64,000 nt of DNA from a bacterium (lineage in GTDB: Bacteria; Hydrothermota; UBA3073; JACQXS01; JAQTXJ01), in contig JAQUPX010000001.1 of the NCBI GenBank assembly GCA_028716385.1, positions 470,775 through 534,774 of the forward strand, in the 5' to 3' direction. Below the pieces are notes generated by a model. It made no database searches, had not been told where the DNA came from, and saw nothing but the letters and a program-made list of their open reading frames with translations. The position numbers were made by a program, and so were the translations under genes. Below are positions 1-64,000 of this stretch, piece after piece (position 1 is the first letter of the stretch; every line of letters starts with the position of its first letter).

Positions 1-47
1 CGCAGGATAGCGGGTATATTATTACAGGATGCCTTAGATACTTTCAG

Positions 48-896
48 ATGTATCTTATAAAAACTACTTCATCAGGTAACATACTATGGACAAAAACTTT
101 TGGAGGGGATAGTAGTTATTCCTATCTTGGCAATTCAGTCCAACAAACAGAAGATGGAGGATTTATCATTGCAGGAATAAAACAGAGTAGTGAAAATTAC
201 TGTGATGGATATCTACTAAAAACCAATCCAACCGGTGATTCCTTGTGGACAAAAATCTTCGATAGAGACACTTCGGATCATATCAATTCAGTCCGGCAAA
301 CAAAGGACGGGGGATACATTATCTCAGGATATACGGCTTCCCCCGGGATAGGTAATTATGATGTGTATTTAATCAAGACTAACTCAAACGGTGATACTGT
401 TTGGACAAAAACTTTCGGCGGGCCTGCTGATGACAAAAGCTATTCAGTTGAGTTGACAAATGATAGTGGTTTTATAGTTGTAGGCTATACAAAGTCCTTC
501 GGCGCAGGCGGAACCGATGTATATCTCATTAAAACCAATGGAAATGGAGATGTCGCTATCGAAGAACCCTCCTCCAATTGGAGCGAAGCGACATCTTGCC
601 TTGGCGGACCAAACTTAACCGTCTCCCAAAACCCCTTCTCCAAATCTACAGTCATTAGTTACTCTCTACCCGCAAATGTAGGGTCCGTCTCAGGCGGATT
701 TAGTCTTGCGATTTACAACATCGCCGGCAAATTAGTAAAATCCTTTCCAATAACTCAATTACCTAATTCCCAAATGACCACTGTCGCCTGGGATGGCACC
801 GATAATAACGCAAACAACCTAAAAACAGGAATTTATTTTGTGAGACTTGTAACCGGCAACTTTAAAGAGACAAAAAAACTAATATTGATGAAATAA
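48..896 (+). CDS. Secreted repeat protein with C-terminal T9SS/FlgD-like sorting domain (5' end may extend beyond the window)
   Basis: Repeated 'GG..D..YSV..T.DGGFII.GYT' units; C-terminus 'LAIYNIAGKLVKSF...NNLKTGIYFVRLVTGNFKETKKLILMK' typical of sorting domains. Confidence 0.8.
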   Translation: MYLIKTTSSGNILWTKTFGGDSSYSYLGNSVQQTEDGGFIIAGIKQSSENYCDGYLLKTNPTGDSLWTKIFDRDTSDHINSVRQTKDGGYIISGYTASPGIGNYDVYLIKTNSNGDTVWTKTFGGPADDKSYSVELTNDSGFIVVGYTKSFGAGGTDVYLIKTNGNGDVAIEEPSSNWSEATSCLGGPNLTVSQNPFSKSTVISYSLPANVGSVSGGFSLAIYNIAGKLVKSFPITQLPNSQMTTVAWDGTDNNANNLKTGIYFVRLVTGNFKETKKLILMK

Positions 897-1307
897 AAAA
901 GAGAAGAGTAAGATGAAAAAACATATGGAACATTCTGCCTCGGCAATGTCGGAAATCCAATACTTTGTTTGTTCGTATGTTTTTCGTGACTATTCGTGTT
1001 AATTCGTGGATACTATCTTTTTGTAGTTTGAAGTCCGGTTTCTATTTTCTGTGTCCTAATAAATTTGTTCTCTGTATCTTTGCGGTAGAAAGCCTTTGCC
1101 TGCCCGCCGATTTTCTTGGAGGGGATCTTTATCCCTTAGTCCGCCTCAGGCGGACATTCAGCTCTGTCGGGTGAGAAATTATTTTTTTCTGTTAATTTAT
1201 TTGATATCCTTTTTTTATTATATTTTAGAATTTTATTGACAAGCTCTGTTATTGATAATATCTAAGATATAATAGATGTAGAATTGTTTAAAGAAATACT
1301 TGAAAAT

Positions 1308-3173
1308 ATGAAAAAAATTATATCGGGAATTTTTCTTCTGCTTTTTTGCAGTTGTATGCAAAACCCTATCCCTCCTTCTTGGGATACGGAAATTAATTTG
1401 CCAATTGCTTCAAGAAATATTCTTATGCGTGATGTCTGCACGGATTCTATTGATTCCGTTTCTTTGTTTGAAAAAAGTTTCTCCATAGACCCTATATGGG
1501 TAAAAGATATTTTAGTTCTGGACTCTATCTGTCAGGATACATCCCTTGTATTTACCGATATTAAATTTAATCTCTCATCTAAAGATACCGTGTCTTTTAC
1601 GCTTGGCGATGTTATGCCGGAAATAAAACCCTTCCAGGGACAATGGCTGCCTACTGTTCCCGCGAAGGATTCAACCTTGAGCGATTCATTCCGTTTGCCA
1701 CTGGCTTTTGAATATATAGATATAGATTCCGGTTTTTTTGTTGTTGGCTTTAAAAATAATCTACCTATTGTAATAGATTCCGTATGCGTTAGTCTTATGA
1801 TTTCGGAAACTCTAAATCTTTATTATTATTTCATTAACCCGGGCGATTCGGCAATTAATAGTTGTAATCTGAGTGGAAAAACGGTTCAAAATCCAATTAA
1901 TTATGCAATGCATATCTGGACACGAGAAAAGACAGATTCTACAATGATTGATACTGCGGTTAATGTGGAAACATCCGTGGAATTATTTATTAGAACGCTC
2001 TCTGCAATGACCGGCAAATTCCCTCCCTGTACATCAAGCATGGTAACTTCTTTGGCTTTAACTCCTTATGCTATTAATTCTGCGAAAATTGATAGTGGAT
2101 ATTTTGAATTTCATTTTGAGAATCCTATACACGGAGAGTTTGGTTTCTTCGCTGAAGATACGGCAGAATGCAATTTCTTTAATATTCATAAAACTGTTGT
2201 AAATGGGAACAATGATACTACTATAGTAATAAGAAATGGCACTATTAACCCTGTAAACCGTGATTCTTTAAGACTAAATACTTGCTTTTACCCTACTGCC
2301 GGAAGTGTATGGGATACTCTTGATCAGAACGATACTTTTAGAGTTAGTATTAGACTTTATAGTATCTATGTTTCCCAAATTAGTGCACACTTTGATAGTA
2401 CTATAATTGCTTCTATCCCTACCTATAACAAAACTATAGATTATTATAATATTGACCCTACGGTAATAAAACTTGATAGTGTATGGTTCTTTATAAATAT
2501 GTATAATGGAATAGATGCAAACCCGGAAATAATTCTCAACGTAAGAGGAGCAAGAGCCGATTCTGTCAAAACTCTTACAATAGCGCGTACTATAACTCCG
2601 GATTCCAATTCTTTCAGAATAGGTGGGGACTCTGTTGTAAACTTTATTAACCTATTCCCCGAATCTATCAGTGTAAGCGGAGAAGTCAGATTAACCGGAG
2701 ACATAGGCGTAACTTCTACGGATTTTATATCGGGAGAAGCTGGTTTTGAAATGCCGGCAAGAATTATAATAAACGATACTCTTAAGATTGCTCCGGATAC
2801 TGTAATTGGAATTAGCATTCCACAACAAATAAAAGATGCTCCTATAGAAAGCACAAACTTGAAAATTCAGTATGCAAATCCTACTCCTTTGCAGGGAAAT
2901 ATAAACGTCTTTATGTCAACGGATTCAACCTCTTACGGTGAATGTATATATACGTTGCCGTTTGAACCTGCTACCGCTGCCAACCCCAGAGGAGAATATA
3001 CTACACGCTCTCCCGTAGTAATCAAAGAATATCTTAAATACGACAGACTCTGGCCCAGAATAGTTGTTAATATCTTTTCAAATGAAAAACCGGATACAAT
3101 AGCTGTCTTACCAAAAGATAGGTTTATGATAAAATCATTGCTGAAAATTAAAGTAAGGGTAGGGAAAAAATAA
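1308..3173 (+). CDS. Large secreted lipoprotein, function unknown
   Basis: Start MKKIISGIFLLLFCSCMQNP gives a lipobox-like LLFCSC; 622 aa uninterrupted; preferred over the track start at 1284. Confidence 0.75.
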   Translation: MKKIISGIFLLLFCSCMQNPIPPSWDTEINLPIASRNILMRDVCTDSIDSVSLFEKSFSIDPIWVKDILVLDSICQDTSLVFTDIKFNLSSKDTVSFTLGDVMPEIKPFQGQWLPTVPAKDSTLSDSFRLPLAFEYIDIDSGFFVVGFKNNLPIVIDSVCVSLMISETLNLYYYFINPGDSAINSCNLSGKTVQNPINYAMHIWTREKTDSTMIDTAVNVETSVELFIRTLSAMTGKFPPCTSSMVTSLALTPYAINSAKIDSGYFEFHFENPIHGEFGFFAEDTAECNFFNIHKTVVNGNNDTTIVIRNGTINPVNRDSLRLNTCFYPTAGSVWDTLDQNDTFRVSIRLYSIYVSQISAHFDSTIIASIPTYNKTIDYYNIDPTVIKLDSVWFFINMYNGIDANPEIILNVRGARADSVKTLTIARTITPDSNSFRIGGDSVVNFINLFPESISVSGEVRLTGDIGVTSTDFISGEAGFEMPARIIINDTLKIAPDTVIGISIPQQIKDAPIESTNLKIQYANPTPLQGNINVFMSTDSTSYGECIYTLPFEPATAANPRGEYTTRSPVVIKEYLKYDRLWPRIVVNIFSNEKPDTIAVLPKDRFMIKSLLKIKVRVGKK

Positions 3174-3175
3174 CG

Positions 3176-3271
3176 GTTATAATGAAAGGATTTAAGTGGT
3201 TAGTTAGAGTTCGTGACGAAGGAACGTTACTCTAACTTATAAAGTTATAATGAAAGGATTTAAGTGGTTAG
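3176..3271. repeat. 28-bp direct duplication flanking a 40-bp palindromic insert
   Basis: GTTATAATGAAAGGATTTAAGTGGTTAG at 3176-3203 and 3244-3271 around TTAGAGTTCGTGACGAAGGAACGTTACTCTAACTTATAAA. Confidence 0.92.
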
Positions 3272-4473
3272 TATGTGGGGCTGTGCTCTTGAGCAACTCT
3301 GCGTATGCTATGTTGAACTTTAGCGGCAGGGGTGAAGGGTTGTCCCGCAATTATTCTGTTTTTTCAGCCGGGTTTGACGCAGTAGAATGGAATCCTGCAA
3401 ATCTTATACTGTCGCCTAAATTTTCGTTTAATATATTAAGCATAGGAATGGAATATTCTTCTAATTTAAGTGTAGGCGATTGGATGAAATTGGCTACTCA
3501 CGGATATTTTAATGATGAAGATAAAAAGATTTTCCAGAACGGCTTGTCTTTTGGTGCTTGTGGAGGAGCGCAGGCTATTTCTTTTTCCTGGAAAAATATT
3601 GCATTTACTAGTTGCCTTGCTACTAAAAATAAAGGCGAAATACCTTCGGATTTTACTCAAATGTTTTTTTGGGGAAATATTCCTGAAATAGATTCTGTAT
3701 ATAGTTTTAACGGGACGCAGGGTGTAAGCGAAATAGCCCTTAATGTTGGTATATCCGCAGCTCAATTACTGGCAAGCGATAACTTCTCTATAGGCGCAAC
3801 CATTAAATATCTGGAAGGTTTTTCTTATATGGATGCAAAATTGGATGGATACCTTAAAACTACTTTTGATACTACTGACTTTGCTGCGCCAACTATGATA
3901 TCCGGTAGCGGTAATGCCGTTCTGAGATATGCGGAAGGCGGCACCGGGTTTGGAATAGACATTGGTGCATTATATTTTAATAAAGATTATAATATGGGAA
4001 TATCTGTAATAAATATCCTGTCCGGAATGGAGTGGCTCGAAAACCCTGTAATAGATTCTTTGACAGGTACCGTAAAACCGACAGACCTTGAGCATTTTGA
4101 CCCTAATACAAGTGTTAAGTGGGATACAACAACTATTACGGGACACCCTTTTTCTACAAAAGAAGATATGAGCGTAAAGCTTGGATGCAGTATCAATAAA
4201 AAAGCTATGAATGTATCCGCAGAAATAGGTTACCCGCAGTGGATTGGAATGGGTGTGGAAGTCCCATATAAAGCAGTAGCTTTCAGAACCGGACTCGGAA
4301 TCGTAAAAGCTACTTCAAAATCTAACGTATGGATAGGTCTTGGAATAGGAACAAAATTCAAATTCTTACATACCGACCTTGGCGTGAGAGTAAGCCCTAT
4401 GAAAAGTATGTCGGCGGCTCTTAGCATGACAATATTGCCGGAAGAAAAAATAGAAAAAGCCTTCGGTCAATAA
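3250..4473 (+). CDS. Outer-membrane beta-barrel-like protein (DUF5723/PorV-like)
   Basis: Signal peptide followed by 'NFSGRGEGLSRNYSVFSAGFDAVEWNPANL' and beta-rich C-terminus. Confidence 0.65.
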   Translation: MKGFKWLVCGAVLLSNSAYAMLNFSGRGEGLSRNYSVFSAGFDAVEWNPANLILSPKFSFNILSIGMEYSSNLSVGDWMKLATHGYFNDEDKKIFQNGLSFGACGGAQAISFSWKNIAFTSCLATKNKGEIPSDFTQMFFWGNIPEIDSVYSFNGTQGVSEIALNVGISAAQLLASDNFSIGATIKYLEGFSYMDAKLDGYLKTTFDTTDFAAPTMISGSGNAVLRYAEGGTGFGIDIGALYFNKDYNMGISVINILSGMEWLENPVIDSLTGTVKPTDLEHFDPNTSVKWDTTTITGHPFSTKEDMSVKLGCSINKKAMNVSAEIGYPQWIGMGVEVPYKAVAFRTGLGIVKATSKSNVWIGLGIGTKFKFLHTDLGVRVSPMKSMSAALSMTILPEEKIEKAFGQ

Positions 4474-4805
4474 GCTTCTCCTCGGTATCTATAATCCGTG
4501 TTTTCTCCCCTCTGTGTCCTCGGCATGAGTTTATCTTTTTTGGTTATCTGTTAATTCTAAACTCTTTGTTATTCTCCGTGTTTGGAGTTTACCCCGCACT
4601 TTGCGGGGTGGTTTTTCCCTTATTGTCTGTTTTCTGTAGTTTTTTAACTTTCAAACTTTATGTTTTTCTTCTGTTAATCTTTTTATTATCTGTGCCGATC
4701 TGCGTCCAATTTATTTCCGTACCCCAACACAGGTAACAAATTTTAGTCAAAAACTTGACAATACTAGAAGTCTTTATATATTTACACTTGCTGTTAAAGA
4801 CAAAT

Positions 4806-5816
4806 ATGCAAAAGCTTAATTACCTTTTACTTTTATGTTTCTTTGTTTTTACCGGATGTATAACTCGATATACTCCCCCATCCGCCGCCGGCAAGGCTAC
4901 GGAAGTTATCGTGTTGTGTAATGATAAAAATTGGACGGAGATAAGCAACCTGATACCTAAAGTCTTAGAAAAAGAGATATACACGCCTACTACTGAAAAG
5001 GTTTTTAATGTTAAAAAAGTCCTTCCATCGGAAATCAATAAATACAAATATCGTAAAAACTGTTTGGTCTTGGGAATCGTAGGGGATGAAATCATTGATT
5101 CTTTGCTTGCAAAAAGCGCAATGAAAAAATTGTTAGCCGGCGAAGAATATATGTTCGGAGGACAGGATTTCTTTGTTAAAGGACAATTCTTTCTTATTAT
5201 AGCCGCGCCTACAGTTTATAAATTAAAAGAAATAATAGAAAATAATAGCGATGTAATTTTTAATTATTTTGTAGAAAATGTCGTAAAAACAATGAAGAAT
5301 GATTTGTATAAAGATGGTTATCAAAAAGCCGTATCCGATAGATTGCTTAAAAACTATGGCTTTTCAATTTCTGTCCCTCGTGGTTGGAATGTCGTGGAAG
5401 AAAAAAACGGATTTGTAGAACTTGTAAGACATTCACCGGATAGAATTATATCAATTTACTGGGAAACGACACCATTAAATGTAACTACCGAATTTGATAT
5501 TAATACTGCAATTGAATTTAGAAATAAAATAGGAGTTAAATATTATGATGGGGATTACATAGATACTACATTGGCAAAGTTTTATCAAGTGAATTTTCAT
5601 AATTCCTTAGCCGGTAAACTTGATGGAATATGGCAGAACGATGAGCAAATAATGGGCGGGCCCTTCAAAACATACTTTATGTCGGAAAACGGCAGGCTTT
5701 ATATGATTGATATGCACATATTTGCTCCCGGGTATAAAAAATGGAAATTCCTCCAACAACTTGAATTAATAATAGATACTTTTTCTTTTTTGTCCGAAAA
5801 TAAACAAGTTACGTAA
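4806..5816 (+). CDS. DUF4837-like lipoprotein
   Basis: MQKLNYLLLLCFFVFTGC lipobox; resemblance to DUF4837 lipoproteins; preferred over the track start at 4755. Confidence 0.6.
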   Translation: MQKLNYLLLLCFFVFTGCITRYTPPSAAGKATEVIVLCNDKNWTEISNLIPKVLEKEIYTPTTEKVFNVKKVLPSEINKYKYRKNCLVLGIVGDEIIDSLLAKSAMKKLLAGEEYMFGGQDFFVKGQFFLIIAAPTVYKLKEIIENNSDVIFNYFVENVVKTMKNDLYKDGYQKAVSDRLLKNYGFSISVPRGWNVVEEKNGFVELVRHSPDRIISIYWETTPLNVTTEFDINTAIEFRNKIGVKYYDGDYIDTTLAKFYQVNFHNSLAGKLDGIWQNDEQIMGGPFKTYFMSENGRLYMIDMHIFAPGYKKWKFLQQLELIIDTFSFLSENKQVT

Positions 5817-5827
5817 TATAAAAACTT

Positions 5828-6520
5828 ATGAAATTATCTATAATAATACCCGTATACAATGAGATAGAATTTTTGCCTAAAATAATTGAAGCAGTTAAAA
5901 AAGTAAACCTGCCGGATATAGTTAAAGAAATAGTAATCGTGGACGATGCTTCTAACGATGGGACAGGCGAATGGATTGAAAAATATGTATCCCAAAATCC
6001 GGATGTGAAATTCAAGAAACATAATATTAATATGGGTAAAGGCAGTGCGATTAAAACAGCCATAGCTATAGCGACCGGAGATATTATCGTGATACAGGAT
6101 GCAGATTTGGAATATAACCCGGAAGATTATAAAATCCTTTTAGTCCCTATTTTAGAAGGAAAAACAAATGTGGTTTACGGCAGCCGTAATTTACGAAAAA
6201 ACAAATCTTATTCTTATATATATTACTTTGGTAATGAAGTTCTTACGGAAATAACGAATATACTTTATGATACACATCTGACGGATATGGAAACCTGTTA
6301 TAAAATGTTTACTAAAGAAGTAGTTAAAGATATGGATTTGTGCGCAAAACGGTTTGATTTTGAACCTGAGTTTACTGCAAAAGTTATAAAAAATGGCTAT
6401 GAAATATGTGAAATACCAATAAGTTATAGCGCAAGAAGTAGGGAGGATGGGAAAAAACTAACATGGAAAGATGGCGTTAAAGCCCTCTGGACTTTAATAA
6501 AATATCGCTTTAAGGGATAA
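5828..6520 (+). CDS. Family 2 glycosyltransferase (dolichyl-phosphate mannosyltransferase-like)
   Basis: MKLSIIIPVYNE..., IVDDASNDGTGEW, IVIQDADLEYNPEDY, ETCYKMF motifs. Confidence 0.9.
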   Translation: MKLSIIIPVYNEIEFLPKIIEAVKKVNLPDIVKEIVIVDDASNDGTGEWIEKYVSQNPDVKFKKHNINMGKGSAIKTAIAIATGDIIVIQDADLEYNPEDYKILLVPILEGKTNVVYGSRNLRKNKSYSYIYYFGNEVLTEITNILYDTHLTDMETCYKMFTKEVVKDMDLCAKRFDFEPEFTAKVIKNGYEICEIPISYSARSREDGKKLTWKDGVKALWTLIKYRFKG

Positions 6521-6579
6521 CAATCCGCCTGAGGCGGACTATAACAGACTAAGAGCTTGTAATAGAATAACTGATTGAA

Positions 6580-7296
6580 ATGAAAAAACCACAGAGTAAA
6601 ATAGAAGAGAACGACCTGTCAAAAACAGATTTTATTTATGTAGTATCTCACGAACTTCGCTCTCCCCTCGCAACCGTAAAAAATGCGATTGAAATACTTT
6701 TCGATGGTATGGCCGGAGAAATAACGGATACCCAAAAACATCTTCTCGAAATAGCAAACAAAAATATTAATAGATTAAATTTTATAATTGAAGATATTCT
6801 TGATATTTCCCGTATTGATTCAGGCCAGATAAGAATAGAATTTGCTCCTGTAGATATAAAAGAAGTGATCAATGATGTTGTAATTATGCTGGAACGGGAA
6901 GCAAATGAAAAAGGAATAAGTATCGAAAAAGTTTTGCCGGAAAAAATTATTAAGGTGAACGGAGATTTTCAAAGGATAATCCAGATACTTACAAACATAA
7001 TAGGAAATGCTATAAAGTTTACAAATAAAGGCAGTATTACTATTACGGCAACAGAAGAAAAAGAATATGTAAAAATATCGGTCAAAGATACGGGAGCCGG
7101 AATTCCTCCCGAAAATATAGATAAAATTTTTGATAAGTTCTTTCAAATCAGGGAATCTACCAGCCTAAGTTCAAAAGGTGTAGGTTTAGGCTTGACGATT
7201 ACTAAGAAATTAGTTACAATGCATAATGGAAAAATAGAAGTAGAAAGTGAACTTAATAAAGGTAGTACCTTTAGTGTCTTTTTACCGGTTGGATAA
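6580..7296 (+). CDS. Histidine kinase core (HisKA-HATPase) without sensor domain
   Basis: VSHELRSPLATVKNAIE H-box; NIIGNAIKFTNKG N-box; DTGAGIPPENIDKIFDKFFQ; GVGLGLTITKKLV. Confidence 0.93.
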   Translation: MKKPQSKIEENDLSKTDFIYVVSHELRSPLATVKNAIEILFDGMAGEITDTQKHLLEIANKNINRLNFIIEDILDISRIDSGQIRIEFAPVDIKEVINDVVIMLEREANEKGISIEKVLPEKIIKVNGDFQRIIQILTNIIGNAIKFTNKGSITITATEEKEYVKISVKDTGAGIPPENIDKIFDKFFQIRESTSLSSKGVGLGLTITKKLVTMHNGKIEVESELNKGSTFSVFLPVG

Positions 7297-7311
7297 ATAA
7301 GGAGGTGTATT

Positions 7312-7680
7312 GTGAAAAAAGTTTTAATTGTAGATGATGACAAGGATTTGATAGAAACGGTTACTTTTTATTTGACGTATGGCGAGTATTCTGTGAGGAT
7401 TGCCGAAAATTGTGCGCAAATGTTTAAAATATTAAAAGAAGAAAAACCGGATATTATACTTCTGGATATTATGCTGCCCGATATGGACGGAATTACAGCT
7501 TGCAAACACTTGAAAACAGACCCAGATTTGTTGTCCATTCCCGTTATGATGGTAACGGCAAAAGGTAAAAGAGAAGATATAGAAGCTGCTATAAAAGCAG
7601 GCGCAGATGGATATATCCCTAAACCGTTTAGTTTATCAAGATTGGTGGAAAGAATAGAAGAAATTTTAGCTCATCACTAA
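7312..7680 (+). CDS. Single-domain response regulator (CheY-like)
   Basis: KKVLIVDDDKD...DIILLDIMLPDMDG...VMMVTAKG...KPFS; preceded by GGAGGTG. Confidence 0.95.
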   Translation: MKKVLIVDDDKDLIETVTFYLTYGEYSVRIAENCAQMFKILKEEKPDIILLDIMLPDMDGITACKHLKTDPDLLSIPVMMVTAKGKREDIEAAIKAGADGYIPKPFSLSRLVERIEEILAHH

Positions 7681-7681
7681 T

Positions 7682-8065
7682 ATGGGACTTATTGAATTAG
7701 ATAAAATAGAACCCGGTATGGTGCTTGCCAAACCGGTATATAGTCACCTTGGAGCGCTCTTGTTGAAAGAAGGCAAAACGCTTACAGAAAAAGAATTGTT
7801 AATTCTTGAATCCTGGAAAATAAAAGAAATTGACATAGAAGGAGTAGAATCTTCCGAAAACAAAGACCAAATGTTTTCCGGGCAATTGGGAAAAGATGAA
7901 ATTGATAAAATAGAGGCGGAAATAGATGCGAAATTTTCCTCCGTTCCTCAAGATAATATGGAACATCCTGATATGGCAGTTAAGGTAATGATGGAAATAA
8001 AAAAGATAGTTAAAACAATAAAAGTAGAAAGTTTATTAGAGGAAAAGAAACATGGTATTAGATAA
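7682..8065 (+). CDS. Small signalling protein with a 'GMVLAKPVYS..GALLLKEGKTLTEKEL' module (as found N-terminal in some HD-GYP proteins)
   Basis: Motif match; overlaps the HDOD gene downstream. Confidence 0.6.
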   Translation: MGLIELDKIEPGMVLAKPVYSHLGALLLKEGKTLTEKELLILESWKIKEIDIEGVESSENKDQMFSGQLGKDEIDKIEAEIDAKFSSVPQDNMEHPDMAVKVMMEIKKIVKTIKVESLLEEKKHGIR

Positions 8066-8906
8066 AGACGCACTGTGGTATAGAATAAAAAAGATGAATA
8101 GTCTTTCTACTCTTCCCGAAATATATGATAGGGTTAGCGATATGATAAATGACCCTAAAACTTCGGCTGCAAATTTAGCAAGCGTTATCTCAAGAGATGA
8201 AACGCTTGTCGCTAAACTTTTAAGAATAGCAAACTCGCCTTTTTATAAAGCCACACCGGAAAAAATCACGTCTATAACTTTTGCGGTTGCTTTATTGGGT
8301 TTTAATGCAACTAAAAACCTTGTCCTTTCAGTGTCAATATTTGACCTGTTTCATACTTTTGAAGAATCCTTAAAAGTTACCGTAAGAGGTTTCTGGAAAC
8401 ATTCTATAACCTGCGCTGTCGCAAGTAAAATAATAGCACAAAACGCTAGACATAAAAATCCCGAAGAAATGTTTGTAAGTGGATTGTTACACGATATTGG
8501 GAAAATCGTAGAAATACAATATATGCCGGAAGATTTCAAAAAAATTATAAATATTATTAATACTAAAGAAGTATCTATGAAAGATGCAGAAGAAGAGGTT
8601 TTGAAATACTCACATACGGATGTCGGTAAAATGCTCGGAGTACATTGGAACTTATCCCCAAGAATTATTGATTGCGTGAGACTTCATCATATCCCGGATA
8701 AAGCAATCGAGAACTTAACCGAAGTTTCAATAGTCCATACTGCAAATGTTTTAAGTCATTCGCTGGAACTGGATTATAAAGTTCCTGTCTTAAATCAAAA
8801 AGCATGGGAAATACTAAACTTAAAAATAGATTCGCTCGAGCCTATTCTTAAACAACTTAAAAAAGAATCAATAGAAGCAATCGCTGTTCTTTTCCCAAAA
8901 AAATAA
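8052..8906 (+). CDS. HDOD domain protein
   Basis: 'SLSTLPEIYDRVSDMINDPKTSAANLASVISRDETLVAKLLRIANSPFY' and 'GLLHDIGKIV'. Confidence 0.9.
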   Translation: MVLDKDALWYRIKKMNSLSTLPEIYDRVSDMINDPKTSAANLASVISRDETLVAKLLRIANSPFYKATPEKITSITFAVALLGFNATKNLVLSVSIFDLFHTFEESLKVTVRGFWKHSITCAVASKIIAQNARHKNPEEMFVSGLLHDIGKIVEIQYMPEDFKKIINIINTKEVSMKDAEEEVLKYSHTDVGKMLGVHWNLSPRIIDCVRLHHIPDKAIENLTEVSIVHTANVLSHSLELDYKVPVLNQKAWEILNLKIDSLEPILKQLKKESIEAIAVLFPKK

Positions 8907-8940
8907 TTTGTCTTTGTCCTGCCTTGTTTTTCGGATCTCA

Positions 8941-9588
8941 TTACCCGTTCAATTTACTTGTTCCAAAGATAATAAAACTTATACCCATCACAGTCAAAAA
9001 TACGCCTAATATAAGGACAATAAATCTATAAACCGAAGGTTTTATTTTCCTTATCCCTTTTGCAGTCAATACGGCAATAATCCCATACCACAAAAAATCT
9101 GACGATATATGCCCGAAATAAAAAGCAAAAGGTCCATAAATACCGGTTTCTTTTGATAGAAGTATATAATTTAACCCTACTGTTGCCCACCAGATATACC
9201 AGTATGGGTTTGAAAGAGTTGCGAAAATCCCCTGGAAAATACCGGAGTTTTGTTTTGATAAATGTGAATTTGTCTCTGGGTTTATAAATTCAATGTCTAT
9301 TTTTTTAACGGATTTCAGCATATTAATTCCCATCCATATTAGGACGAATCCACCGGTTATTCCTATAATTCCCTGGACGTTTCCCTGTAAAAATAATTGC
9401 TTTAACCCTGAAAGCAGGGATATTACTATAACGGCTTCTATTATGCTGTGCCCTATGATTATTATTAATCCACCTTTAATGCCTTTTTGAATCGTATTGT
9501 ATATATTTAATGATAATAAAGGTCCCGGCATAACGGCACCCGATAAACCTATAAATAAAGAGGTGACGAAAATAGTAAAAACATTCAT
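8941..9588 (-). CDS. LysE family amino-acid exporter
   Basis: 'GLSGAVMPGPLLSLNIYNTIQKGIKGGLIIIIGHSIIEAVIV', 'NPYWYIWWATVG'. Confidence 0.9.
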   Translation of the reverse strand: MNVFTIFVTSLFIGLSGAVMPGPLLSLNIYNTIQKGIKGGLIIIIGHSIIEAVIVISLLSGLKQLFLQGNVQGIIGITGGFVLIWMGINMLKSVKKIDIEFINPETNSHLSKQNSGIFQGIFATLSNPYWYIWWATVGLNYILLSKETGIYGPFAFYFGHISSDFLWYGIIAVLTAKGIRKIKPSVYRFIVLILGVFLTVMGISFIIFGTSKLNG

Positions 9589-9670
9589 TGGTTATAATAT
9601 TTTAATAAATTTGCGAATTGTCAAACTTTAACAATACAAAGTTGCTTTCAAAATGAATATTATTATCATA

Positions 9671-9706
9671 AAAAAAGCCCTTCAGGAAAACCTGAAGGGC
9701 TTTTTT
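9671..9706. terminator. Bidirectional intrinsic terminator
   Basis: AAAAAAGCCCTTCAGG-AAAA-CCTGAAGGGCTTTTTT: perfect stem with A and T tracts. Confidence 0.92.
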
Positions 9707-9718
9707 GTTACTTACTTC

Positions 9719-11899
9719 TTATTGCGATAGTATTCTAAATTCTATTCTTCTGTTCTGTTGTCTACCCGGTTCAGTTCCGTTGTCTGCAATTGGCTGAGTT
9801 ATTCCATATCCTCTTGCAGTAAGCTTATCTGCCGAAATTCCGGCGGTTACAAGATAGTTTCTTACGGACTCGGCTCTTAATTGAGATAATGTCAAGTTGC
9901 GCGACGCATTCCCTTCTGCGCTTGCATGCCCGGAAATTTCTACTCTTACATCCGGATGCTTTTTAAGCAATTCTGCCGCATCATTTAGCATTGGATATGA
10001 TTCGGGTTTAATCTCTGCGCTGTTAACCTTGAAATTAATTCCGTGAAGCACTATCTTTTCTTCTTTTTTGAATAATTCAAAATCTTTTAGCAACGTGGCG
10101 TTTGGTTCACATACGATTACGACACCCTCGGGAACGTATTTATCTGCTTCTATCTTTACGGTATAAGTTCCTGCAGGGATTTGTGCTTTGTAAGTCCCGG
10201 TTGTTGCATCCGTTATAACATCGGGCAATTGTGTTGTCGGGAAACTAATTTTAGCATTCCCTATGCCTGCACGGGAAGCGTAATCCAATACTTTACCGGC
10301 AATAGTTGCCATTTGTGCAGCCGGAGAAAGTTCTATGTTTAATATGGTAGTTTCGCCTGCTTTACAGGTTACCGGTTGTGTCCATGGTATATAACCGCTC
10401 TTTTCCGCTTTCAAAACATAAGTGCCTGCGGATATTTCTACTCTGTATATTCCTGAAGTATCGCTTACTAACGGTGACACCTGAGTTTCCGGGAAAGATA
10501 TGTTTGCAACACAAAGCATACGAGAAACCCTGTCCGTAATTTTACCCGTAATAATAGCAGGTTTTTCTACAGGTTTCCTTTCCAATCTAAAGTTCAAAAT
10601 CTGTTTTTCTCCTGCGGTTATTAAAACAGTCTGTTCTTCCGATGATTTATATTTTCCTTTTTCGATAGGAGACGCGCTTACGATAGTTTTTCCTGCAGTG
10701 AACGTAATTGCATAACTGCCATCTTCATTTGTAGTTATTGTAGTATCAAAAGTAGGGAAAGAAATAACGGCTTTAATTCCTTTTTCATCTTCTTTATCCA
10801 TTACTTTTCCGGCAAGCGTTCCTGTAGAAATAGGTGCAGGAGGTTTCATATAATTGAATCCATGAGAGAAAATCAAGTTGGCTCTCCATGGAGGAGTTGC
10901 TCCAAACCCGTTTAATTCATACCTGCTGGCATTGTCGGGCAGATTATTTGAAAAATTCCAACCGGATTCGTCATAACCTGAAACTTTAAAGTCTACAGCA
11001 ATAGTAATCCAGCTGTTTGCAAGCGTTTCAAATCTTAATCCCGGTGTAACATAAATTCCACCGTCATCTAACCTCTCTTTATCTGCTGCAGGCAACATCC
11101 TTTGTTCGCCATACAGTTCAATAAATGGAGAGAAGAATTGATACTGCCCTTCTACACCAACACCATAACTGAGTTTGCTGTCTCCATAAGGATAATGCAT
11201 ATACCCAAAATTAAGATGGGCGATAAGAGCTGGTTCGGCAACCAATACTCCGCTTATTAATAATTTTCCTCCATAAGATACACCGTCGTTAGTAAAAAAC
11301 CTATGAACACCTCCATCATTTTTTCTGCAGGGATACCCAAATACCGTATCCTGCCCGCACAATTCAGGAATAGCCGTCTTTTTTGCTCCCGTTGGGAATG
11401 AAAGTAACGGGTAAATTCCTACATTAAACTTTTTTGCAAGATCTGTGGGAAATAATTGTGGCAATTGAGTTGGAGTAAATTTTACGCCTAAGTCTACATC
11501 GCTAAATCCGTAACTTACACATCCTGAACCTAGGGCATTCGCAATACCTGTAACGGTATCTTCCATTGCATCAGCAAGAAAGGCCGAGCTAATATTCACT
11601 TCAAGACAATTAGTTATAGAAAATCCTAACGCAAAAGGTATGTCAACCATAACGCAATTCCCTTTCTGTGCACTGTATGAAGTATCAGCAACAGGAAATT
11701 TACATATGGATTTTAATGCTATGCTATCCGTACTCCTGTTTTGACTTGCTTTCCCACCCCATATAAAATAAAGCCGGCCCATATGCTCAGGTGAAGCAGA
11801 AAGTACTTTGTTTAGTCCGCTTACTCCTGTTGGAGCTGGTACGGCAGATAGGTACGAACATATAAAAATCGCACCTATTATGAATCCCAATTTTTTCAT
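9719..11899 (-). CDS. OmpA-family protein with carboxypeptidase-regulatory-like repeats
   Basis: Three 'TLAGKVMDKE...' type repeats; C-terminal 'VRVEISGHASAEGNASRNLTLSQLRAESVRNYLVTAGI' OmpA domain. Confidence 0.9.
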   Translation of the reverse strand: MKKLGFIIGAIFICSYLSAVPAPTGVSGLNKVLSASPEHMGRLYFIWGGKASQNRSTDSIALKSICKFPVADTSYSAQKGNCVMVDIPFALGFSITNCLEVNISSAFLADAMEDTVTGIANALGSGCVSYGFSDVDLGVKFTPTQLPQLFPTDLAKKFNVGIYPLLSFPTGAKKTAIPELCGQDTVFGYPCRKNDGGVHRFFTNDGVSYGGKLLISGVLVAEPALIAHLNFGYMHYPYGDSKLSYGVGVEGQYQFFSPFIELYGEQRMLPAADKERLDDGGIYVTPGLRFETLANSWITIAVDFKVSGYDESGWNFSNNLPDNASRYELNGFGATPPWRANLIFSHGFNYMKPPAPISTGTLAGKVMDKEDEKGIKAVISFPTFDTTITTNEDGSYAITFTAGKTIVSASPIEKGKYKSSEEQTVLITAGEKQILNFRLERKPVEKPAIITGKITDRVSRMLCVANISFPETQVSPLVSDTSGIYRVEISAGTYVLKAEKSGYIPWTQPVTCKAGETTILNIELSPAAQMATIAGKVLDYASRAGIGNAKISFPTTQLPDVITDATTGTYKAQIPAGTYTVKIEADKYVPEGVVIVCEPNATLLKDFELFKKEEKIVLHGINFKVNSAEIKPESYPMLNDAAELLKKHPDVRVEISGHASAEGNASRNLTLSQLRAESVRNYLVTAGISADKLTARGYGITQPIADNGTEPGRQQNRRIEFRILSQ

Positions 11900-11974
11900 C
11901 TTACCTCCTTGGTAATAGATTGTGGTGCAAGCACCTTGCTTGCTAATATTAAAAGTTTAAGTAATAGCAATAAT

Positions 11975-12904
11975 TTATTTTGTCTTAAATAAATCAAGAA
12001 ATCTATCTTCGTAAAGATTGAATAAGTTCCATCTATCGAGTTCTTCTTTTAATATATACGCTTTCTTTTTGTCATTCTTTGCCTCGTAGAACAATTGCTC
12101 AATCTTTTTACGAACAACAAAAGGAATAACTTCTTCTTCCTTATCGTTTGCCGTTTCTTCCTGACCTATATCATAAAATTGTTCCTTAATGTGTTTTCTG
12201 ATTTCCGATAAATCCTTTACAAGTTCCTGAATCTGTAAGTCTATTTCACTTAAGTTTACTTTTATTTTCAATATCTGCTCGAAAACCTTTACTATTGCTC
12301 TTGAAGCTTGAGGATTCGGGAACCCTATGGCATAAGCAGGTATGGTAGATAATAAACAGGCGGCAGGAATATCGTAATGTTCCGCTTGCCCTACCAATAA
12401 CCCATTTGCTCCTACTATTTCTCCCATATCTAAAGGCTTTAAATGGTACTCGTTTAACATAAGTTCTCTTAGCCGTTTCGTAGTCCCTGCGCTATAAACT
12501 TTTGGAGGTTCTTCAAGCCTCATAGGTACCGGGAATGCAGCTGCAGTAAAAATAGTTTTTACTCCTAAATCTTTTGCAAATTTAAGAATGGAATCTATTA
12601 ATAATAGAGTTGGCTTGGGCCTTAATTGAACTTCGCCTTCAAAAACAATAAGGTTGAAAGCAGCGCTTTTTTTGTAATAAAACATGTTTCGTGGCATAAG
12701 AGGCAACTGAACCTGCCCTTTATCTACTATGACGGCTTCAGGAATCGTAAATTCAGGAGCTTCTATTTCAGCTAAAGGTTCTAACTTTAATTTTCTTCTG
12801 AGATAATCTACCGCTCTAATTCCAACATTGCCAACCCCTGGCCAAGCAGCAAGCATAATTGGAGACTTTATACCCTCTATCTTTTGATAGGTCTTTAATT
12901 TCAT
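11975..12904 (-). CDS. PAC2 family protein
   Basis: 'SPIMLAAWPGVGNVGIRAVDYLRRKL', 'GEIVGANGLLVGQAEHYDIPAACLLSTIPAYA'. Confidence 0.85.
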   Translation of the reverse strand: MKLKTYQKIEGIKSPIMLAAWPGVGNVGIRAVDYLRRKLKLEPLAEIEAPEFTIPEAVIVDKGQVQLPLMPRNMFYYKKSAAFNLIVFEGEVQLRPKPTLLLIDSILKFAKDLGVKTIFTAAAFPVPMRLEEPPKVYSAGTTKRLRELMLNEYHLKPLDMGEIVGANGLLVGQAEHYDIPAACLLSTIPAYAIGFPNPQASRAIVKVFEQILKIKVNLSEIDLQIQELVKDLSEIRKHIKEQFYDIGQEETANDKEEEVIPFVVRKKIEQLFYEAKNDKKKAYILKEELDRWNLFNLYEDRFLDLFKTK

Positions 12905-12913
12905 AGACGAAGA

Positions 12914-14368
12914 CTAGTATGACCTATTGCCGGGCTTTTCCCTGATTTTACTCGCAGCAAGTCTTGCCGCTTCTCTTGTTTTCAGGTCTATGTCGTGCTG
13001 TGCCGTATAATCTAAAGATATTAGAGCTTCCCTTCTGCCGAGTTCACCGAAAGAAGTAGCAGCAAGATAACGAATATCATTATCCGCGTCGCGCAAAGCT
13101 TTTAATAACGGGTCAAAAACTGTCCTAAATGGTAATTGTCCTAACGAGACAGCTGCTAATGTTCGTAATCCCCAGTCTTTATTTTTATCCCTTGTTATGC
13201 GGAATAGAGTTGTATCGCATAGAGGGGCTCCAATATTACCAAGGGCTACTACCATAGCTTTTGATACCAATAAACTTGTGTCATCAACAAATTCTATAAG
13301 AGATGGAACGGCGGAAACGTCTTTTATCACTCCTAAAGCGACCGATGATCTTGCCCTGATGGTTGAATCCGGGTCTTCAAGAACTTCTACCAGACATCTT
13401 ACACCTCTCACATCTTTTGTTTTTTCTATTCTTTGTATTGCATACAAACGAGCAGGCTTTTTGGAATCTCCTATAGCTCCTACTACCTTTGCCAATAAAT
13501 CAATCTCGTCGTTCCTGTTAAGGAAAGAATCTAATGTCATAGTTGCATATTCACGTGTGTCATCAGGTTCTAATAGCTCAATAAGTATGGGTATTGTTCC
13601 TCTATCATTGCCTACAAGGGTGCCAAGTGCATCCGAAGCCCCTTTTCTGACTGAAGCATCGGGGTCTTTTAATGTTCTTACCAACGTTGGCATTGCTCCC
13701 GGCTTATCCGCTATTTCCATTAATGCTTGTGTTAGTGCTACACGACACTTCGGGTCATCTTCTATTTCCGGTTTTAATCTTTTTGTCATAGGCTCTACCG
13801 CTGCTTTTGCTTTCAGGCTACCTAATGCATAAATGGTTTCTTCCCTTAATTTTGGGGATGCCGGGTCATCAAGCACGGCTATAAGAGAAGGAATTGCCTG
13901 TTTCTCGTCTAATATTGCAAGCGCTTCTGCTATTCTTGCTCTTCTTTGAAAGGTAACCGTTGAATCTCTTATTGCCTGCACTATAATTGAAACGCCACTT
14001 CTGTCATGCAATCTTGCAAGCGCTTCACCTGCTGCATAACGAACGGAAGGATAAGGATCTTTTAATCTCTCTCTAAGCGGTGTTATCGCTTTTCTGTCTC
14101 CCAGTTTTCCAAGCGCTTCCGCAACGTTTTCACGAACCTTTTCTATTTCATCTTTCAATGCTGTTATCAAATGCGGAACCGCAAAACAATCTCCGGCATC
14201 GCCAAGTATTTCTGCTGCTTCCCAACGTTTTTTTGGAATGCCATATTTTAAATCCTGGACATACAGTGTGCGTTCGCCCTTATCTTGAATAACTTCTCTC
14301 ATTGCTCCTCTTGCAAATAATAACTCGGGCCCTATTAGGACACCTAGTAACAAAATTACTCTTACCAT
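12914..14368 (-). CDS. HEAT-repeat protein
   Basis: About 12 repeats of 'AVPHLI.ALKD...VR..AAEALG.LGD'. Confidence 0.92.
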   Translation of the reverse strand: MVRVILLLGVLIGPELLFARGAMREVIQDKGERTLYVQDLKYGIPKKRWEAAEILGDAGDCFAVPHLITALKDEIEKVRENVAEALGKLGDRKAITPLRERLKDPYPSVRYAAGEALARLHDRSGVSIIVQAIRDSTVTFQRRARIAEALAILDEKQAIPSLIAVLDDPASPKLREETIYALGSLKAKAAVEPMTKRLKPEIEDDPKCRVALTQALMEIADKPGAMPTLVRTLKDPDASVRKGASDALGTLVGNDRGTIPILIELLEPDDTREYATMTLDSFLNRNDEIDLLAKVVGAIGDSKKPARLYAIQRIEKTKDVRGVRCLVEVLEDPDSTIRARSSVALGVIKDVSAVPSLIEFVDDTSLLVSKAMVVALGNIGAPLCDTTLFRITRDKNKDWGLRTLAAVSLGQLPFRTVFDPLLKALRDADNDIRYLAATSFGELGRREALISLDYTAQHDIDLKTREAARLAASKIREKPGNRSY

Positions 14369-14407
14369 TTTACCCCCTTAACAAAAATCTCTTAATAAAT
14401 TTAGTCT

Positions 14408-14437
14408 ATATTATCCTAATTAATTACCTGTTGTCAA
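14408..14437 (-). promoter_or_regulatory. Putative sigma70-type promoter for the HEAT-repeat gene
   Basis: Minus strand TTGACA (14437..14432) - 18 nt - ATAATA (14413..14408). Confidence 0.5.
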
Positions 14438-14480
14438 TAAATTTTTACTACTTTTACTACTTTACTGCTTTATAAGTATA

Positions 14481-15575
14481 CTATTTATGACTTGCGTTCT
14501 TGTAAAATGGCGGTGTGACAACCTCTGCCGGCTCAAATTTCCCTCTGCAATCTACCTCTATTTTGGTTCCCGGATTAGTATAAGCTAATTTTATATACCC
14601 AAGCCCGATTCCTTTCTTTATTGAAGGTGAAAAATTGCCGCTGGTTACTTCACCTATTTCTTCGCCATTCGGCGTTCTTATTTTATAATGTTGTCTTGGA
14701 ATTGCAATCCCTGCCATTGTAAAAGCTATTAGTTTCGTTGCTAACCCTTTTGACTTTTTCTCAAGAAGCACTTCTTTGCCGACAAACTTAGGTTTGTCAA
14801 GCTTAGTTATCCAACCAAGCCCGGCTTCAAGAGGATTAGTATGTTGACTTATATCATTACCATAGAGAGTATATTTCATTTCCAGCCTTAATAAATCTCT
14901 GGCGCCTAAACCTATAGGTTCAATCTCAAATTTTTTCCCGGCTTTCATAAGCTCATCCCACATTTTTGTCCCGAAATTTGCAGGAAAATAAAGCTCAAAA
15001 CCGTCTTCCCCTGTATAACCTGTGCGAGCAATAAATGTTGGTATTCCGGCTATCGTTCCGTGAGCGCTTCTGTAATATCCGATTTTGCTTAAATCAATGT
15101 TCGAAAGAGGTTGAAGAACTTCTTCTGTCTTAGGTCCCTGGATTGCAAGTTGAGTTATCTCGTCGCTTAAATCTACAAATTTTACATCTGCAGGTTTATG
15201 TTCTAACATCCATTTTATGTCTTTGTCTTTGTTTGCCGCATTTATTACTATCCACCACTTCCCTTCTAATTTATAAACCAATATGTCATCTACTATCCCG
15301 CCGTCCGGATAACACATGGCAGAATATTGCGCCTGGAAAAGTTCAAGCTTGCTTGCATCGTTCGTTGAAATCTCGTTTATAAAATCTAACGCTTTTTCTC
15401 CGCTGACTTCAACTCTTCCCATATGCGCTACGTCAAATACGCCAACCGTCGTCCTAACTCGGTTAACTTCCTGAGTTATTCCTTTATACTGAATTGGCAT
15501 CTCAAAACCTGCAAATGGCACGATTTTGCCACCTGCTTCCACATGTTTATTGAAAAATGCAGTCTTCTTAAGCAT
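14481..15575 (-). CDS. gcvT: Aminomethyltransferase (glycine cleavage T protein)
   Basis: 'GGKIVPFAGFEMPIQYKGI', 'ARTGYTGEDGFELYFP', 'GLGARDLLRLEMKYTLYGNDI'. Confidence 0.97.
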   Translation of the reverse strand: MLKKTAFFNKHVEAGGKIVPFAGFEMPIQYKGITQEVNRVRTTVGVFDVAHMGRVEVSGEKALDFINEISTNDASKLELFQAQYSAMCYPDGGIVDDILVYKLEGKWWIVINAANKDKDIKWMLEHKPADVKFVDLSDEITQLAIQGPKTEEVLQPLSNIDLSKIGYYRSAHGTIAGIPTFIARTGYTGEDGFELYFPANFGTKMWDELMKAGKKFEIEPIGLGARDLLRLEMKYTLYGNDISQHTNPLEAGLGWITKLDKPKFVGKEVLLEKKSKGLATKLIAFTMAGIAIPRQHYKIRTPNGEEIGEVTSGNFSPSIKKGIGLGYIKLAYTNPGTKIEVDCRGKFEPAEVVTPPFYKNASHK

Positions 15576-15643
15576 GTTAACTCCTTTTTTAAGTTGGAGT
15601 TTCCGATCCGCTTGAAGCGGAAGGATTGCTCCACCTTATCCAG

Positions 15644-16171
15644 CTATGCTGGGTTATTTTTTTGAAAAGTTTCGTAACTTATTATCTCGGTTAATGGTTT
15701 ACGACTTTTAGGAACAGGTGAATCAGATGGATACCCCACAGGTAACAAACTTACGACCTTATATTCATCCGGAACGTTCAGTATTTTTTTTACTTCTTCC
15801 TGCGAAAATGCTCCTATCCAACAACTACCTAATCCTAGTGCGGTTGCCTGTAATGTAATGTGGTCAATCGCTATCGCAAGGTCTACCGCATAAGCCGGTA
15901 CTGCGCAACTCATAATACGCTCGGGATTAGTGCTGACGGCTGCGATAACAACCGGAGCATCCGCAATGAATTTTTGATTGGCTGCCGCATTGGAAAGAGC
16001 TTTTCTTGTTCCTTTGTCGCGGACAACTATAAACTTCCATTGCTGTCTGTTTGATGCGGAAGGAGCAAGTCGGGCAGATTCCAATAACTTGTTTAATGCC
16101 TCTTCGGGTATTTCTTTTGAATTATATGCCCTTACGCTTCGTCTTTCTTTTATTGCTTGTGAAACATCCAT
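15644..16171 (-). CDS. Nitroreductase family protein
   Basis: 'IKERRSVRAYNSKEIPEEALNKLLESARLAPSASNRQQWKFIVV', 'GLGSCWIGAF'. Confidence 0.93.
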   Translation of the reverse strand: MDVSQAIKERRSVRAYNSKEIPEEALNKLLESARLAPSASNRQQWKFIVVRDKGTRKALSNAAANQKFIADAPVVIAAVSTNPERIMSCAVPAYAVDLAIAIDHITLQATALGLGSCWIGAFSQEEVKKILNVPDEYKVVSLLPVGYPSDSPVPKSRKPLTEIISYETFQKNNPA

Positions 16172-16467
16172 AATTTAGTATTGCTTACTATGCCCAATCT
16201 AAATACATTTTATTAAAAATCAAGTTTTATTTTGTAAAAGTTTATTTAAGTTTAACGCATTGTCTGATTTTTTGTTTGCCCCTTTTAATAACTTCTCTGT
16301 TTCTCCTAAATAATGCTGGTTTATATTTTTCATTCTTCTGTCTCCATCTACTGGAAATTGCACATAGAAAATGCTTGGCAGGTTATTGTTAGAAAAAGAT
16401 TGACAAAAGGGCAATAGAAAATACTCTATTAGTGTAGATATAGAATGTACAAAAACAAGGAGGATAT

Positions 16468-17388
16468 ATGAGAAATTTTTTAAGCGTTTTTGGAGTTGTA
16501 ATTCTTACGACAGGAATTGCCTCTGCTCAGATATATTACCCAATGCATATTGGGGACAGGTGGGTCCAACAATCCGATACTATGTATGGGGCATATAATC
16601 CCGTAATATTCACAAAGACTATACTGACTACTGATTCTATAAATGGAAAAGAGTATTTTCAGACATATCAAAAAATATCCGGTGGGGCTACAGGGCACTG
16701 GAGTACCTGGATACGAAAAGATTCTACAGGCGTTATAATGGGAGGTTTTGGCGATTCTGCTACAGGACCTACTACCCCTATTAACCCGACTCTCTTGCTT
16801 TTCCCAAAAGAAGCAGTGGATTCAGGGTATGAATGGGATTTTTACTCTGCTGTAATGGGTGGCCATTACCATTATCTTTCAGAAGGCAATATCGGAACGG
16901 TCACTGTCCCTGCAGGGACGTTTAATAATTGCTACAGAGCTCGCTTAATAGTTGATACTACTTTAGGTAGCGTTACAGATACTACAAGAATAGGTTATTA
17001 TTATTATGCCCCGGATGTTGGCGAAATCAGAAACCAGACAGTTTACCCGGCAAATCAGGTTATGAATTTAAGACTTACTAGTTATAAAATCGGTATAGAA
17101 GAATCCCAAACTCCGAAATCCGCAATCCAAAATCCAAAATTGAAACTCTCCCAAAACCCATTCGCTCAATCAACAATTATTAGTTATTTTATGCCTTCGA
17201 ATTCTAATTCTCTATTAACGATTTACGATGTCACAGGCAAACTTGTCAAAACGCTTGTAAATGAAAAACAATCTTCCGGTACTCATAATATTACTTTAAA
17301 TGCTGGAACGCTTTCTTCCGGTATCTATTTCGTGATACTGACAACAGATAAACATAAACTAACAAAAAAACTAGTAGTAATGAAATAA
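16468..17388 (+). CDS. Secreted protein with T9SS sorting domain
   Basis: Signal peptide; C-terminal 'LTIYDVTGKLVKTLVNEKQSSGTHNITLNAGTLSSGIYFVILTTDKHKLTKKLVVMK'. Confidence 0.85.
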   Translation: MRNFLSVFGVVILTTGIASAQIYYPMHIGDRWVQQSDTMYGAYNPVIFTKTILTTDSINGKEYFQTYQKISGGATGHWSTWIRKDSTGVIMGGFGDSATGPTTPINPTLLLFPKEAVDSGYEWDFYSAVMGGHYHYLSEGNIGTVTVPAGTFNNCYRARLIVDTTLGSVTDTTRIGYYYYAPDVGEIRNQTVYPANQVMNLRLTSYKIGIEESQTPKSAIQNPKLKLSQNPFAQSTIISYFMPSNSNSLLTIYDVTGKLVKTLVNEKQSSGTHNITLNAGTLSSGIYFVILTTDKHKLTKKLVVMK

Positions 17389-17564
17389 CGTTGGGAATTC
17401 TATCTGGCTATGCGGGAGAAACATACTCAAAAAGCGATTATTCTGAAATAAGAAAAATATCTGTTATGATTTAGTTGTTACTACTATAATTTAGAGTCTT
17501 TGGCGGGAGTTATCTTGCATGCCTTAATCTTGCCCGCTTACCGTTTTTTGGGTAGGTCTAGATT

Positions 17565-17670
17565 TCCTGTTTTTTTTAACTCTATAACTTTTTATTTGCA
17601 TGTTTCCCGTGCAAATCCGTGTCTATTCTCCGTGGCCAAAAGTTTTTTGTTGTCTGTTTTAATCTTGTGA
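17565..17670. repeat. Dispersed intergenic repeat, copy 1
   Basis: TTTAACTCTATAACTTTTTATT...CCGTG-CAAATCCGTGTCTATTCTCCGTGG...TTTTTTGTTGTCTGTTTT; reverse-complement relative at 34680-34800. Confidence 0.8.
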
Positions 17671-17723
17671 AAATCTGTGTAATCTTGTGGTTCCTATCTG
17701 TAAATTTTTTCTCAAACTTTATC

Positions 17724-17752
17724 TTGACATTACGAGTAATTTCAGGTGTATA
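17724..17752 (+). promoter_or_regulatory. Putative promoter of selA
   Basis: TTGACA - 17 nt - TGTATA, 10 bp upstream of the ATG at 17762. Confidence 0.5.
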
Positions 17753-17761
17753 TTTGAGATT

Positions 17762-19138
17762 ATGAAAAATTTACTTAGAGAAATTCCCGGTATTGATAAA
17801 ATGGTTAAAAATGCCTGTTTTAAAAAATACCCGGATAAATTGGTTATCCAGACTCTGCGTTCTACTACAAATAAAATACGGGAAAATATAATAAATCAAA
17901 CGATGAAAAACGATGTAGATATAGAGAAAGTTATAACCAAAGAAACTCTTGTCGAATTGGAAAAAGTTAAATCCAATAATTTGAGAAAAGTTATTAATGC
18001 TACAGGTGTTATCTTAAATACTAATCTCGGTAGATCTCCGGTTCAGGTTTCGGTTTTAAAAAATCTTATTGAAACAGCCGGAGGATATTCTAATCTGGAA
18101 TTTGATATTGAAACAGGAGAGAGGGGAGATAGACATTCTTCCATAGAAAAACTTTTAAAAGATATTACGGGCGCAGAAGATGCAATTGTAGTAAATAATA
18201 ATGCCGCCGCGGTCCTTCTAATCCTTGATACTTTTGCAAAACATAAAGAAGTTATCGTTTCAAGAGGAGAATTAATAGAAATAGGCGGCTCTTTCAGATT
18301 GCCCGATATATTGAAAAAAAGCGATTGCAAACTTGTAGAAGTTGGCACAACAAACCGAACTTACATTGAAGACTTTGAAAATAAAATCACAAAAAAAACC
18401 GCGCTGCTTTTTAAAGCACATACTTCTAATTACAAAATATTAGGCTTTGCCCATAATCCTTCATTGAAAGAACTCGTAACGCTTGGAAATAAAAATAATG
18501 TCATAGTTGTCGAAGATGTCGGAAGCGGGTTGTTTGTCGATTTTACTAAATTTGATTTACCATACGAACCAACCGTTCAGGAAATAATAAATACGGGCGT
18601 GGATATTGTTAGTTTTAGCGGAGATAAATTATTGGGTGGTTCGCAATGCGGGGTTATTGTCGGCAAAAAGATTTATGTAGAAAAACTCAAAAAGAATCCG
18701 CTGTTTAGGGCATTAAGAGTGGGGAAACTTACTCTCTCCTGTCTGGAATCTATTTTAAGAACTTATTTGTATGACGAAGACCCTGTTTCTAAAATTCCTA
18801 TTTTGTCTATGATTAAAGAACCGGTAAGTTCCTTAAAGTTACGCGCAAAAAAATTGTATAACGGATTATTAAAAACGCTGGATAAAAAATATCAACTTAA
18901 AATAGAAAATTCCGAATCCGAAATAGGCGGAGGCGCTTACCCCGGCGTGAAAATACCAAGCATTGCCATAACCATAACCTCAACAAAAGAATCCCCTAAC
19001 TCTATAAGTAAAAATTTAAGAAAATGCGAACCATCTATTATTTCACGAATAACGGATAATAAAGTCTGGCTGGACTTGAGAACAATCTTTGAAGAAGATA
19101 TTAATTTAATTCTCAGGGAAACAAAAACAAAACTTTAG
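17762..19138 (+). CDS. selA: L-seryl-tRNA(Sec) selenium transferase
   Basis: 'LREIPGIDKMVKN', 'VINATGVILNTNLGRSPV', 'VDIVSFSGDKLLGGSQCGVIVG'; start set at MKNLLREIPG. Confidence 0.96.
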   Translation: MKNLLREIPGIDKMVKNACFKKYPDKLVIQTLRSTTNKIRENIINQTMKNDVDIEKVITKETLVELEKVKSNNLRKVINATGVILNTNLGRSPVQVSVLKNLIETAGGYSNLEFDIETGERGDRHSSIEKLLKDITGAEDAIVVNNNAAAVLLILDTFAKHKEVIVSRGELIEIGGSFRLPDILKKSDCKLVEVGTTNRTYIEDFENKITKKTALLFKAHTSNYKILGFAHNPSLKELVTLGNKNNVIVVEDVGSGLFVDFTKFDLPYEPTVQEIINTGVDIVSFSGDKLLGGSQCGVIVGKKIYVEKLKKNPLFRALRVGKLTLSCLESILRTYLYDEDPVSKIPILSMIKEPVSSLKLRAKKLYNGLLKTLDKKYQLKIENSESEIGGGAYPGVKIPSIAITITSTKESPNSISKNLRKCEPSIISRITDNKVWLDLRTIFEEDINLILRETKTKL

Positions 19139-19372
19139 AACGCAGATTACGCAGATGATTGCAGATAAATAGGAAAAAGAATTTAAACATAAAGAATTAA
19201 CTGCGAAGATCATTGAAGTTTTTTATCGGGTTTATAACAAATTGGGGTATTGGTTTTTGAAATAGGGCTTTTATTTAATTTTGGTACTAAATCGGAAAGC
19301 AAAAGGAAAGCATTTGATAATCGCAGAAAAAAGATTTTAAAAATCTTAATAATCTGCGTTTATCTGCGTCCA
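19139..19372. repeat. Inverted-repeat-flanked remnant element (GxxExxY type)
   Basis: 5' CGCAGATTACGCAGATgATTGCAGAT (19141-19166) is near-inverted relative to 3' ATCTTAATAATCTGCGTTTATCTGCG (19343-19368). Confidence 0.55.
19188..19347 (+). pseudogene. Degraded GxxExxY (PDDEXK_3-type) protein remnant with internal deletion and frameshift
   Basis: Conceptual HKELTAKIIEVFYRVYNKLGYWFLK* then, in a shifted frame, IGLLFNFGTKSESKRKAFDNRRKK: the N- and C-terminal signatures of GxxExxY proteins. Confidence 0.75.
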
Positions 19373-19459
19373 AAAGATAGTTTAAATGTGTCTTTTCTGA
19401 ATAAAAGTAGAAAATTAATGGGGTTATAGAGTCTAAATAGAAGATAAAACAACAAAAAA

Positions 19460-21265
19460 ATGGCTTTAGTTATCGGAACTGCAGGACACGTTGACCACGG
19501 TAAAACAGAACTTATAAAAGCTCTTACCGGTATTGATACTGATAGACTCCCCGAAGAAAAAGACAGGGGTATGACTATCGTTCTGGGCTTCGCCTTTCTG
19601 GACTTACCAATCTCCGGCAGGGTTGGAATCGTTGACGTCCCGGGACACGAAAAATTCCTGAAAAATATGATTACCGGCGTCTATGGAATAGATGTCGCTT
19701 TGCTTGTCGTGTCCGCGGATGAAGGAGTTATGCCACAAACCGAAGAACATTTCCAAATCCTGAGTATTGCAGAAATTAAAAAAATAATAGTAGTTTTAAC
19801 TAAAGTTGACATAACAAGCGAAAATAGAATAGAAGATACTATCTTTGAAGTTCAAACTTTATTTGAAAATACCATTTACGAAAATAGCGAAATAATTAAA
19901 GTCTCTTCTAAAACAGGACAGGGTCTAGATGAGCTAAAACAATTACTGGATAAAACTATCTCTGCTATGCCCCCAAAAGACGTTACCGGAATTCCTGTTT
20001 TGCCCGTTGACAGAATATTTACGCTTAAAGGCGTAGGTGCGGTTGCTACCGGAACTTTGATTAACGGAACATTAAGACTTGGGGATAAGATTTCTATCTA
20101 TCCGCGAAACTTAGTGTCAAAAGTAAAACAAATACAGGTTCACAATGATTTAAAAAATGAAGTTGATACAGGACATAGAGTAGGTTTAAATCCTGCTAAC
20201 ATAAAAACGGAAGACATTAACATAGGAGATATAATATCGTACGAGAATGCTTTCCTGCCTACAAAAATAATTGACGTAAAAATACAACCAAAGTCAAAAA
20301 TAGTTCTAAAAGAATGGATGCGGGTAAAAGTTCATATTCTTACGGATGAAATTCTGGGTAGAGTGGCTTTGCTCGGGGACGGTAAATATTGCCAGATACT
20401 ACTGGAAAGAGAAACCGTAACATGGTTTAAAAATAAAGTTATAATAAGAAATTATTCTCCCGAGTACTTGATAGGCGGGGGAATGGTTCTAAATCCTGTT
20501 CCGGTCAGACACAAAAGAAAAGACAGTGATGTCGTAAAACTGCTTGAAATCAGGGAAAACCATAATATGAAAGAAATCATACTGGAAGAAATAAAAAACA
20601 AAAACTGGAAATTGGAAGACCTGAAAAAAACTTTGTTTTCCCCGAATAACGAATTTGATAAAACATTACAGGCAATGTTAAACTCAGGGGAAGTTAAACT
20701 AATTTCAAAATATTTAACGGACGAATCAACTTTTGCGAAAATTAAAAATGAAATCATACAGGAATTAGAAAGTTTTTACAAGTCGAGTGCCGCTATAAAA
20801 CTCGGTATCTTAAAAGACGAATTAAGAAAAAAACTACGTCTGGAAGCGGAATTTTTTGATGCGCTTATTTATGAATTGCCTGAAATTGAAATCGTAAAAG
20901 ATAAGCTCAGACTTAAAACATGGAAGATGGCATTGAACGAAACACAGTTAAAAGAATTGGAAAGAGTGGAACAACTATCACGCTCGGGACCTTGTTCTTT
21001 GGCAGAATTTGACAGGGAAACAATAAATATATTATTGCAGGAAAAGAAGATAGTAAACGTAAAAAATGATTTTTTTATTCACATGGATATTTTTGAAGGA
21101 TGGAAACAAATTCTAAAAAATCATATAGAAACAAATAAGTCAATGGTTATCGCGGATATAAAAAAACTTTTTGGACTTTCGCGAAAACATACAGTTGCCA
21201 TAGCAGAATATTTGGACGAAATCAAATTTACAAAACGAACCGGTGACGTAAGAGTATTGTATTGA
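19460..21265 (+). CDS. selB: Selenocysteine-specific translation elongation factor
   Basis: '[50 protein letters not shown]', C-terminal winged-helix-like regions. Confidence 0.97.
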
Positions 21266-21366
21266 TAGTAACGTAGGGGACAGGCATGCCTGTCCCGGAT
21301 GGTAGGTCAGACATTTGGGACATCCCGTCCGCCTCAGGCGGAGCGGCGACTTGTCTGACAAAAGAT

Positions 21367-21921
21367 ATGAACCATATCAAAAAACATTCTTTGGTTATTG
21401 TTTTAATGATAATTATTTTAATACTTGACCAGATTACCAAATCACTTGCTCAAACTAATTTAACCCCTAACAAGATTGTTTGGTTATTAAAAGGTATAAT
21501 AGGCTTGAATTATCGCACAAACTATGGGTTGAATTTTGGATTGGGCAGCAATTGGAGATTTATTTATCCCATTAAGATATCTGGACTGACCATTCTTTTG
21601 TTCATTCCCTTTGCTTATTATATCAAACTTTTCCCGTATCTAACTAATCTCCTGAAGGCGTTTTTTGCTTTCTTTATGGCATCACATCTTGGGGACTTAT
21701 TAGAATTGTTTCTCACAGGAGGTTATAGAAGAGATTGGTTGCAATTATTCCAGCCTATAACAACTAACTTAACCGATATTTATCTTTTCGTTTCTTTTGC
21801 CCTTCTTTTAGTCGGATTAATAAAACACCCAAACATAGGATGGGAAAAAACGAAGAAACATTTATCGCGCCTTTCAATGAAAGATGCTTTCTCTCCATTC
21901 AGGAATGATAAAAAGACGTAA
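21367..21921 (+). CDS. Divergent signal peptidase II-like membrane protein
   Basis: 'ILDQITKSLAQTNL', 'NYRTNYGLNFGLGSNWRF', 'ASHLGDLLELFLTGGYRRDWLQLF', 'NLTDIYLFVSF'; start at MNHIKKHS; the track start at 21286 lies in repeat DNA. Confidence 0.6.
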   Translation: MNHIKKHSLVIVLMIIILILDQITKSLAQTNLTPNKIVWLLKGIIGLNYRTNYGLNFGLGSNWRFIYPIKISGLTILLFIPFAYYIKLFPYLTNLLKAFFAFFMASHLGDLLELFLTGGYRRDWLQLFQPITTNLTDIYLFVSFALLLVGLIKHPNIGWEKTKKHLSRLSMKDAFSPFRNDKKT

Positions 21922-21946
21922 CAAAAGTTACCAATATAATTAAATT

Positions 21947-22459
21947 ATGATTAAAGAAGATTACATATTGAGAATGATAGAGCGTTTATCAGTCGCAATC
22001 GCCAGAGTTCTAAAATTAAAAGAAGTACATCAGTATCAAGAGGCTTTAGTCATAATTGACGAGACATTTCAACAATTATTCGGGTTGCATTCCAAAACAA
22101 TTAATTCTTTGCCTGCCGAATCCATAATAGAATTGTTGCAATTGAATACTCCGGAAGAAGCGCAAAAATGTTTTTGGATTGCATCCCTTATTAAGGAAGA
22201 GGCTGATATTTATGAATCTCAAAAAGATTTTCAAATTAGCGAGTCTAAATATTTGGATTCTTTGGAGCTGTACTTAAAAGGCATTGCTTGTGGAAATGAT
22301 GCAATTATTTCTGATTACGTGCCTAAAATTAAAGAAGTTGCCGATAAGGTTAAGAAATATACGCTTTCGGATAAAGACAGGGACAGGCTTTTAGGGTATT
22401 ATTCGGAAATTGAAAATTACCCTGAAGTTAAAGATTTGCTTTTGAGTTTGCTGAATTAG
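21947..22459 (+). CDS. DUF6483-like protein
   Basis: 'DYILRMIERLSVAIARVLKLKEVHQYQEALVIIDETFQQLFGL'. Confidence 0.65.
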   Translation: MIKEDYILRMIERLSVAIARVLKLKEVHQYQEALVIIDETFQQLFGLHSKTINSLPAESIIELLQLNTPEEAQKCFWIASLIKEEADIYESQKDFQISESKYLDSLELYLKGIACGNDAIISDYVPKIKEVADKVKKYTLSDKDRDRLLGYYSEIENYPEVKDLLLSLLN

Positions 22460-22538
22460 TCTTGAGAAAGGAATTGCTTATAACACTAACTTGCACTCCA
22501 AAATATCCATTTATGCCTTTTGTTGGTAGAATATTTTT

Positions 22539-23006
22539 TTATTTCTTTTTTTCTTTTTCTAAGTCGTCTAATATTTTTAAAATGAGTTCGTTTTGGTTTT
22601 CCAAATGCATAAGAATGGTTTCTATTTCTCTTTCTGCTTTAGTATTTACTTCGAAGTCTGCTTCTGCTCTTTTGTTGGCATGACGGCCTTGAAGATTTTG
22701 TCCTACCATAATTAAAGGCATTAGACAAATCTGAATCATATTGGAAATAAAAAGCCATAAGACAAAAGCCGGGAATGGGTCAAATCTTAAGCTTTTAGGT
22801 CCGATAGTATTCCAGCTTAACCAAATCAATGTCCAGCAGAAAATAATAAGGAAAAATCCCATTGTTCCAACACGGTTGGTAATCCAGATGGCAAATTTTT
22901 CAAGACGACTAAGTTTTTCCTTGTGTTCAATATTGACATTCCGTACCGGCGGTCTAAGGTTTTTTAACTCTTGTAGAGTTAACGGACGATGTAAATTTTC
23001 GTTCAT
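22539..23006 (-). CDS. DUF1003 family membrane protein
   Basis: 'LEKFAIWITNRVGTMGFFLIIFCWTLIWLSWNTIGP...FDPFPAFVLWLFISNMIQICLMPLIMVGQNLQGRHANKRAEADFEVN'. Confidence 0.92.
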   Translation of the reverse strand: MNENLHRPLTLQELKNLRPPVRNVNIEHKEKLSRLEKFAIWITNRVGTMGFFLIIFCWTLIWLSWNTIGPKSLRFDPFPAFVLWLFISNMIQICLMPLIMVGQNLQGRHANKRAEADFEVNTKAEREIETILMHLENQNELILKILDDLEKEKKK

Positions 23007-23118
23007 ATATTTATTTGTATTGTAAAATAGTGATAAGAAAAGTCAATATTTTTCATGAAATTAGGAGAATAAGAAAAATAACTTTACAAAACCAACAGAC
23101 GATGTAAAAGTATTGCGT

Positions 23119-23213
23119 GGAGGTGGATAGGGGCTGGTGTCTCTACTGGACTTCAAATCCAGCTTTCCTGACTGCGTCAGGTAGGTAGGTTCGATTCCTA
23201 CACACCTCCGCCA
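23119..23213 (+). tRNA. selC: tRNA-Sec (anticodon TCA) with encoded CCA
   Basis: GGAGGTGGATAGGGGCTGGTGTCTCTACTGGACTTCAAATCCAGCTTTCCTGACTGCGTCAGGTAGGTAGGTTCGATTCCTACACACCTCCGCCA; anticodon arm CTGGA-CTTCAAA-TCCAG, 6-bp D stem, long variable arm, T arm GTAGG-TTCGATT-CCTAC. Confidence 0.96.
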
Positions 23214-23318
23214 AAAAATAGCCCAACCCAGTGTCCGTCTCAGTCGGATTGCAAAGCCCAACTAATAAAAAAGGGCGAGTTATAAACTCGCCCCTACAAA
23301 GTATTTTTCTTCAATCTT

Positions 23319-24176
23319 TTACAAAACAATCATCGTTTTTGTAATAGTTTTGCTTCCGGCTGTTAACCTGTAAAAATAGATTCCTGAACTTACAGACATA
23401 TTATTCATATCCTTTTTATCCCATATAATTTCCTTAGCACCCGTAGATTGTATCTCGTTCAAAAGTGTTTTAACGAGCCTGCCGGAAGTATTATATACTT
23501 GCAATTTTACTTTTGTCTCTGCGGGTAATGTATAAGAAATATTCGTATTTTTAATTACAGGATTCGGATAATTCTGGTTTAATGCCAATGTCGGATTTGA
23601 AGATGTTTCTTCAACTCCCGTATAATCAACTATCGCTCTTATCATAAAATCGCCTGCCTGTGTTGGCGGAGCTTGCCAACCACTGCCCGATTCTACGCCC
23701 AATGCTTTTACCTTCCCGGGATAGTCTAAACTATTATCCGTTACCAGTGCTACACTATCCGTAGGTGTTATTACCTCAGGCAAATAAATAGCTAACCAAA
23801 AATCGGAGGTGTAATCTACGGGAGTACTAAAGTCAACTCTGTCCCAGGCTCTTACTGATGGAGTATAAGTCGTGCTTGTTCTTGTTGCTCCGGGGCAATC
23901 GGAAGAGTCGTCTTTTACATAGGCAGAACATTTTTGGTTATGAGCATTTACAAAAACACGGGAAAAAACTTTTAATCCTTTTACTCTGCAAACACCTTTT
24001 TGTGTGGGAGTGAACCTCACTGCCCAGAATCCGGGCTTATGTCAGGTAGGACAATATACAACGGCGTACGTTGGAGTGTTATTATCATAAACAATTTCTT
24101 CCTCAGCGAAAACAGAAGAAATTCCTAAAACAGAAGAAACTGCTAAAAAAAGAAACGGCAAAATAAGTTTTTTCAT
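23319..24176 (-). CDS. Candidate selenoprotein: secreted protein with C-P-T-U motif and T9SS sorting domain (in-frame TGA at 24042-24044)
   Basis: ATG at 24176 after GGGGGA: MKKLILPFLFLAVSSVLGISSVFAEEEIVYDNNTPTYAVVYCPT-U-HKPGFWAVRFTPTQKGVCRVKG..., in frame with the listed ORF 23319..24020. Confidence 0.75.
24009..24036 (-). promoter_or_regulatory. bSECIS-like hairpin(s) downstream of the in-frame TGA
   Basis: Minus strand AGTGA-GGT-TCACT (24021..24009), loop starts with G, 25 nt after the TGA; adjacent GCCCGG-ATT-CTGGGC hairpin (24036..24022). Confidence 0.5.
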
Positions 24177-24202
24177 ACTTCCCCCTTTATTTTATTATAT
24201 AA

Positions 24203-24231
24203 GATATGAATTAATTATCATTACTTGTCAA
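24203..24231 (-). promoter_or_regulatory. Putative promoter for the candidate selenoprotein gene
   Basis: Minus strand TTGACA (24231..24226) - 17 nt - CATATC (24208..24203), ~27 bp upstream of ATG 24176. Confidence 0.45.
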
Positions 24232-24238
24232 TAATTTT

Positions 24239-24928
24239 TTAACCTGGCTGTTTGTTTCCTTCTATAACCACCACAAATTCCCCTTTTGGAGTTTTAGAAG
24301 AGTAGTAATCTATTACCTCGGAAGCATTCCCCCTGATAACGGACTCGAATTTTTTGGTCAACTCGTGCGCGACTGCTATTTTTCTTTCTCCAAATATTTC
24401 TTTACAGTCCTTTAACATTTCTAGCAATCTATGTGGCGACTCAAAAAATATAATCGTCCGTTGTTCATTGATTAGAGTTTGTAATTTGTGTTGGCGCTTC
24501 AACTTTGTATTCGGCAAAAATCCTTCAAAAACAAAATTATGTGTAGGCATACCCGATATAATAAGAGCGGAAATCGCTGCGCTCGGTCCCGGGATGGAAG
24601 ATACCTTGAATCCTGCTTCTATTGCTGCCCTTACAAGATAAAACCCGGGGTCGGAAATACTGGGCGTTCCTGAATCAGATACCATTGCAAATTTCTTGCC
24701 TAGTTTCATTTCGGAAATAATTTGAGCGGTGCGCATCTCTCTATTGTGGTCATGGAAAATTATAAGTTGTTTCTTTATTCCGTAATGGTGTAATAATAAT
24801 CCCGTGCGACGACTGTCTTCGGCAATGACGAAATCTACTTCCTTAAATATGTTTATGGCGCGAAAAGTAATGTCCTCAAGATTACCTATCGGTGTAGCTA
24901 CAAGATATAAATTCGCTTCAAGTTCCAT
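24239..24928 (-). CDS. rsmI: 16S rRNA (cytidine(1402)-2'-O)-methyltransferase
   Basis: 'LYLVATPIGNLEDITFRAI', 'EDSRRTGLLLHHYGI', 'SDSGTPSISDPGFYLVRAAIEAG', 'IPGPSAAISALIISGMP'. Confidence 0.96.
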   Translation of the reverse strand: MELEANLYLVATPIGNLEDITFRAINIFKEVDFVIAEDSRRTGLLLHHYGIKKQLIIFHDHNREMRTAQIISEMKLGKKFAMVSDSGTPSISDPGFYLVRAAIEAGFKVSSIPGPSAAISALIISGMPTHNFVFEGFLPNTKLKRQHKLQTLINEQRTIIFFESPHRLLEMLKDCKEIFGERKIAVAHELTKKFESVIRGNASEVIDYYSSKTPKGEFVVVIEGNKQPG

Positions 24929-24964
24929 AATACTATTCTCCCTTACTCTTATATAATAAAAAGT

Positions 24965-26284
24965 TTATTTTGTTTTTATAATGGGCTCGCCTCCGTGTCC
25001 AGGATAGTCTGGATCTGCATACTTTATAGAAGGGAATTGAATAAAATACTCTATAACGTCTGCAATCTTTTCACTGTCCTGTACACTAGCAAAAAAGAAG
25101 ACTAATTTCTCTTCTTTCCCAAGCGATAATGTATCATAAAATATATATCTTGACCTTGCCAAAATCTCATTTCTATTTTGCTCGGTGGTTTCTTCTTTAA
25201 AACATATCATAAACCTATTAATTACTCCTGCCCTTTTTATATTAGACAATGTAGTACTTTCTAAATAAGAGGGATTAAGTCGACTTAACTTAATATCCGG
25301 AATTTTTCTTGAAATAAATCCTTTTTTTCTCAATATTATATCAAAAGTCCCTTCAGGAAGTTTTTCTATTTTGAACTTTTTTCCGGCTGTTGAATCTGTT
25401 GAGAGAAGAACAATGGGTTGACTATAATTATTACCTGAATATAAATATACCTGAAGACTATCTATTGCTTCCGAGGTTTTCTTATCCGTAATTCCCGAGA
25501 TTTCCATTTCTATAGTACAATCTCCTCCCGTGCCTTTTCCTATATTTCCATACTGCCAAGTATTAGGTGGAGGGGGGGGATTTGGCATAAGATTAAAATG
25601 TGCAAGAAGGACGGGATCTGTGAAACAAACAGAAGATATTTGATTAAAGTAATCTATCATCTGAGGAACAGATGAATTGTCAGGTATAATGATTCTATAT
25701 TGGCACCCTACCCCTTCCCTATACTCATCCCCTTTTACAATACATCCTGCTTTTGATATGATTTCTCTTCCTTTTATTCCTGAAATACCCTTTTTAAAAA
25801 CCACTGTAATTTCATTTGGTAAATATCTTTCTTTTAGACTTGACAAGTTAGGGATAACCCTTAAAACAGTTGAATTAGAAGAATCCTGTTTAATTTTAAT
25901 GTTGCTTATTTTGTGAGAGAAGAAACCTTCTTTTTTTATTATTATGTCAAAAGTCCCCTTGGGAAGTTTGGTTATCTTGAAATTCTTTTCGCTGGGGCTA
26001 GATAATAATGAAATAATGGGTTTGCTGTACTTAGGAGTAGCAGAGTCGGAAGAATATAAGCATACCTTAATACTATCATTTGTCGTAGAATCTGGAGATT
26101 TTTCTATTTTAATGTCTATACTGTAGTTTCCTCCCGTACCTTTTCCTATATTTCCATACTGCCAAGTATTAGAGGGTTTTTCTTCACCATTTGTTGTAAA
26201 GACCAATCCCAAAAGTAAAAAACATATTGCCATACAATTACAAATTTTTATTTTCCTTTCTATCAGTCTTAAATACTTTGTCAT
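24965..26284 (-). CDS. Secreted protein with internal tandem duplication (NTWQYGNIGKGTGG units plus prodomain-like segments)
   Basis: 'NTWQYGNIGKGTGGNYSIDI' and 'NTWQYGNIGKGTGGDCTIEM', each followed by 'LP.GTFDII..K.GF.S.KI..IK'. Confidence 0.7.
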   Translation of the reverse strand: MTKYLRLIERKIKICNCMAICFLLLGLVFTTNGEEKPSNTWQYGNIGKGTGGNYSIDIKIEKSPDSTTNDSIKVCLYSSDSATPKYSKPIISLLSSPSEKNFKITKLPKGTFDIIIKKEGFFSHKISNIKIKQDSSNSTVLRVIPNLSSLKERYLPNEITVVFKKGISGIKGREIISKAGCIVKGDEYREGVGCQYRIIIPDNSSVPQMIDYFNQISSVCFTDPVLLAHFNLMPNPPPPPNTWQYGNIGKGTGGDCTIEMEISGITDKKTSEAIDSLQVYLYSGNNYSQPIVLLSTDSTAGKKFKIEKLPEGTFDIILRKKGFISRKIPDIKLSRLNPSYLESTTLSNIKRAGVINRFMICFKEETTEQNRNEILARSRYIFYDTLSLGKEEKLVFFFASVQDSEKIADVIEYFIQFPSIKYADPDYPGHGGEPIIKTK

Positions 26285-26316
26285 TTTTTTAGCCAGAAAT
26301 CCAACAATTATCGGGT

Positions 26317-28146
26317 TTACCTTAATACCTTACTTTTTAGTCCCGTATTGTCAAATGAATCTTTTGCCCGGATAACTACTTTACGGGCAGTTCCGATATC
26401 AACACTGAAAGCCTCTTCTTTTGAATCAAATATTTTATCTGTCGGAAATAAAATAGTCCAGTCTCCTCCGTCAACGGTATATTCACAAGATTTTATATAA
26501 TTAAGTTCGTCTATCGTAGAAAATAAAAGATTATTCCCCTCTACTCTTATATTCTTAATTTCAGGGGCAGTGTTATCTATAAGCTCAGGAAGCGAAATCT
26601 TTTCGTTCTTTAATTCTTTTGTTTTGGGATTGGAAAGAATATCCGAACATATAATTTTGAACTCATATTTGCCATCCGGGAAAACCAGAGGGTCTATGGA
26701 ATAAAACGTATCCCTGAGTTCTGCTTTTAACAAAGACCATTTTTGCTCTCCTGTTAACTTAAAATATAATTCAAACATCAAACTATCATTATTTGCGTCT
26801 CTGGTTGACCATATTATTTTTCGTATATTATCTCTCCCGATTTTCGGAGTAACTTTCAGTGATAGAATTTCCGGTTTTCTGTTTTGCGGCAAATAAGCTA
26901 TCTTTACGCCTGTAAGTTTCGTGTTGTCGTTCCGGAGTTTTGCTTTCCACTGTATAAATCTTGCGTTCGGACTATTAATTGCCCCCTTTTCTCCCACAGC
27001 TTCCCATTCGCTCCAAGTTTTTTCAGGGGTGTTCAAATTCCCTGAACGGGTAAGAAATTTTATTGGTTTTCCGGCAGAAAAATCAAGTTTCCCCCATTCG
27101 GATATTCCATCAGTATCATAAGTGTCGGATTCAATAGTCCCTTCTTCTGCAAAATCATTCGACACAGAATAAAGTTTTCCCATCTCGGATGTGCATACAA
27201 AATTATCTTTAATACAGGATATATTTGCAGGAAACTCATTTGAAACAATTGCTGTCCCGGTTAGTGTTACTTTGTATAATCTTTTCCCTGCAGCAACAAG
27301 CATACTTTTATCTTTTGCAATCCATTCTAATCCACGAATAGGAGCGCTAATCGACCATAATCTTTCAACTTTATTGTCCTTGTATATGCAATAAACAGAG
27401 CTTGCGCTGTCTTCGGTTGCAGCTACCAACAACAAAGTATCTAACGAAACAACTGCTTTGATTTCTTTTTCATTCGCATCCAGTATACATACTCCTTTGC
27501 CTTGTTTATTTATCTTAAACAAATATCCGTTTTCTCCCGTGCCTGCATAGAAATAGTTGTTTACATAATTAAGAAAAGTAACGTTCTTTTCCGGGGTAAT
27601 ATAAAAAGTGTCTACCTTGCCTGACTTTGATATTTTTAATATGTTCCCTGTTACTCCTGTTGCGGCATAAAGATTCCCTTCATTATCAAATACCATTTTC
27701 CATATATATTTTTCTTTTGTTTGGGCAAATATCCGGGATTTACCCGTTTTGTCTATTTGATAAATTATTCCATCCGGCGAAGTGCCCGCATAAATTATTC
27801 CATTTTTTTCAACAAGCGAAAATACCCCTGCCTGAGTCGTGTCTAATAAGGCTAATTCAGTGCCACTGTTGTTCGAGGTATTTATTTTATATACTTTGCC
27901 TTTTCCACCCGTGCCAACGTATATGGTATTTCCCGATTTAATTATTGACCATATGTAGAGCTCGGGGTTTTTCCATAATTCCTTGATTGCAGGAGCGATT
28001 GAGGCGCTTCCGTTCCCATCAAGCATTATGTTATTTAGCTTGCATTTTGTGAATTCTTTTACTTCCCATAACTCTGTATTTACCCCGAATGCTTTTACGG
28101 TAAATAACAAACACAATGTAATTCCAAATATTTTCAATCCTTTCAT
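26317..28146 (-). CDS. Secreted beta-propeller-like protein
   Basis: Repeated 'IYAGTSPDGIIYQIDKTGK', 'LYAATGVTGNILKISKSGK', 'FYAGTGENGYLFKINKQGK' blades. Confidence 0.75.
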   Translation of the reverse strand: MKGLKIFGITLCLLFTVKAFGVNTELWEVKEFTKCKLNNIMLDGNGSASIAPAIKELWKNPELYIWSIIKSGNTIYVGTGGKGKVYKINTSNNSGTELALLDTTQAGVFSLVEKNGIIYAGTSPDGIIYQIDKTGKSRIFAQTKEKYIWKMVFDNEGNLYAATGVTGNILKISKSGKVDTFYITPEKNVTFLNYVNNYFYAGTGENGYLFKINKQGKGVCILDANEKEIKAVVSLDTLLLVAATEDSASSVYCIYKDNKVERLWSISAPIRGLEWIAKDKSMLVAAGKRLYKVTLTGTAIVSNEFPANISCIKDNFVCTSEMGKLYSVSNDFAEEGTIESDTYDTDGISEWGKLDFSAGKPIKFLTRSGNLNTPEKTWSEWEAVGEKGAINSPNARFIQWKAKLRNDNTKLTGVKIAYLPQNRKPEILSLKVTPKIGRDNIRKIIWSTRDANNDSLMFELYFKLTGEQKWSLLKAELRDTFYSIDPLVFPDGKYEFKIICSDILSNPKTKELKNEKISLPELIDNTAPEIKNIRVEGNNLLFSTIDELNYIKSCEYTVDGGDWTILFPTDKIFDSKEEAFSVDIGTARKVVIRAKDSFDNTGLKSKVLR

Positions 28147-28285
28147 TTGTCCTCCAGTTAGTCAAATCAAAAATCAAACATTAAATATCAAATATAACAA
28201 ATAGCCACTAAAACACTAAAACACGAAAGACTAACCACAAAAAAGTAACCCCAGAGAACTGGTTTTTTCTCTGTGCTCTCTCTGT

Positions 28286-28350
28286 TTAGTTAGAGTTCGT
28301 GATCCGCCTGAGGCGGAAACGTTACTCTAACTTATCCAACCCCGTTGGGC
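28286..28350. repeat. TTAGAGT...ACTCTAA palindromic element carrying a nested CCGCCTGAGGCGG core
   Basis: TTAGTTAGAGTTCGTGATCCGCCTGAGGCGGAAACGTTACTCTAACTTATCCAACCCCGTTGGGC. Confidence 0.85.
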
Positions 28351-28451
28351 TTCTATCTCCATATTTGTTGTATGTTATTTTTTCCTCTTAATTATATTTT
28401 TCCTCTGTGAACTCTGTGGTTTCTTTTCATCTTATTTTTTGTTATCGTCAT

Positions 28452-30140
28452 TTAAACTCGTACTAATTCTTTGTAATCTTTGACGTTCATTGCTAAAAAT
28501 GCTTCCGCAAAACCTTTCTTCCCAAGCAAAGTATAACTGCGATAAAAATTTGACAACTTGCAGAAATGCACATAATCAAACACTTTCATTCCTGTGCGGT
28601 ATTTCATTAATAAGTTTTCTTTTTCTTTAAATTGTTTATCTATGACACAAAATACATTAGGCGGTAAAAGACTATAAACTTCATAACTTACTATCGTAAT
28701 ATTATCCGAATCTATTTCCTCTAAAGCAGGCGCAAGTATTTTATTTGCAATTATATGATGAGGGTCTTGCTCATTAATAAACGGAACAAATATAATTTTA
28801 GGATTAACCTTTTTTAAAATACAACTTAATTCCGTTACGTTTTTTTGATTAAACTTAAAACAACACGCATCTTCTTCCCATAAAATTAATTCTTTTATTC
28901 CCAGTTTTTCTGCAACTATTTTTGCTTCTTTCGGACGAATAGCCTTGTCCATATTTTCGCTTAAAGCAAGCGTGTCGCTGCCGTCTGTTATCTGAAGAAC
29001 CGTAACTTTTGCTCCTGATTTTAACATTTGTAATAGTGTCCCCCCGCAACCAATAATTTCATCATCAGGATGAGGCGAAAGAACTAACGTGTTTTCGCGA
29101 AAATCTACTATTTCTTCCAATGGACGGAAATTTGTTTGTAAATATTTAGGATGTTTTCTAATCCATAAATTGTATTTTAAGAATAGTTTTTTCTCCCGCG
29201 ACTTAAACGTATCAATATCTTTCACTTCAGGAGTTTTTCTTGATTTGCTACAAAGAACGATATAATCACTGCCGGATTCCGACAGCCATCGTACGGTTTT
29301 TCTTTTGCTCCATTTTTGTAAAACATCATTCAACTTTAAAGATAAACCTTTGAATTTGTCTAAGATAAAAAATGGCCCGAACCCGTGAGACACTGTATTT
29401 ACTATATCAAATTCCAGGTCTTTGAGCATATTTTTTAACCCGGCAGGAGTGTATTTTCTTGCAAACAATTTGGGAGTTTTTGAATACAACCAATGACGGG
29501 TGCGCATAGAAACTCTTGAACCAAGAACAAGCGGTAAAATTTTTCTTGCCGTTTTTTTTAGCAGTGAAAATAAAAATTTTGGATTAGTAACATAAGAGAG
29601 TCTCAACATATTTGGGACTGTAACTATAAGGTGTCCACCCGGTTTCAGGATTCTATACATTTCTTGTAACGCCCAACGGTCCCACTTCAAGTATTCTATC
29701 AATCCCATTGCAACAACCACATCAAACGTGTTATCTTCAAAATCAAGCCCCTCTACGCTGCCCTGTCGGAAGACATTTTTGCATTTCAATCCTGCTTTGA
29801 TGCAGTTCTTTTCCGCCAGCCCAAGCATTTTTTCTGAAATGTCAATACCACATACATCAAAACCTTTGAGCAACAGGCTGACAGAAGTTAATCCTGCTCC
29901 GCAGCCCAGGTCAAGTATTTTAGCGCCTTTTTTTAAATGGAGATTATCTATGTAGTTCAACACATAATGTGATCGTTCCTGGATAATAAGGGAATGAAGA
30001 TCTTTTTCCGAATAAATGTTTTGCCAATTCAAGGCATGCTCTTCAAAATAATTCTTGATGAATGCTTTTTGTAGGCTTCCCGTGAGTTGATTTATGCCGG
30101 TAGGGGTTTCGTTCATTCTTTTTTCCGGAGTGTCTTCCAT
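28452..30140 (-). CDS. Fusion of SAM-dependent methyltransferase and PIG-L/LmbE-like deacetylase
   Basis: N-terminal 'AKILDLGCGAGLTSVSLLLKGFDVCGIDISEKML'; C-terminal 'TLVLSPHPDDEIIGCGGTLLQMLKSGAKVTVLQITDG' and 'DPHH'. Confidence 0.92.
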   Translation of the reverse strand: MEDTPEKRMNETPTGINQLTGSLQKAFIKNYFEEHALNWQNIYSEKDLHSLIIQERSHYVLNYIDNLHLKKGAKILDLGCGAGLTSVSLLLKGFDVCGIDISEKMLGLAEKNCIKAGLKCKNVFRQGSVEGLDFEDNTFDVVVAMGLIEYLKWDRWALQEMYRILKPGGHLIVTVPNMLRLSYVTNPKFLFSLLKKTARKILPLVLGSRVSMRTRHWLYSKTPKLFARKYTPAGLKNMLKDLEFDIVNTVSHGFGPFFILDKFKGLSLKLNDVLQKWSKRKTVRWLSESGSDYIVLCSKSRKTPEVKDIDTFKSREKKLFLKYNLWIRKHPKYLQTNFRPLEEIVDFRENTLVLSPHPDDEIIGCGGTLLQMLKSGAKVTVLQITDGSDTLALSENMDKAIRPKEAKIVAEKLGIKELILWEEDACCFKFNQKNVTELSCILKKVNPKIIFVPFINEQDPHHIIANKILAPALEEIDSDNITIVSYEVYSLLPPNVFCVIDKQFKEKENLLMKYRTGMKVFDYVHFCKLSNFYRSYTLLGKKGFAEAFLAMNVKDYKELVRV

Positions 30141-30155
30141 TACTTTTGAGTATAC

Positions 30156-31778
30156 TTATTTAACATTTAATTTTATCGTTTTTTCGCCTGCTAATACCCA
30201 TTCTGTTTTTATTCTTTTTTCGAAAACTTTTGATTTTCCTTCAACGGGTTCAGTGAAAAAAGAACCTATGGATGGCGGAAGAGATTGAAGTTCTTTACCC
30301 AATACCTGTCCGTTTTTGTCTTTCTGAACTAAACTTACCACGAGTTCATTATTTGCAGGCGTATCCGTTAGCCATTTTTTAAGTTCATCCAATGAAGATA
30401 TTTTACTTATATTTTTAGTGCTTGCAGTTCTTCCGCTTTCTACGCTTAACCATAAATCATCGTTGCTAACATAAGAAGGAATTTGAATGAGTATGGATTG
30501 TTTTACGATTCCCCCTTTATATGTAGATAGGGAGACAATCAAATTCAAACTGTCATTTATTTCTACGGTTGATTTATCCGCCCACAACCCTTCTATTTTA
30601 GCAAATTTAACTGTGTCCGAGATAGAAAAATTTACCGCAATCTCATTTATTTCTAATTTTTGAAAAGGATTATCCTGGATAACCCCAAACAACCCAGTGA
30701 TTTCTCTTGATAGGGTATTGATGTCGCCTACGTATATATTTTTATTTGTGAATTTTTCATTTGGAGAAGCAATGTGCATATCAATTGTTGCAGTTACTTC
30801 CCCAACGGATTGATATCCTGCAGACACGGAATTTGCAGTTATCAGTCCGAAAAGGAAAGGCAGTAAGCGTTTTTCTTTTGCAATTTTATAATGAAATTTA
30901 TTGGAATTTACGGTTATGTTCGTCTCTATTAATTTTGGCATTTTGCCTATTTCGCCTCTAATCCCTGTAATGTCATCGTTTGTTATTGTGCCGATTATTT
31001 TCGTGGAAACGCCCAATTTGTAAGAATCGTAATTTGAGGGTATAGTGGAATAGATATATCCTGCGGACATTGGCAATTCGGTTTTGCCAAAGTCAAAAGA
31101 TGAATGTCCGAATCCCCATACCTTGTTGCCTTTTTTATAAGTACAGGTGCCGATAACGCTATAAGTAGCGTCTCCCGTTACAAGCGGGATTCCCAATGCA
31201 GAACCGGGGAAAGGAATAATGCTGTCCTGGCGTTCGGAATTAGAGCCGTCTATTTTTACTATATTCAAAGAAGAAAAATTATCCGCTAATTTTTTTAAAA
31301 CGCTGTCACAGTTAGCAGATGTTGTAAAAGATAATTTTATCGGTGATAAACTGCTTTTCTTGTCTCCTTTGTTGTTGACTGTGGAAGGAGGGTTTAACAT
31401 ATTCTCAATAGGGGTAATTCCTACAAAATATCCGTCTTCTCTTGGAAATATTACAAAACTATAAGATACTGCGCCTATTAGTTCGGCTTCATTCCCCGCC
31501 GTGGCGGGATGTCCCATATTAGTGTTTTTAAAATATACGGGACTGCCGCTTACTCCACTTGGAATGCCCATCCCTGCAATTTTAGGCCCGTAAATTTTTC
31601 CAAGAAATAAATCACATTTTGGAAGATAATTTTTCATTATATCTACGATTTCTACGTCAAACGTATCTATTTTCGTGCCCTTTAAAACTGTTATCGCAAA
31701 AGCTTTCATACCGGGCTTTACTTCGCTTACAGGCATAATTCCGGTAGTAGTTAATAAGAGCAATAATATTTTATACAT
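30156..31778 (-). CDS. SpoIVB-like peptidase (S55) domain protein
   Basis: 'VKPGMKAFAITVLKGTKIDTFDVEIVDIM', 'GIPSGVSGSPVYF', 'LIGAVSYSF', 'VWGFGHSSFDFG'. Confidence 0.85.
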   Translation of the reverse strand: MYKILLLLLTTTGIMPVSEVKPGMKAFAITVLKGTKIDTFDVEIVDIMKNYLPKCDLFLGKIYGPKIAGMGIPSGVSGSPVYFKNTNMGHPATAGNEAELIGAVSYSFVIFPREDGYFVGITPIENMLNPPSTVNNKGDKKSSLSPIKLSFTTSANCDSVLKKLADNFSSLNIVKIDGSNSERQDSIIPFPGSALGIPLVTGDATYSVIGTCTYKKGNKVWGFGHSSFDFGKTELPMSAGYIYSTIPSNYDSYKLGVSTKIIGTITNDDITGIRGEIGKMPKLIETNITVNSNKFHYKIAKEKRLLPFLFGLITANSVSAGYQSVGEVTATIDMHIASPNEKFTNKNIYVGDINTLSREITGLFGVIQDNPFQKLEINEIAVNFSISDTVKFAKIEGLWADKSTVEINDSLNLIVSLSTYKGGIVKQSILIQIPSYVSNDDLWLSVESGRTASTKNISKISSLDELKKWLTDTPANNELVVSLVQKDKNGQVLGKELQSLPPSIGSFFTEPVEGKSKVFEKRIKTEWVLAGEKTIKLNVK

Positions 31779-32310
31779 TTTTTACTTCCTTGTCCGCCTT
31801 AGGCGGAGGGCAAATCTGAGATTTGAATTTTATCCGTATTGAGTCAAAAAAAGCGATATTATCGCGATAATCAAAATAAGTCCAGTTCAAAGAACGAAAC
31901 TTCTTTTTTTTGCATACAAAAGTTAATTCCGCGTATATTCCGTTTCCAAGATAGATACGGTGTGAGTAACCTTTAGTGCTTGCGAGAACAAAATTGTGCA
32001 TAGTTGCGTAGCCGGGGTCAAGATTTACCGTTCTTGTCCCGTCTGCTCTTTTAAAAGAATGTTCCATTTTTACGGTTTCATTTTTTATTGTGCTTAATGA
32101 GTCCTGCGAAATAAGAGATTCGAAACTTACCCATTGTCTTTTTAATTTTTTCCCCATCTCAACGACGTAATAATCCGTAACGTCAAATACCATAGGGTCG
32201 CTTTTAATGTCTATAGCGCCAAATCTTTCCGTTATCGTTTTAAACACGTCTGTTTCATTGCAATCATCCGCCGTAATAATTCCCATTACAAGTTTAGCCG
32301 GGTAGTCCAT
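31771..32310 (-). CDS. DUF4416 family protein
   Basis: 'KLVMGIITADDCNETDVFKTITERFGAIDIKSDPMVFDVTDYYVVEMG', 'NLDPGYATMHNFVLASTKGYSHRIYLGNGIYAELTF'. Confidence 0.85.
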   Translation of the reverse strand: MDYPAKLVMGIITADDCNETDVFKTITERFGAIDIKSDPMVFDVTDYYVVEMGKKLKRQWVSFESLISQDSLSTIKNETVKMEHSFKRADGTRTVNLDPGYATMHNFVLASTKGYSHRIYLGNGIYAELTFVCKKKKFRSLNWTYFDYRDNIAFFDSIRIKFKSQICPPPKADKEVKNV

Positions 32311-32749
32311 TTTCTAATAAGAAGCTCTTTTCCCGCCAAGGCGGGGATTAGAGATTCTTATCCAATTCCGATAAATATACATTAAACTGTTTCGGATAAT
32401 ATCTGTTATTCTAATGTTATTTTGTTACAAGGCAAGAAAAATATTTATTAATACCCAACCGTTTTCAGAATAATTAAAATATTCCCTTTTTTTGTAGGAG
32501 AAGAACGGAGTTTATTCCGCTCTAGCGGGATGCCTGCCCATCATTTGTCATTCCTGCGAAAGTCGAAGATCCCGCCCTGGCGGTGGCAGGAATCTATCGT
32601 ATCCAATCTGTTATTTTTTTTGTCATTCTGATCCGCCTCAGGCGGAGAAGAATCTCAGTTTTATTCTTTTGTTATCTACACTATCCCTTAGCTATTGGTT
32701 TAACAAAAAGTGGTAAGGTGAGCGAATTTATTAGAGGGACAGAAAGTGA

Positions 32750-33676
32750 TTATAATCCTAATATTGCAAGAACAAAGGCAAGAAGCGCTATTATAAATAC
32801 TTTACCCCAGAAAAACTTTACTATCTGGTCAATACGAAGACGGGGATTCGTATTTTTTATAAGAATGAAGGCTACAAGAACTAAAACATATTTTAATATT
32901 GCCCATAAAATATTTAATCCTTTAAATTGTAATCCTCCGAGAAATAAGGTGCTTAAAAATATCGGAGCCGTAAACAACAGGACTTGTTTTGATAAAATAG
33001 TAAACGCTAAAGGTGGCCCGCCGTATTCTATGATTGCTCCGCCGGCAAGTTCGGTTTCTGCTTCTGCTACGTCGAAAGGCGCATATCCAAGTTTTGCCGT
33101 CATACATAGAAGAGCAACAAAAAATGCTAAAAATCCGGAAATTGAATGGGTGAATATTGTTCCATTCTGTACCTGATAATTTATAATCGAACCTAATTGT
33201 ATGGAATCTACTTTAACTACGGGTATTAACGCGGCAATTATAAAAGGCAACTCATAAGCTATGAGTAATTTTATTTCCCTCGAAACTCCAATTGCAGCAA
33301 GTGGATTCGCAGAGGCAGAACCTCCAAGGATTATTGCCAGAGGAGGCAAAACCAATAAGTATAAAATTACTATTAAGTCGCCTACAAAAGTAACGCCGGG
33401 ATTAAAATTGGTCTCCATCAATATGAAACTTACAAGCGCGGCGCCTACAACTCCTATAATGGGGGAAACAAGGAAAACCATTTTATTCCCTTCCGCAGGA
33501 ATAAGAGTTTCTTTGCCGAGTAATTTTAAGAAGTCGGCAAAACCCTGGTACCATGGGGGACCTACTCTATAGTGAATTCTTGCCGTTACTTTGCGGTCAA
33601 TCCAGGAAACTATTAAAGATAATATAAATATGAACGCAAATCCCGGGAATATAAGCCACTCGAATAAAAGTTTCAT
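32750..33676 (-). CDS. NuoH-like / group 4 hydrogenase-type membrane subunit
   Basis: 'SWIDRKVTARIHYRVGPPWYQGFADFLKLLGKE', 'REIKLLIAYELPF', 'YAPFDVAEAETELAGGAIIEYGGPPLAF'. Confidence 0.93.
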   Translation of the reverse strand: MKLLFEWLIFPGFAFIFILSLIVSWIDRKVTARIHYRVGPPWYQGFADFLKLLGKETLIPAEGNKMVFLVSPIIGVVGAALVSFILMETNFNPGVTFVGDLIVILYLLVLPPLAIILGGSASANPLAAIGVSREIKLLIAYELPFIIAALIPVVKVDSIQLGSIINYQVQNGTIFTHSISGFLAFFVALLCMTAKLGYAPFDVAEAETELAGGAIIEYGGPPLAFTILSKQVLLFTAPIFLSTLFLGGLQFKGLNILWAILKYVLVLVAFILIKNTNPRLRIDQIVKFFWGKVFIIALLAFVLAILGL

Positions 33677-33864
33677 TTATGTAATTAACTAACTCAAAGA
33701 TATTTGATAAAATATATAATATTGCTCTATTGTCAAGATTTTTTAATACTAAGCTTATTAGTGCAAAGCCTCCTGCCTGCTTACCGTAAGTAAAAATCCG
33801 AAGAAACCCTACCCTGACCGAAAAGACTTGACATAAACATATTTTTCTATGAGATATATATATT

Positions 33865-34665
33865 ATGAGATTGAACAAGTTTATAGCAAAAGCCGGAATT
33901 TCTTCCAGGAGAAAGGCAGATATACTTATAGAAAAAGGTAAAGTTAAAATAAATGGGAAAGTAATAACGACATTAGGCATAGACGTTGACGTGGAGAAAG
34001 ACATTGTAGAGATAGAAGGGAAAGTTTTAAAAATTGAATATCCCCTTTTGGTTGCGCTTAATAAACCACCCGGGTATGTTACCACGCTTGAGGATAGACA
34101 CGCCGATCTTATTATTACTGATTTGATACAGGATATTAAATTACGCCTTTTCCCCGTGGGCAGACTGGATAAAGATGCCGAAGGATTGATTTTGCTTACA
34201 AATAATGGCGACATTGCATACAGGCTTACTCATCCGAAGTTTGAAATGGAAAAAGAATATCTTGTCTGGACGGATGGAAATCTTGACTGGACCGGGATAA
34301 AAACACTTGAAAAAGGAATAGAATGGGAAGGTGAAATTCTGACAGCTAAAAAAGTAGAACTCATTGAGAGCAGGAAAATTAGAATTATCCTCACCGAAGG
34401 GAAGAAAAGAGAAATAAAAAATATGGTAAGGGCGTTAGGTTGTACCGTAATAAGACTGCAAAGAATAAGAATAGGGAAAATGGTGTTGGGTGATTTGGAA
34501 ATGGGAAAATACCGAGTCTATAAGATGAAGGATATGGATTTACAAAAACAATCACCGCCGGCCTGCCTGTCGTCAGGCATGGGGCAGGTCAAATCCGTAT
34601 CGGACTCCGCAGAAGGTGGAGATGTTGCAACTCCTTATGATTATTTTTTAAGTCTGATTATTTGA
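33865..34665 (+). CDS. RsuA/RluB-family pseudouridine synthase
   Basis: S4 domain 'RLNKFIAKAGISSRRKADILIEKGKVKINGK'; 'FPVGRLDKDAEGLILLTNNGD'; C-terminal ~35 aa encoded by repeat-like DNA. Confidence 0.93.
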   Translation: MRLNKFIAKAGISSRRKADILIEKGKVKINGKVITTLGIDVDVEKDIVEIEGKVLKIEYPLLVALNKPPGYVTTLEDRHADLIITDLIQDIKLRLFPVGRLDKDAEGLILLTNNGDIAYRLTHPKFEMEKEYLVWTDGNLDWTGIKTLEKGIEWEGEILTAKKVELIESRKIRIILTEGKKREIKNMVRALGCTVIRLQRIRIGKMVLGDLEMGKYRVYKMKDMDLQKQSPPACLSSGMGQVKSVSDSAEGGDVATPYDYFLSLII

Positions 34666-34679
34666 GGAAGGCATCTGCC

Positions 34680-34800
34680 ACAAAAGCACTAAAACACAAA
34701 AAACGGACAACAAAAAAGAATTATAGCTACGGATAACAGACACGGATTTTCACGGAAAGAAGAAAATAAAAAGTTATAGAGTTAAAGAAACAGATTTATA
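34680..34800. repeat. Dispersed intergenic repeat, copy 2 (inverted relative to 17565-17670)
   Basis: Reverse complement gives TTTCTTTAACTCTATAACTTTTTATTTTCTTCTTTCCGTGAAAATCCGTGTCTGTTATCCGTAGC...TTTTTTGTTGTCCGTTTT. Confidence 0.8.
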
Positions 34801-35104
34801 GCAACAAATTAACGCGAAAGACAAAGAAAGTGAATACAAAAGGCACGAAAAACAGAAAAATAAAAAAAGGATAAAACAGAAACGATGACCACCCTGCTGA
34901 AGTAGAGTCGGACAATAAAGACTTGATAAAAATTATAAAAACAAGAAAGTAACAATGGAAGGCAACAAATAAACACAGATTTATATGGATATGGAATAAA
35001 AAACTCCGGGGATATTTGTTATAAATAAAAAACTGTAAAAACATGTTGCAGAAGTAAAGTTTAGACAGTATCTATAAATAGTAATAAATGAAAAGGAGGA
35101 AATA

Positions 35105-36691
35105 ATGAAAAACTTTTTAATTATGATTAACGTTTTTGCAATTGCTTCTTTGTTGTCAGGCGCGCAGCAGAATGAAGTTAAACTTCTTCGCTGGGAAGGT
35201 CCACCGGGATCGAAACCCGGAACATTCAAGGAATGGAATGTTTCTCATCCTTATAAAACATTTTCTACCACATTAACAAAAAAACTTTCTACCCAAAATA
35301 AAGCAGGCAAAGTAGCAATATTAATTGATTCTACAATTGCATCTTCAATTACAAATGAGGTAAATCAATTGATGACTAACTTGCAGCAAGAAGGGTATAC
35401 CGTAAGCAGTTACAATATAGCAGGCGGGACTCCTGAAGACTTGCGTTCGTTTCTCAAAGGTCTTTATGATAACGATAACATTGAAGGCGCTTTATTTGTT
35501 GGAAATTTACCTGTGGCGTGGTTTCAGGTAGGAAATGATTATGGCCCGCCTTATAATTATGGTTATGCGGAATGGCCGATTGACCTTTTTTATATGGATT
35601 TGAACGGGGATTGGGTTGATAGTATGAAATATGGTGGTATTGGCGATAGTTTAGTGTCGGGAAAAGATAGTATTTATGATGTCCATTCGGGAAATATAGA
35701 CCCTGAAATATATATTGGCAGGCTTACACCGACGGGGATTGGAAACGATACTCTTTTGATTAAAAATTATTTTGCCAAAGATAATGCGTACCGGCATCAT
35801 TCTGTCGAATTGCAGCACAGGGCATTGGTTTACGTAGAAGATGATTGGTATGAATATGCGTCAGAATGGGCAGGAGATGTATCATTGCTTTATGATGATA
35901 CCCTTGTAGTTTCTGATTCTAATGCGACTACAGTAACGGATTATAGAATAAAGTTAGATACCCTTAGAGCATGGGTTTCCGTTTTTGCTCATTCCTGGCC
36001 CGGAGGGCATGTATTTTATTACAACAATCATAACTCATATAATTATTACAATGCTACGGAATATACAAATCAAGACCCGCCGGCGAATTTTTATAATCTA
36101 TTTGCCTGTTCATTTGCCAGGTATACGGAAAGTGGATATGGCGGCGGCAGAACTATTTTTAACCAGAGTTATGGAGTCGGCGCGGTTGGTTCAACCAAAA
36201 CAGGCAGTATGCTTGATTTTTATTATTTCTATTTACCCCTTTCGCAAGGCAAAGCTATGGGCGAAGCATTCAAAGATTGGTTCTCTTCTATAACGGCAGG
36301 AGGAGTTAGTTTTGATGATATTTGCTGGCATTACGGGATGACACTTCTTGGCGACCCGTTTCTTAAACCAAAAGGACATAATATTGGCGTAGAAGAAAAA
36401 TGGAGCGAAGCGACATCCCGCCTTGGCGGTGATCAAATATCAAAATTAACTGCTTTCCCAAATCCGTTCGTTCAATCAACAGTAGTTAGTTATACTGTTG
36501 ATAAGAATGTAGGGCAAGGCGGAATTTATCCCGCTGTGGCGGTGAGCCTTGCGATTTATGATATAAGTGGGAAATTAGTTGAAGAAACAAAAGATAACGT
36601 AATAGGGAAAAACTTAAAAACGGGAATTTATTTTGTAAAAGTAAATGATAGTAAACCAATTAAAGTAGTAAAGATGGGAATAGTGAAGTAG
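35105..36691 (+). CDS. Secreted C25-like cysteine peptidase-like protein with T9SS sorting domain
   Basis: 'GKVAILIDSTIASSITNEVNQLMTNLQQEGYTV', 'EGALFVGNLPVAWF', 'VFAHSWPGGH', 'NLFACSFARYTE', C-terminal sorting domain. Confidence 0.7.
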   Translation: MKNFLIMINVFAIASLLSGAQQNEVKLLRWEGPPGSKPGTFKEWNVSHPYKTFSTTLTKKLSTQNKAGKVAILIDSTIASSITNEVNQLMTNLQQEGYTVSSYNIAGGTPEDLRSFLKGLYDNDNIEGALFVGNLPVAWFQVGNDYGPPYNYGYAEWPIDLFYMDLNGDWVDSMKYGGIGDSLVSGKDSIYDVHSGNIDPEIYIGRLTPTGIGNDTLLIKNYFAKDNAYRHHSVELQHRALVYVEDDWYEYASEWAGDVSLLYDDTLVVSDSNATTVTDYRIKLDTLRAWVSVFAHSWPGGHVFYYNNHNSYNYYNATEYTNQDPPANFYNLFACSFARYTESGYGGGRTIFNQSYGVGAVGSTKTGSMLDFYYFYLPLSQGKAMGEAFKDWFSSITAGGVSFDDICWHYGMTLLGDPFLKPKGHNIGVEEKWSEATSRLGGDQISKLTAFPNPFVQSTVVSYTVDKNVGQGGIYPAVAVSLAIYDISGKLVEETKDNVIGKNLKTGIYFVKVNDSKPIKVVKMGIVK

Positions 36692-36811
36692 ATAGTTTGA
36701 GCGGTTTAGATAGTAACAGAAGAAACAGAGAACGGAAAAAGTTTTATCCGCGAATAAACGCGAAGAGACACGAATAACGAAAAATAAAATACAAAATAAA
36801 GTAGAGAAGAT

Positions 36812-38479
36812 ATGAGAAAACTATTTATTCTATTAATAGGATTTATCTTACCGATACAGATTTTTGCACAGGCGGAAATGTGGGTAGCAAGATATGATGA
36901 ATATGGTCAAGGTAGTGGTGCATTTGCAATGGCGGTGGATGACAGTGGATATATATATGTAACGGGAAGTAGTTTTGATACAATCAGTTTACCTGACTAC
37001 GCAACGATAAAATACAACAGTTCAGGAGACACGATTTGGAGCAGAAGATATAATGGTCCGGATAAATACAGTGCAGATGATGCGTATGCAATTGCAGTTG
37101 ATAAAAGTGGAAATGTATATGTAACAGGGAGAAGCAGTGGAATCGGGACTTATTATGACTATGCAACAGTAAAATATAATAGTTCGGGGGATGAAATGTG
37201 GGTTAGGCGGTATACTTATGGTGGTAGTAATTCTGATGTGCCTATTGCACTCACAGTGGATAACAACGGGAATGTATACGTAACAGGGGAGAGCTGCTCA
37301 GGTGCTGATTTTGACTATGCAACGATAAAATATGATAGTTTAGGCAATACCCTGTGGACAAGGAGATACAACGGACCAAGCAATTATGATGATGATGCTT
37401 CTGCAATTGTAGTAGACGGAGACGGGAATGTTTATGTAACGGGAAGAAGTGCGAGTTCAATAAGTTATGACTACTTGACAATAAAATACAACAGTGCAGG
37501 GGATACAGTATGGGTTAGGAGATATGGGAAACCGGGATATGTGGATAATGAAGCAAATGCAATTGCAGTGGATGATAGTGGAAATGTGTATGTAGGAGGA
37601 ATGATTAATGATACAATTAGTTCTAATTTCGGACTCATAAAATATAATAGTTCGGGAGATACAATGTGGTCTCGGATATATAGCAGGACGACAAAAGGTT
37701 ATGGCAATGCGTATAAAAGAATATCGGCAATTACAGAAGGCAAAGGCAATAAAATGCTATGGTCGTATGATGGAATAACAGCTCTTACATTAGACAAGAG
37801 TGGAAATGTTTATGTAACGGGAATGAGTTATACTTCAGCAACTTATTATGACTGTGCAACGATAAAATACAATAGTTCGGGGGATACAATGTGGGTCAGG
37901 AGATATGATGGACCATCCCATAGAGGAGATGGTGCAAGAGCGCTCACACTGGATAATAGCGGAAATGTGTATGTAACTGGATGGAGTCATGATACAGTTA
38001 CAAATGCGGACTATCTGACAATAAAATACAGCAGTTCAGGGAATGAAGAGTGGATTCAGAAATATGACGGGCCTATAAATGATCAAGATAATTCGTATGC
38101 AATAGCACTGGATAATAAAGGGTATGTATATGTAACGGGAAGTAGTTTAGGATTCACCGGTTTTGATTATGCGACAATAAAGTATTCTTGTGTAGGAGTA
38201 GAGGAAGAAAAATCAAATATTAAAAATCAAAAATTAAATATTCAAATATTTCCGAATCCGTTTGTTAGTAAAACAGTGGTTAGTGGTTCCTCCTCAGGCG
38301 GATTTCGCTCCGCTCAACAAGGAGAAGAGACAAAAATACAGATATATGATATTGCTGGGAAATTAGTAGAAACAACTAAAGATAACATTGTTGGGAAAAA
38401 CTTAAAAAGTGGGATTTATTTTGCAAGGGTGAATGATAGTAAGCCGGTGAAGATAGTAAAAATGTCATACATAAGGTAA
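36812..38479 (+). CDS. SBBP beta-propeller-repeat protein with T9SS sorting domain
   Basis: Repeated 'DYATIKYNSSGDT.W.RRYNGP...A.AIAVD.SGNVYVTG.S' units. Confidence 0.9.
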   Translation: MRKLFILLIGFILPIQIFAQAEMWVARYDEYGQGSGAFAMAVDDSGYIYVTGSSFDTISLPDYATIKYNSSGDTIWSRRYNGPDKYSADDAYAIAVDKSGNVYVTGRSSGIGTYYDYATVKYNSSGDEMWVRRYTYGGSNSDVPIALTVDNNGNVYVTGESCSGADFDYATIKYDSLGNTLWTRRYNGPSNYDDDASAIVVDGDGNVYVTGRSASSISYDYLTIKYNSAGDTVWVRRYGKPGYVDNEANAIAVDDSGNVYVGGMINDTISSNFGLIKYNSSGDTMWSRIYSRTTKGYGNAYKRISAITEGKGNKMLWSYDGITALTLDKSGNVYVTGMSYTSATYYDCATIKYNSSGDTMWVRRYDGPSHRGDGARALTLDNSGNVYVTGWSHDTVTNADYLTIKYSSSGNEEWIQKYDGPINDQDNSYAIALDNKGYVYVTGSSLGFTGFDYATIKYSCVGVEEEKSNIKNQKLNIQIFPNPFVSKTVVSGSSSGGFRSAQQGEETKIQIYDIAGKLVETTKDNIVGKNLKSGIYFARVNDSKPVKIVKMSYIR

Positions 38480-38602
38480 TAAAACAGTGGATTCCCGCTT
38501 CCGCCATACCTACGGCAGGCAGGCGGGAATGACAAATACTGCGACTCTGCGGTGATAATAAAGGATGAATTGTTTCAAGTAGGAAAGTCGAAAAAAATAT
38601 AA

Positions 38603-39934
38603 CTATTTGACGTTTCTGAGGGCTTCAATAAAATATTCTATTTCTTCTTTTGTTCTTTTTTCCGTTACCGCGATGAGGAGTTCATTCTTATGACCGGAAT
38701 AGAACTCTGAAACAGGTATTCCTGCAAATATTTTCTTTTTGGCAAGCTTATTCACTATTTTTTCTGCGGAAATTGGAGTGCTGACTACGAATTCATTAAA
38801 AAACGGCTTCTCGTAAACCAATTTAAATCCTTCTATTTCACATATTCTTTTTGCAAGATAATGAGCTTTGTTATAACATAGTTCGCCAACTTCTTTTAAT
38901 CCCTGCGGTCCCATTACGGTAAGATATACGCAGGCAGCAATAGCACATAAACCTTCGTTTGTGCATATATTGGATGTTGCCCGTTCACGTTTTATATGCT
39001 GTTCCCTTGTTTGCAAGGTCATAACAAAACCTCTTCTCCCTTGACTATCCTGTGTTTGACCGATTATTCTACCTGGCATACTTCTTACGAAATCTTTTTT
39101 GCACGATAAAATACCGAGTCCCGGTCCGCCAAAAGCCTGGGAAATCCCGAATGCCTGTCCCTCGGCGACGGCGATGTCCGCTCCCCATTCTCCGGGAGGT
39201 GTTAACATACCCAAAGAAATAGGTAAAGGCACTCCTATAAATATTGAATTAACAGAATGGACTGCAGAAGATATTTCTTTAACCGGTTCAAGTATGCCTA
39301 AGAAATTTGGACTTTGTATTACCGTGCAGGCGATATCTTTATTTTTGGCATATATCTCTTTAATTGCTTCTATGTCGGTCTGACCGTTTTTAAGAGGAAT
39401 AATTTTTACTTTCTTCTTGCCGAAATAGGTTTCAACACAATTTCTGTAATTTGGATTAACGCCTTCGGATATTAAAAATGTAGTTTTAGAATTTGCGTTG
39501 GATGCAACTTTGCAGGCTTCTGCGACTGCCGAACCGCCGTCATACATAGAAGCGTTTGCGATATCCATATTGAATAATTCGCATATCATTGACTGGTATT
39601 CATAAATAGTTTGCAATGTGCCTTGTGAAGCTTCGGGCTGGTAAGGTGTATAAGCAGTATAAAATTCAGGTCTTGAAATCACATAGTCTACCAGAGAAGG
39701 TATATAATGGTCATAACTTCCTGCGCCCATAAACGAAATTCCCGTTACATTGTTACTGGCGAGTTGGTGTAATAACTTTTTTACTTCCATTTCGGATAAA
39801 GGTTGTGGAATATTAAGAGGTTCTTTTAGCCTAAGGTGTTCAGGAATAGGAGCAAGTAAAGCTTCAAAATTCTTGACGCCGATCTTTGCAAACATTTCGG
39901 CTCTATCTTTATCTGTATTAGGAATAAATGGCAT
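38603..39934 (-). CDS. gcvPA: Glycine dehydrogenase (decarboxylating) subunit 1
   Basis: 'FIPNTDKDRAEMFAKIGV', 'FMGAGSYDHYIPSLVDYVISRPEFYTAYTPYQPEASQGTLQTIYEYQSMICEL'. Confidence 0.97.
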   Translation of the reverse strand: MPFIPNTDKDRAEMFAKIGVKNFEALLAPIPEHLRLKEPLNIPQPLSEMEVKKLLHQLASNNVTGISFMGAGSYDHYIPSLVDYVISRPEFYTAYTPYQPEASQGTLQTIYEYQSMICELFNMDIANASMYDGGSAVAEACKVASNANSKTTFLISEGVNPNYRNCVETYFGKKKVKIIPLKNGQTDIEAIKEIYAKNKDIACTVIQSPNFLGILEPVKEISSAVHSVNSIFIGVPLPISLGMLTPPGEWGADIAVAEGQAFGISQAFGGPGLGILSCKKDFVRSMPGRIIGQTQDSQGRRGFVMTLQTREQHIKRERATSNICTNEGLCAIAACVYLTVMGPQGLKEVGELCYNKAHYLAKRICEIEGFKLVYEKPFFNEFVVSTPISAEKIVNKLAKKKIFAGIPVSEFYSGHKNELLIAVTEKRTKEEIEYFIEALRNVK

Positions 39935-40073
39935 ATTTTTAATTTATTATAGTCCAATTTATTTAATTCTTTTAATTTGTCAATAACAAAAATAATAAAT
40001 CATTATAAAAAACTTATTGACAAGGAAGAAAATATGATATAGGAGATAAGTCTTTGATGATAATTGGAGGAAA

Positions 40074-40367
40074 ATGAGAGATCCGAGGAAAGTAATTATT
40101 CTGCCGTTAGTGACGGAAAAAGCTTTGAAACTTAAAGAGAAATCTAATGTATATACGTTTCAAGTTGATAAGTCTGCTAACAAAATAGAGATAAAACATG
40201 CCGTTGAAGCACTGTTCAAAGTAAAAGTTCTTGATGTGAACACCCAGTGCTGCAAAGGAAAAGAAAAAAGAGTCGGCAGATATATCGGATATAAACCGGC
40301 ATGGAAAAAAGCAATTTGTAAACTTAAAGAGGGCGATAAAATAGAAATATTTGAAGGCGTAGGATAA
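40074..40367 (+). CDS. rplW: Ribosomal protein L23
   Basis: '[45 protein letters not shown]'. Confidence 0.96.
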
Positions 40368-40369
40368 AA

Positions 40370-41194
40370 ATGGGTATAAATAAAAGAAGACCGCTGACAC
40401 CAACTCAAAGATATCAAGAGTATGATGATTATGCGGATGTTACCAGAACTAAACCTACAAAGTCTTTAATGGTAGCAATCAGGAAAAAAGGCGGTCGTAA
40501 TTCTAATGGTAGGATTACCTGTCGACATAGAGGTGGCGGACATCCGGACCTTTATCGTATTATTGATTTCAAAAGAGATAAGTTTGGTATTCCTGCCCAT
40601 GTTGAAAGTATAGAGTATGACCCAAACAGGTCAACCAGAATAGCTCTGGTTCGCTATAAAGACGGTGAGAAAAGATATATTCTTGCTCCTTTAGGTTTGA
40701 CTGTCGGAATGCAGATAATTTCAGGTCCCGGTTCTCCACTTCGTGTTGGGAATGCGCTTCCGTTATCTGAAATTCCCGAAGGTATGGAACTTCATAATCT
40801 TGAACTCAGACCCGGATGTGGTGGGCAGCTTATTCGCAGTGCGGGAATGACCGGACAAATTCTAACTAAAGAAGGCGTTTATGCTCACATAAGAATGCCA
40901 TCAACTGAAGTAAGACTTGTATCATTAAAATGTTTTGCTACAATAGGACAATTATCTAATTTAGAACATAGTTCAATTTCTATAGGTAAAGCCGGACGAA
41001 ATCGTTGGCTCGGAATACGCCCACGCGTAAGAGCCATTCATATGAACCCTGTTGACCATCCTATGGGTGGCGGAGAAGCTAAATCTAAAGGACATATTCC
41101 ACAATCTCCTACGGGTGTTCCGGCAAAAGGTTATAAAACAAGAAAGAAAAAGCTTTCGGATAAATACATTGTGAAGGGTAGAAAGAGGGGGTAA
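40370..41194 (+). CDS. rplB: Ribosomal protein L2
   Basis: 'GRNSNGRITCRHRGGGHPDLYRIIDFKRDK', 'NPVDHPMGGGEAKSKGHIPQSPTGVPAKGYKTRKKK'. Confidence 0.98.
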   Translation: MGINKRRPLTPTQRYQEYDDYADVTRTKPTKSLMVAIRKKGGRNSNGRITCRHRGGGHPDLYRIIDFKRDKFGIPAHVESIEYDPNRSTRIALVRYKDGEKRYILAPLGLTVGMQIISGPGSPLRVGNALPLSEIPEGMELHNLELRPGCGGQLIRSAGMTGQILTKEGVYAHIRMPSTEVRLVSLKCFATIGQLSNLEHSSISIGKAGRNRWLGIRPRVRAIHMNPVDHPMGGGEAKSKGHIPQSPTGVPAKGYKTRKKKLSDKYIVKGRKRG

Positions 41195-41198
41195 TTAA

Positions 41199-41516
41199 AT
41201 GGGACGGTCCCTAAAAAAAGGATATTGGACAGATGCGAAATTAGTCGAGAAGTTAAAAAAACTTGATAAATTATCAGATAAGAAGATAATAAAAACGTGG
41301 TCCCGTGATTCTACTATTACTCCTGATTTTGTAGGACATACAATAGCAGTACATGATGGACATAAACATATACCGGTATATGTCAGTGAAAGTATGGTCG
41401 GTCATTTCCTTGGTGAGTTTGCGCCAACCCGTATTTTCAGAGGACATAGCGGTAAAAAAGCGCGTGCAGAAGAATCCGGCGCTCCGGCATCTGCACCACA
41501 ACCAAAGAAATCTTAA
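41199..41516 (+). CDS. rpsS: Ribosomal protein S19
   Basis: '[15 protein letters not shown]', '[46 protein letters not shown]'. Confidence 0.97.
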
Positions 41517-41526
41517 AAAATAAATT

Positions 41527-42093
41527 ATGGAAGGCACAGCACATCAGAAATATGTAAGAGCTTCTCCTAAAAAATTAAGGAGATTTGTTGCCGATATAAG
41601 AGGGAAAAACGTTCTTATGGCGGAAAGCATTCTAAGGCTTTCTTCTTCCCCGACAGTTGACCATGTTGCTAAGGCAATCCATTCGGCAGCTTCAAATTTA
41701 AGAAATAAAATGGGTGTTGATGCGCCTGAATTCGAAAATATCATAATATCCGAAATTAGAATTGATAGTGCTCCTATGTGGAAGAGACTTAAATTCCGCG
41801 CAAGAGGCAAGGCGGATTTAATGATGAAAAGAAATGCGCATATTACCATAAAAGTCGTAGAAAGTCCTTATTCCATAAAGATGAGAGAAAAACAAACCGG
41901 AGTTAAGGATAAAGTAGCGCCGGTGGTTGCGAAACCTAAAAAAGCATTGCCGGGAAAAGAAAAAGCTGCACCTAAAACTGCTAAATCAGAAGTGATTGTC
42001 CCTAAAAAAGAACATACAGTCAAAAAAACTGATGCTCCTTCTGCTGCTGCTCCTCAAAAAAGAAAAGTTTTCCGTACCCCAAAGGGAAAATAA
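41527..42093 (+). CDS. rplV: Ribosomal protein L22 with long basic Lys/Ala/Pro-rich tail
   Basis: 'RASPKKLRRFVADIRGKNV', 'RGKADLMMKRNAHITIKV'; C-terminal tail of ~70 aa. Confidence 0.94.
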   Translation: MEGTAHQKYVRASPKKLRRFVADIRGKNVLMAESILRLSSSPTVDHVAKAIHSAASNLRNKMGVDAPEFENIIISEIRIDSAPMWKRLKFRARGKADLMMKRNAHITIKVVESPYSIKMREKQTGVKDKVAPVVAKPKKALPGKEKAAPKTAKSEVIVPKKEHTVKKTDAPSAAAPQKRKVFRTPKGK

Positions 42094-42183
42094 TATTTCT
42101 TGCGGCAGTTAAGTTAGTACTCTCTAAAAACATCTCAAAAAATAAAAAGCAAATATTCTTATTATTTGAATTCTTAAAATAAT

Positions 42184-42732
42184 ATGCAAGAAAATACAAA
42201 ACCTTTGGTTTTCGGATATCCATTGTGGAATAAAATTGTATTCTTGCTTCTTGCAACAACTTTCTTGGGAATTAATATTCGGATAAATATAATTGCTGCG
42301 ATAGGTTATTTCAAGTGTAATAATTTACATGAATTTTTTATAAATATAGAGTGGGCTATTGTTCTTTTTTTGGTGTTTGATTTTTGTGTTTGCAAATTGC
42401 TTGCTAAAATAACAATAACTCCATCGGAATTAATTTACAACCCAGGTGGTTTTGTATGGAAATGGTTTTTCAGAAGAAGATTACTATGGAAAGATTATAA
42501 GTTTTATCTACATTATTGGATAGATGTTCTCCCTTCAAGTAAGCATCTATATTCATATACAACTATTTGTGCTGTTGAAAAGAAAAGCAATAAAGTGCGA
42601 TTTAAGTTGTACTCAAGATATTCTGAATATATGAAGGGAATAGTAGAAGCAATTGAACATTCCTGTTCTGATTCCGAAAGAGTGAGAGACTATAAATTTT
42701 GGGATTGGTTAGATGATAAGTTTGATAGATAG
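42184..42732 (+). CDS. Hypothetical membrane protein
   Basis: 183-codon ORF with two hydrophobic segments; no recognised family. Confidence 0.55.
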   Translation: MQENTKPLVFGYPLWNKIVFLLLATTFLGINIRINIIAAIGYFKCNNLHEFFINIEWAIVLFLVFDFCVCKLLAKITITPSELIYNPGGFVWKWFFRRRLLWKDYKFYLHYWIDVLPSSKHLYSYTTICAVEKKSNKVRFKLYSRYSEYMKGIVEAIEHSCSDSERVRDYKFWDWLDDKFDR

Positions 42733-42987
42733 ATTGTATTTATTGGGTAGGTTGAAGCCTCTGCTTCAACCGATGAAGACATCTACCCGGAAACAGTATC
42801 CATCTATTTTGTGAGTTTACCCCGCTGTGGCGGAACGTGAGGATATCTTTTTTCTGCGATAATCTTTATATGTGTCTTAATCTTTTTTATTTGTTTGTTT
42901 ATTTTTCTATATCTTAGTATTTTTTTCTGTTCTATTTTTTATCTTGTCAATCTGCGAAAATCTGCGTCCTGAAATTTTAGTTTTCTA

Positions 42988-43027
42988 AAAAAATAAGCCT
43001 GTAAGTAAAAACCTACAGGCTTAATTG
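42988..43027. terminator. Intrinsic terminator downstream of cold-shock gene
   Basis: AAGCCTGTA (42995-43003) / TACAGGCTT (43014-43022) 9-bp stem. Confidence 0.75.
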
Positions 43028-43046
43028 TTTTCTATGGAAATGAACG

Positions 43047-43247
43047 CTATTTAATTTTTATGTTGACTGCCTTTGGGCCCTTATCAGTTTCAACAACTTC
43101 AAATTCTACTTCCTGTCCTTCTTCAAGTGCGCGAAATCCTTTTCCATCTATATCCGAGTAGTGAACAAATACGTCTCCACCACTTGCGCGCTCGATAAAA
43201 CCGAAGCCTTTACGCTCATTAAACCACTTAACTTTTCCTGATTCCAT
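43047..43247 (-). CDS. Cold shock protein (CspA family)
   Basis: '[61 protein letters not shown]'. Confidence 0.97.
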
Positions 43248-43397
43248 ATTACTGTACCTCCTATTATTACTGTTAATAACCTTAAATTGTTATGATGTCA
43301 AGTATTTTTTAAGATTATTTTGGATTATAATGAAATTCAACAAGCATTTTTTATGTTAAAAGAAAAACATCTCCGGGGGGGATTTCATAAATATTGA

Positions 43398-43426
43398 TTG
43401 ACATCACAAGTCGTAACATATAAGAT
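43398..43426 (+). promoter_or_regulatory. Putative promoter upstream of glycosyltransferase genes
   Basis: TTGACA - 17 nt - TAAGAT. Confidence 0.5.
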
Positions 43427-43462
43427 TTGCCATCTGTTTTAGAAGGTTACAAAAATATAAGA

Positions 43463-44572
43463 ATGTTAAAAAAAGTATTATTTTTTGACCACTCTGCCCA
43501 ATTTGGTGGCGCCGAAAGAAGCCTGCTGGATATAATTGCAGGACTTAAAAAAACGGATAATACATTTGTAACTTCAAACGAGACAATACTGGCAAGATTT
43601 AAAAAAAAGGGAATACGATGCATTCTATTCCCTATGCCCCCAAAAATAGTTAATAAAAAACGAAATGCCGGAATTAATTTGGACGAGATTTGTATTATCA
43701 TAAAACTAATATTAAGATTTATCAACTTATTGCGGAAAGAAAAACCCGATTTAGTATATACTAATTCTCAAAAAGCGCATTTAATTGGAGGGGTTTCGGC
43801 AAGAATATTGCAAATCCCAGTATATGTGCATTTTCGAGATATTTTCAACAAAAAGTTGTTTTCAAAAATCTGGACGTTTGGTATTTACTTAATAGCGAAT
43901 AAACTAATTTCCATTTCTAATGCCGTGGCAAAACAGTTTCCCGCGTCCGGCAAAGTCAAAATTATTTATAATGGAATAGATATAAAATTAGATTCGCATA
44001 AGAATACAAAAAAGCAAAATTCTTGTTTTGTAGTTGGTTATGCAGGACAAATTGCGCGATGGAAAGGGATAGAATATTTTATTCAATCTGCAAGTATGAT
44101 TATGCAGAGGAAGAATATAGATATCAAATTTATTATAGTTGGGGGACCAATTTTTGGAGATGAAGAGTACTTAAAAGAACTAAAAGATTTAACTAAAAAA
44201 TTAAAAGTAGAAGAAAATATTCAATTTAAGGGAGTTGTGGAGAATGCCATAAATGAAATTTTAGAATTTGATATATTGGTTCATCCATCGGTGTTACCCG
44301 AGCCTTTTGGGCGTGTGCTAATAGAAGCCGGGATTCTGGAAAAGCCTGTTGTTGCAACAAATATAGGAGCTATTCCCGAAATTGTTGTAAATGGAGAAAC
44401 CGGTATTATTGTTCCCGTTAAAAATGCATCTGCAATCGCAGACGGAATAATTAAATTGTTTGATAATCCGAAATTTGCTTGTTTGCTCGGACAAAATGCG
44501 AATAAACGGGTTAAAGAATATTTTAACTTGACGAATACGATAATTTCTGTTCAAAATATAGTAAATGGATAG
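43463..44572 (+). CDS. Glycosyltransferase family 4 protein
   Basis: 'FFDHSAQFGGAERSLLDII', 'VGYAGQIARWKGIEYFIQSA', 'HPSVLPEPFGRVLIEAGILEKPVVATNIGAIPEIVVNGETG'. Confidence 0.93.
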   Translation: MLKKVLFFDHSAQFGGAERSLLDIIAGLKKTDNTFVTSNETILARFKKKGIRCILFPMPPKIVNKKRNAGINLDEICIIIKLILRFINLLRKEKPDLVYTNSQKAHLIGGVSARILQIPVYVHFRDIFNKKLFSKIWTFGIYLIANKLISISNAVAKQFPASGKVKIIYNGIDIKLDSHKNTKKQNSCFVVGYAGQIARWKGIEYFIQSASMIMQRKNIDIKFIIVGGPIFGDEEYLKELKDLTKKLKVEENIQFKGVVENAINEILEFDILVHPSVLPEPFGRVLIEAGILEKPVVATNIGAIPEIVVNGETGIIVPVKNASAIADGIIKLFDNPKFACLLGQNANKRVKEYFNLTNTIISVQNIVNG

Positions 44573-44599
44573 GAGTATAATAAAGAGGTATAAGTTAAT

Positions 44600-45691
44600 A
44601 TGAAAATAGCTGTAGTTCACGATTATTTGAACCAGTATGGTGGCGCAGAAAGAGTGTTAGAGGCGGTTCATGAAATATGGCCGGATGCTCCCGTGTTTAC
44701 GCTTTTTTATGATTTAAAAAAGATGCCTCCTCACTTTAAGAATTGGAAAATCACTCCTACGTTTGCTCAACGATTGCCATTGTTATCGACAAATTATGAA
44801 AAATATTTTGCGCTATACCCAACTGCAATAGAACAGATAGACCTCAGGGAGTTCGATGTAGTGCTCTCAATATCGTCAGCATGGGCAAAAGGAGTGCTGA
44901 CAACCCCGGACACTGTGCATATTTCTTACCTTTTAAATCCTATGAGGTTTGCATGGGATGAATATTTTTTGCAGGTAAAAAGAACAAACGTTGTACTTAG
45001 AATGTGGTTAAGACTATTGATGAATAGGATACGGATTTGGGATGTCATTTCGGCTAACAGGATAGATTCCCTTATAACTATATCCGAAACTGTCAGAAAA
45101 CGAGCATTAAAATATTATAAACAAAATTCCGTTATAATATATCCCCCCTGCGATACTAAGTTTTTTGTTCCGGACCCGACGCTTAAAGTTCAGGATTATT
45201 TTCTTGTAGTAGCAAGACTTAAAACATATAAAAGAATAGATATAGCAGTAGAAGCTTTTAGCAAGTTAGGACTTCCTTTGCTTATAATTGGAGATGGGGA
45301 AGCAAGGGGCGCGTTGGAAAAAATTGCCCGTCCGAACGTTCAATTTTTGGGAAGATTAGACGATAAAAAATTACGAAGTTATTATCAAAGAGCTCAGGCC
45401 GTTATCTTTCCTACATTGGAAGATTTTGGTATTATTCCACTTGAGGCTCAATCCTGCGGAACTCCCGTTATTGCTTTTAAAGGAGGAGGCGCATTGGAGA
45501 CGGTAAAAGAGGGAGAAACAGGAGAGTTCTTTTATCCACAAACAACTTCTGCTTTGATAGAAGTCATTAAAAAATTCGACCGCTCAAAATACAAACTTGA
45601 TGTTTTGCAAAAACATTCCGGGTCCTTTGATAAAGAAATATTTAAACAAAAACTAAAAGAGTTTATTGAAAAGAAAATAAGTCAGTCGTAA
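44600..45691 (+). CDS. Glycosyltransferase family 4 protein (WbaZ/mannosyltransferase-like)
   Basis: 'MKIAVVHDYLNQYGGAERVLEAVHEIWPDAPVFTLFYD', 'VVARLKTYKRIDIAVEAF', 'PTLEDFGIIPLEAQSCGTPVIAFKGGGALETV'. Confidence 0.95.
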   Translation: MKIAVVHDYLNQYGGAERVLEAVHEIWPDAPVFTLFYDLKKMPPHFKNWKITPTFAQRLPLLSTNYEKYFALYPTAIEQIDLREFDVVLSISSAWAKGVLTTPDTVHISYLLNPMRFAWDEYFLQVKRTNVVLRMWLRLLMNRIRIWDVISANRIDSLITISETVRKRALKYYKQNSVIIYPPCDTKFFVPDPTLKVQDYFLVVARLKTYKRIDIAVEAFSKLGLPLLIIGDGEARGALEKIARPNVQFLGRLDDKKLRSYYQRAQAVIFPTLEDFGIIPLEAQSCGTPVIAFKGGGALETVKEGETGEFFYPQTTSALIEVIKKFDRSKYKLDVLQKHSGSFDKEIFKQKLKEFIEKKISQS

Positions 45692-45735
45692 ATAAAGTCC
45701 CACAAAAGATTACTCGAGAATTGTAGCGTTTTAAA

Positions 45736-48057
45736 ATGCGGAGACCTGCATTTATAACTTTTCTTGCATTTAGTTTTGGAATTATAAGTGCTTATTTCAG
45801 TAATTTCCCGTTATCCTACATTGCTTCTTTTTTACTTGTAATTTGCAGTATTTATCTTATCTCTAACATTTTTAAGTTTCCCCAAGGTGTATTAAATTTA
45901 AGTTGTATTTTTATTGTCGTTGCTTCAGGAATGTTGTTATATGAAGTATCTACGACTTTATTCCCAACAAACCATATAATAAATTATGCAGATAACGCAT
46001 CCTATAATAGAAAGGATTTTTATGTTATTGCAAAAATTATAAAAGACCCTGAAGTAAAAATTACCCAAACTATAATTGAATGCGAAGCGGAAAGCGTAGT
46101 GATAGATAGTCATAGCGTGCAGGCAGCAGGAAAAATAAATCTTACATTAGGTTATCCCGATGAAAAATTTGAATACGGGGACAGGTTAAAACTTAACAAC
46201 CCTAAATTATTAACGCCCGAATTCCCTAAGAACCCGGAAGATTTTAATTATAAAGAATTTCTTGCAAGAAATAAAATTTACGTAACTGCGCGCACATCCA
46301 ACATTGAATTTATTAATAATGCCGTGAAAGAGTTTTCTATATTGAAAATCGCCCTGAGGATAAAAAGGTTTATCAACAATACAATATCTGCCAATCTTAC
46401 TCTTAACCAGGCGAGTTTGTTAAAAGGATTAGTAACCGGTGAACGCGGATTACTCCCGCCCGAAGTATATGAGCAGTTTCAAAATACCGGCACAATACAT
46501 ATACTCGCTATTTCCGGGTTCAACGTGGGGCTTATTGCGCTTATTGTATTTTTAGGACTTACGCTGTTCAGGGTCCCTCTGGCAATAAAGAGAATCCTTA
46601 CCGCGGCATTTATTATAATTTATGCGTTTGTAGTTGGTTTAGAGCCACCCATAGTTCGTTCAACTATAATGACGATACTGGGAATGATTGCTTTGACTGC
46701 CGAAAGAGACAGCGATATGTTAAACGTAATAGCTTTTTCAGGATTGATTATATTGTTTTTTAACCCGCAGTCTCTATTTGATATAAGTTTTCAATTGTCT
46801 TTTATCGCCATAATATCTTTAATTTATTTGTCTTCTGAGGTATACACATTGCTTTTTTATAGATTGGAATTCAATGCGGGCAAATATTTGGGTTTGTTGC
46901 TTAGCACTTCATTATCTGCACAAATAGGGATTATTCCTATCGTTACTTATTATTTTTATAGAATTTCAATAATATCAATTATTGCTAATTTGTTCATAAT
47001 TCCGTTAAGTAGTTTATGCATTATATTGACTTTTTTAATAAGTTTTTTTTCTTTAATACATTTTCATTTAATGACCGGTATCTTTTCTTCGATTGCATGG
47101 ATAACGGCTACTGTTACACTTAAGTCTGCCGAATTGTTTGGCGCTGTCCCTTATGCAAATGCGTGGGTGCATAAACCGAACATAGTTTTTGTAATCTGGG
47201 AATATTTTGTAATTATAGGTATAGTAGAGTTTTTTAAATTCAATAAAGATAGAAAATTGATTATATATAATTTGTATGCATATTTATGGACATATAAACC
47301 GGAAATAAATTGTGTAGTTTGGAAACATCCTAAAATTTTAAGTATGATGTTATTTAAATTTAATAAAGGGAAAAATCTTTTTATATATGCTATATTAATA
47401 GGAATAATTATTTTTATATGGTCAAAAATTTATGTTCATAACAACTCTGAATTGAAATTGGTATGCCTGTCAAAAACAAGTGCTACAATTATTAAAACTC
47501 AGGATAAGCAGGTAATATTAATTGATGGGGGCGGCGATGTCACCGGTATGGATAAGATTTCTCCTTACCTGCGGTCGAACGGCATATCAAAAATCAATTG
47601 CGTTGTAATAACAAATCCGGATGAAGATAAAACGGATGGATTGAAATATGTTTTTAATAATTTCAAGATAAATAAAGTTATTGTTCCCGATGAATGTTTT
47701 ATGTCGTTGCAGGGGAAAAAAATATTTGAGTGTATTCGGGATAAAAATATACCATATAGTTTTATGTCAAAAGAGTATGGTTGGTTTAAGTATAATTATG
47801 GAGATGTAGATTTTTTATTTTCTATGGGAGATAAAATGTGTATGTTTGTAAAAAGCAAGAATGACAGCATTGTAGTGGCATCAAAGGAATCGGATATTGA
47901 TAAAGAAGTTCAGACTCAAAAGGTATTAGTAACGGATAGTGACGGTGCGGTATTTATAAATACGGATGGCAAAAAAATCAAATATGAAACAATGAAAGGG
48001 TTAATTACCGGAGAATCATTAAAACATAAATCCTTTAGATATTTAGGAGTTGGATAA
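45736..48057 (+). CDS. comEC: ComEC/Rec2 family competence protein
   Basis: 'GLVTGERGLLPPEVYEQFQNTGTIHILAISGFNVGLIAL', 'GLEPPIVRSTIMTILGMIAL', C-terminal metallo-beta-lactamase-like region. Confidence 0.9.
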   Translation: MRRPAFITFLAFSFGIISAYFSNFPLSYIASFLLVICSIYLISNIFKFPQGVLNLSCIFIVVASGMLLYEVSTTLFPTNHIINYADNASYNRKDFYVIAKIIKDPEVKITQTIIECEAESVVIDSHSVQAAGKINLTLGYPDEKFEYGDRLKLNNPKLLTPEFPKNPEDFNYKEFLARNKIYVTARTSNIEFINNAVKEFSILKIALRIKRFINNTISANLTLNQASLLKGLVTGERGLLPPEVYEQFQNTGTIHILAISGFNVGLIALIVFLGLTLFRVPLAIKRILTAAFIIIYAFVVGLEPPIVRSTIMTILGMIALTAERDSDMLNVIAFSGLIILFFNPQSLFDISFQLSFIAIISLIYLSSEVYTLLFYRLEFNAGKYLGLLLSTSLSAQIGIIPIVTYYFYRISIISIIANLFIIPLSSLCIILTFLISFFSLIHFHLMTGIFSSIAWITATVTLKSAELFGAVPYANAWVHKPNIVFVIWEYFVIIGIVEFFKFNKDRKLIIYNLYAYLWTYKPEINCVVWKHPKILSMMLFKFNKGKNLFIYAILIGIIIFIWSKIYVHNNSELKLVCLSKTSATIIKTQDKQVILIDGGGDVTGMDKISPYLRSNGISKINCVVITNPDEDKTDGLKYVFNNFKINKVIVPDECFMSLQGKKIFECIRDKNIPYSFMSKEYGWFKYNYGDVDFLFSMGDKMCMFVKSKNDSIVVASKESDIDKEVQTQKVLVTDSDGAVFINTDGKKIKYETMKGLITGESLKHKSFRYLGVG

Positions 48058-48058
48058 A

Positions 48059-48532
48059 CTAAATTTCAGCAGGACTATTTTGATTTTTAGGAATAAACTT
48101 TCTGATTTTTATTTTTGCTTCTTTGAGGATGCTTTGAGAGAGTTTATCGTTGTAAGGGTTAGCATAAATAACTTCTTTAATGCCCGCATTGATAATCTGC
48201 TTACTGCATATAAAACAGGGAAAATTTGTAATATACATAGAAGATTTATTTATAACAACGCCCATTTTGGCGGCTTGAATTATTGCATTTTGTTCACCGT
48301 GAAGCCCTTTACAAAGTTCGTGCCTTTCGCCTGTCGGGATTTTTAACTTTTCTCTTATGCATTCTGTTTTGGCGCAGTGCTGTATCCCGGAAGGAGCGCC
48401 GTTGTAACCTGTGGATAAAATCCTTTTGTCTTTAACGATTACTGCGCCTACTTTCCTTCTCAAGCAGGTTGACCTCTCTGCAATGAGGAAAGCGATACGC
48501 ATAAAATACTCATCCCAGCTTGGTCTTTCCAT
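48059..48532 (-). CDS. dCMP/cytidine deaminase family protein (ComEB-like)
   Basis: '[47 protein letters not shown]', '[14 protein letters not shown]', '[16 protein letters not shown]'. Confidence 0.96.
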
Positions 48533-50589
48533 TATTCGCGTTCAAAATAATCTATTGCAATTCCGGCAGGTTGTCCCCATTGAGATAAAGAGCGGGTAAA
48601 TAAAGTATCTCCCGAGGAATTGAATTTGATTACCTTGCAGCTATCCGAATCTGTTACCCAACAACTTCCATCTGGCGAATAGACTTTTACTCCCGCGGGC
48701 TTACCTAAATTATATTGGTTTATAACCTGCATCGTTCTTCCTGGATCAAAATTAATAATTACTACACGGTGATTGTCTTTATCGGCAATCCAGACTTTTT
48801 TCCCATTGTCTACACATAATGAAGGCGGGTTATTGAATCCTCCGAATTTTTCTATGATATCGCCACTGGCAGATACCCTTACTATATTGTTGCAAAACGT
48901 ATTAGCTACCCAACACTCTCCTGTTGTTGAATCAATATCTAAATAAAGACCACAAAAATCGTAAGTGGACGCTTTAATTAAAGTTCCTCCAGTATCATAC
49001 AAAAACAATCTTCCCATTTGAGCTACTCCGTTCCCGGTTATTGCCATTTCCACTGTCCATATTCTACCACGAGCCTCATCATAAGCAATGGATGATATTA
49101 CATCATAAAAGGCCGTATCGGGGTTTCCGACAGGGACAGGTATAGTTTTTAATATGTTTCCGACAGGAGAAAGTTTTGCTATTGTTTTCCAACATGCAAA
49201 TGCAATCCAGCAATTACCATCTTTATCTACGCAAGGAGTAGATGGGTTGGAGGGATTAGTCCAGCTTCCATATATTATTCCATCAAATATAGCGTTTAAA
49301 TGGTTCCCAAATCTAAACATTCGTTGGTCATAAGTAGACGCTACCCAGAGATCTCCACCGGGGGAACTTCCGGAATGCTGGTCAACACAAAGAGTTGCAG
49401 GGTTTAAAGCAGGAAATTGCTGATGACCAATTGAATCAAGAGCGGTTCCTTTAGCGCTGATATGGACAACGGGGCCATCATTTGGGAAACCTACGAATAT
49501 TGCGCCTTCTTTTATTTTAACTTTAACTTGAACAGAATCAGACCATGCAGATTGCCTTCCGCCGATATCTTTTGCCATGACTTTAACGTAAAAATTCCCA
49601 TAACAATGGAAAGGAACATTATAAATATGCGTATCTACAACTGCCTGTCCGCTTGCAACAGGTGCTGTCCAGTGAGTTGGACTGCCGTCTCCATAATCAA
49701 ACATATATAAAATAGGATTATTTTCAGGGTCAGTAGTCGTTGCAGTTGCTATGACGGGTTCATCTACATAGCAAGGAGATGCGCTTATAATGCTTGGAGC
49801 GCCCGGTGTAAAGGGAGGGGTTCCTGTGGTATCTTCAGTCGTAAAAAACCATATATCTCCTACGGATGTCGCGTTGAAAATATCTCTTGCAGATACTCTC
49901 CAATAATAAGTGGTAGCAGTTTTAAGATTAAAAGGTAATTTGTAAGAAACCGTTGCGGAATCAAAACAACTGGAGTCTTTAATTATAGTATCAGGCGAAG
50001 CAAATGAACTGTTTGTATCAAAATATACGGTGTAAAAAACAATATCCCCATCCGGTTCTCCGCTATCCCACGTTAAAGTAAGACTATCGGTTGAAAATCC
50101 TGTTGCTGCACTGTCGGGGAATGGATTGTATGGTTTAATGGGTGGCCTATTCCCATCAAGGGAAATTAAAAAACATCTGACCTCTGACCAGTCACTCCAT
50201 CTATGATAAGTTTTTGTCTGAACTTTAACACGCCAATAATATTTTGTTGTGAGTGTATCTGAAAACAGATGAGGACAGTTATAAGAATTTCCCAGCCCGG
50301 GCGCTGTAGTATCAATTAATAACGAACTGAAAGTGCTGGATTGGCTTATCTGCACACAATAGAATTCTTGTTTATTAATGGGTTTCCAGGAGAATTGTCT
50401 CTTGCCTCCCGGATGGAATTTTTCTCCGTTTATAGGTTTATCTAATATTGGTCCTTTTGCTAAAGGAGGAGTAAAAGGATTATTCAGTTTGCAACCCGAG
50501 AATATTATTATAAGTGATAAAAATAATATTAACTTACTGCTGCCGTTTTGTGACATTTTATTTTTCATAGTCTTACCAGTCATATCCAA
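48532..50589 (-). CDS. Lipoprotein with fibronectin/PKD-like domains and NHL-like repeats
   Basis: '[19 protein letters not shown]' lipobox; '[10 protein letters not shown]'; '[28 protein letters not shown]'. Confidence 0.8.
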
Positions 50590-51283
50590 CTCCTATTAAA
50601 TATACGACAAGGTTAACAGGTAAAGGAGGAGACCCCTCATCTATTGTTACGCTAATTCGTGCGAAAGAAAAATTTGTTGTAAAATATATATGCTCAAGCT
50701 GGGAAGAAAGAAAACCCTGTCTATTTTCTGCAGAGTTTTCATCCGTATTTTTAATAAAAGGTTTGAACATTAGGGAAGCGCTTATTTCCCCGAAAGTTCC
50801 TTCTTTTAGGGAAGCACTGCTTAATAATAATTTTACTCCTATTTTGGGAGTTGGTATGAAAGTTGTTTTAATCCCGCCATAAATACCGGTTCTGGTTTCA
50901 TCTATTTGATCCGAAGAAGAGAATGAACTCAATTGTCCATAAGCCAGCCCGGCTGCATCTATTCTTATCATACCAACGCAAGGGGCAATTTGGAATTTAT
51001 TAATGTCAAAACGATAATAGAGTGTTGCAATAGCACAATTTAAACCAATATGTACGTCTATGGAATCCTCTTGTGGATTGTCTTCTTTTTTTACGTTACA
51101 GTCTGCGGAAACATAAAGATTGTCAATCGAGAGTCCAATTTTCTTATAGTCATATTCTATGATAGGATTTAAAACCATTGCCGTGATGGGAACACCTACT
51201 AAATCCTGGACATTTGTTATATAAGAGGTGTTGAATCCTATATTCAACCTGTTTAACAACAACAGTAAAATCAAATTGCTCAT
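50573..51283 (-). CDS. Hypothetical outer-membrane beta-barrel-like protein
   Basis: 236 aa, alternating beta pattern, C-terminal aromatic. Confidence 0.6.
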   Translation of the reverse strand: MSNLILLLLLNRLNIGFNTSYITNVQDLVGVPITAMVLNPIIEYDYKKIGLSIDNLYVSADCNVKKEDNPQEDSIDVHIGLNCAIATLYYRFDINKFQIAPCVGMIRIDAAGLAYGQLSSFSSSDQIDETRTGIYGGIKTTFIPTPKIGVKLLLSSASLKEGTFGEISASLMFKPFIKNTDENSAENRQGFLSSQLEHIYFTTNFSFARISVTIDEGSPPLPVNLVVYLIGVGYDW

Positions 51284-51290
51284 AAATTAA

Positions 51291-52538
51291 TTATTTATTA
51301 TAAACCGGAAAACTCTTGCATAGCTCTTTAACTTCTGCGCCTATCTTTTGAATGTTGCTTTCATCCCCGGGATTAGTTAATATCTTGTCTATCCAGCCGC
51401 ATATTTTTTTTATTTCAGGTTCTTTCATTCCTCTTGTAGTAGTCGCAGGAGTCCCTATCCTTATTCCTGATGTAATAAGTGGTTTTTCCGGGTCATAAGG
51501 TATGGTATTGCGATTGACGATTATGCTTGCTTTAGTGAGCACATCTTCCGCATCCCTGCCCGTTATTTTTTTACTTCTCAAATCCACAAGTAAAAGATGC
51601 GTATCGGTTCCATCGGCTACAAGCCTATATCCTAATTTTTTGAATTCGTTTTCAAAAGTCTTTGCATTAAGCAATACTTGATTAATATAATCTTTAAATT
51701 CGGGTTGCAACGCTTCCTTGAAACAAACGGCTTTAGCGGCAATTGTATGCATATGCGGTCCGCCATGTATTCCCGGGAATACCCACTTGTCAATATTGTC
51801 TGCCCATTTGGATTTACATAATATCATCGCAGAGCGAGGACCTCTTAAGGATTTATGAGTTGTAGTAGTAACTACGTCTGCATAGGGAATAGGTGATTGA
51901 TGTAAGCCTGCGGCAACAATGCCTGCAATGTGTGCCATATCGGTTACAAGATATGCGCCTACTTTGTCTGCTATTTCACGGAATTTATCAAATTGTATTT
52001 TTCTTGAATAAGCAGAAGCGCCGCAAATTATGATTTTAGGCTTTTCGGCTTCTGCAAGTTTAGCTATATTAGAGTAATCTAAAACTTCCGTATCTCTTTC
52101 TACCTGATAATTAACGCTTTTGAACCACTTTCCGGAAAAACTAACCGGGTATCCGTGTGAAAGATGCCCGCCGTGTGGTAGGGCAAGCCCCATTATTTTA
52201 TCCCCGAAATTGGCAAGAGAAAAGAAAGTTGCCATATTTGCGGGAACACCTGATAAAGGTTGAACGTTTACGTGGTCTGCGCCAAATAATCTTTTTGCTC
52301 TCTCTACTGCAATTTCTTCTACTTTGTCAACAAATTCACATCCGCCGTAATATCTTCTGTGCGGGTATCCTTCTGCATATTTGTTCTGAAGCAAAGAGCC
52401 TTGTGCGGCTAAAACTGATTTGGATGGATAATTTTCAGAAGCAATTAAATTAAGAGTGCTTTCTTCGCGACCGGCTTCTCCCTGGATTGCATCTGTAATC
52501 TCAGGGTCAAAATTCTTTAATTCCATATATCCTCCCAT
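51291..52538 (-). CDS. glyA: Serine hydroxymethyltransferase
   Basis: 'NLIASENYPSKSVLAAQGSLLQNKYAEGYPHRRYYGGCEFVDKVE', 'VTTTTHKSLRGPRSAMILCK'. Confidence 0.98.
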   Translation of the reverse strand: MGGYMELKNFDPEITDAIQGEAGREESTLNLIASENYPSKSVLAAQGSLLQNKYAEGYPHRRYYGGCEFVDKVEEIAVERAKRLFGADHVNVQPLSGVPANMATFFSLANFGDKIMGLALPHGGHLSHGYPVSFSGKWFKSVNYQVERDTEVLDYSNIAKLAEAEKPKIIICGASAYSRKIQFDKFREIADKVGAYLVTDMAHIAGIVAAGLHQSPIPYADVVTTTTHKSLRGPRSAMILCKSKWADNIDKWVFPGIHGGPHMHTIAAKAVCFKEALQPEFKDYINQVLLNAKTFENEFKKLGYRLVADGTDTHLLLVDLRSKKITGRDAEDVLTKASIIVNRNTIPYDPEKPLITSGIRIGTPATTTRGMKEPEIKKICGWIDKILTNPGDESNIQKIGAEVKELCKSFPVYNK

Positions 52539-52750
52539 TATCTCTTTAGACTAAAATAGAGAGCGAAATTGTCAAGAAATAAAAAAGAAGTTTTTTCTAT
52601 TGACAAAAACACCAAATGTTATCATAACATAACTGTAGGTGGAAAGATATTGAGATGGGTTGTCAACTCTTTACGGAATTCGGTGTTTTTGTTCTTTTGA
52701 CGAAATATAGAAGTTGATAAAAACAAAGCGAGATAATTAGAGGGGGGAAA

Positions 52751-53785
52751 ATGAAAAAAGTTATAGTAATTGCAGGTTTAGTATTAAGCATAAGTTCAGC
52801 AGTATTTGCTCAGATAGTAGTAGATTCTTCAGAATTTTTACAGGCAATAGGGACTACTACGATAATAAACGGTGTTGATTCTGCTGTGCTTAATTTGGGA
52901 ACAACCGGTGGGCCACAGGTATGGGATTTTACGACACAACCAATGGGCAATAGAAATGCACAGAGTATTATAGTAAAGGGTAATTCCACGCCGTTCAGTG
53001 ATTCGTTTCCTACGGCTAATATAACATATCAAAAAATTAAATATGCAGACTCTTCTGCCGATACTTCTTATCAATATGAAAGACTAACAAAGGATTCTAT
53101 AATTACTCTTGGCGGGGGCGTTTCCCTAGATAGCGGTTCGTATTTTATTGTTCTTCATCCTGTTGGTTATAAACCACTGCCGATGGCTTATAATAATAGC
53201 TGGGTAGACCACTATACATATAAGTATGTCGATTATAACTTAAGTTATGATTATTATGGGTACAGTACGATAGATGCTTACGGGAAAGTAAAAATCCCTT
53301 ACGGTGAATTTAACTGCCTGCGAATAAATACACTTGATACTGTATTTTTATATCTGGAGTCCCTATTATATTATGATACATTGGTAACAAATACCTATTC
53401 CTTTGTTACAGAGAATTATGGGAGTGTTGCAGACGTGGTTTTACGTGTTGATTCTACGGATACTGTTTATAGTTTATCCCGTTTGACTTCTTTTACCGGA
53501 GTAGAAGAAAGAAATTTTAAACTTCAGAATGTGGCATTATCTATCTACCCAAATCCTTTCCCCCTGTCAACAGTTATAAAATATCAGATACCGACAGACA
53601 GCAAGGTTTCATTAAATGTTTATGACATTTCAGGCAAAATAGTTAAAGCTCTTGTCAACGAAGAAAAACAACACGGAAGCTACAGCATAAATTTTAATTC
53701 AAAAAACTATCCCACAGGTATATACTTTGCGAAGTTCCAAGCAGGGAATTACAAAGAGACAAAGAAGTTGATTTTAATAAAATAA
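52751..53785 (+). CDS. Secreted protein with T9SS sorting domain
   Basis: Signal peptide; C-terminal 'LNVYDISGKIVKALVNEEKQHGSYSINFNSKNYPTGIYFAKFQAGNYKETKKLILIK'. Confidence 0.85.
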   Translation: MKKVIVIAGLVLSISSAVFAQIVVDSSEFLQAIGTTTIINGVDSAVLNLGTTGGPQVWDFTTQPMGNRNAQSIIVKGNSTPFSDSFPTANITYQKIKYADSSADTSYQYERLTKDSIITLGGGVSLDSGSYFIVLHPVGYKPLPMAYNNSWVDHYTYKYVDYNLSYDYYGYSTIDAYGKVKIPYGEFNCLRINTLDTVFLYLESLLYYDTLVTNTYSFVTENYGSVADVVLRVDSTDTVYSLSRLTSFTGVEERNFKLQNVALSIYPNPFPLSTVIKYQIPTDSKVSLNVYDISGKIVKALVNEEKQHGSYSINFNSKNYPTGIYFAKFQAGNYKETKKLILIK

Positions 53786-53960
53786 AGTCGGAAAATACAA
53801 AAGGTTATTATTTTAGTCTCGAGTTTTTTGCGGGAAAGTTTTAGTTCTTAGTCCGTTTCAGGCGGATATTCAGCCCTTCCGGGTTTCTCTTTTATGCTTC
53901 TACTTTTCGCGTGTTAGTGTTTTTGTGGCGAATGATTTTCTGTTTCTTGATTACAAAAAC

Positions 53961-53989
53961 TTGACACTTATTATTTTGTTTGACATAAT
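53961..53989 (+). promoter_or_regulatory. Putative promoter of the btuFCD-like operon
   Basis: TTGACA - 17 nt - CATAAT, ~12 bp before ATG 54001. Confidence 0.55.
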
Positions 53990-54000
53990 CCATCTTACTA

Positions 54001-55098
54001 ATGAATTTAATATTTGTTGTTCTTTTATTTGTTGCAAACACTTATCCACAAAGGATAATATCTTTGGGACCGGTTGTTACGGAAGAGCTTTACCTTCTTG
54101 AAGTAAACGACAAGCTTGTTGCGAATACCATATATTGCCAAATTCCACAGGATGCACAAAAAAAAGAGAAAATAGGAACGTTAATGGAAATAAATATAGA
54201 AAAAATCGTATCGCTTAAACCGGATTTAGTTCTCGCTACCCCATTAAATAATCCTAAACAACTGGAGAAACTTAAAAATATGGGAATAAATGTGATTAAC
54301 TTTTCTTCTCCGGAAAACTTTCAACAAATATGTGAACAGTTTTTGAAATTAGGAAATATTGTAGGCAAAGAATTTGAATCAATAGAAATTATCAATCAGA
54401 CAGCAGAGAAAATAGATTCTATTTGTAAGAAAGTTGAAAACTTGCCAAAACCTAAAGTTTTTATTGAAGTAGGTGCGAATCCCCTATTTACGGCGCCTAA
54501 ACATTCTTTTATACATAATCTTATAGAACTTGGCGGCGGCATTAACGTTGGCGTGGACACAAAAAATGGACTTTATAGCAGGGAAAAAGTTTTAAAGCAA
54601 AATCCCGATATAATAATTATTATAACTATGGGAGTCGTTGGAGAACAGGAAAAAGAAATATGGCAAAAATATAAAACTATAAATGCGGTAAAAAACAATA
54701 AAATTTATGTCCTTGATTCTTATAGGTATTGCAGCCCGACACCCGTAGTTTTTGTTGAAGCGCTGGAAGAATTAGTTGGACTTTTCCATCCCGGAGTTTG
54801 CTCACAACAAACGGAACCCCTGAATGAAAAAACTGCCTGTCAATTAGCAACGGATTTGGCAAATCAAGAATGTGAAAGAATTTATGGAACTCGTCCATTT
54901 TTGTCGGAACATTATAAAGCAACGTTTTTCGGTGAAAGATGGCAATGGGGACAGATGGATGCAGCAGGAATTAAAGGATATTCTGCGGAAGTATCTTTTA
55001 AAAAAGACGGAACCGATAAAAAAGTTCAGGTCTTTTTTAGCACGGATAGACTTAATCGTACCAAAAACACGATTATAAAGAAAAGAGCGGTTCGGTAG
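54001..55098 (+). CDS. ABC transporter substrate-binding protein (BtuF/FepB-like) with extra C-terminal domain
   Basis: 'QRIISLGPVVTEELYLLEVNDKLVANTIYC', 'IEKIVSLKPDLVLA', 'LIELGGGINV'; ~100 aa additional C-terminus. Confidence 0.88.
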   Translation: MNLIFVVLLFVANTYPQRIISLGPVVTEELYLLEVNDKLVANTIYCQIPQDAQKKEKIGTLMEINIEKIVSLKPDLVLATPLNNPKQLEKLKNMGINVINFSSPENFQQICEQFLKLGNIVGKEFESIEIINQTAEKIDSICKKVENLPKPKVFIEVGANPLFTAPKHSFIHNLIELGGGINVGVDTKNGLYSREKVLKQNPDIIIIITMGVVGEQEKEIWQKYKTINAVKNNKIYVLDSYRYCSPTPVVFVEALEELVGLFHPGVCSQQTEPLNEKTACQLATDLANQECERIYGTRPFLSEHYKATFFGERWQWGQMDAAGIKGYSAEVSFKKDGTDKKVQVFFSTDRLNRTKNTIIKKRAVR

Positions 55099-55153
55099 CC
55101 GCAGGCGAATTAATCTTTCTTGAGTCTCTATAGATTGTTTGTTTAGAAATAAA

Positions 55154-56173
55154 ATGAAGAACAAACTATTTCGCTGGAGCATACTTATAATCGTTTTATT
55201 GATAATCCTTTTAGCAGTTAGTATTTTATCCCTCTGTATTGGTTCAACCGGTATATCATTCGACAAAATTGTGCCGTTGGTTTTAGGAGATAGAAGTTCC
55301 ATAGAACACAGCATTGTTTTTGATATACGACTGCCGCGAATTATTTTAGGATTTGCGGTCGGAAGCGCATTAAGCGTTGCAGGCGTTATATTGCAGGGAC
55401 TGTTTCGCAATCCACTCGTTGAGCCTTATACGCTTGGTATTTCAGGAGGAGCTGCACTGGGAATATGTTTGAATATTGTTCTGGGAATATATAAAATAAT
55501 GGGAGTTTTGTCTTTGCCGTTTGTGGGATTTACAGGAGCGCTTATCGTTATTTTATTTGTATATTTTCTCAGCATAAAGAAAGGAATAATGAAAATTCAG
55601 GAACTTCTTTTAACCGGGGTAATGATAAGTTTTATTACGTCCTCTCTGATTATGCTTATTATGGCTGTCTCCCGCGTAGAAAATCTCCAGGAAATTATTT
55701 TCTGGATAATGGGCTCTCTGGAAGAACCCAACTGGGTACTTATAAAAGCAGTGTTGTTAATATCCATTATAGGAGTGATAATCGCCTGCTTCTTTGCGAT
55801 AGACCTTAATGCGCTTGCTTTGGGAGAAGAATCGGCAGCGCATCTTGGCGTAAACGTGGAAAAAACCAAAAAGATACTTTTTGTTTTAGCTTCGTTGCTT
55901 ACGGGATTTAGCGTATCGGTAACCGGAATAATTGGATTCGTCGGGTTGGTTATTCCACATTTTGTCCGTATGTTTGTCGGCGGTGACCATCGGATATTAA
56001 TTATTGCATCTGCAATTGTTGGGGGAACGTTCCTTATATTGTGCGATACTCTTGCAAGAACGATTATCTCTCCGTTAGAATTGCCCGTGGGAGTTATTAC
56101 GGGAATTATAGGCGGTATAATATTTATATATTTTCTTAGTAAAAAACGTATGTTATTAGGAAATAAAAATTAA
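55154..56173 (+). CDS. FecCD/BtuC-type ABC permease
   Basis: 'FDIRLPRIILGFAVGSALSVAGVILQGLFRNPLVEPYTLGISGGAALG', 'GFVGLVIPHFVRMFVGGDHR'. Confidence 0.96.
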   Translation: MKNKLFRWSILIIVLLIILLAVSILSLCIGSTGISFDKIVPLVLGDRSSIEHSIVFDIRLPRIILGFAVGSALSVAGVILQGLFRNPLVEPYTLGISGGAALGICLNIVLGIYKIMGVLSLPFVGFTGALIVILFVYFLSIKKGIMKIQELLLTGVMISFITSSLIMLIMAVSRVENLQEIIFWIMGSLEEPNWVLIKAVLLISIIGVIIACFFAIDLNALALGEESAAHLGVNVEKTKKILFVLASLLTGFSVSVTGIIGFVGLVIPHFVRMFVGGDHRILIIASAIVGGTFLILCDTLARTIISPLELPVGVITGIIGGIIFIYFLSKKRMLLGNKN

Positions 56174-56208
56174 TCGCAAGCAAGATGCTTGCTTTACAAT
56201 GAAATAAT

Positions 56209-56988
56209 ATGCTGGAAATAAAAAATCTTGTCTCGGGTTATGATTCCATTCCTGTAATAAAAGATATTAATTTAAAAATAACCGAAGGAGAAATTTGTAG
56301 CATAATCGGACCTAACGGCTCGGGAAAAACAACTTTAATTAAAGTCATAACTAAAATACTTCCTATCTGGAAAGGTGAAACGTTTTTCGAAAATAAGAAT
56401 ATGAGTAGTATAAAAATTAATGAATTGGCAAAAAAAATAGCGGTAGTTTCCCACGGGCAGGAATATGCGTTTAATATGACCGTAGAAGATTTTGTATTAT
56501 TAGGCAGGATACCTTATCGCCAAAAATTTCAATTCTGGGAAACAAAAAAAGATGAACAAATAATCACGGAATCAATGGAATTAACGGAAACTACTGTTTT
56601 TAGAAATAAGTTTATGAATGAATTGAGCGAGGGAGAAAAACAGCTTATATGTATTGCGCAGGCTTTAACGCAGGAACCTAAATTGCTTATATTGGATGAG
56701 CCGACTGCTCATCTGGATATAAACCATCAAGTAAAAATTTTGAATTTAATAAAAAAGTTAAATCAAAAAAATGGTCTTACTGTGATAATGGTTTTACATG
56801 ACCTTAATCTGGCAAGCGAATACTGCAATAAATTAATTCTTTTCAGTAAGGGGGGGCTTTATAAAACAGGCACACCTGAAGAAGTATTGACCGGACAGAT
56901 TATCGAAGAGGTCTATAATACAAAAGTATTGGTTAAAGAAAGCCCTCTTTCTTCCAAACCTTATGTTTTTGTAATTCCAACTTCCTAA
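56209..56988 (+). CDS. ABC transporter ATP-binding protein (FecE/BtuD type)
   Basis: Walker A 'GPNGSGKTTLI', 'LSEGEKQLICIAQALTQEPKLLILDEPTAHLDI'. Confidence 0.97.
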   Translation: MLEIKNLVSGYDSIPVIKDINLKITEGEICSIIGPNGSGKTTLIKVITKILPIWKGETFFENKNMSSIKINELAKKIAVVSHGQEYAFNMTVEDFVLLGRIPYRQKFQFWETKKDEQIITESMELTETTVFRNKFMNELSEGEKQLICIAQALTQEPKLLILDEPTAHLDINHQVKILNLIKKLNQKNGLTVIMVLHDLNLASEYCNKLILFSKGGLYKTGTPEEVLTGQIIEEVYNTKVLVKESPLSSKPYVFVIPTS

Positions 56989-57172
56989 GTGTGCCCTCTT
57001 TCTGTTTTTTGTGCTTCTTCTTTTGTGCTTTAGTGTTTTTGTGGCAGGCTTTTTTTGTTGACATTTGTAACTTTTGATTTCTTAATTAAGCTCTTGGGTT
57101 ACCATTAGTCCGCCTGAGGCGGATTATTATCCCGCTATTGCGGGAATTTTTTCTTTATAATAGGAGGCAAAT

Positions 57173-59026
57173 ATGTATCTAGTATTATCTTTGTTTCTAA
57201 CGTTTACGGGTTTAGATAAACCGTATAATATAAACATAGAAAAATCTGCGATGGTTTCAGATACTATAGGAATAGACTTGAATTCCCCATGGTCTGCGTT
57301 TTCAGGCATCGGTTGGAATATTAACGCAGGCACTTTTCAATGGGGAAACTGGGACAGCATCAAGGCACTTTTGGATGAATCCAATATGCAATTTGCTCGG
57401 ATAATAGGACATATGGAATTCTGGTATCCCGATTCTAATGCCTTTACTCCAACAAGCGATGTAATGAATTCCATATATAAATTTCTTGATTATTGCGAAC
57501 AAAATAACGTAACGGTTATGTTTCATAACTGGTGGACCGGGGGGAAATACGATAACTATACTCCCTGGCCGAATCATTATTTCTGGCTTGCGAGATGTTG
57601 TTACCTTGACCCTACAAACTCTTTAAATAAGTGGAATTATAATAACGGGTGGACAAGTTCAGGTCCCGAAACCGACCAGCCTTATGATGCAGACAAGTTT
57701 GCATATTCAATATATAAAGTAGTAGATTATATGTGGAATACAAAAAATTACAGGTGTATAAAATTCTTAGGACTCTGGAACGAACCAAACGGCTTATGGG
57801 CTTATGCCCCGAGAGATATGGATGGTAGCGGTTCTCCCGATTACAGTTACCCGACGGGGTTTTATACGCTGTATAATAAAATGAACTGGTATCTTGATTA
57901 TATGGGAATAAAGGATAGCTTGTTGCTGGTAGGAAATGATGTTTCTTACGCTCTTACAGACCCGATGGATGATATAGGGACAACACTCTCGGCGTGGGAA
58001 GGCGGGCACAGATGCGATGATTATATACAGGCGGTTAGCTTCCATTCTTATGGGACAGTTTATGGCCCCGGTGGTCCCTGCAGTAAAGTAAAAACTCAAA
58101 TATATAACAACAATTATGACAGCAAAATTGAACCCATAATAATGGGTGAAATCGGGGATGACGCTGCTGACCATACTACAACGCAAGGCAAGATAAATAA
58201 TTCATTTGACTGCGCAAAAAAAATAATAGCAGAGGCAAAACAAGGAGCATACGCTATTGCCAAGTGGTGGTATAACGGTGGCGATGCGGACGGTTTTTCT
58301 GCTACTCTTGGACAAGGCGAGAGACCGATGGTTCAGAACTTTTACCCTACCGAACTTATGAGCGCATCTATTCCCAGGATAAAAGGCGACCATTATATAA
58401 TGGGAACGTATGTCTCGTCATCAGGGGGATACCTGGATGCCGTTGATATAAGATTCTGGTATGACGGTTTAGGAAGAAATGCGGATGCTATATGGGTAGT
58501 AAATGAAAACTCAGGTCCCAGAATAGTAAGTTTTAATATTTCGAATGTGCCTGTATCAGAGAATAAAATATTCTATAAAAAATATGTGAATATGCAGGAT
58601 ACGTTGTGCCCTATAATTTCAGGAAAAACTATATATGTGAGCACATCTAATCATTCGTTCGTAGATACGTTACCTGCAAAAAGTATAGTAGTGTATAGCG
58701 AATATCCTAAGTCAATTGGAATAACGGAAGATAGAAATACTAAAAGAATTGGACAGATAAATATTTCAAGTAAACCTAATCCATTTATGGAAACAACGGA
58801 AATAGAATATTTACTTCCCGTGAACAGTAATGTGGATATTACAATTTATAATATCGGTGGAGAAAAGGTAAAGACTCTGGTAAGTGGAAATAAAGTAGCC
58901 GGTAGTTACAACATAAGATGGAATGGCAAATCTGAATTCGGCAAACAAGTCCCGTCAGGTATTTATTTTTGCAGATTAAAAACGGATGGCAATACGACAA
59001 TTAAAAAACTCCATCTCGTGAAGTAA
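57173..59026 (+). CDS. Secreted clan GH-A-like glycoside hydrolase with T9SS sorting domain
   Basis: 'KFLGLWNEPNGLW' acid/base motif, 'PIIMGEIGDDA' nucleophile-type motif, C-terminal sorting domain. Confidence 0.75.
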   Translation: MYLVLSLFLTFTGLDKPYNINIEKSAMVSDTIGIDLNSPWSAFSGIGWNINAGTFQWGNWDSIKALLDESNMQFARIIGHMEFWYPDSNAFTPTSDVMNSIYKFLDYCEQNNVTVMFHNWWTGGKYDNYTPWPNHYFWLARCCYLDPTNSLNKWNYNNGWTSSGPETDQPYDADKFAYSIYKVVDYMWNTKNYRCIKFLGLWNEPNGLWAYAPRDMDGSGSPDYSYPTGFYTLYNKMNWYLDYMGIKDSLLLVGNDVSYALTDPMDDIGTTLSAWEGGHRCDDYIQAVSFHSYGTVYGPGGPCSKVKTQIYNNNYDSKIEPIIMGEIGDDAADHTTTQGKINNSFDCAKKIIAEAKQGAYAIAKWWYNGGDADGFSATLGQGERPMVQNFYPTELMSASIPRIKGDHYIMGTYVSSSGGYLDAVDIRFWYDGLGRNADAIWVVNENSGPRIVSFNISNVPVSENKIFYKKYVNMQDTLCPIISGKTIYVSTSNHSFVDTLPAKSIVVYSEYPKSIGITEDRNTKRIGQINISSKPNPFMETTEIEYLLPVNSNVDITIYNIGGEKVKTLVSGNKVAGSYNIRWNGKSEFGKQVPSGIYFCRLKTDGNTTIKKLHLVK

Positions 59027-59290
59027 AGAACTTATGGCAATAATATTTTTGTTCTCTTCTTTATCATTCAACGTCAATCCTGCATATTCTTTTGCTAATA
59101 GGACTTGGTTCAACAGTCGTATTGCTCAACGCCAAAACTGCAGGTATGTCTCTTTTGGCATTTCCCATTAGCTTAGTAATAGAATATAATTATAAATATA
59201 TATTTCATAAATAATTTCTTAATTATTTCTCAATATAAAACTATAAAAACAATAGACAAGAAAATAAAAGTAGTTTAGTGTAATAAAAAA

Positions 59291-59403
59291 CCAGCCTGGC
59301 AGAGCTGGATAAGTTAGAGCAATGCTTCTACGTTGCAAACTCTAACTAACCTCGCTTTGCCGGATAAGTTAGAGTAATGCTTCTACGTTGCAAACTCTAA
59401 CTA
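59291..59403. repeat. Two tandem copies of a TTAGAGT...ACTCTAA palindromic element
   Basis: Both contain GGATAAGTTAGAG(C/T)AATGCTTCTACGTTGCAAACTCTAACTA. Confidence 0.9.
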
Positions 59404-59413
59404 AGGAGGAGAT

Positions 59414-61132
59414 ATGTTGAAAATGAAATATTTTGTATGGGCGATAGTTATTGCAGTTAGCGTTAATGCGCAGCCTCGCTCGGAGAATGATGTGGTGCTT
59501 CGTGCAATGGGAGAAGAGCTAACCCGCTCGATGAAAGGATTTAAAAATGTAAAGGATGTCCCGCTTTATTTCTTACAATATACAATAATAGATGAGAATA
59601 GTGTATCAATGAACGGTTCGTATGGTGCGATTAAATATAATCAAACAACACATAACAGGTATTTAACTACAGACGTAAGAGTCGGGAGCAGTAAGCTTGA
59701 TAACACGCATGAACTCCGTGGAGACCAATTTGGTTTTGATTATTCGGATTATATACCTAATATAGCAGAAGTTCCTATAGAGGACAATTTGAATGCGATA
59801 AAAACGGTGATATGGAAAGAAACAGACCGTATATATAAGAAAGCGCAGGAAAAGTTTATAAAAGTGCAGACAAACCAGGATGTAAAAGTGGTCAAGAAAG
59901 ATACTTCGGATGATTTTTCTGCCGTGACTTCCTGCAAATATATTGGCGAGAAGAAAGAATTGCAGATTGATACAACAAGCTGGAAACCGATATTAAAAAG
60001 GCTTTCTGCAAAGGCTAAACAATATCCGTGGATATATAGTTGTAATGTGAATTTGCAGGGGGATGTATCAAATAAATACATTGTAAGCAACGAGGGAACC
60101 ATTATACGTGAAGGACTTTCCAGTTACTTCTTTTTTGTAACGGTGGGAACAACGGCAGATGACGGGATGGATCTTTACCTGCACTGGTCTTTTTATACTT
60201 CTAATGCAAATGAACTGCCGACAGAAAATGCTATTGCGAGCGCGATAGATTCTTTAATAAAGGAACTCCAACTTCTTAAGAATGCTCCTTTAGTTGACCC
60301 GTACACGGGACCGGCAATTTTTGTAAACAGGGCGAGCGGAGTTTTCTTTCATGAAATTTTTGGTCATAGGATTGAAGGACATCGTCAGAAGAATGAAGAC
60401 GAGGGACAAACATATACGAGTAAAATTGGACAGGCCGTGTTACCGGAGTTTTTATCCGTCTATGATGACCCTACGCAGAAGGAATTTAACGGGGCAGAGT
60501 TAGACGGGCATTATTTATATGATGATGAAGGGGTGAAATCAGAAAGAGTAAATATAGTGGAGAACGGAGTGTTAAAGAACTTTTTAATGTCACGTTCACC
60601 CGTTAAAGGATTTAAGCATTCTAACGGGCATGGACGAAGACAAGCCGGGTATAGAATTGTTGCAAGGCAGGGAAATTTATTTGTGGAATCAAAGAAACAA
60701 ATTCCGTTTAATGAGCTTCGCAATACGTTAATAGAAGAGTGCAAGAAACAGGGCAAACCTTACGGACTGGTATTTTACGATATTTCCGGTGGTTTTACAA
60801 TGACGCAGAGATATATGCCGCAAGCATTTAAGGTTATTCCGCTTCTGGTAAAAAGGGTATATACGGATGGAAGAGCGGATGAAGTAGTAAGAGGTGTGGA
60901 CATCGTTGGAACTCCGTTAGCATCGTTTAATAAGATAATTGCTGCCGGGAATGACCCTGACATATTTAATGGATATTGTGGAGCGGAATCGGGTGGAGTT
61001 CCGGTTGCGTTGACTTCTCCTTCTATATTGGTATCGGAAATAGAAGTGGAGAAAAAAGAGAAATCCCAGGATAAACCGCCGCTGTTAAAAGCGCCGTTGG
61101 ATAACAACAAAGAAGTAGGTAGTAGAAAGTAG
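59414..61132 (+). CDS. Secreted TldD-like metallopeptidase
   Basis: 'SGVFFHEIFGHRIEGHRQ' (HExxxH), 'NGHGRRQAGYRIVARQGNLFVE', signal peptide. Confidence 0.9.
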   Translation: MLKMKYFVWAIVIAVSVNAQPRSENDVVLRAMGEELTRSMKGFKNVKDVPLYFLQYTIIDENSVSMNGSYGAIKYNQTTHNRYLTTDVRVGSSKLDNTHELRGDQFGFDYSDYIPNIAEVPIEDNLNAIKTVIWKETDRIYKKAQEKFIKVQTNQDVKVVKKDTSDDFSAVTSCKYIGEKKELQIDTTSWKPILKRLSAKAKQYPWIYSCNVNLQGDVSNKYIVSNEGTIIREGLSSYFFFVTVGTTADDGMDLYLHWSFYTSNANELPTENAIASAIDSLIKELQLLKNAPLVDPYTGPAIFVNRASGVFFHEIFGHRIEGHRQKNEDEGQTYTSKIGQAVLPEFLSVYDDPTQKEFNGAELDGHYLYDDEGVKSERVNIVENGVLKNFLMSRSPVKGFKHSNGHGRRQAGYRIVARQGNLFVESKKQIPFNELRNTLIEECKKQGKPYGLVFYDISGGFTMTQRYMPQAFKVIPLLVKRVYTDGRADEVVRGVDIVGTPLASFNKIIAAGNDPDIFNGYCGAESGGVPVALTSPSILVSEIEVEKKEKSQDKPPLLKAPLDNNKEVGSRK

Positions 61133-61185
61133 GCAGGGAAACAAAAAACTTATTTTAATTTTTAAGTTAATAAAATTAATAAAAA

Positions 61186-62946
61186 TTGGAGGGAGAGATG
61201 AAAAAACTTGCTTTTGTTGTAATAAGTTTTTTATTTTCGGTTGCAACGGTTTTTGCGGAAGAAGCAACAGCTAAAACCTCAGAATCAGTCATTTTCAGTG
61301 CTATGAGCGATGAGCTTAATCGCTCTATGACACAACTGAAGATGAAGAATATGGCTGCTCCTTATTACATTATATATCTAATAAGGGAGACGCAGACGGT
61401 TTCTATCGAAGCGAATTCAGGGGCAATTATTTCCAGCGATGAATCACGGTACAGACATTTATTCGTAAACTTAAGAGTTGGCAGCTATGACCTTGATAAC
61501 AGTAATTTTATGAGTGAAAACGATTTTGGATTTATGAAAAGGGGTGAGTGGGCAACAATACCAATAGAAGATGATTACAATGCTATCAGGTACGAGATAT
61601 GGTTACTTACGGATAATGCTTATAAAATAGCGCTTGAGAAACTGGCAAAGAAAAAAGCAACACTTGAAAATCAACAGTCAACGGAAAAATTAGCTGATTT
61701 TACGAAATGTAAAGCTACAAGTCGCATAAGCGAGGAAGCAAAACTAAACGTAAACAGAAAACAGTTAGAAGCCTGTGCAAAGAATTTATCTGCTATATTT
61801 CACGAGTTTCCGAAAATCCAATCTGCCAAAGTGATAATATCATCCGTGGTTAATACAAACTATTTTGTTGACAGCGAGGGAAGTAAACACAGGGATAATG
61901 GGTTTATAACTTCTGTTGAAGTATCTGCGGAAACTCAAACCGCCGAAGGTGTACCAGTAAAAGATAAAATAGGCTTTTATGGGAAAGTAGTTAGTGATTT
62001 GCCGGATGAAAACGCGATGAAGGCGAAAGTGCGGAATTTTGCTGCCGAGTTGTCTCAAAAAGTGGGATTAAAAAAGGATGAGGAGTATTCAGGACCTGTA
62101 TTATTTGACGGGGAAGCATCTGCAATATTGTTTTATCAAATAGTCGGAAAGGGAGTATCCAATGCCCGAACTTTGCTTTTTGAAAATGATGCAATAAGTA
62201 AAGCATTTCCGCGCGAAGGTGGATTTTTGAGCGGCAAACTGAACCAGATAATACTGCCGGTATCCTTTAATATATATGATGACCCTACGATGAAAGAATA
62301 TAAAGGGAAAGCGCTTATCGGGGGGTATGTAGTTGACGATGAAGGAGTCCCGGGAGAAAAAATAAAACTTGTAGAGAACGGGAAACTTGTGACTTTGCCA
62401 ATAGGCAGGGCTCCCACAAAAGACTTAAAGGTTTCCAACGGGCATGGAAGGGCATATGGATGGAAAGCGCCTGTCGGGAGAGTTAGTAATATGGTAGTGG
62501 AGAGCAAAGACGGGCAAGATAATATAAAAGAAAAATATATCCAATTGCTGAAAGAGCGGAATCTTAAATATGGAATAGTAATTACAAGACTGAAAGGAGA
62601 TGGTAAGGATTCGGATAGTGATGGGTCAACATTTTACTTCGGCGGAGAGAAAAAACAGGAAAGTTTGCTCCCCAATCCCGTATCAGCTTACAAATTATAC
62701 GTAGATGGACATAGTGAACCTGTCAAGGGAATGGAGTTTGAAAACCTGACCTATAAATTACTGAAAGATATTATAATTGTGGGGAATGAGAATATGGTTT
62801 GCAATTTTGTTGCCAAAGATCAATCCGGGCAAAGTGCCTGTGAGTCTGTGGTATCCCCTTCGATAGTGGTTGATGATTTGGAACTTAACCCGTCGGAAGG
62901 AAAGTCGGTGAAGTTTCCGGTTATTCCGCAACCTGTGTGGAAATAA
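61186..62946 (+). CDS. Secreted TldD/PmbA-like paralogue lacking the metal motif
   Basis: Colinear with the upstream gene; 'EASAILFYQIVGKGVSNAR' replaces the HExxxH segment; 'NGHGRAYGWKAPVGRVSNMVVE'. Confidence 0.85.
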   Translation: MEGEMKKLAFVVISFLFSVATVFAEEATAKTSESVIFSAMSDELNRSMTQLKMKNMAAPYYIIYLIRETQTVSIEANSGAIISSDESRYRHLFVNLRVGSYDLDNSNFMSENDFGFMKRGEWATIPIEDDYNAIRYEIWLLTDNAYKIALEKLAKKKATLENQQSTEKLADFTKCKATSRISEEAKLNVNRKQLEACAKNLSAIFHEFPKIQSAKVIISSVVNTNYFVDSEGSKHRDNGFITSVEVSAETQTAEGVPVKDKIGFYGKVVSDLPDENAMKAKVRNFAAELSQKVGLKKDEEYSGPVLFDGEASAILFYQIVGKGVSNARTLLFENDAISKAFPREGGFLSGKLNQIILPVSFNIYDDPTMKEYKGKALIGGYVVDDEGVPGEKIKLVENGKLVTLPIGRAPTKDLKVSNGHGRAYGWKAPVGRVSNMVVESKDGQDNIKEKYIQLLKERNLKYGIVITRLKGDGKDSDSDGSTFYFGGEKKQESLLPNPVSAYKLYVDGHSEPVKGMEFENLTYKLLKDIIIVGNENMVCNFVAKDQSGQSACESVVSPSIVVDDLELNPSEGKSVKFPVIPQPVWK

Positions 62947-62970
62947 ATAGCTTTTGAACTTAATAATAGA

Positions 62971-63006
62971 AGAAGCCCTTCGGAGAATTCCGAAGGGCTT
63001 CTTTTT
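62971..63006. terminator. Bidirectional intrinsic terminator
   Basis: AGAAGCCCTTCGG-AGAATT-CCGAAGGGCTTCTTTTTT. Confidence 0.92.
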
Positions 63007-63019
63007 TAACAAATAAATC

Positions 63020-63964
63020 TTACTTCATAACAACACACTTTGTGGTTACAGTCCCACTATTGCATACAAGTTTTACAAGGTAAATTCCCGTCGGGAAATT
63101 AAATTCAAGCGTATGATTGCCTGCCTTTTTGTTTTCCGCATTTATTACACTTACAACTCTTCCGGTTATATCATATATTCTAAAGGAAACATTACTTTCT
63201 TTTGTAAGTGTATAGGCTATCTCTTTTCTGGCTATATTATAAGAACAGGATAGCGCTTTTTTCTGTTCGGCTTCCTTTATTCCGGCAGGGTGTTCTTCGT
63301 ATTCAACCCATATTGTATCTACAATTGCTACCCCTCCGGCATTGCCAAGAGAATCATCAACTTCTATACGATATTGAAAGTATCGTGTCTGCGGGAGGCT
63401 TATAAGGCTATCTCCCGAATATTTCATCGGCGCACTCCAACCGGACGCTTCAATATCCGGTATAGTTAATCCGCATCTAACCCTGTACATCATAGTATAA
63501 CCTTCAGGCACGCAATCATGCCACCCGAATCTAAGCCACAGGACGGCTTTGGAAACATCAAGTATTGATGATTCAATCCATGCGTGGTCTTCGTAGCCCT
63601 TTGCCATCAGATTTTTCCAGAATGCAAATTTGCCCTTGTCCGTATAAAGAATATCCATAGCAATGTCAGATACTTCACCACAAGGGCCATTTCCCAAATT
63701 GCAACCGTATACCCAGTGACAGTCCTCTGCATTTCCTAAAAAGTGCTCCATAAAACCTCCGCCGCTTACTTGCTCGAACCAGCCAATCGCGTGGTAGCCT
63801 CCAATTATATCTACCTTGTCACTCATATCTATGTCGACTGCCATCCCACCATCCCCATATTTACTTATTCCACTGGTAACGGGATGATATGTAAAATTGT
63901 TTCCCGTTCCGTCATTCTCCAACCAGAAAAAATCACCACTCTGGGCGCTGACTCCTATATCCAT
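63020..63964 (-). CDS. VCBS/FG-GAP-like secreted protein with T9SS sorting domain (5' end beyond window)
   Basis: 'MDIGVSAQSGDFFWLENDGTGNNF', C-terminal 'SFRIYDITGRVVSVINAENKKAGNHTLEFNFPTGIYLVKLVCNSGTVTTKCVVMK'. Confidence 0.8.
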   Translation of the reverse strand: MDIGVSAQSGDFFWLENDGTGNNFTYHPVTSGISKYGDGGMAVDIDMSDKVDIIGGYHAIGWFEQVSGGGFMEHFLGNAEDCHWVYGCNLGNGPCGEVSDIAMDILYTDKGKFAFWKNLMAKGYEDHAWIESSILDVSKAVLWLRFGWHDCVPEGYTMMYRVRCGLTIPDIEASGWSAPMKYSGDSLISLPQTRYFQYRIEVDDSLGNAGGVAIVDTIWVEYEEHPAGIKEAEQKKALSCSYNIARKEIAYTLTKESNVSFRIYDITGRVVSVINAENKKAGNHTLEFNFPTGIYLVKLVCNSGTVTTKCVVMK

Positions 63965-64000
63965 AAATCCATCTGCATTTATATCGCTTGGCCAACTGCC

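Follow-up and report, generated by a model that had tools for sequence, protein, structure and literature searches.

What is the short, almost identical stretch that two otherwise diverged genes carry in frame immediately ahead of a T9SS sorting domain, and how did it come to be there? The window, that is, the whole stretch of DNA analysed (64,000 nucleotides), holds both genes on its forward strand: T9SS cargo gene 1 (3–896, 5' end beyond the window, sorting domain at about 630–884) and T9SS cargo gene 2 (P0002; 35105–36691, sorting domain at about 36455–36670). The sequence-only reading had placed two copies of a 29-bp unit just before these domains, at 579–607 (TGGAGCGAAGCGACATCTTGCCTTGGCGG) and 36401–36429 (TGGAGCGAAGCGACATCCCGCCTTGGCGG), encoding WSEATSCLGG and WSEATSRLGG, respectively. 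Both are confirmed at these coordinates, on the forward strand and in frame; they differ at 2 of 29 bases, and both stand a few residues ahead of the sorting domain, which matches TIGR04183 (T9SS type A sorting domain) at residues 208–294 of the gene 1 product and 451–523 of the gene 2 product. A solved-structure profile search gave weak T9SS CTD matches only (8glj, 5hfs); an AlphaFold model of P0002 (4-sequence alignment, pLDDT 31) was not used.

The length and the palindromic nature given to the unit by that reading hold in part. The 29-bp match is real, and the inserted unit at 36401 is best read as 32 bp (TGGAGCGAAGCGACATCCCGCCTTGGCGGTGA, 36401–36432; extent from empty-site comparison). 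The consensus of the unit, here called element A, is TGGAGCG[A/T]AGCGACATCCCGCC-NN-GGCGG-NGA, about 32 bp, with a conserved left end (TGGAGCG[A/T]AGCGACA) and no stop codon in any of the six frames. A palindrome is present as the core CCGCC-TT-GGCGG only; the remainder is not palindromic, the core of the copy in the gene 1 linker has decayed to TTGCC-TT-GGCGG, and both window copies fold no better than their shuffled counterparts (z = 0.26 and -0.06).

With up to 3 mismatches, the 17-mer of the element has 3 matches in the window, 0.03 being expected. The third is a variant, element B (TTGAGCGGAGCGAAATCCGCCTGAGGAGG), which lies antisense at 38289–38317 in the first sorting-domain loop of T9SS cargo gene 3 (36812–38479, forward strand, beta-propeller repeats, sorting domain at about 38246–38455) and contributes the peptide SSSGGFRSAQ. 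Other palindromes occupy the sorting-domain loops of genes 1 and 2: TCCGTCTCAGGCGGA at 684–698, in frame (SVSGGF), with relatives between window genes (e.g. at 1140, 28303, 53852, and 57109), and a palindrome-bearing insert, GQGGIYPAVAV, at 36512–36546, part of which (GAATTTATCCCGCTGTGGCGG) recurs at 32508 and 42813 with 81–90% identity, outside the listed reading frames. A tandem pair of 55-bp repeats, 85% identical, also lies between window genes (59289–59398).

A search for the unit in coding and non-coding DNA, and a comparison with orthologues, had been proposed by the sequence-only reading; both were done and both support a repeat. Searched throughout the 3.27-Mb genome of the window (G000) with up to 2 mismatches, the 17-mer gives 29 matches, intergenic copies included, vs 0 for a reversed-pattern control. 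By the reading frames over each copy, T9SS C-terminal regions hold 22 of the 29. Linkers contain 13 sense copies, every one encoding WSEATSRLGG or a close variant, and 7 antisense copies, every one PPGRDVATLQ-like; two antisense B copies lie in the sorting-domain loop and one B copy right behind an ATG. Among the remaining six, L018, L023, and L027 are outside long reading frames (positions including C2:481706 and C5:5884), at least three copies being intergenic; L028 is probably a 5' untranslated copy, L029 is a weak match within a short reading frame, and L019 (MERSNIPLRQ), considered as an element copy, may be the ordinary N-terminus of a gene. As T9SS regions make up only 2–4% of the genome, this placement is far from random: the enrichment has P below 1e-25, and T9SS regions are preferred over intergenic DNA too (P 2e-9 or less), both values treating the copies as independent. 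The element has no match in PLSDB or INPHARED that would place it on plasmids or phages, and one exact match in IMG/VR.

The genome encodes the translocon protein SprA and at least 150 sorting domains by TIGR04183. A model built from the TIGR04183 matches finds 186 of them in 0.6 Mb of this 3.3-Mb genome, which amounts to an unusually large repertoire of cargo, with density figures that derive from stretches picked around T9SS genes and hence from a biased sample; the counts of 29 copies given above, and of 18 (CCTTCGACTACGCTCAGG) and 21 (family B) given below, come from genome-wide searches.

That the two window genes are recent duplicates, or that their match is due to chance with no repeat family behind it, would agree with the position of both copies in T9SS cargo genes, but this account is refuted and retains practically no probability given the 29 vs 0 matches in the genome, the 3 vs 0.03 in the window, the antisense and intergenic copies, and the diverged flanks. 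Mean pairwise identity of element copies is 0.91 (sense) and 0.82 (antisense); the flanks of their bearers agree at 0.63–0.66, vs 0.61–0.63 for unrelated empty genes, and for most bearers the best flank partner falls inside the range for randomly drawn empty genes. On a FastTree phylogeny of 185 sorting domains, of which 164 are without the element, the 21 bearers require 21 changes, a parsimony count with unshuffled labels on a tree of 70 columns that, being short and poorly resolved, counts as supporting evidence only. A simple duplication of the CTD with the element as passenger is supported neither by the flanks nor by this weakly resolved tree.

Comparison between genomes adds sites with and without the element. 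The orthologue of the gene 2 protein in the sister species G001 (82% identity) lacks it; in the same slot a GTGGTCAGTGG-type repeat supplies the linker sequence SQLPVVSGQWSANA, and this repeat also fills the G001 sorting-domain loop where gene 2 of G000 bears the palindromic insert. The copy at C4:223150 is common to both genomes and has decayed differently in each, one G001 copy is missing at the matching G000 site, and the family B palindrome stands in place of the core in the G000 copy at C6:216326. An antisense copy in a T9SS linker is present in G005, from another family of the same order. Copies in both orientations, in several contexts and in intergenic DNA, together with the element-free orthologue, thus contradict confinement to a single duplicated gene family that never reaches intergenic DNA.

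Excision of 32 bp from several sense copies gives back a standard linker, e.g. AGTAGAAGAAAA^ATCAAATATCAAAAATGG. Elsewhere, linkers without the element read K-[S/L]NIKN-QISK and bearers K-[WSEATSRLGGD]-QISK, so that the net change looks like a 15-nt unit replaced by 33 nt with the frame kept. Element A replaces or adds to repeat-like linker DNA and does not interrupt conserved sequence. Direct repeats (e.g. CCGAAAT, CAAAAT) adjoin some copies; the targets are already repetitive, and target duplications are not clear.

Frame use is fixed per orientation (13/13 sense, 7/7 antisense) though all six frames are open. Independent insertions are unlikely to end in a single frame per orientation without protein-level selection or copying between linkers, and the pattern leaves room for both. 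In the copying account, the element entered T9SS linkers on only a few occasions and the remaining copies spread by recombination or gene conversion across the very large cargo family, with short repeats (GAAGAAAAAT / ATCAAATATC) serving as homology. The constant frame in each orientation, the small number of recurring insertion contexts, the in-frame unit replacement (K[S/L]NIKN-QISK to K[WSEATSRLGGD]-QISK), and a few bearer pairs with somewhat similar flanks (e.g. C1:471668 and C5:18095) speak for it, as does the repeat CCTTCGACTACGCTCAGG, found 14 out of 14 times in sense and in a single frame. Against it, the flanks of bearers resemble each other on average no more than do the flanks of random T9SS genes, the sorting-domain tree shows bearers in scattered positions, both orientations and the intergenic copies require separate insertion events, and the same type of insertion is seen in the unrelated genome G106; as the main explanation, copying between linkers is a serious contender that we nevertheless hold to be rather unlikely.

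Selection on the peptide would mean that WSEATSRLGG and PPGRDVATLQ are useful near the T9SS cleavage/attachment region and are kept for that use. Slot and frame use are indeed strict in both orientations, and the peptides in the used frames, as read from the sequence, are net-neutral and hydrophilic. We consider this improbable, as 164 of 185 examined sorting domains do without the element, the orthologue carries an unrelated peptide and unrelated peptides share the slot, and amino-acid changes are tolerated among copies (E to K, S to F, S to N, A to V, R to C).

Several unrelated repeats use the T9SS linker, the sorting-domain loop, and the start codon as general slots. Thirteen-mers common to linkers and intergenic DNA occur in 91 of 148 linkers, vs 47 for dinucleotide-shuffled and 29 for random coding sequence. 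Of 18 matches to the repeat CCTTCGACTACGCTCAGG, T9SS linkers hold 14, and these share the sense orientation and one frame (PSTTLR), a pattern more easily explained by copying between linkers than by insertion at random. For family B, the genome-wide count is 21: seven matches directly follow a start codon (six read M-LS[E/K][A/T]KSASGG or -GR in the printed frame, plus L260 from its ATG), 12 lie in sorting-domain loops (10 antisense, 2 sense), and two stand shortly before a start codon. Many of the loop copies have similar surroundings and probably descend by duplication. In the genes with a copy behind the ATG (L240, L242, L244, L253, L254, L255, L260; M-LSEAKSASGG-KK... type), what follows it in most cases is a hydrophobic N-terminal stretch; two of these genes, L254 and L255, are neighbors in tandem. 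Further repeat-like strings (GTCATTCCTGCGAAAGCAGGAATCC-, GTCATTCTGA...GAAGAATCT-like) lie in frame in sorting domains at L225/L249, C1:281197, and C5:13997; in-frame examples of repeat-like sequence in sorting domains are SSFVIPAKAGIHF, VCHSDPDLSGEES, and TERSEES.

We favor, as probably correct, the explanation that element A is a REP/RPE-like repeat, short and non-autonomous, and that its copies enter permissive slots in T9SS cargo genes, where they persist in frame. The element would be mobile at the DNA level and its copies would land in tolerant DNA, mainly the linker between passenger and sorting domain, the sorting-domain loop, and, for variant B, the first codons, where only copies that leave the reading frame open would survive. 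Such survival would be easy because the element is stop-free in six frames and the linkers are low-complexity repeat DNA with units that can be lost or replaced. The insert would be tolerated as the linker is presumably disordered and close to the processing region, and its presence would be neutral rather than beneficial; some copies may pass between linkers through short-tract recombination. A bolder and distinctly speculative extension is that the T9SS cargo genes of this lineage have dedicated, fast-exchanged slots (linker, loop, start codon) that recruit intergenic repeat cassettes in a preferred frame, which would amount to repeat-driven peptide diversification in dozens of secreted proteins.

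A scan of 84,980 genomes for the exact 21-mer found matches in two Saccharicrinis genomes, Armatimonadota, Phaeodactylibacter, a Bacteroidales genome, STC_131 (contigs matching those of G001), and Bin_13. The Saccharicrinis genomes hold 17 and 23 copies (up to 2 mismatches), and the copies read are mostly intergenic filler with a longer hairpin. In Bin_13, the distant genome G106, secreted proteins carry the two copies, each directly behind an NPF motif: NPF^WSEATSRLAG^NPGTAIKF contains a clean 30-bp insertion in a domain confirmed by TIGR04183, and NPF^WSAATSRF...^NLSTNI one of 57 bp in a sorting domain judged by eye because part of the record is masked and models gave no match; for both, we infer the empty form from the NPFNPxTxI motif. 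Across the 21-mer loci L060–L078, from Bacteroidota, Armatimonadota, and other bacteria, the left end TGGAGCGAAGCGACATCCCG is shared and the right halves differ. This combination of shared left end and variable hairpin suggests a cross-phylum repeat family without a known mobilizer.

RAYT genes were considered as mobilizers of element A and rejected, since none is flanked by copies: G001 has none, not one of the two RAYT-like genes in G000 and the 30 loci in other carrier genomes lies between copies of the element, and no transposase associated with it emerged from these loci. The repeats neighboring the RAYT-type transposase genes of G000 are other ones than element A. At L081, a RAYT-like gene lies amid GTAG-type REPs (GCAGGTTAAAACCTGCGCCTACC), one of them centered on the palindrome TCCGCCTCAGGCGGA.

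Palindromes within protein-coding sequence are a feature known chiefly from Rickettsia and Wolbachia, and the usual view of them is as selfish DNA that the host tolerates. In the present genome, similar short repeats of several families and in both orientations collect in one definable slot of secretion-system cargo, and dozens of parallel insertions in one genome provide a test bed for neutral tolerance vs selection. The linkers of about twenty T9SS proteins seem to consist in part of recycled repeat DNA, and WSEATSRLGG-like and PSTTLR-like motifs should be annotated as repeat DNA, not as conserved domains. A literature search with the repeat strings, and with T9SS sorting domain combined with linker and palindrome, returned nothing relevant.

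Three known systems invite comparison. Rickettsia palindromic elements (RPEs; Ogata et al. 2000, 2002; described in PMC2229807 and PMC3733652) are 105–146 bp, with long stem-loops and terminal inverted repeats of about 12 bp, and are fused in frame (PMC2229807). As the sequence-only reading had proposed, element A resembles them: it is a palindrome-containing, apparently mobile repeat, open for translation, that is lodged in frame within protein genes and also occurs between genes, and the P0002 orthologue in G001 lacks it; membership of the RPE family does not stand, as element A is about 32 bp, folds weakly, and is concentrated in T9SS linkers in both orientations, whereas many RPEs lie in phylogenetically conserved proteins. 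REPs are 20–40 bp, mostly intergenic, and carry a GTAG or CGTC tag; they are sometimes intragenic, as in R. conorii and Opitutus terrae (PMC3733652). Element A shares with REPs its size, the CCGCC-NN-GGCGG core, the layout of conserved end plus hairpin, the many copies, and the occurrence of some of them in genes, but it has no GTAG or CGTC terminal tag, is intragenic in at least 22 of 29 cases in G000 (the Saccharicrinis copies being mostly intergenic), and is without the RAYT link that REPs often have. Bacterial MITEs fused in frame to genes (reviewed in PMC2229807) are likewise small non-autonomous repeats whose translated peptide joins host proteins; they measure about 100–200 bp, most have terminal inverted repeats and several have target duplications, features not clearly seen for element A. 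With the size of a REP and the behavior of an RPE but lacking some defining features of each, element A is filed under neither family and is described as a new variant of protein-coding short repeat.
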